A stretch of DNA of 47,115 nucleotides from Candidatus Aegiribacteria sp. (GTDB lineage Bacteria; Fermentibacterota; Fermentibacteria; Fermentibacterales; JCC-6), in the NCBI GenBank assembly GCA_023138735.1, contig JAGLOY010000062.1:1-47115 (forward strand), given 5' to 3'. Below the pieces are notes generated by a model that had not been told where the DNA came from, made no database searches, and saw only the letters and a program-made list of their open reading frames with translations. Positions 1 through 47,115 of the stretch are shown one piece after another. The translations under genes were made by a program, and so were the position numbers. Position 1 is the first letter of the stretch. Every line of letters starts with the position of its first letter.

Positions 1-5
1 AGAGA

Positions 6-674
6 ATGAGAAAGAGGATAGTGATGAGGACTAGACTTCTGTATTCCACACTACCGATTATAGTATTTGCTCTCGCATGCGGCAGCGGAAATAAGAATTT
101 TGATCACACGGGTTACTCGGTCGGGGAAGATGATTTGTCCGTTTTCACGAGAGCCTGCCAGCAGTATTTCAGGGGAAGCCTGTCGAATTCAAAAGAAACT
201 TTCAATTCTCTGATATACCGTTTCCCCGATTCTCACCTGAACAGTGATGCTCAGCTTGCAGTCAGGAGGATTGAATACGAGTTGACCGGCATAAGCGAAA
301 TTCCTGTTGAGATTGACAGCGGTATACCTGTCAATTTCCCCTCAGTTGCTGTTGTTGGTGTACCGTCCGTTATTTCCACTCTTTCACAACTTGAAATACT
401 TATTTTAACTACCGGTACTCCTCCTCTGACAATTGAAGATGCTGGAGCACCTGATGTGACCCTTGTTCTTTATCCCGATGGTTTAGAGGAGCAGGCGTAC
501 ATCGTCTCAGATTCTCTATCCTCATGGCTGTCATCGCATTCCTCAGTACCTGTCCAGCCTGGAGGGGATATTATTTCAACTGTTGCTCCGGGGCATTCGG
601 GAATTGTGATTGTGATTGGAACTGATGCAAGGGTAGACGGATCTTTGCTCAACAGCCATTCCATTAACCCCTGA
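6..674 (+). CDS. Lipoprotein of unknown function, possible TPR and LytR_C-like region
   Basis: I do not recognise a specific family. The first 24 residues form a signal peptide ending in a lipobox (F-A-L-A-C, Cys25), so the protein is probably a lipidated envelope protein. Residues about 40-90 resemble one TPR-like helical pair of the BamD kind (aromatic and Phe-Pro-Asp-Ser spacing). Residues about 135-215 alternate beta and alpha in a way that recalls the LytR_C domain, but this is a weak impression. It is followed after 21 bases by the LolA-like gene, so both probably belong to an envelope operon that begins upstream of the window. An internal ATG seven codons in is an equally possible start, because the window begins too close to judge the ribosome binding site. 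Confidence 0.7.
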   Translation: MRKRIVMRTRLLYSTLPIIVFALACGSGNKNFDHTGYSVGEDDLSVFTRACQQYFRGSLSNSKETFNSLIYRFPDSHLNSDAQLAVRRIEYELTGISEIPVEIDSGIPVNFPSVAVVGVPSVISTLSQLEILILTTGTPPLTIEDAGAPDVTLVLYPDGLEEQAYIVSDSLSSWLSSHSSVPVQPGGDIISTVAPGHSGIVIVIGTDARVDGSLLNSHSINP

Positions 675-695
675 CCGTCACTTTTAAGGAATAGT

Positions 696-1286
696 ATGCT
701 CTACATCTGTCTACTGATTTCAATAGCTTCTTCATCTTCACTGAATCCTCTGCTTGAGAAGATGAAAAACACCGTATTTATGACCGGATCGTTTATTCAA
801 ACCGATTCATGGGCGCTTACTCTGGAAGAGGAAACGTCATCAGGAACGATGTATCTAGGTCATCCTGACCTGTTTCTTCTTTCATATACCGAACCAGCCG
901 GAGCAGCAATGGGTTACGACGGGTCTGTCCTGTACACGGTCGAAGCCGATCTGCAGCAGGTTATCCTCTATTCATCCGGAGAGCCTGGCAGTTTTCTGCA
1001 TATGCTGGAAAAGTGCGCCGATTCAACAATTGCTGAAACACTCCAGTTCAGCGGCGACAGCCTGATCATTCTGCTGGAAGGTGATTTCGGAGAGGGAATA
1101 AGCCGCATGAAAGTGGGTTTCACACTTTCCGACAGCCTCCCGTTCCTGTTCTCAACAACCGATTACAACGGTAACAGGACCGAGTACTCTATCTGGAATC
1201 TTACAACTGATGATTACTCCCCTGAAAACGTTTTCCAGCTGATCATCCCCGATGGATATACCGTCGTGAATCCTGAGGAGATGTAG
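696..1286 (+). CDS. LolA-like outer membrane lipoprotein carrier protein
   Basis: Likely periplasmic lipoprotein chaperone that shuttles lipoproteins from LolCDE to the outer membrane. Evidence is the LolA-type layout: a short hydrophobic N-terminus, a helix with a conserved Phe and Gln (residues 30-40), the Gly-x-Met-x-Leu followed by Pro-x-x-Phe-x-x-x-Tyr strand pair (residues 51-66), an Asp-Gly-x-x-Leu turn (about 75-79) and a C-terminal strand series ending in Ile-Pro-x-Gly. The length of 196 residues fits the family. The signal peptide is short and weak, which is unusual. An AAGGA sits upstream of the ATG. It lies between a lipoprotein and rimO, two bases before the TTG start of rimO. 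Assignment is by fold pattern, not by a strict motif. Confidence 0.65.
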   Translation: MLYICLLISIASSSSLNPLLEKMKNTVFMTGSFIQTDSWALTLEEETSSGTMYLGHPDLFLLSYTEPAGAAMGYDGSVLYTVEADLQQVILYSSGEPGSFLHMLEKCADSTIAETLQFSGDSLIILLEGDFGEGISRMKVGFTLSDSLPFLFSTTDYNGNRTEYSIWNLTTDDYSPENVFQLIIPDGYTVVNPEEM

Positions 1287-1287
1287 T

Positions 1288-2544
1288 TTGCCGGATGCTT
1301 TCCTTCTAACTCTGGGTTGCCCCAAGAACGTAGCTGATTCGGACGCTTTTGCAGGTTGTCTGACTGGAGCCGGATGGAGGATAGCCAGGAGTCTTGAGAA
1401 TACTGATCTGCTTCTTATCAATACCTGCGCTTTCATAAAACCCGCGGTAGACGAATCTCTTGAGGTGATCGGGGAAGCTCTGGAATGGAAAAATGAAAGA
1501 CCAGGGAGAATACTCATCCTGGCGGGTTGTCTGCCAGGCAGATATCCGGTTGACGGATCCGGCGGGCTTGAGGGTTTTGACCTGATAATCGGCCCGGGGG
1601 ATACATCCGGTCTTGAGGAGTACCTTTCTCTGAAATCGGCATCCACCCCTGAACCTGCCGGAGGCAGGATATCAAGGTATCTGAAAATATCTGAAGGATG
1701 CTCCAATAACTGCTCTTACTGTACCATTCCACTTATACGAGGTGCAAGAAGAGACAGAAGTCCGGGGGAGATCCTTATGGATGCGGAGCACCTTGCGGAA
1801 CAGGGAGCGGTTGAGATAGGTATTGTCGGTCAGGATACCGCAAGCTGGAAGTACGATGGCGATTCCATATCATGGTTAATGTCACAACTAGCTGGTACGT
1901 ATCCTGATATCTGGTTCAGGCTATACTACGTTCATCCGGCATTCTACCCAGGCGATTTTCTTCCTCTTCTCGCGGAGCATGAGAACATCATGCCTTATAT
2001 CGATATGCCTGTTCAACATGTTTCAGACAGGATACTGAAAAGGATGGGCAGACCCTATACCGGGGATCATCTGAGGAAGCTTTTCGATATGTTTGAGAAT
2101 TCCGAAAAGATGCTATCAGTAAGAACAACAATGATAGTTGGATATCCGGGTGAGACCGAAGAGGATTTCAGTGAACTGATTCAATTCCTTTCTCAGTACA
2201 GGTGTATCAGGACTATCGCCGCTTTTCCATACTGGCCTGAAGAAGGGACCAGAGAGTTCGACATACACTCTCCTGAAGATATTCCCGATAGCAGCACCGT
2301 TCAGTCAAGGCTAGCGAGAATAGGGGATGCAGCGGATGAACATAACATTCTCTGGGCTGAGAGGCTGGAGGGGGATACAATGGACATTCTGGCGGATACA
2401 CCTCTGCTGGGGCATTCCCGTCTTGACGCACCGGAAGTTGATGGAGCCTGCTGTTTCGATCGAAGTGTCGAGCCTGGACGTATCATCAGATGCCGGATAA
2501 CCGGGGGGGCAGGATCCGACCTTACTGCCGAAGTGCTGAAATGA
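1288..2544 (+). CDS. rimO: Ribosomal protein S12 methylthiotransferase RimO
   Basis: Radical SAM enzyme that adds a methylthio group to the conserved Asp of ribosomal protein S12. The N-terminal methylthiotransferase domain has the three cluster cysteines (C11 in Leu-Gly-Cys-Pro-Lys-Asn, C47 and C81). The radical SAM cluster motif CSNNCSYC is at C138, C142 and C145. The Leu-Gly-Cys-Pro-Lys-Asn opening is typical of RimO rather than MiaB. The C-terminal TRAM-like part (about 355-418) is recognisable but short. The start is TTG, one base after the stop of the LolA-like gene; no ATG in this frame would preserve the N-terminal cluster domain. Translational coupling with the upstream gene is likely. 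Confidence 0.93.
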   Translation: MPDAFLLTLGCPKNVADSDAFAGCLTGAGWRIARSLENTDLLLINTCAFIKPAVDESLEVIGEALEWKNERPGRILILAGCLPGRYPVDGSGGLEGFDLIIGPGDTSGLEEYLSLKSASTPEPAGGRISRYLKISEGCSNNCSYCTIPLIRGARRDRSPGEILMDAEHLAEQGAVEIGIVGQDTASWKYDGDSISWLMSQLAGTYPDIWFRLYYVHPAFYPGDFLPLLAEHENIMPYIDMPVQHVSDRILKRMGRPYTGDHLRKLFDMFENSEKMLSVRTTMIVGYPGETEEDFSELIQFLSQYRCIRTIAAFPYWPEEGTREFDIHSPEDIPDSSTVQSRLARIGDAADEHNILWAERLEGDTMDILADTPLLGHSRLDAPEVDGACCFDRSVEPGRIIRCRITGGAGSDLTAEVLK

Positions 2545-2673
2545 TGGGTGTGGCATCTCGTCACATCAGGTTTTATCTTTACTTCTATGTGAAGTTATCA
2601 ATTTGTCGTGTTGTCTGAAGCCCGGGAAGAGGATTTCAGATTAAGTTCAATGGGCTAATATGAAGGAACAGAT

Positions 2674-3264
2674 ATGTATACTATTCTGATGACCGTTTTG
2701 CTTGCTCTGGCTCCATCCAATATGGAACTGGCCGAAGATGCGATCTTGCTTTCACTGCAGGAGCTTCCCGACAGCCTGTTATCATATGAGACCGATGAGA
2801 TCGTTATAGAGATCCTCGGGGAGCATTCGGGAAACTGGTTCATAGAACAGACAATTAATTCCGTCCTCCATGAGAATGGAATAACCGTATTTAAACGGGA
2901 GCTGGACTCGGAAGGCTCCAGTTTGACCCTTAGCGTTAGACCTATGGAGCTGGTCGTGGAGTATGGAGATGTAAGCAGACCGTGGATAATCGGTTCCAAA
3001 CGTGTTGATAGGATAGCCAAATGCGAACTCTCATTCACTCTGCTTGATGCCGATGGAACCATAATTATGACCGCCCGAACGAGCGGAATTGAAGAAGATA
3101 TGATTCCCTGGTCAGATGCTGAAGTTCTTAACGGATCGGAAGAGTGGGATTGGCTTTCCGGCGAAATGCCCGAAAACAGGGGTGGTGGAATACTGGAGCC
3201 CATAATTGTATCCGGTGTTGTGGCAAGCCTTGTATACCTGTTCTACTCCAGCCGCGCTGAATAA
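2674..3264 (+). CDS. Hypothetical exported protein with C-terminal membrane segment
   Basis: Not recognised. The protein has a short N-terminal hydrophobic segment (residues 1-13) that may act as a signal peptide, an acidic soluble region (about 15-165), a Gly-rich stretch and a C-terminal hydrophobic helix (about 175-192). That layout suggests export with a membrane anchor at the end. AAGGA lies seven bases before the ATG. A 129-base gap separates it from rimO and only 9 bases separate it from the next lipoprotein gene, so it probably starts a subunit of the operon with the two TPR lipoproteins. Its function is unknown. Confidence 0.7.
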   Translation: MYTILMTVLLALAPSNMELAEDAILLSLQELPDSLLSYETDEIVIEILGEHSGNWFIEQTINSVLHENGITVFKRELDSEGSSLTLSVRPMELVVEYGDVSRPWIIGSKRVDRIAKCELSFTLLDADGTIIMTARTSGIEEDMIPWSDAEVLNGSEEWDWLSGEMPENRGGGILEPIIVSGVVASLVYLFYSSRAE

Positions 3265-3273
3265 CCAATTCAA

Positions 3274-4272
3274 GTGATACGAGTTGGAATTGCTCTGAAT
3301 CTGCTTTTCTTGATTCTTGTTTCTGCCGGGTGCGGTGACGGGGAAACCGGCAGAGATATACTTGAAGAGGCCAGATTACTCAGGCAATCCGGGAATTACG
3401 TACAGGCGGTTATGCTCTTTGAGGAGGCGGTTGCCCACGGAGACAGCCAGCCCGACCTGTTGCTGGATTACGCCGAAACAGCTGTCCTTGCCGCACAGAC
3501 GGAAAGAAATACGCTTTACAGGCAGAAGGCAAAAGTAGCGGTTACTTTACTCTCGGATAATCATGGTGATATCAACCCCAGGGAGATAGGCGAACTCTGG
3601 AGAAGACTGGGCTGGGAAATGGCAAGAGATTCAGATTCCCTCCAGGCCTTTCACTGTTTTGAGAACGCACTGGATTTCGATATTCAGGATACTTTTGAGT
3701 CCGAGTGGCTTTTCAGGGGTGTTTATGCAGGCAATCATCTTGAGCTTCTTGCTGCGATCCCGGATACAATTGCGGGTTCAGCGTCCGCTGACAGCATACT
3801 TACAATAACAGCTGAAATCTTCCTTGTTGAGCTTGACAGGATTCCCAGACCCAGAACAGACCTGAGGGAGGATGTTCTCAGGGCAAAGGCTGCTCTCCTG
3901 CCCTATACATCCCGTACCGAGCAGGAGCTTGCGGTTCTTACGGAACTTGACAGACTTGGAGGGATACAACCGGATGCGCGCCTCAGAAGAATACATCTTC
4001 TCCTTAGCACAGCGGCAGCAGACATTTCGGAGAACCAACTGACCCTTGCCAGGGAGAAACTTCTTGAAGTGTGGAATTCTAATTTCTCGGGCGAGAGGAT
4101 CGAGTCAGCCTACATGTTCGGGCTTATGGAGGAAGAGAATGGGAATGTTGAAAGCGCACTTCAGTGGTATAGAAGAGCGTGCAATGTTTCACCGGGTTCA
4201 TCTTCACAGTTTGCTGTACTTGCGGCTGCCAGAAGAGATTCTTTAACTTACGATTACGAACGGATGGAGTAG
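3274..4272 (+). CDS. TPR-repeat lipoprotein
   Basis: Predicted lipoprotein with tetratricopeptide repeats. Residues 1-19 are a signal peptide ending in a lipobox with Cys20 (V-S-A-G-C). Helical TPR-like units are visible at about residues 28-75, 105-140 and 255-320; the last carries the Ala-x-x-Trp-Tyr-x-x-Ala pattern of a canonical repeat. Such proteins serve as protein-protein scaffolds, often on the periplasmic face of the outer membrane. The start is GTG, nine bases after the preceding stop. The gene is followed nine bases later by a BamD-like lipoprotein, so the two may work together in outer membrane assembly. The exact role is inferred only. Confidence 0.78.
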   Translation: MIRVGIALNLLFLILVSAGCGDGETGRDILEEARLLRQSGNYVQAVMLFEEAVAHGDSQPDLLLDYAETAVLAAQTERNTLYRQKAKVAVTLLSDNHGDINPREIGELWRRLGWEMARDSDSLQAFHCFENALDFDIQDTFESEWLFRGVYAGNHLELLAAIPDTIAGSASADSILTITAEIFLVELDRIPRPRTDLREDVLRAKAALLPYTSRTEQELAVLTELDRLGGIQPDARLRRIHLLLSTAAADISENQLTLAREKLLEVWNSNFSGERIESAYMFGLMEEENGNVESALQWYRRACNVSPGSSSQFAVLAAARRDSLTYDYERME

Positions 4273-4281
4273 AATACCTGA

Positions 4282-5022
4282 ATGAGAAGTAACATTGTTG
4301 CACTAACGGCCGCCCTTTTACTTGTTGCGGCATGTGGCAGATCATACAACACTACAGGCTTGAGCCTTGAACAGGTAGAAGAACTGGCTGATGAAGCATT
4401 CGGGGACTCAGATTTCAGCGGCGCATCAAGGCTGTATACGGAATTGATGTTCATGTATCCAGGATCGTCCCAGATAGATTTCTATCTTTACCGTCTGGGT
4501 TTGGCTGAGGCAGGCAACAGATACTGGGCCGATGCGCTCTTCTACTTTGACAGGGTCGAGAGAGAATACTCCAGAAGCCAGTGGTCTGACGACTGCGCAT
4601 ATCAGTCAGCACTGGTATGGTGGAGCCAGCGTCAGGATTACAGGAAGGATCTGACACCTGTACTGAACAGCAGGGCTGAGCTGGAGAATTTCTTCATTGA
4701 GTACCCCGGATCATCTTTGCTGGGAGAAGCTGAAAATCTTATGATTGCTGTGAATGGCCACCTTGCCCGGAGAGCACTGTTCATAGGCCAGTTCTATGCC
4801 AGACGCGATAGGGATGCTGCCTCTCTGCTCTACTTCATGGAAGCCCTGAACGATTACGGCGAGACCGATTGCAAGGCGGAGGTTCTCATCTCTCTTGGAG
4901 ACTTCTATTCCGCAAAAGATAACGAATTGAACGCCAGGGAATTCTATCGGAGAGCGATGAACGAGTGCGAACTGACCGAAGAGCAGATTACGGAATTGCA
5001 ATTCAAACTGGATGAATTGTGA
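4282..5022 (+). CDS. BamD/YfiO-like TPR lipoprotein
   Basis: Probable outer membrane assembly lipoprotein of the BamD type. It has a signal peptide with lipobox Cys18 (V-A-A-C) and successive TPR helices: a first unit at about residues 33-60 containing the Tyr-Pro-Gly-Ser turn, then 65-100, a Phe-x-x-x-Tyr-Pro-Gly-Ser turn near 140, and C-terminal units to 240. Repeated Tyr-Pro-Gly-Ser turns and a length of 246 residues match BamD, which binds BamA and helps insert beta-barrels. Other TPR lipoproteins share these features, so the exact identity is not certain. Its stop codon lies one base before the ATG chosen for nadD, which indicates translational coupling. Confidence 0.72.
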   Translation: MRSNIVALTAALLLVAACGRSYNTTGLSLEQVEELADEAFGDSDFSGASRLYTELMFMYPGSSQIDFYLYRLGLAEAGNRYWADALFYFDRVEREYSRSQWSDDCAYQSALVWWSQRQDYRKDLTPVLNSRAELENFFIEYPGSSLLGEAENLMIAVNGHLARRALFIGQFYARRDRDAASLLYFMEALNDYGETDCKAEVLISLGDFYSAKDNELNAREFYRRAMNECELTEEQITELQFKLDEL

Positions 5023-5023
5023 G

Positions 5024-5593
5024 ATGACAGGGCTCCTGGGCGGGACATTTGACCCTCCCCATTTCGGCCATCTTATTCTTGCCCTGGAGGCCTTTCGACA
5101 GTATGATCTCGAAGAAGTACTGCTTGTCCCCACAAGATTCCCTCCACATAAACCGGGAAGACGGATAACGTCCTTCGGGCACCGTCTCCGTATGACGGAG
5201 CTTGCTGTAGCTGATTCCCCTGAGCTGACAGCGGCAGATCTGGAACCTTTCGATAAACCATCATGGACAGTGAATCTCATAGAGAAGCTCACTGGAAGTG
5301 GCATGAAGATCTGCTTTATCATGGGAATGGACAGCTTGAAGGAACTCCACACATGGAAGGATCCGCAGCGCATATCGAAAATGGCAAAAATGGTAGCGGG
5401 GACAAGACCCGGATACGAAATGGAATCCATCGACATGAAGTACAGATCCTTTGTGGATACGTTCGATATCCCCGAGATCAGTATTTCATCATGTGATCTC
5501 AGAGACAGGTTTGCCAGAGAGTTCAATACACGCTATCTTGTACCTGACAGTGTCAGGAACTACATCAGGGAGAATGGTTTGTATGTCAAATGA
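5024..5593 (+). CDS. nadD: Nicotinate-nucleotide adenylyltransferase
   Basis: Makes nicotinate adenine dinucleotide from nicotinate mononucleotide and ATP in NAD biosynthesis. The nucleotidyltransferase opening Gly-Gly-Thr-Phe-Asp-Pro-Pro-His-x-Gly-His (residues 5-15) is the HxGH signature. The downstream Phe-Pro-Pro-His-Lys-Pro and the Ser-Ser-x-x-Leu-Arg region near residue 160 (usually Ser-Ser-Thr-x-Ile-Arg, here Ser-Ser-Cys-Asp-Leu-Arg) also fit NadD. I chose the ATG at 5024 because family members begin two or three residues before the Gly-Gly-Thr-Phe motif; an ATG at 5012 inside the bamD-like gene is possible. The end overlaps the pilT start by 11 bases. Confidence 0.92.
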   Translation: MTGLLGGTFDPPHFGHLILALEAFRQYDLEEVLLVPTRFPPHKPGRRITSFGHRLRMTELAVADSPELTAADLEPFDKPSWTVNLIEKLTGSGMKICFIMGMDSLKELHTWKDPQRISKMAKMVAGTRPGYEMESIDMKYRSFVDTFDIPEISISSCDLRDRFAREFNTRYLVPDSVRNYIRENGLYVK

Positions 5594-6692
5594 AAAAGCT
5601 ATTGATAAGCTTCTTAATGCTGTGCTTGATGATGATGTCAGTGATATGCACTTCAAGGTGGGCAGCAAACCGATAATCAGAAAATCGGGTGAGATTGTTC
5701 ATGTAGATGAATTCTCCACCATGAGGACTGATCATATTCAGCGCCTCATTGGTGAATTGATCACAGAAGAACAGGCTGAGGAATTTGCCCACGGCAACGA
5801 ACTTGATCTGAGCTACTCCCTTACGGACAAAGCCAGGTTCAGAGTCAACATATATCACCAGCGCGGAACGCCGGCGATGGTTATGAGGAAAATACCATTC
5901 GAAGTTCCGATTCTGGATGATCTTGGCCTTCCCGAAGTTGTCAAAAGGATCTCCATGGAGCAGAGGGGGCTTGTCCTGGTGACCGGAGCAACAGGAACCG
6001 GGAAGTCAACAACCATAGCAGCGATGATAAATCATATTAACAGGAACCGTTCAGCACATATTGTAACAATAGAGGACCCGATCGAATTTCTCCACTCGGA
6101 TATCAATTGCACCATATGCCAGAGGGAAGTGGGAATTGATACAAAGGATTGGAGTACCGGCCTCAGGGCGGTATTCAGACAGGACCCCGATGTAATCCTT
6201 ATCGGAGAAATGAGGGATGCCGAGTCTATCTCCACAGCCCTTATCGGAGCGGAGACCGGGCATCTTGTGCTCAGCACACTCCATACAACCAATGCAACGG
6301 AAACAATCTCCAGGATCATAGATGTATTTCCTCAGGCTCAGCAGCATCTTATAAGACTTCAGCTCGGGCAGCTGATTGAAGGGATAGTATCGCAGAGGCT
6401 CCTTCAGGCTAAGGATGTGGAGGATGGAAGAGTTCTTGCCGCGGAGGTTCTTGTTCAATCGTCTACGGTTAACGCGTGCATCATCAATCCAGAAAAAACC
6501 TTCCTTCTGACCGAAACGATGGAACAGAGCTATTCACAATACGGAATGCAGACCTTTGATATGGCTCTTTACAACCTGCTTCTGGATGATAAGATAGACA
6601 GGGATACAGCCCTTGCAGCAGCTACAAATCCCACTAAACTCGATCTCAAGCTCAAGGGTATAGAGACCGCTTCGGATTGGAGGATGGATTGA
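5583..6692 (+). CDS. pilT: Type IV pilus retraction ATPase PilT
   Basis: Cytoplasmic hexameric ATPase that depolymerises type IV pili for twitching motility. The sequence shows Walker A GATGTGKST (residues 135-143), the Asp box V-T-I-E-D-P-I-E-F (161-169), Walker B I-L-I-G-E-M-R-D (205-212) and the His box T-G-H-L-V-L-S-T-L-H-T (225-235). The length of 369 residues is near the family norm. The start is the ATG at 5583, preceded by AGGGAG about ten bases upstream; the frame is open further upstream but that part is nadD read in another frame. No other pilus gene is in the window. The next gene starts in a TGATG overlap. Confidence 0.94.
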   Translation: MSNEKAIDKLLNAVLDDDVSDMHFKVGSKPIIRKSGEIVHVDEFSTMRTDHIQRLIGELITEEQAEEFAHGNELDLSYSLTDKARFRVNIYHQRGTPAMVMRKIPFEVPILDDLGLPEVVKRISMEQRGLVLVTGATGTGKSTTIAAMINHINRNRSAHIVTIEDPIEFLHSDINCTICQREVGIDTKDWSTGLRAVFRQDPDVILIGEMRDAESISTALIGAETGHLVLSTLHTTNATETISRIIDVFPQAQQHLIRLQLGQLIEGIVSQRLLQAKDVEDGRVLAAEVLVQSSTVNACIINPEKTFLLTETMEQSYSQYGMQTFDMALYNLLLDDKIDRDTALAAATNPTKLDLKLKGIETASDWRMD

Positions 6693-7021
6693 TGTTATTC
6701 AATCAGATAGAGATAAGCGCAAATATCGTTCCGCTGGCCATAACAGGTTTTGCAGTGCTGCTCATCCTGGGACTTATTCAGCTTTACCTCGGATTGAAAG
6801 CCCAGAAGTCACCGAAGGTGACAGGCGAGCAGGCAATGATAGGCGAAACGGGGATAATAAGAAAAGCGTCAAGCTTCATGGACAGGTCTATCGTTGAGGT
6901 TAGAGGTGAACTCTGGTGGTGTCTTCCAGCAGAAGGATCCATCGTTCTTGAAGAGGGGAACGCAGTGAAAATAGTAGGTATCGAGGAAGATTCGATGATA
7001 CTTGAAGTTGAAACTGTATAA
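6692..7021 (+). CDS. Short NfeD-like membrane protein
   Basis: Small protein with one N-terminal membrane helix (about residues 8-33) followed by an OB-fold NfeD C-terminal domain (about 42-108), which contains the typical Gly-x-x-Gly-x-x-x-x start and the Gly-Glu-Leu-Trp-Trp strand. It is the short type that lacks the ClpP-like protease domain. NfeD proteins are encoded next to SPFH/slipin proteins and help organise membrane microdomains; exactly that pairing is seen here, with the slipin gene 34 bases downstream. The ATG at 6692 overlaps the pilT stop, which fixes the start. Confidence 0.85.
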   Translation: MLFNQIEISANIVPLAITGFAVLLILGLIQLYLGLKAQKSPKVTGEQAMIGETGIIRKASSFMDRSIVEVRGELWWCLPAEGSIVLEEGNAVKIVGIEEDSMILEVETV

Positions 7022-7055
7022 ATTATAAACAGTCGCAAAGAAGGAGGGAGTGACA

Positions 7056-7811
7056 ATGGGCCCTGGAATTATAGTAGTAGCGGTGATTCTATTTCTTTTC
7101 CTGGCATCTGCACTTAAAGTTCTCAAGGAATATCAGAGGGGTGTTATTTTCAGACTTGGTAAGGTGATAGGTCTCAAGGGTCCGGGGCTGATAATAGTCT
7201 GGCCCATGATCGATAGTATCAGGCGGGTTGATCTCCGGGTCATAGCCATGGATGTCCCTCCGCAGGATGTCATAACCCATGACAACGTTTCAGTAAGGGT
7301 TAACGCGGTTGTCTACTTCAGGGTCATCGACCCCAAGAAAGCCATTCTGGAAGTGGAAAATTACATTTACGCTACAAGCCAGCTTGCACAGACAACTCTG
7401 AGAAGTGTCCTTGGAGAGGCAACCCTTGATGAACTTCTTTCCAAAAGGGATGAGATCAACGGTAAGCTTCAGGACATACTTGACAGAATGACAGATCCCT
7501 GGGGCATCAAGGTAAGTACAGTAGAGGTTAAGCATGTGGACCTTCCCGAAGACATGCAGAGGGTGATGGCAAAACAGGCTGAGGCGGAAAGGGACAGAAG
7601 GGCCAAGATTATCCGGGCGGACGCTGAATTCCAGGCTGCAGCCAAGCTTGCCGAAGCAGCTGATATAATCGACGCTCATCCTGTTGCTTTGCAGCTTCGC
7701 TACCTTCAGACACTTTCGGAGATAGCCGTGGAGAATAATTCCACGACTATATTCCCGCTTCCCATAGAACTTCTTAAACCCTTCCTGAAAACTATCGACA
7801 GCAGGAAGTAG
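7056..7811 (+). CDS. Slipin / SPFH-Band 7 (stomatin-like) protein
   Basis: Membrane-associated scaffold of the stomatin/slipin type. An N-terminal hydrophobic hairpin (about residues 3-22) is followed by the SPFH/Band 7 domain: [12 protein letters not shown], then Gly-Pro-Gly, then the V-D-L-R strand and the T-x-D-x-V-S-V-x-V-x-A-V-V-Y-F core. A charged, Ala-rich coiled coil spans about 175-215 and a short C-terminus ends in L-P-L... typical of slipins. The length of about 251 residues is normal. AAGGAGGG at 7041-7048 sits seven bases before the ATG at 7056, so I prefer this over the GTG at 7050. It forms a functional pair with the upstream NfeD-like gene. Confidence 0.9.
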
Positions 7812-7814
7812 CCT

Positions 7815-8681
7815 GTGTTCAGCGGCGCGATAACAGCACTGGTTACACCTTTTCTGAACGGGGCTGTGGACGAGAATTCGCTTGCAGCCCTTGTGAACTG
7901 GCAGATTGATAAGGGAATAGACGGCCTGCTGGCATGTGGATGCACCGGTGAAGCGGCAACTTTATCAACCAAAGAACAGCTGCTTGTGATCGAGAAAGTA
8001 CTGGAGACGGCGGGAGGAAGGGTTCCCGTGATCGCGGGTACAGGAACCAACGCTACAGCCTCCTCAATAGAGATTTCACTGGAAGCGGACGCAATGGGTG
8101 TGGATGGAGTGCTTCTTATAACACCTTACTACAACAAACCCACCCCGAAGGGGCAGATTGAGCATTACACCAGGGTTGCCGACGCGGTTGATTGCCCTGT
8201 CATACTCTACAATGTACCCGGCAGGACCGGTACGAACATGCTGCCTGAGACCATAGCTGTCCTTTCCAGGCATCCCCGGATCGTAGCCATTAAGGATGCA
8301 GCCGGTTCGGTCGAGCGGGTCACTGCAATTAGCAATCTCTGCGATATCACGATATTAAGTGGAGATGATCCACTCGCTATGGCTCAGGTTGCCCTGGGCG
8401 GCTCCGGAGTAATCTCGGTGGTTTCCAATATCGCTCCAGCTGAAATGTCGGATATTGTATCCCTTACAGCAGCTGGAGAACTTGATGCAGCCTGTGCGCT
8501 GCAGGCAAAGCTGTACCCGGTCATAAAGGCGATGTTCCTTGAAACTAACCCCATCCCTCTTAAAAAAGCTCTCTCCATGATGGGTATGATAAGTGATGAA
8601 CTCCGCCTTCCGCTGGTTTCAATGAGCGAGGAACTGGTGCCGGAGCTCAAAAGGGTGCTGGAAAAGGCGGGGATACTCTGA
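7815..8681 (+). CDS. dapA: 4-hydroxy-tetrahydrodipicolinate synthase
   Basis: Condenses pyruvate with aspartate semialdehyde, the first committed step to diaminopimelate and lysine. TIM-barrel motifs are clear: Gly-Cys-Thr-Gly-Glu-Ala-Ala (42-48), the catalytic Tyr132 in L-Y-N-V-P-G-R-T-G and the Schiff-base Lys160 in A-I-K-D-A-A-G-S. The 288-residue length is standard. The start is GTG, three bases after the slipin stop. The stop overlaps the ATG of dapB (TGATGA), so the two enzymes are translationally coupled. DAP is needed for peptidoglycan, in line with the envelope content of this operon. Confidence 0.95.
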   Translation: MFSGAITALVTPFLNGAVDENSLAALVNWQIDKGIDGLLACGCTGEAATLSTKEQLLVIEKVLETAGGRVPVIAGTGTNATASSIEISLEADAMGVDGVLLITPYYNKPTPKGQIEHYTRVADAVDCPVILYNVPGRTGTNMLPETIAVLSRHPRIVAIKDAAGSVERVTAISNLCDITILSGDDPLAMAQVALGGSGVISVVSNIAPAEMSDIVSLTAAGELDAACALQAKLYPVIKAMFLETNPIPLKKALSMMGMISDELRLPLVSMSEELVPELKRVLEKAGIL

Positions 8682-9409
8682 TGAAGCTGTGCGTATTCGG
8701 CAGCGAGGGAAGGATGGGCAGGCTTCTGAGGGAGGAGGCTGGTGATTCGGTCATAGCGTGCTACGACATGCTTCCGCCTGGTACGAGGATCGATGTTCCC
8801 CTTCCGGAAGAGGTTGACGTGGTTCTGGATTTTTCCCTGCCTTCCGCATGGAAGGATCTGGACAGTCTGCTCTCCACCAGCGGAGCGGCACTGGTTACGG
8901 GCACAACCGGAATGGGTACGGAAGAGATGGAAATGCTTGCAAAATGGTCTAAGGTTCGCGCTGTGTTCGCTTCCTCGAATATGAGCGTCGGTATTTACGT
9001 TCTGGGGAAGCTGCTTGCGTACGCAGCTGAGATGCTTGCAGGTGATTTTGATTTGGAGATCGTTGAATGCCATCACGCAGAGAAGGTAGACAGCCCCAGC
9101 GGAACCGCTCTGACCCTTGCCGGTATCTGGGAGGAATGCGGTGGCGGAGGACAGAAAATGTTCGGTAGGTCAGGCGCTGCAGGACCGAGGTCTCCAGGAG
9201 AAACGGGTATTCACTCTTTGAGGGGAGGAGACGTGGCGGGTGATCATCAGCTGCATCTTCTGGGAAAAGGGGAAAGGCTTACGCTCTCGCATTCGGCAAC
9301 TGGAAGACGGACATTCGCAGCGGGTGCTCTTAAGGCAGCAGAATATATTAATGGAAAGTCGCCTGGCATTTACACTATGGATGATCTGATACGGAAAAGC
9401 AGAAAATGA
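8681..9409 (+). CDS. dapB: 4-hydroxy-tetrahydrodipicolinate reductase
   Basis: Reduces the DapA product with NAD(P)H. The Rossmann start Gly-x-x-Gly-Arg-Met-Gly (residues 7-13) binds the cofactor. The D-F-S-L-P-S-A strand (50-56), the T-G-T-T-G loop (73-77) and the substrate motif E-C-H-H-A-E-K-V-D-S-P-S-G-T-A (129-143) with His131, His132 and Lys135 are all present. The length of 242 residues is slightly shorter than the E. coli protein, as is common. It overlaps dapA by one base and the next gene by four (ATGA). Confidence 0.95.
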   Translation: MKLCVFGSEGRMGRLLREEAGDSVIACYDMLPPGTRIDVPLPEEVDVVLDFSLPSAWKDLDSLLSTSGAALVTGTTGMGTEEMEMLAKWSKVRAVFASSNMSVGIYVLGKLLAYAAEMLAGDFDLEIVECHHAEKVDSPSGTALTLAGIWEECGGGGQKMFGRSGAAGPRSPGETGIHSLRGGDVAGDHQLHLLGKGERLTLSHSATGRRTFAAGALKAAEYINGKSPGIYTMDDLIRKSRK

Positions 9410-10221
9410 TCCGGAAAGCGGCCGTAGCGGGGATGTTCTATCCTTCGGACAGGGAAACTCTTGAAGAGCTTGTCAGTTCGTTCATCTGCGGGTCGGGCAG
9501 GCAGGCCGATGGTCTGATAACAGGCATTGTCAGCCCCCATGCGGGATACGTTTACTCAGGGGCTGTGGCAGGGGCTGCGTTTGCGTCCGCTCCGGACGAT
9601 GTAAGGAATGTAATAATTGTTGCTCCGACCCACCGTTATCCTGTAATGGGCGCTTCGGTGTATAATGGAGAGGGTTACGAAACACCCCTGGGAACAGCAC
9701 CGGTACAGAAGGATATAACATCCCGGCTTCTTGGGGCAGGGCTGAGTTTCCAGCCGGAGGCTCACCGTGGTGAACATTCGGCGGAGGTACAGATACCATT
9801 CATTCAGGTCAGATGGCCCGACTCCTCGATTGTGGTAATACTTCAGGGATCCGTTTCAGCCGACTATTCAAGGCAGCTGGCGGAGATCATCTCCAATTCA
9901 GCGCGGGGTTTTGATAATACTCTTATAATTGCGTCAAGTGATCTTTCACACTTACATTCGCTCGATATCGCGGGGAAAAAGGACGGGAAAATCATAGAGG
10001 CATTCGTAAGCGGAAATCCCCGTAACATGGAGGCGGCCCTTCAGCAGGGTGGTGAGGCATGCGGCAGAGGTCCCATCCTTACACTCATGAATTATGCCAC
10101 CCGAATGAAGCAGTGCAGGTTCGGGGAAATTATGTGGGAAACATCCGCCCGGGCAAGCGGGGACAGCAGTTCTGTCGTCGGTTACTTTGCGGGTTACTGC
10201 GGCAGGGAGGCCGGGAAATGA
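9406..10221 (+). CDS. amrB: AmmeMemoRadiSam system protein B (Memo family)
   Basis: Memo-family protein, structurally related to class III non-haem iron extradiol dioxygenases; the true reaction in bacteria is not settled. It opens with the family pattern R-x-x-A-V-A-G-x-F-Y-P, followed by S-P-H-A-G-Y-x-Y-S-G (His near residue 45), A-P-T-H (about 69-72), the A-S-S-D-L-S-H block (about 182-188) and a Cys near residue 233, matching the metal-site residues of the family. The length of 271 residues is normal. It overlaps dapB and is followed by an overlapping AMMECR1 gene. The third partner, a radical SAM protein, is not in this window. Confidence 0.9.
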   Translation: MIRKAAVAGMFYPSDRETLEELVSSFICGSGRQADGLITGIVSPHAGYVYSGAVAGAAFASAPDDVRNVIIVAPTHRYPVMGASVYNGEGYETPLGTAPVQKDITSRLLGAGLSFQPEAHRGEHSAEVQIPFIQVRWPDSSIVVILQGSVSADYSRQLAEIISNSARGFDNTLIIASSDLSHLHSLDIAGKKDGKIIEAFVSGNPRNMEAALQQGGEACGRGPILTLMNYATRMKQCRFGEIMWETSARASGDSSSVVGYFAGYCGREAGK

Positions 10222-10775
10222 CATCGGAGACTGACAGAAGCAATATCATCGATCTTGCGAGGAAAACTATTCTTGCTGCCGCTTCGGGGCAGGATCTTCC
10301 CGCAGTACCCGATGGCGAAGTGTTCCGAAGAGTCGGAGGCGCCTTCGTAACCATTAAGAAGAACGGTGCTCTGAGAGGGTGCATTGGTCATTTCATCGGA
10401 ACGGGATCGCTCGGGAAGACGATAATCGAGATGGCTGCTTCTGCTGCCGTTCGGGACCCGAGGTTTTCCCCAGTCGAACCCGATGAAATAGATGATCTTA
10501 GAATTGATATATCTCTTCTTACACCCATGATCCCTGCGGATCCTGCGGATGTCATTCCCGGGGAACATGGAGTTTACATAAAGTTCGGGTTCAGGTCTGG
10601 AACACTTCTTCCACAGGTCGCCACAGAGGCCGGCTGGGATCGGGAAACATTTCTGGCCCATACTTGCCTCAAGGCCGGGCTTCCCCCCGACTGCTGGAAG
10701 CGGGATGGTGTTCAGCTATTTACTTACACTGCAGAAGTATTCTGCGAACAGGAGGAGGGAGCAGATCCCATATGA
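10218..10775 (+). CDS. amrA: AmmeMemoRadiSam system protein A (AMMECR1 family)
   Basis: AMMECR1-domain protein of unknown biochemical role. The family signature L-R-G-C-I-G is at about residues 53-58, preceded by F-V-T-I-K-K-x-G and followed by the A-A-x-x-D-P-R-F-x-P-V block. The length of 185 residues is typical. The ATG at 10218 overlaps the Memo stop as ATGA; the frame is open further upstream only because it runs through the Memo gene, and that extension shows no family similarity. Its stop overlaps the next lipoprotein start. Memo and AMMECR1 genes are commonly paired and are thought to modify a protein or RNA together with a radical SAM enzyme. Confidence 0.9.
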   Translation: MTSETDRSNIIDLARKTILAAASGQDLPAVPDGEVFRRVGGAFVTIKKNGALRGCIGHFIGTGSLGKTIIEMAASAAVRDPRFSPVEPDEIDDLRIDISLLTPMIPADPADVIPGEHGVYIKFGFRSGTLLPQVATEAGWDRETFLAHTCLKAGLPPDCWKRDGVQLFTYTAEVFCEQEEGADPI

Positions 10776-11398
10776 AGTATTTTCTTGTTTCAGTCGTGAT
10801 TTTGCTGCTGGGATGCAGCATGCCGGGAGTCGGGGAGCTTGAAGAAAGAGTTGATGAACTCGAAGATGTGACTATCTACGATGATTCGGATATTGTAGAG
10901 CAGGTTTACAGGCTCGAGGAGGATATTGAAATCATCGATGAAAGAGTATCCGCTCTGGAACTGGGCGGTGTCGCGGAGATCCGTGAAATTTCAATGCCTG
11001 ATCCTGACTTAGAAGATGAAGTTGAACCCGAAGTTCTCGAACCGTTGATACTCACCATAGAAGATATCGATGGTCTGCAGGATTCATTGGATCTTCTGAA
11101 TACAAACTTTTCAGACAGTATTACCGTACTCGATGAATCCATCGAGTTGCTGGTTCTTTCCATGGACAGCCTTACAATGGAAAACGATTCTCTGAGAGCC
11201 GATCTCGAGGATCTTCAGGATACGGTCGCAAACCTCAGCTATACCGTTGAAAATATGCGGTATACAGGAACAGAAGGTGGTTCCACTAGAGGTGGATCCG
11301 GCACTTCGTCCGGTACCTCGACCGGCGGCAGAGGCACATCCGGTACGACGGGCACTACAGGTGGAACCACTGGAGGAACCACCAGCGGCGGACGCTGA
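10772..11398 (+). CDS. Coiled-coil lipoprotein with Gly/Thr/Ser-rich tail
   Basis: Not recognised. Signal peptide with lipobox Cys15 (L-L-L-G-C). Residues about 20-60 and 105-165 are heptad-like, acidic coiled-coil segments. The last ~45 residues are almost only Gly, Thr and Ser with a few Arg and are probably disordered. The shape recalls Lpp- or YbgF-like trimeric spacers, but no family motif is present. The start ATG at 10772 forms an ATGA overlap with the AMMECR1 stop, with GGAGGAGGGA at 10751-10760 upstream. It is the last gene of the long plus-strand run and is followed by an inverted repeat. Confidence 0.75.
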   Translation: MKYFLVSVVILLLGCSMPGVGELEERVDELEDVTIYDDSDIVEQVYRLEEDIEIIDERVSALELGGVAEIREISMPDPDLEDEVEPEVLEPLILTIEDIDGLQDSLDLLNTNFSDSITVLDESIELLVLSMDSLTMENDSLRADLEDLQDTVANLSYTVENMRYTGTEGGSTRGGSGTSSGTSTGGRGTSGTTGTTGGTTGGTTSGGR

Positions 11399-11422
11399 CA
11401 GCACATTTCTGATAATTCTGTA

Positions 11423-11454
11423 AAGCGGTGACATTCCGAAAGATGTCACCGCTT
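11423..11454. terminator. 12-bp perfect inverted repeat between convergent genes
   Basis: AAGCGGTGACAT (11423-11434) and its exact complement (11443-11454) surround an 8-base loop. It lies 24 bases after the lipoprotein gene and about 96 bases from the end of tyrS on the other strand. That position fits a transcription terminator working in both directions. There is no T-run after either arm, so it is not a textbook Rho-independent terminator. Confidence 0.55.
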
Positions 11455-11550
11455 CTCAATTAAAGAATATCATACTTAATATGGACAATACGCTGAATGC
11501 ATTTCGATAAATTTTAAAATATCAAGAGTAAAAACCCGACCTAAATGTGA

Positions 11551-12780
11551 TTACTTGAAGATAACTCTGCAATAACGTTTTTTACCGGCTCGGAGAAGTA
11601 TGCGGTCAGGTGTGTTCTCAGAGTCGAGGTTGTCAACAGGATCGCTCACGCGATTATTATCAACGTAAAGACCGCCCTGTTTGGCAAGTCTCCTGACTTC
11701 GCCTCTACTGGGACAGAGTCCGGTCTCCACAAAAAGGTCAAGGCAGGATATGCCGTTATTTAGCCTCTCAGCTGGGATTTCAAGGCTTGGAACGTCCTCC
11801 TGATCCCCGTTTCCAGCGAAGAGTGCGCGGGATGCCTTCTCAGCTCTGAGGGCTTCCTCTCTGCCGTGTGTCAGAGCCGTAGCCTCAAAGGCAAGCCTTT
11901 CCTTGACCAGCCTTATCTCAGCTCCTTCCAGGAGTGACAGTTTTTCTATTTCATCCATGGAAATGAAGGTGTACAGTTTAAGGAAATAGATGGCATCTTT
12001 ATCATTTACATTGATCCAGAACTGATAGTACTCGTACGGGCTGGTCAGGGAGGGATCAAGCCAGATTGCACCACCAGCCTGTGATTTACTCATTTTTTCA
12101 CCGGATGCGGTTGTAACAAGGGGACATGTAAAACCCCAGGTCTCCACTCCTTCAGTGCGTCTTATGAGATCGATACCGGCTACTATGTTGCCCCATTGAT
12201 CCGACCCCCCTACCTGAAGAACACAGCCGAGTTCCCGGTAAAGGTGAAGGAAATCGTAAGCCTGAAGAACGCTGTAGTTGAACTCAAGGAATGAAATACC
12301 TGTTTCCAGGCGGAGTTTAACCGACTCGGCTGCCAGCATCCTGTTTACACTGAAATGTTGTCCGATATCTCTGAGGAAATCAAGATGGTTCAATTTAGAG
12401 AGCCAACTGTGATTGTTCAGAAGTGAAGCCCTGTTTTTCTGTGATTTGAAATCAAGAAAGTGCTCCATCTGTGTGGTGATGGAATCAGCCCAGGCGGAAA
12501 CGGTTTCTTCCGATTCGAAGGGGCGCTCGGCACTTCTACAAGAAGGATCACCAACAAGCGCTGTTCCTCCGCCGACAATAATGATCGGTTTATGGCCTTC
12601 ATTCTGAAGATGTCTTGCAATCATAAGGGGAACCAGGTGTCCGAGATGGAGGCTGCCGGCAGTTGCATCAAAGCCTATGTAGAAACTCAGTGAGGAGCCA
12701 TCAAGAAGCTCTGCAAGCTTCTCTTCGGCAGTCATCTGATAGATGAGTCCTCTTTCGCTGAGTATTCTAAATAATTCCAT
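11551..12780 (-). CDS. tyrS: Tyrosyl-tRNA synthetase
   Basis: Charges tRNA-Tyr. Class I signatures are present: H-L-G-H (residues 45-48) as the HIGH motif after Y-I-G-F-D-A-T, and K-M-S-K-S at about 230. The tyrosine-binding region Y-S-V-L-Q-A-Y-D-F and G-G-S-D-Q-W-G-N-I are intact. A C-terminal S4 RNA-binding domain (about 345-409) is kept. The length of 409 residues is normal for the bacterial TyrS type. It is the only minus-strand gene in its area and diverges from upp, with a 91-base shared upstream region. Confidence 0.96.
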   Translation of the reverse strand: MELFRILSERGLIYQMTAEEKLAELLDGSSLSFYIGFDATAGSLHLGHLVPLMIARHLQNEGHKPIIIVGGGTALVGDPSCRSAERPFESEETVSAWADSITTQMEHFLDFKSQKNRASLLNNHSWLSKLNHLDFLRDIGQHFSVNRMLAAESVKLRLETGISFLEFNYSVLQAYDFLHLYRELGCVLQVGGSDQWGNIVAGIDLIRRTEGVETWGFTCPLVTTASGEKMSKSQAGGAIWLDPSLTSPYEYYQFWINVNDKDAIYFLKLYTFISMDEIEKLSLLEGAEIRLVKERLAFEATALTHGREEALRAEKASRALFAGNGDQEDVPSLEIPAERLNNGISCLDLFVETGLCPSRGEVRRLAKQGGLYVDNNRVSDPVDNLDSENTPDRILLRAGKKRYCRVIFK

Positions 12781-12871
12781 GACCAGCTCCCTTCAGCTGA
12801 CTGGCAATACAGTCCCCGGGTGTTTATGTTTTCGACTGTTCGTAACACAGAACATAATACTGGAGAGAATT

Positions 12872-13489
12872 ATGGAAACCATTGAATTTGAGCATCCGGT
12901 GGCAAGAAGCATTCTGACAAAGCTCAGAGACCGCTCCACTTCGCCGGATGAATTCAGGAAACTTGCGTACAGGCTCGGTTTCATGCTGGCGGTGGAAGCA
13001 ACAAGAAACCTTGGAACACTGCCTCTGGCTGTTGAAACACCTATGGAGAATACCCTTGGTGAAGAGTGTACCCATTATCCAATGCTTCTTCCTGTAATGA
13101 GAGCTGGACTGGGGCTTCTTGCGCCCTTTCAGGAGCTCCTTCCCGAATCTCCTGTTGCTTTCATCGCGATGAAAAGGGATGAAAAGACGGGGAAGGCTGA
13201 ATGGCTCTACGATTCCATTCAGAATCTCAGGGGAAGGGACCTCATCATCCTTGACCCTATGCTGGCGACGGCTGGAACAGCCAGGAGCGTAATCGACTAT
13301 GTTCTGGCAAAGGGAGCGGAGAGCATCACAATGGTAAGCATTGTCGCTTCGCCTGAAGGGATATACAGACTGAGAGATTACGATGACCTGACTTTCATAA
13401 CCGTATCAGTTGACCGGGAACTCGATGAGAACTGGTTCATACTTCCGGGGCTCGGGGATTTCGGTGACAGGCTCTACAAAGGAAAATAG
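12872..13489 (+). CDS. upp: Uracil phosphoribosyltransferase
   Basis: Converts uracil and PRPP to UMP in pyrimidine salvage. The PRPP-binding loop I-L-D-P-M-L-A-T-A-G-T-A (about 126-137) and the upstream V-M-R-A-G-L-G (about 73-79) are diagnostic, and the C-terminal G-L-G-D-F-G-D-R region binds uracil. The length of 205 residues matches the family. The ATG at 12872 follows GGAGAG by six bases; the frame is open further upstream but that part covers the divergent intergenic region. A CATAAT about 20 bases before the ATG is a weak -10 candidate. Confidence 0.94.
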   Translation: METIEFEHPVARSILTKLRDRSTSPDEFRKLAYRLGFMLAVEATRNLGTLPLAVETPMENTLGEECTHYPMLLPVMRAGLGLLAPFQELLPESPVAFIAMKRDEKTGKAEWLYDSIQNLRGRDLIILDPMLATAGTARSVIDYVLAKGAESITMVSIVASPEGIYRLRDYDDLTFITVSVDRELDENWFILPGLGDFGDRLYKGK

Positions 13490-13518
13490 TACTGCATAAA
13501 TATGATTTAGGGATTAAT

Positions 13519-14712
13519 ATGGATAAGAATGGAATATACATAGCCGGAAGCGATATGAACGCGGGAAAAACCACGTTCAGCCTCGGACTTGTATCATGGC
13601 TTGAAGAACATCAGGAAGGCGGCACATCCTTCATGAAGCCCATGGGGCAGAAGACCACTCTGGTGGATGGAGAGTCTGTAGGTGAGGATACATTCCTAGT
13701 AAACACTTCGCTGGGTCTTGATATTCCACCTGAGTATACGGCACCGTTCACCATGTCTTCGGGACATTCCGAAACCTTCCTTTCCGATGGGCATCCCTCA
13801 GATATAGAGAAGAAGATATTGAAGGCTTACAGGTATTTAAGGTCTACATCGGATGTGGTTGTCGTTGAGGGAACAGGACATCCTGGTGTAGGTTCTGTCT
13901 TTAACCTCTGCAATGCCAGAGTAGCCGGCCTGATGGACATTCCTGTACTCCTTGTACTCAATGCGGGTATTGGAAAAACCATAGACAGATTCACACTCTG
14001 CAGCAGTCTTTTCCATGATAGAGAAATCCCTCTTCTTGGAGTAGTCATAAACAAAGTCCTTGACAACAAAATGGAGAAGGTCCGGAAGTATCTTGACCCA
14101 TGGTTCGCAGAAAGAGGAATACCTGTGTTCGGGTATATTCCATACGTAAAGTCTTTTGCAAAACCATCGATAGGAATGCTTGGCCGGGAACTTGGAGTTG
14201 AAACACTTATTTACCCGAAGAAGAACGGTGATATCCCCGTTGAAGGCTTTATCGCAGGATTCGGAAGTGCCGGTGAGATTATTGCAGATATCTCGGGCAG
14301 CCCCCAGAGCGCCCTTCTCCTCAGTTCAAAAAGACATGAAGTGGTAGATGCCATTGTAGCCAGGAGGCTTTCCGGTAACCTTTCCAAAGGTCCCGGAGCC
14401 ATCGTGCTTTGCGGGAAACCAAATGAAAATGAATCCTATATTGCTGACGCATGTGATAAACTGGATATTCCGCTTTACAGGTCATTGAAAAGCGCTGGAG
14501 ATTCCGTATCAATCCTGAACAGACGGATATTCAAGATCGAGCCCGGTGAGTCAGTCAAGATTTCCGAGATTGTAAGAACGGTTAAGGATAATGTGGATAT
14601 TGAACGAATGATGACATGTCTGCAGTCTTCAGATCATGTACAGAAAAAAACAGCGGAAAAACCCATGATCCGACTGAAGTCTTGGGTGTCAAGGGTCTTT
14701 AACAGGCAATAG
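13519..14712 (+). CDS. BioD-like P-loop NTPase with DRTGG domain
   Basis: Two-domain protein seen as the regulatory N-terminal half of long phosphotransacetylases and as a stand-alone protein. Residues 1 to about 205 form an AAA_26/dethiobiotin-synthetase-like P-loop domain with Walker A G-S-D-M-N-A-G-K-T-T (10-19) and an E-G-T-G-H motif near 119. Residues about 220-335 look like a DRTGG domain. The acyltransferase domain of Pta is absent. Stand-alone versions are thought to sense ligands or regulate metabolism; no reaction is established. It sits 29 bases after upp and 14 before the M23 peptidase, in one likely transcript. Confidence 0.78.
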   Translation: MDKNGIYIAGSDMNAGKTTFSLGLVSWLEEHQEGGTSFMKPMGQKTTLVDGESVGEDTFLVNTSLGLDIPPEYTAPFTMSSGHSETFLSDGHPSDIEKKILKAYRYLRSTSDVVVVEGTGHPGVGSVFNLCNARVAGLMDIPVLLVLNAGIGKTIDRFTLCSSLFHDREIPLLGVVINKVLDNKMEKVRKYLDPWFAERGIPVFGYIPYVKSFAKPSIGMLGRELGVETLIYPKKNGDIPVEGFIAGFGSAGEIIADISGSPQSALLLSSKRHEVVDAIVARRLSGNLSKGPGAIVLCGKPNENESYIADACDKLDIPLYRSLKSAGDSVSILNRRIFKIEPGESVKISEIVRTVKDNVDIERMMTCLQSSDHVQKKTAEKPMIRLKSWVSRVFNRQ

Positions 14713-14726
14713 CCGGGGAACACTTA

Positions 14727-16139
14727 ATGCGATCAAGAATAATCCTCATTTCGATATTTTTTCTGGCAATGGGAGCAACATTTCTGTTCAGAAAACCTCA
14801 CAGCCCGGAAACAGGAGGTGTCTGGTCACTCACTGATCACCTCTCCAAGCTTGAATATCTGACTGATTCCCTGAATTCAATACTTGCAGATACGATAGAA
14901 GTAAGAACAGCCTTTGTCGAAGAGGGTGGGACACTCGGCGCGCTTCTGTACTCAACCGGCATTGAAGGAAACAGATACCTCAACTGCTGTGATATTCTTA
15001 TAGACAGCCTCGGATGGTCCTCAGTTCACGTGGGTGATACCCTTGATGCTTTCTATGCAAGGGATACGCTGACAGAAGTCCGCGCAAGACCCAGGAACGG
15101 CAGGGGATACTACTGCATTGAATTCGATGGAACTGCCGATCCCGTCGATTGGTACTGGGTACCTGAAGAGCAGTTCAGAAGGCTTCGTGCTGTTACACTT
15201 GTTGTCAGCAGTTCCGTATGGGAAAGCATTGCCAGCGGTGGTGTCCCGCCAGACCTGTCACCGTCCGGGCACATTGTAACCGCACGTGATTCGATAAGAG
15301 AGGTAGCCTACATAAAAGGATTCGAGAATGAGCTCGCCAACAGGCTCTTCGTTTACGATATCGATTTCTATTACGATGTGCAGCCGGGAGACAGTGTATG
15401 GGTGCTGCTGGAGGAGACCAGGTACCCCGGCTCATCCGAGACTACATTCCGCAGAATAGTTGCTGCCAAGTATGATTTCACCCTGGGAGGAATGACTGAA
15501 GCCATCCCATTCTTCCACCAGCCGGATTCCCTTGCTCCTGACGGCAGCGCCATAATACTTGATCACTATCACCGCGACGGTGCTTCACTCAGAACGATGT
15601 TCCTCAAAATGCCGGTTCCATTCGGCAGAATAAGCTCTCCATATTCAGATTCACGTATGCATCCTGTTCTAGGATACACTAGAGTCCACAGGGGTATAGA
15701 TTATGCAGCCCCCATGGGTACAGAGATATATGCTGTCGGAGATGGTGTTATAACTGTCAGGGGTTTCACCGGAGGCTATGGGAATATGGTGCGTTTAAGG
15801 CATGCCAATGCTTATGAAACAGGATACGGACACATGAACAGCTACGCCCGGCATCAGGAAATAGGCTCTTATGTAAGGCAGGGTGATGTAATTGGTTATG
15901 TGGGAAGCACTGGTCTTTCAACAGGACCTCATGTTCATTTTGAGATGAAAAGGAACGGTTCTTACGTGAACCCTGCCAGTGAAATACTTCCACCTGCCAA
16001 TCCTCTTCTTGCGAATGATCTTGATTTCTTCATGCTTCAGCTTCCAGTTCTGGAAAGCACATGGTCCATCATGGCGGGAATGGATATACCCGTTTCCCAG
16101 CCCCAGGGCACTGAATCAAGCAACACACCAACGGAATGA
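14727..16139 (+). CDS. M23-family peptidoglycan endopeptidase
   Basis: Membrane-anchored cell wall hydrolase or hydrolase activator. A single N-terminal membrane segment (residues 4-20) is followed by a periplasmic region resembling the OapA/LysM-type domains found before M23 domains (about 60-150). The C-terminal M23 domain (about 295-420) has the zinc ligands His321 and Asp325 in H-R-G-I-D and His404 in H-V-H-F-E, with the catalytic His402. All ligands are kept, so it is likely active. FtsEX, encoded 7 kb further on, commonly controls such enzymes, but no link is shown here. It overlaps mfd by four bases. Confidence 0.9.
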   Translation: MRSRIILISIFFLAMGATFLFRKPHSPETGGVWSLTDHLSKLEYLTDSLNSILADTIEVRTAFVEEGGTLGALLYSTGIEGNRYLNCCDILIDSLGWSSVHVGDTLDAFYARDTLTEVRARPRNGRGYYCIEFDGTADPVDWYWVPEEQFRRLRAVTLVVSSSVWESIASGGVPPDLSPSGHIVTARDSIREVAYIKGFENELANRLFVYDIDFYYDVQPGDSVWVLLEETRYPGSSETTFRRIVAAKYDFTLGGMTEAIPFFHQPDSLAPDGSAIILDHYHRDGASLRTMFLKMPVPFGRISSPYSDSRMHPVLGYTRVHRGIDYAAPMGTEIYAVGDGVITVRGFTGGYGNMVRLRHANAYETGYGHMNSYARHQEIGSYVRQGDVIGYVGSTGLSTGPHVHFEMKRNGSYVNPASEILPPANPLLANDLDFFMLQLPVLESTWSIMAGMDIPVSQPQGTESSNTPTE

Positions 16140-19100
16140 CAGAAGAAAACAGGAACCCTGAGACTGCACAGAACTGGGTACTCAACGAGTTCTTCTGGGA
16201 TTCTGTGTTTTCTGAAATGCTGTCCGGCCTGGCATCTAACAAACTGACTTCTGTAGGAGGGCTTGGAGGAGCCGCTATTTCGTTTGCAGCTGCAGCGGCC
16301 CACAGACTTGCAGGTCCTACTGTTCTGGTTACACCCTCTGTTGCTGATGCCGAGAGTATTAGGGACGACCTGAACGGCATGCTTGATGATGTTCTCTATT
16401 TTCCTGCATACGAGACTCTTCCATTCGAAGGTGAAGCAGCGCATCCAGGTGTTATATCCGACCGTGTGGAATGCATGGCTGAACTCTACGCCGGGAAAAG
16501 AAGAAGCCTTGTAGTGATGCCGGCATCCGCTCTTATCAAGAAAATACCATCAAAGGATAATTTCTCCTGCTTCCGTCTTTACCAGGGTATGAGGTTGTCC
16601 ATCAGAGAGCTGGAAGACTGGCTTCTTGCCGCAGGATATTTGAAGGAGGGAAGTGTATGGGAACAGGCCAGATGGGCCCGGCGTGGCGGCATAATCGATA
16701 TAGGAACCTTCGGAATGGACAATCCTGTAAGGTTGGAATTCTTTGGTGATGAGCTTGAATCGCTGCGGTCATTCGACCAGAGGTCCCAGAGAAGTATAAG
16801 GAACCTGCAGCAGTGCCAGCTTCTGCCCGCCAGGGAGGTCATACTCTCACCGGAGAACTGGAACAGGGCAATGGAAGTGGTTCCCGAAGACCACCCTCTC
16901 AGCGAGAAGCTCTGGACTGCCAACGATTTCCCGGGTATCGAACATTTTCTACCGGTGTTTCTTGATGATTGCTGCAGCATACTGGATTACATTCCCTATG
17001 ATGGAACACTCATAATGTCCGATCCTGATTCAATAATTGCGCATATCGAAGATGCTCTGACTTTCAACATGAATAACTATTCACCAGAGGATATTCCCTT
17101 CAGTTTCAGCAGACAGTTTTTCAGTAAGGAGGGTATCCGCAGCAAACTTGAATCCTGCAGGAGAATAGTCAGATTTTATCCATTCCCCGAGAGGGATGTT
17201 GATGTCTATTACAGAACTGTTCCGCAGGTTAGCTTCCAGGATCATCGCACGGAAATGATCAGGCAGTTTGAGAACTGGAACAAGGAGGGCTTCAGAACGG
17301 CTGTTCTGTGTGATTCCTCCTCTGAGGAGGAGACATTCCTGGAGCTGATCCCGGATGAGATCGATATCAACACAAGTGTGCTTTCCATCTCGGAAGGCTT
17401 CCGGATGCCTGACAAGGGACTGGTCATACTGGCTGAGAGAAAGCTGCTCTCAGGAAGAAGGAGGCCGGAACGGATCAGGAAATACAGAGGTGGCTCCGGG
17501 CTGGAGGATGCGGGGGAGGTATCTCCGGGAGATCTGATAGTTCACAAACGCTACGGGATAGGTCGTTTCACAGGCCTGGAACAAGTTGAAACATCCGGAA
17601 CAGTACTGGATTGCCTTGCAATTGAATACAGAGACGGCGACAGGCTTCTGGTCCCGATTGACGAGATAAGCTCCGTACAGAAATTCATGGCTCCGGATAA
17701 GATCCAGCCGAAGCTTGATAAGATTGGCAGCATATCCTGGAGCAAGCGTGTCACAAGCGCGAGAAGGAAAGCAAAGGCAATCGCCGGGAGGCTCGCGGCG
17801 CTGTATGCAGAAAGAAAAGCTATGAATAGAAAGCCGCTGGAACCTCCCGGTCATCATGTGGCAGCGCTTGAGAATAGTTTTCCCTACGAAGAAACTCCTG
17901 ATCAGATGAAGACAATACAGAAGGTGATGCAGGACTTTCAGAGGGATAGACCAATGGACAGGCTGGTTTGCGGTGATGTCGGTTATGGAAAGACTGAAGT
18001 GGCTATCAGAGCGGTTTTCCGTGCAGTTGATTCAGGTTTTCAGGCTGCTGTACTGGTTCCAACCACCGTTCTGGCTGAACAGCACTACTTTACATTCAGG
18101 GACAGACTGGCTGAATTCCCGGTGAAGGTGGATATGCTCAGCAGGTTTCGAACAAGGGAGGAACAGAGAAAGAGCATAGAAAAACTGGCGGTGGGTGATA
18201 TCGATATTATCATCGGAACCCACCGGCTCCTGCAGAAAGATATTCGTTTTAACAAGCTCGGCCTGCTTGTGATTGATGAAGAGCATCGTTTCGGAGTAAA
18301 GCAGAAGGAGTACCTCAGGGAATTGATGAAGGGTGTTGATACGCTGGCCATGTCGGCAACTCCCATTCCGAGAACACTCCATCTGTCTTTATCGGGCTTT
18401 CGGGATATCTCGATAATCGCAACTCCTCCGAGAGACAGGTATCCTGTTCACACAGAGCTTCTGGGGTTCAACTCAAGAATAATCGCCAAAGCCGTTCTCA
18501 GGGAGCTAGAGAGGGATGGACAGGTTTTCTTCGTGCATAACAGGATACAGTCCATTGAGAACGTAAGGGAGAAGCTTCATTCCCTGTTGCCTGAGGTGAG
18601 AATAGCAGTAGGGCACGGTCAGATGAATCCGAGGAAGCTTGAGAACGTTATGCACGCCTTTATGGAGGGTCAGTACGATATTCTGCTCTGTACATCCATA
18701 ATAGAATCCGGTCTGGATCTTCCCAGAGTTAACACTATCATCATAGATAATGCCCACATGTTCGGCCTTGCTGACCTGTATCAGCTCAGAGGAAGGGTGG
18801 GAAGGAGCCATCACCAGGCTTACTGCTACCTGATCGTACCGGAGAGGAGAAAACTGAAACCGGAAGCCGGTAACCGTATCGATGCCATACGCAGATTCAC
18901 TGAACTTGGATCCGGATGGAACATTGCCATGCGGGACTTGGAGATAAGAGGTGCGGGAGAACTTCTTGGAGCTTCTCAACATGGTCAGATGATCTCGATA
19001 GGATATGCGCTCTTCGAGGATCTGATCAGGCAGGAAGCAAGAAGGCTCAAAGGAATCGACACAGGATCGGATACCGGTGTCAGGGTTGAAATACCCGGTG

Positions 19101-19507
19101 ATTCCTATATTCCTCCATCATATGTTCCCGATGTGGCGGAGAGGGTCCGGATCTATCGCAATGTATGGAGAGCCACCTGTGAGACAGATATAGACGAATG
19201 GATCGATTACCTTTCAGACAGGTTTGGTGAACCGGAGGAATCGGTACTTAATTGTGCCCGGAGGGCAAGGATAGGATATCTGGCTCGAAAGGCATGTATT
19301 GAAGAGGTTGTCGTAAGCGGTATAGTCGCACGGATGGTATTCAGTCCCGGCTCGGAGGTATCCAGGTCCTCGCCAGACAATATGAAAGTTTCAGTTACCG
19401 TGGAGAAAACAGGACGAATAGTAGTGAATATCAACTTGAAGGGTCTCTCCGACAGTGAAAAGGTGAGGAGAACCCTCAGTCTCCTTCGATACCTCAGTCC
19501 GGCATGA
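16136..19507 (+). CDS. mfd: Transcription-repair coupling factor Mfd
   Basis: Removes stalled RNA polymerase from DNA lesions and recruits UvrA. The order of domains is intact: UvrB-like N-terminal part (about 40-320), the RNA polymerase-interaction domain (about 455-540), the RecG-like helicase with Walker A G-D-V-G-Y-G-K-T (about 611-618) and D-E-E-H-R-F-G (about 713-719), helicase C motifs including Q-L-R-G-R-V-G-R, and a C-terminal TRCF domain (about 960-1100). The length of 1123 residues is normal. ATGA overlap with the M23 gene fixes the start. Confidence 0.97.
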   Translation: MTEENRNPETAQNWVLNEFFWDSVFSEMLSGLASNKLTSVGGLGGAAISFAAAAAHRLAGPTVLVTPSVADAESIRDDLNGMLDDVLYFPAYETLPFEGEAAHPGVISDRVECMAELYAGKRRSLVVMPASALIKKIPSKDNFSCFRLYQGMRLSIRELEDWLLAAGYLKEGSVWEQARWARRGGIIDIGTFGMDNPVRLEFFGDELESLRSFDQRSQRSIRNLQQCQLLPAREVILSPENWNRAMEVVPEDHPLSEKLWTANDFPGIEHFLPVFLDDCCSILDYIPYDGTLIMSDPDSIIAHIEDALTFNMNNYSPEDIPFSFSRQFFSKEGIRSKLESCRRIVRFYPFPERDVDVYYRTVPQVSFQDHRTEMIRQFENWNKEGFRTAVLCDSSSEEETFLELIPDEIDINTSVLSISEGFRMPDKGLVILAERKLLSGRRRPERIRKYRGGSGLEDAGEVSPGDLIVHKRYGIGRFTGLEQVETSGTVLDCLAIEYRDGDRLLVPIDEISSVQKFMAPDKIQPKLDKIGSISWSKRVTSARRKAKAIAGRLAALYAERKAMNRKPLEPPGHHVAALENSFPYEETPDQMKTIQKVMQDFQRDRPMDRLVCGDVGYGKTEVAIRAVFRAVDSGFQAAVLVPTTVLAEQHYFTFRDRLAEFPVKVDMLSRFRTREEQRKSIEKLAVGDIDIIIGTHRLLQKDIRFNKLGLLVIDEEHRFGVKQKEYLRELMKGVDTLAMSATPIPRTLHLSLSGFRDISIIATPPRDRYPVHTELLGFNSRIIAKAVLRELERDGQVFFVHNRIQSIENVREKLHSLLPEVRIAVGHGQMNPRKLENVMHAFMEGQYDILLCTSIIESGLDLPRVNTIIIDNAHMFGLADLYQLRGRVGRSHHQAYCYLIVPERRKLKPEAGNRIDAIRRFTELGSGWNIAMRDLEIRGAGELLGASQHGQMISIGYALFEDLIRQEARRLKGIDTGSDTGVRVEIPGDSYIPPSYVPDVAERVRIYRNVWRATCETDIDEWIDYLSDRFGEPEESVLNCARRARIGYLARKACIEEVVVSGIVARMVFSPGSEVSRSSPDNMKVSVTVEKTGRIVVNINLKGLSDSEKVRRTLSLLRYLSPA

Positions 19508-19540
19508 TAAGTATCAGAACCCGATCGGCAGTGGTTCAAC

Positions 19541-19627
19541 ATGTGTGGCATCCTTTATATTTCGCTGTCGCGCCGCAGCTCTCAGTTTTCTTCTGGAACT
19601 CTGAGACACCTGCAGTATAGAGATTGA
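19541..19627 (+). pseudogene. Possible relic of a class II glutamine amidotransferase N-terminus
   Basis: A 28-codon frame begins Met-Cys-Gly-Ile, the catalytic N-terminus of class II glutamine amidotransferases (AsnB, GlmS and PurF types), and ends with L-R-H-L-Q-Y-R-D, close to the L-x-x-L-x-x-R-G-x-D element that follows in these enzymes. The frame then stops; a different frame stays open to about 19710 without recognisable similarity. It occupies the 214-base gap between mfd and the first PPIase. It may be decayed coding sequence or chance. There is no good ribosome binding site. Confidence 0.25.
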
Positions 19628-19721
19628 CGGTTTAGCTGTGAATAGCACCTGCGTACGTGATCCAGCTATTGAACGATGGATATTTTACGGATTTGAATCA
19701 TTTTGAAACTTGGAGGAAAGA

Positions 19722-20537
19722 ATGAGATTCATTGTATACTTTGCCTTAATTCTGCTTATTCCTGCGGCAGCCTCTGCCGATGTTATTGCCAGCGTTGACG
19801 ATGTTACGTTAACATGGGATGATATTCTGGCCATGATCGGAGGAGAAGAGAACGTTCAATATCTCGGTATATCCTCCGAAACCAGCGCGATTGAGGTTCT
19901 GCAGTCCTGGGTCAGAGAGGAAGTAATGGTTCAGGCAGCCGAAGACATCGGTCTTGATTCAGATCCTGCAGTCAGAGAAATTCTCGAGCAGACCAGAAGG
20001 CAGATACTACTGGAGGCATTCATGGCCAGTATAGTCGAAGACATGCAGCCCTCGCAGCTAGAGATAGAGAATTACGCGAATGTATGGCTCAGTACCTACA
20101 GAAAAAGTGCCAACATAAGACATATCATCGTACAGGACGAGAACCTTGCGAACTCACTTCTGGCAAGAATTCGTGCCGGCTCGGATTTTGCGGCTCTCGC
20201 ACAGGAATACTCCATTGGTCCAAGCGGTGAGGCTGGCGGAGACCTTGGCTGGATAACACGCGGGCAGTCTGGCTATATGTCTTTTGATGAAGCTGCCTTC
20301 AGGCTTGAAGAGGGGGAAGTAAGCGATGTAGTTGAAACCGGTGCCGGATTCCATATCATTGAAGTTGTTGAAACTCAGCTTCTCTCTCCCGAACCGACAC
20401 TTGGAGAAATTCAGGAGGTGGTTGCCATCGAGCTTACACAGGGAATGCAGGAAGAGGCCATTATGGCTGAACTTGAAATCCTTGAGATGAACCACGATAT
20501 AGTGCTGTATCCGGAAAGGTTATTAAACCATCTTTAA
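19722..20537 (+). CDS. Exported parvulin-type peptidyl-prolyl isomerase (SurA/PpiC-like), first of three
   Basis: Periplasmic foldase. The signal peptide ends in A-A-A-S-A (about residue 19). A SurA-N-like helical part (about 25-110) precedes one rotamase domain (about 128-225) with the parvulin pattern R-H-I-I-V, A-x-x-Y-S-x-G-P-S, G-G-D-L-G-W and the final G-F-H-I-I-E. The ATG at 19722 follows TGGAGGAAAG; the frame opens at a TTG at 19710 that overlaps this ribosome binding site, so I reject it. It is 13 bases from a second PPIase gene. The three probably serve outer-membrane protein folding. Confidence 0.9.
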   Translation: MRFIVYFALILLIPAAASADVIASVDDVTLTWDDILAMIGGEENVQYLGISSETSAIEVLQSWVREEVMVQAAEDIGLDSDPAVREILEQTRRQILLEAFMASIVEDMQPSQLEIENYANVWLSTYRKSANIRHIIVQDENLANSLLARIRAGSDFAALAQEYSIGPSGEAGGDLGWITRGQSGYMSFDEAAFRLEEGEVSDVVETGAGFHIIEVVETQLLSPEPTLGEIQEVVAIELTQGMQEEAIMAELEILEMNHDIVLYPERLLNHL

Positions 20538-20550
20538 CTCAAGGAAGCAC

Positions 20551-21429
20551 TTGATCTGGGGGATCTGGATACTTGCTGCAATTTCTGTTACGGTAACAGC
20601 TGCTGTTGTAATTGTCATTAACAGGAGGATAGCTTCGGTGAACTCCATTGAACCGCTGGAGAGCAGCAGCATGGATGATCACCTTGTTGCAGCGAGGGTG
20701 GACAGCTCTGTTATTTACATGGAAGATATGGCAATCGTCGGTATCGATGCTTCAATCCTTGAAGATTGGGTCGAGGATGAATTGCTGGCATCATTGGCTG
20801 TGCAGCGGGGTCTGGAGAATGTAAGAAAGAGCAGGCTTCTGCAGGACAGGGCAAGGCAGATTTATCTGAGAGATGAACTGCTTTCGAGTGTGTACAGAGG
20901 AATACCCTTTCCCGACAGCTCAGAAGTATTCCATTTCATGAGATCAGACAGCCTTGCCTGCATGGTCGAGCGACACTACTACCAGATATTGGTTTCGGAC
21001 GAAGCTACGGCAGATTCCATCCATGAAAGACTGTCATGGGGCGAGAATTTTCAGATAACTGCCGAAAGGCTTTCGATAGGGCAGAAAGCCGGTATCGGAG
21101 GTGATCTCGGATTTATGACGGCAGGTGAACTTATGATGTATGGAGTACAAAGAGGACATGTGCTTATAGAAGGCCTCGGAGATGTCGCATATACTGCTTA
21201 CGGATGGCATATATTTTTTGTGGATGAGATTAGGCCACTTGAAGATACATCCCGGGTTGTGAGAAGCCTTGCTGATGATATCTACAGAGATAGAATGAAT
21301 ACTGCAAGGGACAGTATTCTTGAGATTGCCGCATCGAGCAGAGAAGTGTATTTTGATCCCACGCTTAGAAGCAACACCGGACAATTTAATGGTGATATTG
21401 AAATTACAGACGGAAGAGAGACAGAATGA
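20551..21429 (+). CDS. Membrane-anchored PpiC-like isomerase, second of three
   Basis: Related to the flanking genes but more diverged. One N-terminal membrane segment (residues 3-23) has no clear cleavage site, so the protein is probably anchored with its bulk in the periplasm. A rotamase-like domain (about 140-235) keeps H-Y-Y-Q-I-L-V, L-S-I-G, G-G-D-L-G-F and Y-G-W-H-I-F-F. The start is TTG at 20551, preceded by AAGGA; no ATG would keep the membrane segment. It overlaps the third isomerase by four bases (ATGA). Activity is uncertain because the domain is degenerate; it may act as a chaperone. Confidence 0.78.
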   Translation: MIWGIWILAAISVTVTAAVVIVINRRIASVNSIEPLESSSMDDHLVAARVDSSVIYMEDMAIVGIDASILEDWVEDELLASLAVQRGLENVRKSRLLQDRARQIYLRDELLSSVYRGIPFPDSSEVFHFMRSDSLACMVERHYYQILVSDEATADSIHERLSWGENFQITAERLSIGQKAGIGGDLGFMTAGELMMYGVQRGHVLIEGLGDVAYTAYGWHIFFVDEIRPLEDTSRVVRSLADDIYRDRMNTARDSILEIAASSREVYFDPTLRSNTGQFNGDIEITDGRETE

Positions 21430-22661
21430 CTGCACTGCTTGTTTCGATCCTCCTGACAGTGTTCATTCCTCTGGAGAAGATAGTGGCCGTTGTTGACAAC
21501 AGTCCCATCCTGCATTCTGAGGTTGAGCAAGTCCTTGTTCAGATGGGTCTGGATCCGATCGGCAGCTACGAAATAGACTCGCAAACCCCTGATTACTATG
21601 ATGCGCTCGAGGAGCTGATTGATACACGTCTGATCGTGAATGCAGCGGTCAGTGCTGGATATTATCCAACCGATGATGAGATACTGGCTCTTCTAGAAGA
21701 GCATCTGGAGCTCAACCCACCGGGGTATGATGTGAATTTGGAGTATATCTCGGAAGTATTGGCTGATAATCAGGCCGCGCAGATTTTTATCTTCAGGAAG
21801 GTTCAGGCAGCTATGCAGGATATGCCCTTGAGCTCGGAGGCATACCTGCTTGCAAATGCTGATCTTGTCGAGGAAATAATAATGCCCAGGCATATAGGAT
21901 GGATATATCTTCCCATTCTTCCTTCAGGACCTGAGTTTGATGAAGTCGTAGAAGAAATGCTTCAATTAAGGGAGAGAATCCTCTCAGGTGAGTCTTTTGA
22001 AGAACTTGCGATGGAGTATTCAGATGATGGTTCCGCCAGGAACGGGGGATATCTTGGATCGTTCGGACCCGGAGAGATGACGTATGCCTTTGAGGATGCT
22101 GCATTTGCCCTTGAAACAGGTGAAATAAGCGAACCGGTTGTGACTCCCTTCGGTATACACATAATCAGATTGGACAATAGAAACGAAGACGGTACTATAG
22201 AAGCCAGCCATATTCTCAGAGTTGTGCCCGTTGATCCGGATGATATCGAAAGTACCGTAGCGGAAGCAGAGAGCATACTCAGTGATATACGTAATTCACT
22301 GTTATCGTTTGAAGATGCCGCCAGAATCTACAGCAGGGACATGTCAAGTTCCGAAAACGGCGGTGATATGGGAATGGTTCCTTTAAAACTATGGATGTAT
22401 GAAATAGCCACAGCAGCGCAGGGGCTTGAGATCGGTTCATGTTCCGAACCTGTTATTCTGGAGAGCTCCGGAGCAGTTGCTATTATCAGGCTGCAGGAAG
22501 ATGCAGGTGAAATCGACTGGAACTTATATAACGAGGCGGAACGGAGTGGGCTGGTTCAGCAGGTTATTTATCAGGATACATACAATTCCGTGGTTGATTC
22601 CCTGCGCAATGAAAAACCCGTGATCTACTTCCTTGAAAATGATGGTACAAGTGCGAATTGA
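21426..22661 (+). CDS. surA: SurA-like chaperone with two parvulin domains, third of three
   Basis: Closest of the three to classical SurA. A signal peptide (about residues 1-18) is followed by the S-x-x-x-I-V-A-V-V-D-x-x-x-I-L-x-S-E-V-E opening of the SurA N-domain (20-38). The first rotamase domain spans about 155-255 (E-Y-S-D-D-G-S-A-R-N-G-G-Y-L-G and F-G-I-H-I-I-R) and the second about 258-360 (A-S-H-I-L-R, S-S-E-N-G-G-D-M-G). The length of 411 residues is close to E. coli SurA. The start overlaps the preceding gene. It escorts beta-barrel proteins to the BAM complex, consistent with the BamD-like gene at 4.3 kb. Confidence 0.88.
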   Translation: MTALLVSILLTVFIPLEKIVAVVDNSPILHSEVEQVLVQMGLDPIGSYEIDSQTPDYYDALEELIDTRLIVNAAVSAGYYPTDDEILALLEEHLELNPPGYDVNLEYISEVLADNQAAQIFIFRKVQAAMQDMPLSSEAYLLANADLVEEIIMPRHIGWIYLPILPSGPEFDEVVEEMLQLRERILSGESFEELAMEYSDDGSARNGGYLGSFGPGEMTYAFEDAAFALETGEISEPVVTPFGIHIIRLDNRNEDGTIEASHILRVVPVDPDDIESTVAEAESILSDIRNSLLSFEDAARIYSRDMSSSENGGDMGMVPLKLWMYEIATAAQGLEIGSCSEPVILESSGAVAIIRLQEDAGEIDWNLYNEAERSGLVQQVIYQDTYNSVVDSLRNEKPVIYFLENDGTSAN

Positions 22662-22911
22662 TGTTTACCTTAAACTGATGGGCATTTTTAAAACCCGATC
22701 AGTGGCCGGCAAAGCCTGCAAAGCCGGCTTTGTATCCATCGATGGCAAGGCACTGAAATCATCTCTTTCCGTTCAGAATGGCGATTTGCTTGCAATCGTA
22801 AAACCTGACGGCTCAAGGCTGACAGTTGAAGTACTGAAGATTCCGCCCGAGAAGCAGGTTTCCAGAAAGGATCGACAGGACTACTGCAGAATAGTCGGAA
22901 TGGAGGTGTAA
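22642..22911 (+). CDS. Small S4-domain RNA-binding protein
   Basis: A single S4 domain (R-I-D-V-Y-L-K, then K-T-R-S-x-A-x-x-x-C-x-x-G-x-V-x-x-D-G) as in Hsp15/RqcP-type proteins, which bind rRNA and stalled 50S subunits. The length is about 90 residues. The frame overlaps the surA-like end by 20 bases. The start is ambiguous: TTG 22633, ATG 22639, ATG 22642 or GTG 22651. The GTG would give the Met-Arg-Ile-Asp opening usual for the family. It precedes ftsE by two bases. Confidence 0.82.
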   Translation: MVQVRIDVYLKLMGIFKTRSVAGKACKAGFVSIDGKALKSSLSVQNGDLLAIVKPDGSRLTVEVLKIPPEKQVSRKDRQDYCRIVGMEV

Positions 22912-22913
22912 CG

Positions 22914-23594
22914 ATGATCACCTTCGGGAATGTCAGCAAATTCTACAATGACTGGCCTGCTCTCGAGAGTATTAATCTTCAGGTCCAGCCAGGGGAATTT
23001 CTTGTGGTTTCAGGACCCAGTGGCGCTGGTAAAACCACCCTCTTCAGACATATCTGGATGGGTGACCTGCCAAGTATAGGTAAAGTTGAAGTTGCCGGGT
23101 ACAGGTCGGACAGGATAAGAAGAAGCGATCTGCCCTTTCTCAGGCGTAAGCTGGGTATTGTATTCCAGGATTTCCGGCTTCTTCCTGAAAGGACTGTATT
23201 CGATAACGTTGCCCTGCCACTGCAGGTTGCCGGAACTTCACCAAAGGCTATTAGAAGAAGAGTATTTTCACTTCTTGCGGAGATGGAACTCAACCATCGA
23301 CGAGGTTCCTACCCCCACGAACTTTCAGGGGGAGAACAGCAGAGGGTGGCCATTGCAAGGGCTATGGTTGCACACCCTGTCATACTCCTTGCCGATGAAC
23401 CTACAGGAAACCTTGATCCTGAAGTCTCACGAATGGTGATCGATCTCCTGATTGAGATCAACAGATCAGGAACATCAGTTATTCTTGCCACACATGATCC
23501 AAGACAGGTTCCGGCAGGGACTGCAAGATTCCTCTATCTGGAGAGGGGACATCTGGTGAATCCCGGTATCTGGGACGGGTACAGGCAGTTATGA
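22914..23594 (+). CDS. ftsE: Cell division ATP-binding protein FtsE
   Basis: ABC ATPase that works with FtsX to switch on peptidoglycan hydrolases at the septum. It has Walker A GPSGAGKTT (34-42), the Q-loop V-F-Q-D-F-R-L-L (83-90), the ABC signature L-S-G-G-E-Q-Q (137-143), Walker B I-L-L-A-D-E-P (157-163) and D-loop G-N-L-D. F-Q-D-F-R-L-L is characteristic of FtsE. The length of 226 residues is right. It overlaps ftsX by four bases. Confidence 0.95.
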   Translation: MITFGNVSKFYNDWPALESINLQVQPGEFLVVSGPSGAGKTTLFRHIWMGDLPSIGKVEVAGYRSDRIRRSDLPFLRRKLGIVFQDFRLLPERTVFDNVALPLQVAGTSPKAIRRRVFSLLAEMELNHRRGSYPHELSGGEQQRVAIARAMVAHPVILLADEPTGNLDPEVSRMVIDLLIEINRSGTSVILATHDPRQVPAGTARFLYLERGHLVNPGIWDGYRQL

Positions 23595-24466
23595 TCCATC
23601 TTATTAAGAATGCTGTCAGCGAAGGTTTGCTGAATATCCGGAGAAAACTTGGTTCGTTTCTGATCACTCTCCTGATGGTCAGCCTCTCTTTCATGGTTTT
23701 CGATATCTTTCTGATCATATCCTGGAATCTGGGTACAGCTCTGAAGGATGAGCAGGAGAATGTAGGAATTGAAGTCTTCCTGAAGGACAATATCATCGAA
23801 ATTGAGGCGGTAATACTTGCTGATATCATGTCCGGTATGGAAGGGGTAAGATCGGTTTATTACGTATCCCCGGAGGAGGCTGAAGCCGTTTTCAGAGCGG
23901 ACCTGCCCGAACAGGCCGATCTCCTGACTCTTCTGGGCCCGCAGTTTCACCTTCCGCCTTCTATTCAGATATCACTCCATCCCGATTACAGGACTTCCGA
24001 GAAAGTCGGCGGTCTGGCCAGAACCATATCCGGAATGGATGGAGTGGAGGACATAGTCTACGGTAAGGAGTATCTGCCGGGTCTGACAAGAGCGGTTGAT
24101 ATTCTTGAAAAACTTGTTATACTCGCCGGACTTCTTCTGGCCTTGAGCCTTTCGCTTGTAGTGGCGAATACCGTCAGGCTTGCAGTCGCGAGAAGGGCAC
24201 TGACAGTACAGATAATGAGTATAGTAGGGGCACCGGGATGGTTCGTAAGAGTACCTTTCCTCGGTGAGGGGCTGCTTACTGGTGTGGCCGGGGCCGCTGG
24301 CAGCCTTTTATTGACTGTGGCTGTATCCTGGATGCTTTCATCCAGTGTACCCCATTATTTCTTACCCGGAAAATGGATAATGCTGGTTCTGATTCTTGGA
24401 GCTTCCTCCGGTGCTGCAGGAAGCTGGATAGGTATGAGATCCGGTATTCCAAAACCTCGATCCTGA
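23591..24466 (+). CDS. ftsX: Cell division protein FtsX
   Basis: Membrane partner of FtsE. Four membrane helices are visible: one near residues 22-45 and three at the C-terminal end (about 175-195, 220-245 and 260-280). A periplasmic domain of about 120 residues lies between the first and second. The A-V-A-R-R-A-L-T-V-Q-I-M-S-I-V-G-A cytoplasmic loop is typical of FtsX. The length of 291 residues is normal. The ATG overlaps ftsE by four bases, so the two are co-translated. Confidence 0.93.
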   Translation: MIHLIKNAVSEGLLNIRRKLGSFLITLLMVSLSFMVFDIFLIISWNLGTALKDEQENVGIEVFLKDNIIEIEAVILADIMSGMEGVRSVYYVSPEEAEAVFRADLPEQADLLTLLGPQFHLPPSIQISLHPDYRTSEKVGGLARTISGMDGVEDIVYGKEYLPGLTRAVDILEKLVILAGLLLALSLSLVVANTVRLAVARRALTVQIMSIVGAPGWFVRVPFLGEGLLTGVAGAAGSLLLTVAVSWMLSSSVPHYFLPGKWIMLVLILGASSGAAGSWIGMRSGIPKPRS

Positions 24467-24478
24467 CAGGGAGATACA

Positions 24479-24931
24479 ATGAAGAAAATGTTGATAGTTC
24501 TGATAATACTGACCGGTATCGTATTCGCACAGAGTGAATCCAGAACGGGCACTGCGCCGGCAACCGGAGAAGTAATAGAAACCACTACCACAATCGCTGA
24601 AACAGGTGCTCCGGCAGAGGAAGCTTCACCTCAGACTTGCATGGGCGGCGGAGGGATCATGAGTTTCCTTCCGATGATAGCCATTATTGCGATATTCTAT
24701 TTCCTGATGATCCGTCCTCAGCAGAAGCAGGCCAAGATGCTGAAGGCAATGAGGAGTGCACTCCAGAGGGATGATAAAGTAATAACGAACGGTGGAATAC
24801 ACGGTATAATCACGAACATCAAGGGCGACGACGTGGTTACAGTGAAAATTGCCGACGGAGTCAAGATCGATGTCGACAGGAACTCTCTGCAGATCGAGAG
24901 CCAGAGTCAGTCTGGACCTGCCTGCAAGTAA
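24479..24931 (+). CDS. yajC: Preprotein translocase subunit YajC with an added N-terminal extension
   Basis: Accessory subunit of the SecDF-YajC complex. The YajC core is at residues about 60-145: membrane helix, then F-Y-F-L-M-I-R-P-Q-Q-K-Q-x-K, then D-x-V-I-T-N-G-G-I-H-G and the terminal beta part. Usual YajC proteins are about 85-115 residues; this one is 150 because it begins with what looks like a cleavable signal peptide (residues 1-17) plus a Thr/Glu/Ala-rich linker. If cleaved, the mature N-terminus would be periplasmic. secD and secF are not adjacent in the window. Confidence 0.88.
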   Translation: MKKMLIVLIILTGIVFAQSESRTGTAPATGEVIETTTTIAETGAPAEEASPQTCMGGGGIMSFLPMIAIIAIFYFLMIRPQQKQAKMLKAMRSALQRDDKVITNGGIHGIITNIKGDDVVTVKIADGVKIDVDRNSLQIESQSQSGPACK

Positions 24932-24966
24932 TAGCAAGGGGTTTTGCGGAGATGTGAAGGTTGGCC

Positions 24967-25497
24967 ATGTCATCAAGGAAACTTCAGTATTTCGGTTCTC
25001 AAATACTCCGAAACAGTTCAAGAATAATCGACATATCTTCGGAGCTGGAGTCCCTTCATTCTCTTATCTCGGATATGCTTGAGATACTTGGAATTGAAAA
25101 TGGACTTGGACTTGCAGCTCCGCAGGCCTCGGAGAACGTAAGACTGTTCATCCTCAATTCCGAGGAACTCAACCTGAATGGTCATTCCATATTCATCAAC
25201 CCGGAGGTTACAACATCAGGACCTCTGCATAAAGATGAGGAAGGGTGCCTTAGTATCCCTGGGATATTCGAGTACGTCAGGAGACCGTCAAGCGCGTCCG
25301 TTACCGCTTTCGATCTTGCTGGCGAACGGTTCACTCTGGACCTCGATGATTATTCCGCAAGAGCAGTTCAGCATGAAAACGATCATCTCGATGGAATTCT
25401 CTTTGTTGACAGGCTCAGTCCTTTAAGAAAACGGCTCGTTAAGAAACAGCTCTTCGACATAAAAAGGGAATACGGTCCCGGCAGCAGGATTCTCTGA
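24967..25497 (+). CDS. def: Peptide deformylase
   Basis: Removes the formyl group from nascent chains. All three motifs are intact: G-L-G-L-A-A-P-Q (46-53), E-G-C-L-S-I-P-G (92-99) with metal ligand Cys94, and Q-H-E-N-D-H (135-140) with ligands His136 and His140 and catalytic Glu137. The length of 176 residues is normal. The ATG at 24967 has GAAGG seven bases upstream; a TTG at 24961 would add two residues. Its stop overlaps the fmt start (TGATGA), the usual def-fmt pair. Confidence 0.95.
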   Translation: MSSRKLQYFGSQILRNSSRIIDISSELESLHSLISDMLEILGIENGLGLAAPQASENVRLFILNSEELNLNGHSIFINPEVTTSGPLHKDEEGCLSIPGIFEYVRRPSSASVTAFDLAGERFTLDLDDYSARAVQHENDHLDGILFVDRLSPLRKRLVKKQLFDIKREYGPGSRIL

Positions 25498-26420
25498 TGA
25501 GAATCATCTTTCTGGGTACTTCCAGCTTTGCCCTGCCGTGCCTGAGGGTACTCGTCGAATCGGAGAATACTGTCCTGTGTGTCGTTTCAAGGCCACCCAG
25601 ACCCGCAGGCAGGGGTAAAAAACTTCGCCAGCCTCCAGTGGCTGAGTATTCGAAGAAGAATTGTCTTGAAATTTTTCAACCGGAAAAGCTTACCGGAAGT
25701 TTCATAGATACCCTCAAGTCCATGGAACCGGAACTGATTGTTTCTGCAGCTTACGGTGCCTGGCTTCCAAAGAGACTTCTGGAAGCTTCGCGGTTTGGTG
25801 TGGTTAACGTTCACCCCTCACTCCTGCCCCAGTACAGGGGTGCAGCCCCGATCGCCAGGGCAATACTGGATGGCAGAGAGGAGACAGGAGTCTCATTCAT
25901 GCTTACGGACAGCGGATGGGACACAGGACCCGTAATAGCCGTAATTCATGAGAGAATTCTCCCGTCGGACACCACCGGTTCACTGCAGAAGAGACTCTCT
26001 ATGAAGGCTGCAGATAACATTATCGATGTTATTGAAGGTTATTCCAGCGGAAAACTGATTCCAGAAACCCAGCCTGAGGAAGCACTCTACGCTGATAAGA
26101 TAACAACAGATGAAACCTGGTTGGACTGGAACAGATCTGCTTCATCCCTTGAGCGAAAGGTAAGGGCTTTCCAGCCGTCTCCCGGGGCAAGAACGATGTA
26201 CTCTGGAAAACTCCTGAAAATTTCTGGTGCGCGGGTATCACAATGCAATGCAGAATCCGGTGAGATAGTTCTCAAGGCAGGTCTGCTTCACGTAGGATGC
26301 GGGGGAGAGGAGTCTCTGGAGATCCTTGAAATCCAACCAGCTTCCAGAAGCGTTATGAGCACAGCTGAATTCATCAGGGGCGCAAGGATGAAAACCGGTG
26401 ATAAATTTGAAAGAACTTAA
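25497..26420 (+). CDS. fmt: Methionyl-tRNA formyltransferase
   Basis: Formylates Met-tRNA for initiation. The N-terminal formyltransferase fold has the catalytic Asn104 and His106 in V-N-V-H-P-S-L-L-P-x-Y-R-G-A-A-P-I and Asp142 in G-W-D-T-G-P. The C-terminal OB domain (about 205-305) is kept, with the W-x-x-x-A-x-x-L-x-R-K-V-R-A-F-x-P-x-P-G-A sequence that interacts with tRNA. The length of 307 residues is normal. It overlaps def by one base and the next gene by 23. Confidence 0.95.
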   Translation: MRIIFLGTSSFALPCLRVLVESENTVLCVVSRPPRPAGRGKKLRQPPVAEYSKKNCLEIFQPEKLTGSFIDTLKSMEPELIVSAAYGAWLPKRLLEASRFGVVNVHPSLLPQYRGAAPIARAILDGREETGVSFMLTDSGWDTGPVIAVIHERILPSDTTGSLQKRLSMKAADNIIDVIEGYSSGKLIPETQPEEALYADKITTDETWLDWNRSASSLERKVRAFQPSPGARTMYSGKLLKISGARVSQCNAESGEIVLKAGLLHVGCGGEESLEILEIQPASRSVMSTAEFIRGARMKTGDKFERT

Positions 26421-27111
26421 CAAAGCCGGACTGCTTTTCCATACGGGGCTTCTGCTGTTTTCCATCGCTCCTGCACTGATCGTGCTCCTTCTCCTCCTGG
26501 TCGCAGGAATAGGATTTGCATTTTCACTGGCAGCAGCGCTGCTTGCGATCACTGTTTTTCAGATTTACGGATTACTGTACAGAAAGGGGGTAACAGACAA
26601 CCCGATACCCCTGAGACTTTCATTCTGGTCGCTTACAGTGCTGCAGTCTGTTTATACATTACCCCTCCACGCACCGGAGAAGATGGTCGTGGCCATGAAC
26701 AACCGGAAAGCACTTTCAGCAGCGGGCAGAAAATTCAGTTCCAGTGAAGTCCTGATCCTTGTACCTCATTGTCTTCAGAATCACGAATGCACCATCAGAC
26801 TTACCTTCGTTCCCGATTCCTGCGAAAGATGCGGCAAATGTCCTATAGGGAATATTCTTGAAATAAAAGACAGGTTCGGCACTCATTTTGCCATAGCTTC
26901 GGGTGGAACCTCTGCCAGAAGGATAGTGGAGAAAACCTGTCCTTCACTCATTATCGCCGTGGCATGCCCGATCGACCTTTCACTGGGCATTCTGGATGTG
27001 CATCCCATAACAACAGTGGGCGTTCTTAACGAGTGGCGCAACGGTCCCTGCTTCGATACATGGGTTAATACGGAAGAACTGGCAGCTGCGCTCGAACTGT
27101 TCCTCTACTGA
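26398..27111 (+). CDS. DUF116 family protein
   Basis: Member of the DUF116 family of unknown function. Two membrane helices lie at about residues 13-37 and 38-60. The soluble part has conserved cysteines C125, C131, C142, C145 and C148 (last three as C-x-x-C-x-x-C), which suggests a metal or iron-sulphur site, and a second set near 183-190 and 226. DUF116 genes often follow fmt, as here. The start is a GTG within the fmt end (TTG at 26407 is an alternative). The last seven bases overlap the end of pepF on the opposite strand. Confidence 0.85.
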   Translation: MINLKELNKAGLLFHTGLLLFSIAPALIVLLLLLVAGIGFAFSLAAALLAITVFQIYGLLYRKGVTDNPIPLRLSFWSLTVLQSVYTLPLHAPEKMVVAMNNRKALSAAGRKFSSSEVLILVPHCLQNHECTIRLTFVPDSCERCGKCPIGNILEIKDRFGTHFAIASGGTSARRIVEKTCPSLIIAVACPIDLSLGILDVHPITTVGVLNEWRNGPCFDTWVNTEELAAALELFLY

Positions 27112-28916
27112 AGCAACGCTTCCAGTTCCTCAAGTGTATTCTCCATTTTCTGAAGGGCGGAGTTCACAGGCTCAGGAGTCGCAAGGTCAACACCGGCTCC
27201 TTTTAGCAGCTCAAGAGGCGGTCTGGATGAGCCGCCCTTGAGGAATTCAATGAAATTCTCAATTGCACCTGGTTCTCCAGATAGAATTCTGGAGGATATA
27301 TCAATAGCTGAGGAGAGACCGGTTGCGTACTTGTATACGTAGAAGTTGTAGTAGAAGTGAGGTATTCTGGACCATTCAGTAGCAATCAGATCATCCACAT
27401 CGTCCCAGGCAAAGCAATCTCCGTGATAGAGCTTTGTTAGATCGTAGTACGAACTGCTGAGGTAATCCGGTGTAAGCGGATTGCCGGATTCAACATGTTC
27501 GTGGATCATTTTCTCAAATTCTGCGAACATCGTCTGTCTTATCAGGGTGGATTTGAATGTGCCGAGAAGGTGATCAAGCAAATAGGCTTTCTCCTGTTTG
27601 TCATCCATTCTCTTGAGCAGCAGGTCGATAAGGAGCATCTCATTTGTTGTTGAAGCGACTTCGGCTACGATGATCTTGTATTCGGACATGTGATACTGCT
27701 GCGAAACCCTCGAAAACAGGCTGTGCATGGAATGCCCGGCTTCATGGGCAAGAGTGAACACACTCCTGAGCGTTCCGTTAAAATTATGGAGTATGTATGG
27801 ATGCGAATCGTAACACCCACCCGAGTAGGCGCCGGATCTTTTACCTCTGTTCTCGTATCTGTCCACCCATCTATTCCGGAAGCCCATAGCCAGGGCATCA
27901 ACATAATCTGTGCCCAGGGGAGCTACAGCCTCAAGCGTCAGGTTCACTGCCTCATCCCAGCTGTAATCCGCTTTGGATTCAGGCACAATGGGGACGTTAA
28001 CATCGTATATGTGAGCTGAATCAAGACCAAGTACATCCTTGCGGAAGTTGAAGTATCTGTGGAGCACCGGCAGGTTGTCATGGACGGATTTTATCAGCGA
28101 ATCGTATACGGAAACACTGACTATGTCATTGAAAAGAGAAGACTCAAGGGCGGAGTTATAGTTCCTTGCCCTCGCCCTGAAGATATTCGATTTAACCTGT
28201 CCCTCCAGCAGAGCTGCCTTTGTTGCAACATTCCCCTTAACTTCATTGTAGAAACCAAGGAAAGCATCCTTTCGGACTCTTCTGTCCTTATTCTGAAGGA
28301 ATGCGCTGAATTTGCCGTTGGTCAGTTTGACATTGTTTCCATTCTCATCCACTATCTCCGGTAACCTTGCGGGCATGTCAACGTTACTGAGTTTACCGAA
28401 GGCAGAGCTGAAACCGCTTATTATCTCGCTGGTGTTTGCAAGAAGCATCTCCTCTTTCTCCGAAAGAATGTGGGAACGGTATCTCAGAGTATCCTGAAGC
28501 CATGTTCTATAAGGTTCAAGCTCCATTGTTTCCAGCCATGAATTGATAGTGTCTTCCGGAATAGCCAGTAGTTCAGGTGTGAAGAAGGAGTGAGCAGCGG
28601 AGAATTCAACGAATCTGCTTCTGATTCGCGAAAGCATTCCACTGTATTGGGAGTTTCCAAGATCTTCATCCGCCTTCATACTGGCGTACGTGAAGAGTTT
28701 ATCCAGAAGTCTGTGCTGTGACAGCAGTTCTTCGATTGCAGCTCTTAGTATCCGCGGACTTTCGGCGAGTCTGCCGCTCCATCTCTTCATACTGTCCATG
28801 AAGGTTGCCGTCTTGTCGAAGTCCTTTTCCCAGTCATCATCTGAAGCGAAAATAGCTTCTACGTTCCATCGTGCTTCAGCAGGGATTTCTTTTCTGGTTT
28901 TCAATTCGTCAGGCAT
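27105..28916 (-). CDS. pepF: Oligoendopeptidase F (M3B metallopeptidase)
   Basis: Zinc peptidase that degrades oligopeptides in the cytosol. The active-site motif H-E-A-G-H is at residues 391-395, followed about 25 residues later by the glutamate region E-V-A-S-T-T-N-E (the third ligand). The N-terminal R-K-E-I-P-A-E-x-R-W-x-V-E-x-I-F opening is typical. I chose the ATG at 28916 (603 residues, near the family norm) because that opening follows directly; the frame is open to a TTG at 28973. The 3' end overlaps the DUF116 gene tail to tail, with no room for a separate terminator. Confidence 0.94.
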   Translation of the reverse strand: MPDELKTRKEIPAEARWNVEAIFASDDDWEKDFDKTATFMDSMKRWSGRLAESPRILRAAIEELLSQHRLLDKLFTYASMKADEDLGNSQYSGMLSRIRSRFVEFSAAHSFFTPELLAIPEDTINSWLETMELEPYRTWLQDTLRYRSHILSEKEEMLLANTSEIISGFSSAFGKLSNVDMPARLPEIVDENGNNVKLTNGKFSAFLQNKDRRVRKDAFLGFYNEVKGNVATKAALLEGQVKSNIFRARARNYNSALESSLFNDIVSVSVYDSLIKSVHDNLPVLHRYFNFRKDVLGLDSAHIYDVNVPIVPESKADYSWDEAVNLTLEAVAPLGTDYVDALAMGFRNRWVDRYENRGKRSGAYSGGCYDSHPYILHNFNGTLRSVFTLAHEAGHSMHSLFSRVSQQYHMSEYKIIVAEVASTTNEMLLIDLLLKRMDDKQEKAYLLDHLLGTFKSTLIRQTMFAEFEKMIHEHVESGNPLTPDYLSSSYYDLTKLYHGDCFAWDDVDDLIATEWSRIPHFYYNFYVYKYATGLSSAIDISSRILSGEPGAIENFIEFLKGGSSRPPLELLKGAGVDLATPEPVNSALQKMENTLEELEALLQ

Positions 28917-29135
28917 ACTTATCCAATCCAGTCTTTCAATTTCTTTCAGGCAGATTCTTCGTGAGTCTGTCAAGGCTAATAACGATCAATGTACTCCAGG
29001 GTTACCAGAAATGAACGGCATTTACAGTAAGCAGCAACTAATATACATTATGTATCACTGATTTCAATATTACATTTTGAAACATTATATTCGGGGAACG
29101 CCAGAAAGAATTAACCGCAATAATCGGAGATAACT

Positions 29136-29534
29136 ATGAAAATACTAGGAATTAATCTTGTTGCTGCTATTCTTATCTTCTCTGCCTGCCTCAGCAACTC
29201 CAACTCAGACAACTCTAATATGGAAACATTCGCAGTTCTGCAAACAATTGAATCTCCAGGTGTAAACGTTACCGGGCTTGCATGGGGAGAGGGAGATCTA
29301 TGGGCTGTGGACGCGGATAGCGACACGATCTTCCGAATAAACACTATTTCGGGAGAGATCATCAGTTCTTTCAAATGCGGCACCCCTTCATCATTCTATG
29401 CAACCGGTCTGGCATATAGTGAAGAGCATAATCGGATTCTTCTGGGGATATGGAATCACTCAAGCAACGGGTACGTTTACTCCTATTCCCCCGGAGGTGA
29501 GTACCTCGGCTCGGTGAGTATGTGCGGTGGTTGA
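29136..29534 (+). CDS. Beta-propeller lipoprotein, part before an in-frame TGA (candidate selenoprotein)
   Basis: First 132 codons of a protein that continues in the same frame after one TGA (29532-29534). A signal peptide ends in a lipobox with Cys18 (I-F-S-A-C). Residues about 40-130 contain NHL/SMP-type propeller blades: repeated T-G-L-A followed by L-W-A-V or its equivalent, then a D-x-I-F-R-I strand. The last residues before the TGA are Met-Cys-Gly-Gly, so if the TGA is read as selenocysteine the motif is C-G-G-U, a CxxU redox pair. CGGAGATAACT precedes the ATG. The alternative is a disabled gene. It is 219 bases upstream of the pepF start and diverges from it. Confidence 0.8.
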   Translation: MKILGINLVAAILIFSACLSNSNSDNSNMETFAVLQTIESPGVNVTGLAWGEGDLWAVDADSDTIFRINTISGEIISSFKCGTPSSFYATGLAYSEEHNRILLGIWNHSSNGYVYSYSPGGEYLGSVSMCGG

Positions 29535-29567
29535 GGCAACCCTGTCTCGTCGGTGACGGGACTGGCC
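29532..29567 (+). promoter_or_regulatory. SECIS-like stem-loop directly after the in-frame TGA
   Basis: After the TGA and five bases, CCC (29540-29542) pairs with GGG (29558-29560), U29543 bulges out, GUC (29544-29546) pairs with GAC (29555-29557), and the 8-base loop is UCGUCGGU. A lower GGC (29535-29537)/GCC (29565-29567) stem may extend it. A 5' bulged U between two short helices and a loop with G and U is the layout of the E. coli fdhF SECIS that binds SelB. The loop is larger and the spacing slightly shorter than in fdhF, so this is a hypothesis from hand folding. Confidence 0.4.
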
Positions 29568-29900
29568 GCACATATGGATTATCTCTACGTCTCTTCAAGA
29601 TCTCAGAATAGAACCTATCGTTATTTACTTCCCGGCATATCCGGAAGGACGAACAGTACTCCATTCGGAGGGAACAGTCGAACCTGGGATATTGCCCGTG
29701 ATTCCATGGGACTTATCTGGGTAGCTACCGATGATTCCGGAATTCCCGTTCGCTGTTGCGATTCATCAGGAAATACGGTTGTAGAGGTAGGTAGTAACAC
29801 CATTTCATCCGCTACGGGCGTGACACTTGATGATGAGGGTCACCTCTGGGTAAGCAACAACGACGACATGTTGCTGTACCGTATAGATGTAACGGAATAG
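29535..29900 (+). CDS. Beta-propeller lipoprotein, part after the in-frame TGA
   Basis: The frame stays open for 121 codons after the TGA and continues the propeller pattern without a break: V-T-G-L-A-A-H-M-D-Y-L-Y-V-S-S, then W-D-I-A-R-D-S-M-G-L-I-W-V-A-T, then A-T-G-V-T-L-D-D-E-G-H-L-W-V-S-N and the final blade strand. The combined product would be 254 residues. The first possible start, a GTG at 29553, has no ribosome binding site and lies in the stem-loop, so this is not a separate gene. The intact coding pattern after the stop argues against long decay. Two adjacent cysteines (R-C-C-D) lie in this half. Confidence 0.7.
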   Translation, partial: GNPVSSVTGLAAHMDYLYVSSRSQNRTYRYLLPGISGRTNSTPFGGNSRTWDIARDSMGLIWVATDDSGIPVRCCDSSGNTVVEVGSNTISSATGVTLDDEGHLWVSNNDDMLLYRIDVTE

Positions 29901-29942
29901 ATGAGAAGAAATCGAACACTTCTGTGTTGCAGCCCGAAGGAT

Positions 29943-29948
29943 TATAAT
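29943..29948 (+). promoter_or_regulatory. Perfect TATAAT upstream of the class V PLP gene
   Basis: A consensus -10 hexamer lies 44 bases before the ATG at 29993. I see no good -35 at the right spacing. A small AACAC/GTGTT hairpin (29915-29928) just upstream could end the propeller transcript. Together they suggest separate transcription, but the support is weak. Confidence 0.3.
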
Positions 29949-29992
29949 TTCCTGACTGTTTGATTTTTCATGTTGTAGAAAATGGAGAAAAT

Positions 29993-31381
29993 ATGCGTGA
30001 TTGCATCTACGGACTTAATAGAAAAGTACCCCTTCTTGATGGATCCATGGTTCGTTACGTCAATCTGGACAATGCAGCCAGTACGCCCCCACTGAAAAAT
30101 GTTGTGGACGGGATCAATGCGCTGGCGCCGTATTATTCCAGCGTTCACAGGGGGACCGGTTTCAAATCAAGATTGTGTACAGAAGCGTACGACAGGGCTC
30201 ATACTGTAATAGCGGAGTTCGTCGGGGCTGATCTGAACATAAATACGGTGATTTTCGTAAAAAACGCCACCGAAGCTATAAATAAGCTCGCTCACCGGCT
30301 CAAAACCCCAGAGGATCACGTTGTTATCACTACACGAATGGAACACCATTCAAATGATCTTCCATGGAGATACAACCACAATACTGTGCATGTACGGGCA
30401 ACAGTAGACGGGCGGTTCGATGAGGTGCATTTCGATTCACTTCTGAAGGAGTACAAAGGAAAAATAGCCCTTGTCTCCATAACGGGCGCCTCCAACGTTA
30501 CCGGATATATTCAGCCGATACATCATCTGGCCGAGAAAGTTCATGCTGCAGGCGCTAAAATCATGATAGATGCAGCCCAGCTTGCTCCGCACAGAAAAAT
30601 TGATATGAGACCGGATGACGACCCCGGTCATCTTGATTTCCTTGCAATTGCGGGGCATAAGATGTACGCTCCATACGGAACGGGCGCTCTTATCGGCCCG
30701 AAGTCCGAATTTCTGGACAGTGCCCCCGATTACTGCGGGGGAGGGACCGTTCATATGGTAACTCCGGATGAAGTCTACTGGGCCGGAATGCCGGACAGGG
30801 ATGAGGCCGGAAGTCCCAATGTAATGGGAGCTATAGCCATGGCAATAGCTGCGGAAACACTCATGAAAAAAGGGCTGGATCTTATAGCGGAGCATGAGCG
30901 GGAACTGACCTCATACGCGCTTGAAAAGCTTGGAGCCATAGAGGGAGTCACCGTATACGGAGAGACGGATCCTTTGAGGGCTTCTGAGAAGGTCGGGGTT
31001 ATTCCCTTTAATCTCCAGGATGTGGATCATGCGCTGCTCGCTGCAATCGCAGGTTATGAATTTGGTGTAGGCGTGCGCAATGGCTGTTTCTGTGCTCATC
31101 CGTACGTAGTTGAACTTCTGCAGCTGGAAGGTTCTGAGATACACAAATGGAGGAATCAGTTCAAGAACGGTGACAAAACAGGAATGCCTGGTATGGTCAG
31201 GATGAGTTTCGGCTGTTACAGTAATCATGAGGATGTTGACCGCCTGCTTGAAGTTCTTGAAAAAGTAAAAATGAATGAATACAGCGGGAAGTATTATCAG
31301 CTCCCGGAAACCGGTGAATTCCTGCCTGAAAATTACATTGATGATTTTTCGGATCACTGGAAGTACCCGGATTCGTTTTAA
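29993..31381 (+). CDS. Class V PLP enzyme of the cysteine desulfurase / selenocysteine lyase superfamily
   Basis: PLP-dependent fold-type I enzyme. The N-terminus has L-D-N-A-A-S-T-P, and H-R-G-T-G-F-K-S follows. A T-R-M-E-H-H-S-N-D-L-P-W block, the D-A-A-Q-L-A-P-H stretch (Asp binding the PLP ring) and the Schiff-base Lys in A-G-H-K-M-Y-A-P-Y-G-T-G fit the SufS/Csd group. A cysteine pair N-G-C-F-C-A-H-P stands where the catalytic Cys of group II desulfurases is found. The C-terminus is about 40 residues longer than SufS. ATG 29993 follows TGGAGAAA. No suf or isc genes adjoin it. Substrate could be cysteine, selenocysteine or another amino acid; it lies directly after the TGA-containing gene. 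Confidence 0.85.
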   Translation: MRDCIYGLNRKVPLLDGSMVRYVNLDNAASTPPLKNVVDGINALAPYYSSVHRGTGFKSRLCTEAYDRAHTVIAEFVGADLNINTVIFVKNATEAINKLAHRLKTPEDHVVITTRMEHHSNDLPWRYNHNTVHVRATVDGRFDEVHFDSLLKEYKGKIALVSITGASNVTGYIQPIHHLAEKVHAAGAKIMIDAAQLAPHRKIDMRPDDDPGHLDFLAIAGHKMYAPYGTGALIGPKSEFLDSAPDYCGGGTVHMVTPDEVYWAGMPDRDEAGSPNVMGAIAMAIAAETLMKKGLDLIAEHERELTSYALEKLGAIEGVTVYGETDPLRASEKVGVIPFNLQDVDHALLAAIAGYEFGVGVRNGCFCAHPYVVELLQLEGSEIHKWRNQFKNGDKTGMPGMVRMSFGCYSNHEDVDRLLEVLEKVKMNEYSGKYYQLPETGEFLPENYIDDFSDHWKYPDSF

Positions 31382-31417
31382 GCCGGAGTTGATTCTCAAA
31401 GATGCAAGGAGTACCAG

Positions 31418-32614
31418 ATGAACAGAAGAATAATAATCACGCTTATTCTAGCGCTGACCGCCACCGGTTTAACAGGCGCATGTGGCGGAACCGCCGAAGA
31501 GCCGCAGGCAGTGCAGGATACGACAGAAGTTGCGAAAAATACAGCATTCATTCTTGCTGACAGTGCTTCGGAGTCCTTAAGCAGCTGCTCGTACAGATTC
31601 AGGATATACATGAGCCCCTCTTCGGGTACACCTGAGCTGACGGGGAACCTGACAGGCAGGACGTCAGTCGAAATGGGGGCGCCTCTGCTCAGAATCGAGA
31701 TGGGACAGGATTCAACACCCCAGGACGGCATCGCCTCGGAGATCTCACTGATCCTTGTATCCGGATTTGATTCGGTTTATGCTTACAGCCTCGATGAGAA
31801 TACTTTTGAAAAGGGCGCCCTGGAAGATGGGGGTGCTAACCTCCTGGGACCCGGAGTTTATGCGGTGATGAACGAGTATTTTCTTGATGATCCCTTTGCT
31901 GATGAAATAGCTTCGCAGTCGGTGGTTTATGAAGGTCCTGACACTGTCGGAACAGTTCCGTGTGAAACATACATGGTAACCTATTCGGGTGGTCAGAAAG
32001 CCAGATGGTCACTTGGACTGGAGGATAATATTCCCAGGCGTGTGGAGCGCTTGATGACAGATCGTGATGGCAATGAAATATCCAGGATTCTGGAAGTCTA
32101 CGATCTGGACATTTCGCCTGAAATAACTGACGATATTTTCACAATTGTACTCCCTGAGGGTACAAACGTGGAGCTCTATAGCGCATTCCTTACGGTCGGC
32201 ACACCAGCGCCCTCCTGGACCCTGACAGACCGTGACGGGAATACAGTATCCCTTGAGGATATGAGAGGCAGCGTCGTTGTTCTGGATTTCTGGGCAACAT
32301 GGTGTGGCCCATGCGTTACCGTAATGCCGGAGATACAGTCATTGTTCGATAGCTACCCGCATGATCAGGTTCGGGTATACGGTGTGAATGTATGGGAAAC
32401 CGGTGATCCCGTTTCATTCATGGATGAAAGCGGGTTTATGTACGGTCTGCTTCTTGAGGGTGACGAGGTTGCCGGTGATTACAAGATAACTGGAATCCCC
32501 ACCATGTACATAATAGATCAGGAGGGAAGAATAGCCTTCGTCGAAGTAGGAGCAAATCCTGAAATCGGAGAGATGCTGACTTCCACTGTGGATAATCTGC
32601 TTGAAGCTGAATAA
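31418..32614 (+). CDS. TlpA-type thioredoxin lipoprotein with N-terminal LolA-like domain
   Basis: Extracytoplasmic thiol-disulfide protein. Lipobox Cys22 (T-G-A-C) follows the signal peptide. Residues about 40-245 resemble the LolA/outer-membrane sorting-protein fold that often precedes redoxin domains in these bacteria. The C-terminal redoxin (about 262-398) has the W-C-G-P-C active site (295-299), the cis-Pro in I-T-G-I-P-T-M-Y and a TlpA-type insertion. The gene follows the class V PLP gene by 36 bases, so it could supply reductant to that neighbourhood. Confidence 0.88.
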   Translation: MNRRIIITLILALTATGLTGACGGTAEEPQAVQDTTEVAKNTAFILADSASESLSSCSYRFRIYMSPSSGTPELTGNLTGRTSVEMGAPLLRIEMGQDSTPQDGIASEISLILVSGFDSVYAYSLDENTFEKGALEDGGANLLGPGVYAVMNEYFLDDPFADEIASQSVVYEGPDTVGTVPCETYMVTYSGGQKARWSLGLEDNIPRRVERLMTDRDGNEISRILEVYDLDISPEITDDIFTIVLPEGTNVELYSAFLTVGTPAPSWTLTDRDGNTVSLEDMRGSVVVLDFWATWCGPCVTVMPEIQSLFDSYPHDQVRVYGVNVWETGDPVSFMDESGFMYGLLLEGDEVAGDYKITGIPTMYIIDQEGRIAFVEVGANPEIGEMLTSTVDNLLEAE

Positions 32615-32665
32615 GAAAAAGGTGCCCGAAAGTTCCTGATATTGTTACTTCAAGGCGGTTGAGAA

Positions 32666-33313
32666 TTGAAACCATATGACCTTGCCGCTGAATTCATAAG
32701 CGAACTGGGATCTCTTACTGAGATGAGTACAGCACCGATGAGGAAAATTCGTCGAGAGTATTCAAAGAGATTAATCTATGAAAATGCCTCTTACGTACTT
32801 GAAGTAGTGCATTCCATTCTCAATTCAGGCAGGCATCGGTGGATAGCGTACGAGCTTATTCATGATCACCCGGGTGCATTTCACTCTCTGAACATTGAAC
32901 GTCTTGAAGTTCTGGGACACGGAATGAACAATTGGTCATCCGTTGATTGCTTCGCTCGGACGCTATCAGGTCCAGCATGGCTGGAGGGAATGTTAACTGA
33001 AAGTACAATCCGCGATTGGGCGCGGTCAGAAGACCGCTGGTGGAGGCGCGCAGCTCTTGTCAGTACAGTAGCCCTGAACACGAGATCCCATGGCGGAATG
33101 GGGGATGCTGCTAAAACCCTGGCAATCTGCGAGATGCTCATCAATGATCATGAAGATACTATCGTAAAAGCCCTCTCATGGGCTCTTCGGGCGCTCGTAA
33201 ATCATAATCCGGAAGAAGTGAAGGAATTCATACATGTGCATGAACATGTGCTTGCCGCGCGAATCAAGAGGGAAGTGCGGAATAAGCTTACAACCGGGTT
33301 GAAAAACCCCTGA
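32666..33313 (+). CDS. AlkD-like DNA alkylation repair (HEAT-like) protein
   Basis: All-helical protein resembling the AlkD family of DNA glycosylases that remove alkylated purines. Helical HEAT-like repeats run through the length. The W-x-x-S-E-D-R-W-W-R-R-A-A-L-V-S motif (about 115-130) and M-N-N-W-S-S-V-D near residue 90 match AlkD-type features. At 215 residues it is close to the family length. The start is TTG at 32666, with AAGGCGG upstream. It converges with the VCBS-repeat gene. Catalytic details were not tested, so a non-enzymatic HEAT protein is possible. Confidence 0.75.
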   Translation: MKPYDLAAEFISELGSLTEMSTAPMRKIRREYSKRLIYENASYVLEVVHSILNSGRHRWIAYELIHDHPGAFHSLNIERLEVLGHGMNNWSSVDCFARTLSGPAWLEGMLTESTIRDWARSEDRWWRRAALVSTVALNTRSHGGMGDAAKTLAICEMLINDHEDTIVKALSWALRALVNHNPEEVKEFIHVHEHVLAARIKREVRNKLTTGLKNP

Positions 33314-33344
33314 AATCTACTGTGTATCGCAAGTACATGCGAGA

Positions 33345-35183
33345 CTACTTAATCACCACGAAACGTTGCATGGCTGTGAAATCATCTGTCCTCATTCGGC
33401 AGAAGTACATCCCGGGATTGAGTTCAGTAAAATGCACCTGGTGCACTCCCGGAGCATACTCCACATGAGAGCGCATAATTACAAGACGCCCGGTTAGATC
33501 GTAGATTGAGAGTTCAACCTGGGAGTGTTCTGAAACCGCAAATCCTATACTCACAATTCCGGATGCAGGATTCGGCACTGCTCCGAACAGGATATATTCG
33601 TTTACATGCGGATCGTCCTCAATCCCGTGCGGATTCCAGGAAATTGTTACATCATTAAGAATAGAAGTTGAATCAGGATCAGATGTACTGAGGATAACTT
33701 TGTACTGTACGTACCTTCTACCGTCTTGAAGGATACCCGCCAGTGAACACGGCGAAGTGAGGGTATCAGACCAGACTCCCATATATAAGTGACTCCAGGA
33801 TGCTCTCAACTGGAATGAAACAGATGTGTTTTCAGGTGTAGTTGCATTCCAGTCAAAAGAATTCCAGTTATGATTAATCTCCTGTATATCAAGAATACTG
33901 GATTCGAGCGAACCTTCAGGTGAATATGCAGTAAGATCCCACCATGTAATGTCGTGATCTCCAGCAGAAGCACCGAGGACGTCCAGATTGCCATCATCGT
34001 CTATGTCTGCGGAGTAAACGGACGTGGCAGCATTGAAAGAGTAATCAACGGTATACTCAGACCAGGATGTACCCAGGGCATCGATATTTTCCCACCAGAT
34101 GATTTTGCCGTCGTCGTAGGCTGCACCCAGGATGTCCATGTCTCCATCGCTATCAATGTCCTCCGAGTAAACGGAGTAGGCGCCATCGAAGTCTCCATCA
34201 ACGGTATGCTCAATCCAGTAGATTCCCGAGACAGTATCTGAGTTCTCCCACCATGTAATTTTGTCACTGTTTGCAGCAGCACCGATAACATCCATATTTC
34301 CGTCGCCGTTTATGTCCGCTGAGTAAACGGAACATGCACCATCGAATTCCCCATTAACAGTATGTTCGATCCAGGATGTACCAAGGCCGTCAGTATTCTC
34401 CCACCATGTGATATCGTCTTCTATTGCATCGGCACAGAGAGCATCCATATAGCCGTCACCGTTTATGTCCGCCGAGTAAACGGACCTTGGATATTCTAAA
34501 GACCCATCAACAGTATGTTCGATCCAGGATGTACCAAGACCGTCAGTATTCTCGAACCAACTGAGTTTGTGCGCTGTACAGCCAGCACCGAGAATATCAA
34601 TATCTCCATCACCATCTATGTCCTCAGCATAAACGGATACTGCGCCACCAAAACCCACAGCAACGGTATGTTCGATCCAGACGGTTCCCAATCCATCTTC
34701 GTTCTCCCACCAGGAAATGGCATTATCGGTCATTGCAGTACCGAGTACGTCCATGTCGCCATCACCATCTATGTCCTCCGAGTAAACGGAATAAGCTCCA
34801 GCGAAGTTCAAAGCAATGTTATGATCTGTCCAGATTGTACCGGATCCGTCCACGTTTTCCCACCAGCTGATCTCATCTGTTGAATATGCAGTGCCGAGAA
34901 CGTCCATATCACCGTCATTATCTATGTCCTCCGAGTATACGGAACGGGCATTATAGACGGTCCCATCAACGATATGCCCAAGAGGGGGGAGAAGAGTTAC
35001 AGAACCAGAACTGTAACTCCAAACAACTCCGTTATCGATATGGAAACTGTCACCCCAGGAAATGACTGGTCCGAGTACCCCAGGTCCACCGGACCAGTTG
35101 CTTTGTGTAGCGGAATCAGCGTAAACTTCAATTGCAGTAAGTGCTATAATCAAAACAGAAATGAGAATACTTTTTGATCGCAT
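33345..35183 (-). CDS. Secreted FG-GAP/VCBS-repeat protein with C-terminal sorting domain
   Basis: Exported protein with signal peptide (about residues 1-22). Residues 81-423 consist of seven copies of a 51-residue repeat, S-V-Y-S-E-D-I-D-x-D-G-D-M-D-V-L-G followed by I-S-W-W-E-N and W-I-E-H-T-V. The Asp-rich loop is the calcium-binding FG-GAP/VCBS element of beta-propellers. Residues about 530-612 form a FlgD/Ig-like C-terminal domain (P-N-P-A-S-G, I-Y-D-L-T-G-R, L-N-P-G-M-Y-F) as used for type IX-like secretion. It is probably a surface or secreted adhesin-like protein. Minus-strand ribosome binding site GGAGAG precedes the ATG. Confidence 0.9.
   Translation of the reverse strand: MRSKSILISVLIIALTAIEVYADSATQSNWSGGPGVLGPVISWGDSFHIDNGVVWSYSSGSVTLLPPLGHIVDGTVYNARSVYSEDIDNDGDMDVLGTAYSTDEISWWENVDGSGTIWTDHNIALNFAGAYSVYSEDIDGDGDMDVLGTAMTDNAISWWENEDGLGTVWIEHTVAVGFGGAVSVYAEDIDGDGDIDILGAGCTAHKLSWFENTDGLGTSWIEHTVDGSLEYPRSVYSADINGDGYMDALCADAIEDDITWWENTDGLGTSWIEHTVNGEFDGACSVYSADINGDGNMDVIGAAANSDKITWWENSDTVSGIYWIEHTVDGDFDGAYSVYSEDIDSDGDMDILGAAYDDGKIIWWENIDALGTSWSEYTVDYSFNAATSVYSADIDDDGNLDVLGASAGDHDITWWDLTAYSPEGSLESSILDIQEINHNWNSFDWNATTPENTSVSFQLRASWSHLYMGVWSDTLTSPCSLAGILQDGRRYVQYKVILSTSDPDSTSILNDVTISWNPHGIEDDPHVNEYILFGAVPNPASGIVSIGFAVSEHSQVELSIYDLTGRLVIMRSHVEYAPGVHQVHFTELNPGMYFCRMRTDDFTAMQRFVVIK
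33915..34943 (-). repeat. Seven in-gene repeats of about 153 bp
   Basis: Direct repeats of 153-156 bases that encode the VCBS units. They are similar but not identical at DNA level; units 3 to 5 share the longest matching stretches, around the code for D-G-L-G-T-S-W-I-E-H-T-V. The last copy is incomplete. Such repeats can change number by recombination. Confidence 0.85.
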
Positions 35184-35279
35184 TTATCTCTCCATCTATA
35201 CCTGATAATCTTAATACGGAAATTCCATACAGATGTCAATAACAGCAAATTAGCGCATCTATAAGCATTGATTCGGGAG

Positions 35280-35666
35280 TTAAAGATGAGTAATGACTTT
35301 CCTGAGTTTCTCTCTGATCTTATGAGCGATTTCCGCGAGCTCAGGATTCTCCACAGCCTGCATCGATGCAACAGGATCGACAGCAGCGACCTCTACCTGT
35401 CCCGATGGCAGTTCCTGAACAACGACATTGCATGGGAGCATCAGGCCTATCCTGCTCTCTTTCAGGAGAGCTTTATAAGCGAATGGGGGATTGCATGCCC
35501 CGAGGATTCTGTATCTGGGAAAGTCGACATCCAGTTTCTTCTTAAGTGTTTCTTTCACGTCAATCTCTGTGAGAATTCCGAAACCCTCTTTTTTCAAATC
35601 TTCAGTTACTCTCATAACAGCTTCATCAAAAGGAAGATCAACAATTGCACTGAAGTAGTATTTCAT
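35280..35666 (-). CDS. DUF302 family protein
   Basis: DUF302 domain protein of 128 residues. It has the family layout: start with a Y-Y-F-S-x-x-V-D-x-P-F-D-E-A-V strand-helix, G-F-G-I-L-T-E-I-D-V (about 29-38), Y-x-I-L-G-A-C-N-P-P-x-A (about 52-63, with one Cys) and L-L-P-C-N-V-V-V (about 76-83, second Cys). The two cysteines may bind a metal, but the function is unknown. It starts 55 bases after copA in the same direction with GGAAAGG upstream, so it is likely part of the copper operon. DUF302 genes often accompany metal or sulphur functions. Confidence 0.88.
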   Translation of the reverse strand: MKYYFSAIVDLPFDEAVMRVTEDLKKEGFGILTEIDVKETLKKKLDVDFPRYRILGACNPPFAYKALLKESRIGLMLPCNVVVQELPSGQVEVAAVDPVASMQAVENPELAEIAHKIREKLRKVITHL

Positions 35667-35721
35667 CGTAGTTACCTTTCCAGCTTGTAGTTAGCAACAG
35701 AGATACCGCAACCAATAGAAT

Positions 35722-38073
35722 CTATAACTTTGCGAACCTCAATCTGAGAGAGTTACTGATAACCGATACAGAACTGAAGCTCATCGCCGCTGCAGCAAGA
35801 ATAGGGCTGAGCAGCAGTCCGGTGAAAGGATAGAGGATTCCCGCAGCAATCGGAACGCCTATTGTATTGTAGCCAAATGCGAAGAAAAGGTTCTGCTTGA
35901 TGTTCCGCATCGTGTGCCTGCTCAGGCTGATTGCCCTGGCAATCCCTCTGAGATCTCCTTTCACAAGTGTTACATCAGCGCTCTCCATGGCTATATCGGT
36001 TCCGGTACCCATCGCTATCCCTACCCGGGCCAGTGCTAACGCAGGCGCATCGTTTATGCCGTCTCCCGCCATGGCTACCGGGTGTTCATCATCCTGCAGG
36101 CTTCTTATGACCTCTGCTTTCCCGTCCGGAAGCACATCCGCAATCACTTCATCTATGCTTAACTTTGCCGCTACTGCCTGGGCAGTGGTTCGATTGTCGC
36201 CCGTGAGCATGATGATCCTGATTCCATATTCATGGAGGAGTTTGATGGCTTCCGGTGTGCTTTCCTTAATCGGGTCGGTAACGGCAAGTAATCCCCCAGC
36301 AGTGCCGTCCACTGCAAGCATCATCACCGTATAACCTTCATGGCTCAGTTCCGTTGCCTCTGTATCAAGGGAAGAGTGGTCTATACCGAGGGATTCAAGA
36401 AGTAAAGCATTGCCAAGGATGATATCGTGGTTATCGACACGGCCTTTGACTCCCTTGCCGGTGATCGATTCGAAATCTGTAACCTCCCGGAGCGCTAACC
36501 CTCTATCTTCGGCACCGGAGATAATGGCTGCTCCCAGAGGGTGCTCACTTCCCCGCTCGACACTGGCAGCAAGGGACAGCAATACGCTCTCATCGAAATT
36601 ACCAAGAGGATGGACAACCATCAATCTCGGTTTTCCCTCGGTGAGTGTACCTGTTTTATCAACAACAAGGGTTTTCACTTCTCTCAGCGTTTCAATAGCT
36701 TCCGCATTCCGGAATAGTATCCCGGCTCCAGCGCCCTTTCCGGATGCAACCATGATAGCCATGGGAGTAGCAAGGCCGAGTGCACATGGACATGCTATTA
36801 TGAGAACTGCCACCGCGCTTATTATCGCATGCGCCAATCGCGGTTCCGGACCGATCGCAGCCCAGATTATAAAAGTGATAAAACTGATGGCAACAACTGT
36901 CGGTACGAAGTATCCCGCTGCAACATCCGCAAGCCTCTGAATAGGAGCTCTGCTCCTCTGTGCTTCTGCAACCATTTGGACGATTCGTGACAGCAGCGTA
37001 TCGGCACCGATTTTCTCGGCACGCATAATCAGTGAGCCGGTACCGTTCAGGGTCCCGCCAACAATCCCGTCACCTTTTTCCTTCTTAACCGGGACAGGTT
37101 CACCTGTAACCATTGATTCATCTACGTAGCTGGTGCCGGAAAAAATGCTTCCATCGACTGGCACCTTTTCACCTGGTCTCACTCTCAGCAGATCTCCAAC
37201 CATTACATTCCCGAGGGGAATATCGATTTCTGTCCCATCATCAAGAAGTTTCCTTGCGGTATCAGGAGCCAGACCAAGCAGCTTTCCTATTGCTGCTCCT
37301 GCGCTGGACCGTGCCCGCAACTCTAAAACCTGGCCAAGAAGGATCAGGGTTACAATGACCCCTGCAGCCTCAAAGTAAACTGACACATCACCAGATTCAC
37401 CCCTGAATGCGGTCGGGAAGATACCAGGTACAAGCGCAGCCAGAAGGCTGTATATGTAAGCGACGGTAACACCCAGCCCGATGAGAGTGAACATATTGAG
37501 AGACCGATTCCTTATAGAAGCCACAGCACGAACATAGAACGGCCATGCAGACCAGAGACAGATAGGGGTCGCGAAAAGCAGTTCCAGCAGAACACGATTA
37601 CGTACCGAGAATATCTGTGAAATTGGTCTTCCCGGAAGCATGTCTCCCATCGACAGTATCAGCAATGGAATGGCGAAAACCAGGGAGAAACGGAATCGCT
37701 TCAGCATGCTGCGGTACTCGGTGTTATCCTCTGAGTCGCGAAGGGAGGCAATACGAGGTTCCAAAGCCATTCCGCATACCGGGCAATCACCCGGTATGTC
37801 CTTCAGGACAGAAGGATGCATGGGGCAGGTGTATTGAGCGGTATTTCCGGATAGCCGGTCATGGTGATCTGCCGGATGTATCTCGACTGAAGAAGATGCT
37901 TCAAGCCAGGAGTCAGGATCGGACTCGAACTTCTTCAGGCAGTGATCGCTGCAGAAGTAGTATGTTTTTCCCTCAAAATCGACATTTCTGTGGGAATCGG
38001 AGGAAACTGACATGCCGCAGATTGGATCGATATTCTCGTTTGAGTGCACTTCTGGCTGCGGATGGGATTTCAT
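35722..38073 (-). CDS. copA: Copper-translocating P-type ATPase with YHS and heavy-metal-binding domains
   Basis: P1B-type ATPase exporting copper. Instead of an HMA domain, the N-terminus has a YHS domain (about residues 15-55; D-P-I-C-G-M, F-C-S-x-x-C) and a second cysteine-rich metal domain (about 81-108; Y-T-C-P-M-H-P and C-P-V-C-G-M-A-L). Eight membrane helices follow, with the ion-binding C-P-C (about 425-427), phosphorylation D-K-T-G-T (about 471-475), T-G-D-N and G-D-G-I-N-D-A-P-A. All catalytic motifs are intact. The ATG has GGGAGA close upstream. It is preceded in the same direction by a 30-residue ORF and followed by DUF302. Confidence 0.95.
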
Positions 38074-38117
38074 AGTCTCCCTGACCTCCCGACACTAAGA
38101 GTAAAATCAGTATAACA

Positions 38118-38210
38118 TTAGTGGCAATCGCTGTCTACCGTACTGGAACCTCGCATATCCAGAACCAACACAGCAACGATTATTCCAAGCGTTTTCATTC
38201 CATTCGACAT
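38118..38210 (-). CDS. 30-residue hydrophobic peptide upstream of copA
   Basis: A very short frame with a near-perfect AAGGAGG (38217-38223) six bases before its ATG. The peptide has a positive start, a hydrophobic core of about nine residues (G-I-I-V-A-V-L-V-L) and a polar tail ending in Cys-His. It ends 44 bases before copA in the same direction. It may be a small membrane or metal-binding peptide, a leader peptide controlling copA, or the front of a truncated exported protein. The strong ribosome binding site is the main support. Confidence 0.5.
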   Translation of the reverse strand: MSNGMKTLGIIVAVLVLDMRGSSTVDSDCH

Positions 38211-38238
38211 TGTATTCCTCCTTGCGGGTAATTCCTAC

Positions 38239-38278
38239 TTACATAGTGTATAATGTCAAATTAGTAAAATAGTTCCAA
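38239..38278 (-). promoter_or_regulatory. Candidate promoter and imperfect palindrome for the copA operon
   Basis: On the minus strand TTGGAA (38273-38278) and CATTAT (38250-38255) are 17 bases apart, a weak sigma-70 type promoter for the 30-residue ORF and copA. An imperfect inverted repeat (TTACAT at 38239-38244 against ATGTCAA at 38253-38259) overlaps the -10 and could bind a metal-responsive repressor. Both are read by eye. Confidence 0.3.
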
Positions 38279-38361
38279 TTTCGGTTATTCACAGAGAGGA
38301 GACTGAGAAATAACTCCAGCAGATAAACAGCCCTCAAGGATTTCCTGGTATTAGTGTCTCC

Positions 38362-38389
38362 TTGACACTTCAAAGGGTGTTTCTATGAT
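38362..38389 (+). promoter_or_regulatory. Strong sigma-70 type promoter
   Basis: TTGACA (38362-38367) and TATGAT (38384-38389) with a 16-base spacer: six and five matches to consensus. The predicted transcript starts near 38396 and has an untranslated leader of about 95 bases before the ATG at 38491. This is the best promoter-like sequence I found in the window. Confidence 0.6.
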
Positions 38390-38490
38390 TAGTATTATTA
38401 GTTGATTCGGTAAACCGATTATTCTTTTAGAACTTGTTATTATTGATGTTTTATTATGAAGGTTTGTTTTTACAATGGGGGGGTACAAAT

Positions 38491-39174
38491 ATGAACTCAA
38501 AGACTGTTCTTCATCTTGTTGCTGCATCGCTCCTGGTTGCTGCGGTATTTGTGACGCCAGCAGCCCATGCGCATGCAGATATTCTCACCATGCCGGCAAC
38601 TGCCACCATCACCGAGGAGACCTGGCCCAGCTGGCCGGTCGTAATACCCGAGATCGAACAGAACGGGGTAGCCGGGCAGACATCAATGCCGCTCAGCATC
38701 GAAATTGATCAGAATCAACCAAGTGGACCAATCTACATGGCTGGGTTCAACCAGACAGATCTCGCTCAGTCCTTCATGCAGTCGTATGACAATATTGCTG
38801 GTGCTGGCATCCTCCTGCAGGCGGGAGTCGGAAGCACCGACAATGTCACGATACAGCTCTGGGATGGTCTGCCCAACGCAGGCGGCACCATGCTCACCCA
38901 AGCTGCGGCAACAGGTACCGCAGGTCAGTGGGTCGATGTCTATTGGCCAGCTGTTGAAATCACTCCGATGATCACCTACTACCTGGTCTTCACGGGCAAT
39001 ACGACATTGGGGATCGCCGGTGACTTGAACAACCCGTATCCAAATGGTCATGTGTTCGCCAATCCCGGCTACTCCCCCTTTGCGGGATTCGACTATGCGT
39101 TCCGGACTTATTACGACACAGAAGTCCCCATCGAACGCCATACCTGGGCGAATGTGAAGTTGCTCTTCGAATAG
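38491..39174 (+). CDS. Secreted protein of unknown function
   Basis: Signal peptide (about residues 1-31, ending A-A-H-A-H-A). The mature part is a single beta-rich domain of about 170 residues with N-Q-T-D-L-A-Q-S-F-x-Q, then I-Q-L-W-D-G-L-P-N-A-G-G and the W-V-D-V-Y-W strand, a pattern seen in jelly-roll domains of exported proteins with PEP-CTERM or similar anchors. No C-terminal anchor or sorting domain is present. GC content is higher than in the core genes. The ATG at 38491 follows a G-rich stretch (GGGGGGG). It may be co-transcribed with the phosphoesterase gene 73 bases downstream. Confidence 0.75.
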   Translation: MNSKTVLHLVAASLLVAAVFVTPAAHAHADILTMPATATITEETWPSWPVVIPEIEQNGVAGQTSMPLSIEIDQNQPSGPIYMAGFNQTDLAQSFMQSYDNIAGAGILLQAGVGSTDNVTIQLWDGLPNAGGTMLTQAAATGTAGQWVDVYWPAVEITPMITYYLVFTGNTTLGIAGDLNNPYPNGHVFANPGYSPFAGFDYAFRTYYDTEVPIERHTWANVKLLFE

Positions 39175-39247
39175 AATTGCTGTTTCGACGCGACAAGACA
39201 GTATTTGCCGGGATCAAGATTCATCTCTTCGAAGAGAAGGAATTTCA

Positions 39248-40357
39248 ATGAACCACTTCACATTCGGCCTGGTTCTCGCGGTCTTCGCCGCTGCCGTAGC
39301 CGTTCCATTGGCTTCAGCGGAAGAGGACTCGTACACCTTTGCTGTGTTCTGCGACACCCGATCTGACATGGACGGAACAGGCGTGAACGAGTCCGCGGTC
39401 CATGCCATCTGCCGCGACCTCCTGGCGCGTGGTGCCGAGTTCGTGCTCGCACCCGGGGATCTCTTCTGCGGGGACGTTCCTGATTCGTTCTTTCTCCCGC
39501 ACACGCCACCCCTCGACTCTATGTATCAATCATTCATTGACGCGAATGAAGCCGAAGGCGTGGGTCTCCCTGGTTCGGACGCCGAAATCTTTCTCTACCC
39601 GATCCGCGGCAACCACGAGTGTTACTACTTGACCGTGACGAAGGAAGAGGTCGATGAGGCTTGGCTCCGCTACATGGGCCATGCGGTCCCGGCGAACGGA
39701 CCGGAGGGTGAGGTCGGGTTCACATACTCCTTTCTGCACGAGGGAGATCTCTTCATGGGCCTCGAGGTGTATGTCTATTCCGATTCGATGATGATATCCG
39801 GGATCCAGGTGAACCAGGATTGGATAGACCGGACTCTCGCTGAGAATCCGGACGCAGACCGGGTCTTCGTCTTCGGGCATACGCCCGTCTTCTCCGCTGA
39901 TCATCGGGACTGCCTTGAAGAAAGTCCGGCCGCCCGTGACGCCTTCCTCCGGTCGATCCAGGACCGTTGCGGCGTGTACCTCTGCGGGCACGACCACTTC
40001 TATGCCCGGGCCCTGGGACCTGTGTATGCCGAGGACGGATCCACGATCACAGGCTGGATCCAACAGGTGATAATTCCGAGTGGCGCTCCCTTCATTACCG
40101 GCGCACACACCGAAGATCCCAAGTGGAACGGATTGTACGAGGACGAGAACGTGATCCCGCAGACTTACATCGACAACGTCATGGGGTACATGTTGATCAC
40201 CGTGGAAGACGACAGGGTGACCGTAGAGTTCATCGGTACCCAGGATGGCGCCACCTGGACGCGCGACGCCCAGGGGGTGTACCACTACACCTACAACACG
40301 GACTGGGAACGGTGGAACTTCGCGGTGCTCGATTTGTTCATTCTAGAACGACAGTAG
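39248..40357 (+). CDS. Exported metallophosphoesterase (calcineurin-like)
   Basis: Dinuclear metal phosphoesterase, with a signal peptide ending near residue 24. Metal-binding motifs in order: C-D-T-R (Asp36), P-G-D-L (Asp71), R-G-N-H-E (Asn122, His123), F-G-H-T-P (His211) and C-G-H-D-H (His248, His250). The first motif has Arg where His is usual (D-x-H), so one metal ligand may differ. The C-terminus (about 300-369) is a beta extension, as in purple acid phosphatase-like enzymes. Its GC content is clearly higher than the core genes, with CGC/CGG instead of AGA/AGG arginine codons. AGAAGGAA precedes the ATG. Substrate is not evident. Confidence 0.88.
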   Translation: MNHFTFGLVLAVFAAAVAVPLASAEEDSYTFAVFCDTRSDMDGTGVNESAVHAICRDLLARGAEFVLAPGDLFCGDVPDSFFLPHTPPLDSMYQSFIDANEAEGVGLPGSDAEIFLYPIRGNHECYYLTVTKEEVDEAWLRYMGHAVPANGPEGEVGFTYSFLHEGDLFMGLEVYVYSDSMMISGIQVNQDWIDRTLAENPDADRVFVFGHTPVFSADHRDCLEESPAARDAFLRSIQDRCGVYLCGHDHFYARALGPVYAEDGSTITGWIQQVIIPSGAPFITGAHTEDPKWNGLYEDENVIPQTYIDNVMGYMLITVEDDRVTVEFIGTQDGATWTRDAQGVYHYTYNTDWERWNFAVLDLFILERQ

Positions 40358-40484
40358 TTCTGGATAGTACCTTATCTGTTTAGTCATAGCACTATCCTCT
40401 CAACTAAGTATTCTCCGGCAATCCCGGGACGGCTCAAACATGTATGTCCTGCTTAGTCAATAGAATGCCATGCAATCATCCTGC

Positions 40485-40514
40485 TTGACATGATGGGTTT
40501 ATTCGCTGTATTCT
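40485..40514 (+). promoter_or_regulatory. Possible promoter for the glucanase-like lipoprotein
   Basis: TTGACA (40485-40490) and TATTCT (40509-40514) are 18 bases apart. It lies about 90 bases before the ATG at 40607 in the 249-base gap after the phosphoesterase. The rest of that gap holds only a weak GGATAGT/ACTATCC inverted repeat (40362-40397). The -10 is poor. Confidence 0.35.
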
Positions 40515-40606
40515 CTTGTTGGAGTAAAATATCGATTAACAGGGTGTATGGGGTAAGGAATTACAGTACTGAAAGTTACAGTATATTATTCATAGGAGGT
40601 TCAATA

Positions 40607-42016
40607 ATGACCAGACTGTGTACTATTGCAGTTGCGTTGGGTATTGTTGTTTTTGCAGTTTCATGCGGAGACTCAACAGGTCCCGAGGCAAGTGGTGAAC
40701 CGGTGCTCTCAGCCGGTGAAGTGTCTCATTTCCACTGCGAATTATCCTGGACACAGGTAGATCTTGAATCTCAGGAGCACATCTCCTACAATCTGTACAA
40801 GTCTGCTTCTACGGGAATATCTCAGGACACAACTCAGGCAGAGTTGATCGCAACATTTGAAAATGCTGATGATCTTGAATACAACGACAGTCTTCTCAGT
40901 GCAGACAGCAATTATTATTTCGCTCTGCTTACGGAAGTTACCGAATCCGGAACTGATGCGAGTGAATTTATCTGGAGTAATGAAATCCTGGTAGCGTCTG
41001 ATGAGGTTAACTATGTATCCTTCATCAATAACTCGGGTCATACGATGTATTTCATTGTTCAGCAGGGTGGGTGGTCTGGCCATCCCGAGGCTGGCCCATG
41101 GCTCAGCAATATTGGTTCCCAGTCTAAATGGACTGCCGATAACACTTTCAGTTCAAGCTATGTTGAGTCGTGCAGTACGGGAGCAACTCTGAATTTTATA
41201 TATCCTGAATTTGATATTACTAATCCGCATGGAGCAAGAATATACTTTGGAGAGGCTGAATTCACCGGTGCACCAGACTTGAATACCTACCCTCACATCT
41301 ATGATAAGATGGAAGCAGGCTGGGGTATAGGAAATACCTGGAACACAACTTGTGTTGGGTTCATAGCAATTCCTATTCAGATGGCCGGTAAAGGGAAGGT
41401 TGTCGGTTTTAACTCGAATGTTACGCGCAGTGCTCTCTTCGACTCCCTAGGCGCACTGCCTTCTCCATACGGTGACCTTGCCTTCCCTTCTTCAGGAGAT
41501 CCTGTCCGATTCTTCTCTCCAGGAAAGTATCCGGATCAGTCAGTTGTTGCCAGCTGTCTTGATTCGGCTCTAGCATTGGGGTTACCTCTGGCAGTACAGC
41601 ATGACTGGAGCTACGGAGGAGACGATTATACCGATGTAACATTTACGCCTCCCGATGAAGTGTCTGCACAATACAATGGTTCTACATCTACGGCAACAGA
41701 TATTAACACAGCACATGTATTTGCCTGCAATATTCCTAACAGCGGAGATGGTGGACCCAGGCTGGCAGCGCTTATCGGTGCTGCTGCAAGCAGAGGAGTC
41801 CTTCACAATTATGATTGGTGGGCTGATTCTACAAAATACTACCAGGTTTATTCCGAGAATGCAGGGCAGTACAACTACTACAGTGCTCTGCTCCACCATT
41901 TGTCTCTTGATGGGTTGTGTTATGGTATGCCCTATGATGATTACTATAATCAGGACTCCGGAATCGGAATGGATCCTGGAGATTCAATTACAGTAACTAT
42001 TCTTCCCTTCAACTGA
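40607..42016 (+). CDS. Lipoprotein with FN3-like domain and GH64-like (thaumatin-fold) beta-1,3-glucanase domain
   Basis: Lipobox Cys20 (A-V-S-C) follows the signal peptide. Residues about 35-125 look like a fibronectin III domain (L-S-W-T, Y-N-L-Y-K-S). Residues about 133-469 resemble glycoside hydrolase family 64: F-I-N-N-S-G-H-T-M-Y-F at the start, then A-R-I-Y-F-G, Y-D-K-M-E-A-G-W-G, T-T-C-V-G-F-I-A-I-P-I and the closing C-Y-G-M-P-Y-D-D-Y-Y-N-Q. GH64 enzymes cut beta-1,3-glucan. I did not verify the catalytic Glu/Asp pair. AGGAGGT lies seven bases before the ATG. It is followed by an IS element that does not interrupt it. Confidence 0.68.
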   Translation: MTRLCTIAVALGIVVFAVSCGDSTGPEASGEPVLSAGEVSHFHCELSWTQVDLESQEHISYNLYKSASTGISQDTTQAELIATFENADDLEYNDSLLSADSNYYFALLTEVTESGTDASEFIWSNEILVASDEVNYVSFINNSGHTMYFIVQQGGWSGHPEAGPWLSNIGSQSKWTADNTFSSSYVESCSTGATLNFIYPEFDITNPHGARIYFGEAEFTGAPDLNTYPHIYDKMEAGWGIGNTWNTTCVGFIAIPIQMAGKGKVVGFNSNVTRSALFDSLGALPSPYGDLAFPSSGDPVRFFSPGKYPDQSVVASCLDSALALGLPLAVQHDWSYGGDDYTDVTFTPPDEVSAQYNGSTSTATDINTAHVFACNIPNSGDGGPRLAALIGAAASRGVLHNYDWWADSTKYYQVYSENAGQYNYYSALLHHLSLDGLCYGMPYDDYYNQDSGIGMDPGDSITVTILPFN

Positions 42017-42078
42017 TCCTTCAGGTCTCAACTGGCATCAATTCCAATACAGGATAACCTAGTTATTATAGATTAAGC

Positions 42079-42090
42079 TGACCTGCCACG
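42079..42090 (+). repeat. Terminal inverted repeat of the IS3 element (orfB side)
   Basis: TGACCTGCCACG, matching the other end with one C missing after the ninth base. Confidence 0.7.
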
Positions 42091-42095
42091 GGTTT

Positions 42096-42962
42096 TCATA
42101 CCACTCCCTTCGTTAGTTTCAGGAGCGATTCGCTTGTGTATATTGTACTCTTCCAGACCCTTGGACCAAGATCAGTTTTTGCTTCAGGTGCAGGAGGTTT
42201 ATAACCAAGTGAGCTGTGTGGCCTGAAGCGATTGTATTCCTGCCTCCATCTCTCGATAAGCACCTTCGCTTCAGTAAGCGTATCGAAGATCTCTCCATTG
42301 AGTAACTCGTCCCTGAACTTGCCATTGAATGACTCGATATAACCATTTTCCCATGGAGAACCAGGCTCAATGAACAGCGTTTTCACTCCCAGTGACCGTA
42401 ACCAATACCTCACCGCTCTAGCTGCGAACTCAGATCCATTATCAGACCTGATATGATCAGGCAAACCTCTTTCAACGAAGAGCTGCTCAAGCCTGAAGAG
42501 AACATCATCCGATCTGATTCTTCTCTCAACATCTATTGTAAGACATTCCCTGGTATACTCATCAACCATGGTAAGCATATTCAGCTTCCTGCCGTCATGG
42601 GTTCTATCAGCAACGAAGTCATAGCTCCATACATGATCCCTGTGGGTAGGTCTCAGGCGAATACAGGAACCATCATTCAGCCAGAGCCTTCTGCGTTTTG
42701 GCTGCCTCCTGGGAACCTTAAGACCTTCCTGTCTCCAGATCCGTTCAACTCTCCTGTGACTTACAGGCCAGCCCTCACGCTTCAGCAACTCGGTGATACG
42801 CCTGTACCCATACCTACCGAATTGAGTGGCAAGATCTACCGCCCTCCGTGTGAGTGCTTTCTGGAAGGTGCTGATCCGATGCTCATATCTCTGCACTGAT
42901 CTGTTCTGTTCAAGCACACGACAGGCTCTACGCTGGGATACTCCAAGATTCTCAACAACCAT
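42096..42962 (-). CDS. IS3-family transposase OrfB (integrase core)
   Basis: DDE transposase catalytic part. HTH_21-like N-terminus (R-Y-G-Y-R-R-I) is followed by the integrase core with W-S-Y-D-F-V-A-D (first Asp), D-N-G-S-E-F (second Asp) and the E-S-F-N-G-K-x-R-D-E block with the catalytic Glu. The end N-R-F-R-P-H-S-S-L-G-Y is typical. The ATG at 42962 may not be the true start: the frame is open back into orfA and the natural product is probably an OrfA-OrfB fusion made by -1 frameshifting. Confidence 0.92.
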   Translation of the reverse strand: MVVENLGVSQRRACRVLEQNRSVQRYEHRISTFQKALTRRAVDLATQFGRYGYRRITELLKREGWPVSHRRVERIWRQEGLKVPRRQPKRRRLWLNDGSCIRLRPTHRDHVWSYDFVADRTHDGRKLNMLTMVDEYTRECLTIDVERRIRSDDVLFRLEQLFVERGLPDHIRSDNGSEFAARAVRYWLRSLGVKTLFIEPGSPWENGYIESFNGKFRDELLNGEIFDTLTEAKVLIERWRQEYNRFRPHSSLGYKPPAPEAKTDLGPRVWKSTIYTSESLLKLTKGVV

Positions 42963-42991
42963 CTCTACTGCCCGGCGACGCTTAGCCGGGC

Positions 42992-43270
42992 TCAGAACTT
43001 TGGGCTGGCCACTTCCTTGAGGATGGATATGTCCAGTGCTTGATCGGCAACAATCTTCTTCAGCCGAGTGTTTTCTCGCTCAAGTTCCTTCAGCCGCTTC
43101 GCCTGATCCAGCTTGAGACCACCATACTCTTTTCTCCAGCGGTAGTAGGTCTGCTCGGTGACTCCTAGCTTGCGAACTGCCTGTGCAATGGTTGATCCTT
43201 TGGCGATCTCAACCTCTGCTTCCCTTAGCTTGCGGATGATCTGCTCTGTGGTGTAACGTATTCTACCCAT
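42992..43270 (-). CDS. IS3-family transposase OrfA (HTH_Tnp_1)
   Basis: DNA-binding half of the transposase. A helix-turn-helix (Y-T-T-E-Q-I-I-R-K-L-R-E-A-E through V-T-E-Q-T-Y-Y-R-W-R-K-E-Y-G-G) binds the IS ends, and a leucine-zipper-like tail (L-K-E-L-E-R-E-N-x-R-L-K-K) allows dimers. 92 residues is normal. Just before its stop, the minus strand has the heptamer C-CCA-AAG (43004-42998 in zero frame), which fits a -1 slippage site into orfB. GGAGG-like GAGGGCAAT lies before the ATG. Confidence 0.92.
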   Translation of the reverse strand: MGRIRYTTEQIIRKLREAEVEIAKGSTIAQAVRKLGVTEQTYYRWRKEYGGLKLDQAKRLKELERENTRLKKIVADQALDISILKEVASPKF

Positions 43271-43324
43271 TTATTGCCCTCCTCAAGTCGTTGCCACACT
43301 AACATAACGTGTGGACCGGATTTG

Positions 43325-43337
43325 CGTGGGCAGGTCA
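43325..43337 (-). repeat. Terminal inverted repeat of the IS3 element (orfA side)
   Basis: Reads TGACCTGCCCACG on the minus strand, matching the other end. Confidence 0.7.
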
Positions 43338-43406
43338 GATAATTGGATCAGACAAATAGTTACTGAAAGATAGTTGAGGGGGTTATCTACAGTCTAATTA
43401 CTATTC

Positions 43407-43436
43407 TTGACTGATCTTCAAGTGAAGAGTTATACT
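43407..43436 (+). promoter_or_regulatory. Possible promoter for the PQQ-propeller gene
   Basis: TTGACT (43407-43412) and TATACT (43431-43436), five of six matches each, 18 bases apart and about 75 bases before the ATG. CTTCA/TGAAG in the spacer (43417-43428) forms a small palindrome that could be an operator. Confidence 0.45.
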
Positions 43437-43509
43437 TATTTAGGCATTGAAATACAAGCAAGTGGAACGTCCATATATCATTGTTACGGAAATGAAATAG
43501 GTTGGCATT

Positions 43510-45198
43510 ATGACTATCGGAATGATCCTCACAGCAATCCTTATATCCACTACCAGTCTCACAATAACAGAACCAGTTGACGGTGAGACCTACGATGGTG
43601 ACTGGCTCCCCCTCCGAGCCATTGTAGAGAATGAGAACGAAGTGCCGGACTCAGTGCACTACTCCCTAAATGGGCAGATCGCAGTCCTGATTCCAAGACT
43701 GAATACCGACTGGTATACATACATGGCAAATGATCTGCATACCGGCTTCTCAGAGTCACCAGCTCCCGCAGACAACACGATTCTATGGACAGCGCCGGTT
43801 ACAGGAAACACTCACGAGTTCTGCAGCCCGGTCGTTGTGAACGGCGTGGTGTACTTCGTTTCCGATGAACAGTCGATTGCTTATGCGCTTAACGCTGCCA
43901 CAGGTGACATTATCTGGCAGTATGATGTAGTGGATCATGTTGATGACGCTGTTACTCTGTACGAGGGAAAAGTATACGTGGCTGCTGATTCAGCCTGGTG
44001 CCTCAGCGCGTTTACCGGTGAAAGAATATGGGCATTCAAACCAGCCCAGTATTTTAAAATGAACGGAACTCCTGCACTTGGGGATGGAGTGGCTTACTTC
44101 AGTTTTGCGCCCGATTACTACTCACTGGAAGTCCACGCTCTGGATGCCGAGAACGGTGAACAGATCTGGTTTACCGAGATTCCCTTCTACTCTACTGGCT
44201 GTTTAACCCTTCACGGTAACAGGCTCTATGTTCCCACTTACGATGGAAATCTGTATGCGTTGGATATAAGTGACGGCGCCATAATCTGGGAGAATTCAGA
44301 CTCACCCTCAGGTTACTGGGATTCATCACCAGTTGTTGTTGACAGTGTGATCTACATCTGCGGTGATGATGGAATAGCCAGAGGTATTGATTCTTTAACC
44401 GGTACTACTCTCTGGGCAGAAGAGATCACCGCTGGTGTGCATTACATTGCTGCCACACCAGCTTACGCCTACGGAGAATTATTTTTTGCTGATCAGATTA
44501 GTTCCTTCCACTGTCTTGATGCACTTACCGGTATTCCCGTCTGGTCAGTTCCAGGGGTTCAGCACGGGTCCTCCGGAATAGCAGATGGAATAGTGTTTTA
44601 TGGAGAGGGAGCTGATAGAGCCAATGGAAAAGTTGTCGCTTTATCCTGTGAATCAGGGGATGAGATCTGGTCTTACCAGACAGGAGGAACAGAGATTTTT
44701 TCAAGTCCTGCTATCACAGATGGTGTTGTGTACATTGCAGGTATGGACTCGAATCTCTACGCCTTTGGCACCGGTTTCAAGTACACTTACCGTGAGGATT
44801 ATTTCTACGCGGATATCGGTTCCAACGACCTGATTGCTACTTCCTTCTATGGGGGAAGTGCTGTTGCTGCAGATACAATTAATTTCACAGTCACTCAAAC
44901 TGGAATCACCCTTGAACCTTCCAGCAGGCTTTCTTTATGCGCCAGCCCGAATCCATTCAACTCAACGGCATCAATATCTTTCGAGCTTTCCGATCCTGGA
45001 TGGACCTCAGTAACAGTGTACGATCTTTCCGGAAGAATCGTCAGAACACTTGAGAACTCAGAGCTTGGTGCTGGTAAGCACTCCATCGTCTGGGATGGAA
45101 GGAAAGAGAATGGTGAGGTTGTTTCAGCAGGACTTTACTTATGCAGAATTCAATCCGGTGAGATTTCTGAAACCACAGGTATGTGTCTATTGAGATAG
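43510..45198 (+). CDS. Secreted PQQ-like beta-propeller protein with C-terminal sorting domain
   Basis: An N-terminal hydrophobic segment acts as signal peptide. Residues about 95-420 hold seven or so PQQ-type blades, each with V-V-x-G-x-V-Y followed by A-L-x-A-x-T-G-x-x-I-W. No quinoprotein catalytic residues are obvious, so it is probably a binding propeller like BamB or an exported PQQ-repeat protein. Residues about 475-562 form a FlgD/Ig-like domain (S-P-N-P-F-N-S-T, V-Y-D-L-S-G-R, W-D-G-R-x-E-N-G, S-A-G-L-Y-L-C-R), the sorting module of FCB-type secretion. It shares that end type with the VCBS protein at 33-35 kb. Confidence 0.88.
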   Translation: MTIGMILTAILISTTSLTITEPVDGETYDGDWLPLRAIVENENEVPDSVHYSLNGQIAVLIPRLNTDWYTYMANDLHTGFSESPAPADNTILWTAPVTGNTHEFCSPVVVNGVVYFVSDEQSIAYALNAATGDIIWQYDVVDHVDDAVTLYEGKVYVAADSAWCLSAFTGERIWAFKPAQYFKMNGTPALGDGVAYFSFAPDYYSLEVHALDAENGEQIWFTEIPFYSTGCLTLHGNRLYVPTYDGNLYALDISDGAIIWENSDSPSGYWDSSPVVVDSVIYICGDDGIARGIDSLTGTTLWAEEITAGVHYIAATPAYAYGELFFADQISSFHCLDALTGIPVWSVPGVQHGSSGIADGIVFYGEGADRANGKVVALSCESGDEIWSYQTGGTEIFSSPAITDGVVYIAGMDSNLYAFGTGFKYTYREDYFYADIGSNDLIATSFYGGSAVAADTINFTVTQTGITLEPSSRLSLCASPNPFNSTASISFELSDPGWTSVTVYDLSGRIVRTLENSELGAGKHSIVWDGRKENGEVVSAGLYLCRIQSGEISETTGMCLLR

Positions 45199-45249
45199 TA
45201 GTGCCTTCATCGGTAGGGTAGAGTCTAATTTTGAAATGGTGCCTCGGTC

Positions 45250-45561
45250 GTGTCTGCCGAGCGAACCATATTATGGTTTAATACAACTAGTTCTAATCAA
45301 ATAAAACGCAAATCGAAGAAGACTTTCAGAAATCCCATCATTCTGGCTCGTGAGATGACCCTCATGATGGAGATGGAGGGACTGAGCAGGGCGGAGCTTG
45401 CCAGAAAACTTGGTTTATCAAGAGCCAGAATAACACAGATATTGAATTTATTGAAACTGCCAGAACAACTCATTGCCGAGATAGAGGAGATGGGTGATTA
45501 CTGGAGCAGACAGCTTGTTACTGAAAGGCAGCTACGAAGATCGATCAAGCAGGCTATATGA
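45250..45561 (+). CDS. Small ParB-like helix-turn-helix protein
   Basis: A helix-turn-helix of the ParB/KorB or recombinase-associated kind spans about residues 45-72 (L-S-R-A-E-L-A-R-K-L-G-L-S-R-A-R-I-T-Q-I-L-N-L-L-K-L-P). Such small proteins often sit beside resolvase or integrase genes, but no recombinase is seen here. The start is uncertain: the GTG at 45250 has no ribosome binding site, and the next in-frame ATG (45355) would keep the HTH. A 15-base palindrome lies in the first codons. Probably mobile-element cargo or remnant. Confidence 0.6.
   Translation: MSAERTILWFNTTSSNQIKRKSKKTFRNPIILAREMTLMMEMEGLSRAELARKLGLSRARITQILNLLKLPEQLIAEIEEMGDYWSRQLVTERQLRRSIKQAI
45264..45278. promoter_or_regulatory. 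15-bp perfect palindrome at the HTH gene
   Basis: AACCATA-T-TATGGTT. It lies near the 5' end of a DNA-binding protein gene, so it could be an autoregulatory operator if translation starts downstream of it. A CTCGG/CCGAG hairpin (45243-45261) is directly upstream. Confidence 0.3.
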
Positions 45562-45585
45562 TAGGTGAGTTGATTCTCACTCCAT

Positions 45586-45870
45586 GTGGCTGGTCGCAAG
45601 GTTGGCATTGAGTCGAAACGTCTAGGTCGTCTGCTTTTCGGATATGCATTGGGGCTGGACCGCTGGCTGCAGGACATTCCTGTGCAATGGTTGCTACTTG
45701 ACCTTGGGCATATTGACCCGGATTTTGATTTCAAGAGCGAGATTCTCAGAGTCTATGCATATCTGGGCGATAAGACTCCCGTGAAGGAATGGTTTGCCGA
45801 CTGTTTGTGGTACACACTTGTTCTTGTACTCGCGAATCTGTATGACTGGGGGCACGCCACAGAGAACTGA
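45586..45870 (+). CDS. Orphan ORF of 94 residues before the attC-like site
   Basis: Not recognised. The frame starts with GTG and encodes a 94-residue protein with a hydrophobic and aromatic-rich middle and end (W-L-L-L-D-L-G, W-Y-T-L-V-L-V-L-A-N-L-Y-D-W). There is no good ribosome binding site. Its position, one small unknown ORF followed after 75 bases by an attC-like structure, is the layout of an integron gene cassette. It may also be a non-coding stretch. Confidence 0.4.
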   Translation: MAGRKVGIESKRLGRLLFGYALGLDRWLQDIPVQWLLLDLGHIDPDFDFKSEILRVYAYLGDKTPVKEWFADCLWYTLVLVLANLYDWGHATEN

Positions 45871-45945
45871 TAAAGACGGCCCAGACGAAGGCATCAGCGT
45901 GCGGGAATGGATGAGTAGCTAATAGAAATGTGACACACAGATCAG

Positions 45946-46001
45946 ATAACAAGTCGGGTGCAGGCGACAGCTTGCAGCTGCGCCTGCATCAGAGGTGTTA
46001 T
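45946..46001 (+). other. Integron attC-like recombination site
   Basis: Imperfect palindrome with the attC plan: outer boxes ATAACA (45946-45951) and TGTTAT (45996-46001), unpaired 7-base spacers on both sides, then an inner stem TGCAGGCG (45959-45966)/CGCCTGCA (45981-45988) that continues after one extra-helical A (45967) with CAGCT/AGCTG around a 3-base TGC tip. A bulged base on one arm and G-TTATGG at the end are typical of attC. No integron integrase and no second site were found in the window. Confidence 0.55.
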
Positions 46002-46033
46002 GGATTAATTTTACAATAAGCAAGGAGAATCTC

Positions 46034-46669
46034 ATGAAGAAAATCAAAGCAATATTATTAATGTTGATTGTATCCACTTATTATTTTACAGGTTGCACAA
46101 TGAAAACCAAACCTTCCTTAGAACAACCATCCGGCAGTATTCAACTGACCGAGATGGTGATCGAGATGGAGTTGCTTGCTCTCGATCTAACAAGCTGTGG
46201 CCGTTGTGTGGGATCTACTGACAACATCGAGAGTGCGATTGAAATCGTTCGCCCCGTGCTTGATGTGATGGGAGTCCAGGTAACCGTGACCGAGATCATC
46301 GTAGAATCGGAAGAGCAGGCTCTGCAATACAAGTTTGTTTCTTCCCCAACGGTTCGAATCAACGGAAGAGATATCGTCTTCGGTACGGTAGAGAGCTACT
46401 GCGAGGCCTGCACGGACTTGAGTGGCTGCGACGAGGGAATAGAATGCCGCGTATGGAGCTATCGGGGTGATGAGTACTCCGAAGCACCGGTGGGGCTTGT
46501 CGTCGAGGCAATCCTTCGTGAAGTGTTCGGTGACGGCAGGGACACCAATTACGTTGCGCCCACGTACGATGGAGTGCCCGAGAATATCCAGCAGTTCTTC
46601 AGGAGCAAGTCGTCCACGTGCGTTACAGAGTCTTGCTGCTCGGAATCCAATACATTCGAATGCCAGTGA
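46034..46669 (+). CDS. Cys-rich DUF2703-family lipoprotein
   Basis: Lipobox Cys21 (F-T-G-C) after a signal peptide. The DUF2703 domain (about 40-170), a thioredoxin-like fold of unknown function, has L-T-S-C-G-R-C (C55, C58), the strand S-S-P-T-V-R-I-N-G-R-D-I, a C-E-A-C-x-x-x-x-G-C-x-x-x-I-E-C-R block and the final E-A-P-V-G-L-V-V-E-A-I. The C-terminal 20 residues add four more cysteines (including C-C). AAGGAG lies before the ATG at 46034. DUF2703 genes often occur with metal or mercury/arsenic functions; that is context knowledge. It begins 32 bases after the attC-like site. Confidence 0.82.
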   Translation: MKKIKAILLMLIVSTYYFTGCTMKTKPSLEQPSGSIQLTEMVIEMELLALDLTSCGRCVGSTDNIESAIEIVRPVLDVMGVQVTVTEIIVESEEQALQYKFVSSPTVRINGRDIVFGTVESYCEACTDLSGCDEGIECRVWSYRGDEYSEAPVGLVVEAILREVFGDGRDTNYVAPTYDGVPENIQQFFRSKSSTCVTESCCSESNTFECQ

Positions 46670-46738
46670 AATGAAATAAGCAGGTCAGGAAACCATGAAG
46701 ACAATGCATGGTGAGAAATATCAGTAGAGGATTGTATT

Positions 46739-47115
46739 TTGACATCACTGAGTGAAGTAACGTCTATCTATCAGCGCCCCACGGAGCTATTGCAGCGGTT
46801 AATTCAATTTGATACTACCAATCCACCAGGTAACGAGGCTGAATGTATATCTTTCATCAATAGCCTGCTAACAGAGGCAGGGATCGAAACTAACATACTT
46901 TCAAACTCGCCCGAACGTCCGAACCTTATTGCTCGATTGTACGGTCAAGGTAGAACAGCACCTCTCCTGCTCTACGGACATGTGGATGTTGTTTCGACTG
47001 AAAATCAGAAGTGGCAGCACCCACCGTTTGATGGTAAAGAGATTGACGGTTTTATATGGGGACGTGGTGCCCTTGATATGAAAGGTGGGATAAGCATGAT
47101 GCTGGCCGCCTTCCT
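46739..47115 (+). CDS. M20-family peptidase/deacylase, N-terminal part (runs off the window)
   Basis: The frame is open to the end of the window (125 codons seen). Typical M20 zinc-peptidase features are present: F-D-T-T-N-P-P-G-N-E near the start, L-L-L-Y-G-H-V-D-V-V (His and Asp of the metal site), W-x-x-P-P-F-D-G and G-R-G-A-L-D-M-K-G-G (bridging Asp). The family includes ArgE, DapE and carboxypeptidases; the substrate cannot be told from this part. The start is TTG at 46739 with AGAGGA upstream; there is no ATG in frame before it. Confidence 0.85.
   Translation, partial: MTSLSEVTSIYQRPTELLQRLIQFDTTNPPGNEAECISFINSLLTEAGIETNILSNSPERPNLIARLYGQGRTAPLLLYGHVDVVSTENQKWQHPPFDGKEIDGFIWGRGALDMKGGISMMLAAF

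Follow-up and report, generated by a model that had tools for sequence, protein, structure and literature searches.

In mammalian thioredoxin reductase, a flavoprotein with a GCUG end, adjacent cysteine (Cys) and selenocysteine (Sec, U) form a selenylsulfide. Among propellers, selenium-binding protein 1 (methanethiol oxidase) is linked to selenium and a reactive Cys, its selenium being bound and not encoded as Sec. We know of no Sec form of glutaminyl cyclase, nor of Sec in NHL-repeat propellers. The bacterial selenoproteins closest in motif are those with CU or CxxU sites in the available parts of the 2026 review PMC13188914 (KCU-star, MbdU, and SaoL; AhpD-related and CMD-like), which likewise place Sec beside or three residues from a Cys and combine UGA with a bacterial SECIS. 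By the names and models given in those parts, they belong to other domain families, with no propeller among them.

The window (the whole 47,115-nucleotide stretch of Candidatus Aegiribacteria DNA analyzed here) carries a gene at 29136..29900, on the plus strand like all of its features below, that very probably encodes an exported propeller selenoprotein, with UGA 29532-29534 decoded as Sec. By direct reading, a continuous frame of 254 codons runs through one TGA to a TAG end, with conservation on both sides of the TGA, and a likely ribosome binding site (GGAG, 29126..29129) lies 6 nt 5′ of the ATG. The sole TGA (29532..29534; Sec133 from this reading and the alignment of relatives) stands right after Cys-Gly-Gly, position and residues being as the earlier note had them. 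Its proposed partner is Cys130 (TGC, 29523..29525), which is invariant in 54 aligned members of the family.

The first codons (29136..29189) were read by eye as a tentative signal sequence with a lipobox-like end, FSAC, at Cys18. The product had been called a lipoprotein, and the lipobox-like ending is indeed present, but 10 other aligned members of the CGGU subfamily lack it and Phe at −3 of a lipobox is not canonical, so lipidation stays tentative. A C-terminal sorting domain (type IX secretion cargo) is absent from the window protein; TIGR04183 matches 29 of 54 relatives.

AlphaFold2, run with Cys in place of Sec, predicts a five-bladed propeller (pLDDT 89.3, and 76 across residues 131–140) with Cys130-Sec133 on the loop between the second and third blades. 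By contrast, the motif of thioredoxin reductase sits in a C-terminal tail, and the two proteins are unrelated. The nearest structures are propeller-type glutaminyl cyclases (3mbr, 2faw, 3nol, 2iwa, and 3nok), which share the predicted five-bladed fold at 13–15% identity; we do not claim a glutaminyl cyclase function, as the evidence for it is the fold match alone. NHL-repeat propellers (Brat and TRIM2/3/71) are likewise bladed and are reached through weak Pfam NHL/Reg_prop and PDB profile matches, with a lower Z (about 19) against the model. Specifically, the whole protein reaches 21.9 against PF01436 (NHL; cut-off 20) and just exceeds the Reg_prop cut-off, in both cases with no single stretch passing, while the DUF6923 match falls below cut-off and, at E 0.001, no NCBIfam model is matched by the window protein.

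The words propeller, NHL, FG-GAP, and Fermentibacter are absent from the available text of PMC13188914, of the 2022 review PMC9312934, and of the deep-Sep paper (PMC12013277). Searches by title, with bioRxiv and most subscription papers outside their scope, found neither Fermentibacter selenoproteins nor an encoded bacterial Sec propeller (NHL, beta-propeller, and SECIS topics). Given the missing NCBIfam match, the weak Pfam matches, and the absence of these terms from the available parts of the reviews and of deep-Sep, we call this an apparently undescribed selenoprotein family, within the bounds of the literature searched, in line with the novelty first proposed for it.

Searching the own genome (a draft of 3.22 Mb in 192 contigs, 91.3% complete) with the read-through protein returns seven matches, itself included, each with one TGA. 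With a 54-member profile, 83 matches come up in that genome, and the top seven (242.7 to 447.7 bits) all have a TGA in the motif column, the window's own match also running into its TAG stop. The eighth best scores 85.6 bits and has no internal stop, and the matches below it are mostly confined to the C-terminal part of the profile. Across the phylum, the family is matched in 42 of 42 genomes, and TGA-bearing members occur in all nine genera among the matches listed. Named species genomes, searched with the CGGU subfamily as the sole query, yielded 34 pattern matches; the 22 that could be confirmed are all in Candidatus Fermentibacteria, Fermentibacteraceae, Fermentibacterales, Aegiribacteria, Sabulitectum, Fermentibacter daniensis, and candidate division Hyd24-12.

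We aligned the motif region in 82 rows, drawn from 77 loci: 7 of the own genome, 30 taken as the search gave them, and 40 picked, 20 for lacking a stop and 20 for carrying TGA, so that TGA proportions reflect the choice of rows. TGA falls in one column in 58 rows (57 distinct members, one locus having been fetched twice); a further 18 rows span the motif without TGA, and 6 do not span it. In the 25 aligned copies from the 22 named loci, which overlap with the 57 distinct members and are thus not an independent set, the motif codon is TGA every time. The same TGA in so many members makes a read error very unlikely.

Cys precedes the TGA in all 58 rows. The earlier note saw a CxxU pair, and Cys-Gly-Gly-TGA is what the window gene has, but CGGU occurs in just 11 rows and CU predominates, with Cys at −1 in 44 rows and at −3 in 14 (the other three being 2 CSGU and 1 CPGU). 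Close homologues have TGA at codon 133 and keep the Cys, with no Trp or variable residue there. The 18 Sec-less rows are all distant: 9 have Ser and no Cys, and 9 have one Cys that can be aligned to either column. As such, none of the relatives in the 82 rows has a Cys unambiguously in the place of Sec, and searches built on Cys/Sec pairs would tend to miss the family. The deep-Sep authors state that their own method may fail on selenoproteins without Cys homologues (PMC12013277, available parts), a blind spot that seems to apply to the propeller family.

These data also bear on whether translation truly stops at the UGA or the codon is an error, i.e. a pseudogene, a sequencing error, or two genes. 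The draft state of the assembly leaves room for such a reading, as does a further ORF that begins with the GTG at 29553. However, the TGA recurs in the seven own copies and in all nine genera, no ribosome binding site is seen 5′ of that GTG, just as the earlier note had remarked of the first start codon after the TGA, and the two halves form a single propeller in the model. Both halves are conserved as protein, bearing out the claim that coding continues past the TGA; divergence at the three codon positions is alike upstream (0.53/0.43/0.70) and downstream (0.52/0.45/0.66) of it. We regard a stop or error as next to negligible.

Decoding as Sec calls on dedicated machinery, and the own genome has SelB (327.9 bits, cut-off 242.25) adjoining SelA (513.8 bits, cut-off 267.9) on contig C188, as well as SelD (317.9 bits, cut-off 125). 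The SelD gene itself has an in-frame TGA, in the context PCAGUAGK. Sec-containing SelD is already known (PMC13188914, available parts). A tRNA-Sec search found no complete tRNA-Sec in this genome, its matches being other tRNAs: we rejected a 49-bit RF01852 match as selC because ARAGORN identifies it as tRNA-Ser(CGA), and seven other RF01852 matches were likewise discarded (3 Ser and one each of Leu, Lys, Trp, and Gln). When the 3.1-kb region with selC from a genome of the same genus is compared with own contig C163, query positions 1575 to 3093 match at 81%, and the match stops at the last base of the contig (8602 of 8602), which, in the direction of the match, starts with the final 23 nt of selC. 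Since the match ends at the contig end and the last 23 nt are there, the own selC is, as judged from this comparison, broken by the contig end and seen as its 3′ end only.

Elsewhere in the phylum, tRNA-Sec scores 68–76 bits in 36 of 42 Fermentibacterota genomes, against a background of ~50 bits or less, and is found in 22 of the 24 better genomes, the exceptions being the own genome and G015; the anticodon is TCA in 30 of 30 loci tested with ARAGORN. SelA is matched in 38 of 42 genomes, 35 of them above cut-off, and all 24 better genomes have a match. One genome, G016 (73% complete), has no selA match, no tRNA-Sec above background, and no TGA propeller among the matches listed, a pattern that reflects either trait loss or just the incompleteness of the assembly.

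Downstream of the TGA there is a hairpin, as the earlier note had observed, but the stem given there (CCC, bulged U, GUC / GAC-GGG, with an 8-base loop) is not the best one: folding and covariation favor an 8-bp stem, GUCUCGUC (29544-29551) / GACGGGAC (29555-29562), closed by GGU (29552-29554). The element as a whole, GTCTCGTC / GACGGGAC with loop GGT, occupies 29544..29562, and its loop lies 17 nt past the TGA. Among family elements, the GG[T/C] is found at 17 nt in 22 and at 20 nt in 35. For the single copy, folding energy does not stand out (z −1.32; 21 of 200 shuffles do as well or better), and the weight of the hairpin case is carried by covariation.

Over the 8-bp stem of 37 distinct elements, compared with 500 shuffles, 92.9% of cells are paired (shuffled 66.1%), 66 cells are double changes (shuffled 20), and the covariation score is 0.648 (shuffled 0.195), none of the shuffles being as high on any of the three, although picking the GG position per sequence for the best stem favors pairing and kinship can inflate covariation scores. 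Two of the five measures are unexceptional, namely double-change pairs (6, a value 138 of 500 shuffles reach) and further pair types (16, reached by 44 of 500). With the stem slid to other registers, the covariation score is at most 0.144. The published bacterial SECIS model (PMC13188914, available parts) is fitted by 52 of 57 elements in the local fold, and the five misses are narrow: a G at the third loop position in two, −7.4 kcal/mol in one, and a misplaced inner pair in two. For background, when long frames ending in TGA were put to a similar SECIS test, 4 of 117 ends passed, an FG-GAP Sec site among them.

Read-through alone does not identify the inserted residue, and UGA might be read as another amino acid through a suppressor tRNA or a changed code. 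Several observations stand against this, including the Sec machinery set out above, the GG-loop hairpin, whose stem covaries and whose spacing is that of the bacterial SECIS model, and a thioredoxin-like family (below) with TGA in place of a CxxC Cys. In addition, TGA is an ordinary stop here: it terminates 20 of 36 long ORFs picked from the window's ORF list, and 5 of the 20 overlap the following start. A changed genetic code is thus rejected, in agreement with the earlier note, and we judge insertion of another residue very improbable.

Decoding of UGA 29532-29534 as Sec is, by contrast, strongly supported by comparison of genes and genomes, and the machinery, the family-wide TGA, and the covarying hairpin that fits the SECIS model together bear out the propeller selenoprotein first suggested. 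SelA, SelB, SelC, and SelD of the cell itself would decode this UGA, with the hairpin 10–28 nt 3′ of it directing Sec insertion, and the product would be an exported five-bladed beta-propeller, to judge from its predicted fold. Cys130 and Sec133 would pair on the loop between blades two and three, and their selenylsulfide may open and close while reducing or oxidizing a substrate outside the cytoplasm. That the two residues form a reversible redox pair is an inferred step that we consider somewhat more probable than not.

The site might instead bind a soft metal or selenium species (Hg, Cu, Ag, or Se) outside the cytoplasm, with Sec inserted in the same way and no redox catalysis. Selenoproteins with CU motifs and metal-linked names, i.e. 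MbdU, the MerB-like SaoL, and CopZ-like form 2, are listed in the available parts of PMC13188914, and the many family copies per genome, among the matches listed, would fit a sink. Yet CU, CGGU, CSGU, and CPGU interchange within the family, which would be easier to reconcile with a resolving Cys than with a fixed metal geometry. Moreover, the 54-member alignment, which omits three rows with a second TGA, has 13 invariant columns, and these include Cys130 and position 133 but no conserved His or further Cys. We consider metal or selenium binding unlikely, and the redox pair remains our preferred reading of the site.

After the selenoprotein gene, window positions 29960-32614 carry a cysteine-desulfurase-like gene, whose best model, SufS, scores 273 bits (under the cut-off of 475), and, further downstream, a gene whose product has a WCGPC thioredoxin domain like that of ResA. 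These gene types would suit selenium or thiol chemistry, and a functional link is putative. Neither the cysteine-desulfurase-like gene nor the upstream pepF was found beside any of 52 other family loci, counting one paralogue within the own genome, in flanks of at most 1.5–3 kb.

Two more families with in-frame TGA accompany the propellers. Members of an FG-GAP/T9SS family (L034 8322-9539; L032 14710-15939; L190-L201 and L217-L222) have adjacent Sec-Cys, mostly as GUCTGATNPQ, and a 9-bp GG-loop hairpin, TCCACA-GG[C/T]-TGTGGA. The own genome has 8 TGA copies, one with UG rather than UC, and two of the copies sit just upstream of Sec propeller genes. Two relatives lack the TGA: one has ET, with Sec and Cys both lost, and the other has Asp for Sec with the Cys kept.

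A thioredoxin-like T9SS protein (L033 11450-12469, i.e. G000:C137:31473-32465; L202-L209, L212-L216, L223, and L224) opens its UxxC motif with TGA, where five relatives with CxxC have TGC or TGT; going by the codons, this is the classic Sec/Cys exchange. There are 3 TGA copies in the own genome, one adjoining a Sec propeller gene. Beside a Sec propeller gene, around position 2723 of L043 on the minus strand, we also observe a long frame with an in-frame TGA in UxTC and a GG-loop hairpin.

Altogether, the candidate Sec genes of the own genome number at least 19, in four families (SelD, seven propellers, FG-GAP, and thioredoxin-like). A filter requiring TGA, a nearby Cys, and a GG hairpin, applied to 202 kb of own stretches chosen largely for their Sec genes, retained 11 of 421 candidates (7 propellers, SelD, 2 FG-GAP genes, and one probable chance match) and overlooked a thioredoxin-like TGA gene.

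It is possible, as a tentative wider proposal, that Fermentibacterota have an extracytoplasmic selenoproteome unlike any described, in which Cys-Sec sites were placed on propellers at least twice, in the five-bladed family and in the FG-GAP family. These proteins and a Sec thioredoxin-like protein would be exported largely by the type IX route and make up a selenol/thiol redox relay outside the cytoplasm. On that proposal, the two propeller families, which have few or no plain Cys counterparts, would have been missed by surveys based on Cys/Sec pairs.

The gene at 29136-29900 adds a selenoprotein family on a fold that is absent from the available parts of the 2026 review (PMC13188914). Propeller selenoproteins are found phylum-wide, many genomes having several copies, and lack a plain Cys form; because discovery methods lean on Cys homologues, families of this kind tend to be missed. 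Ordinary annotation would also truncate Sec propeller genes at the UGA, which would mask part of the exported repertoire of uncultured bacteria.
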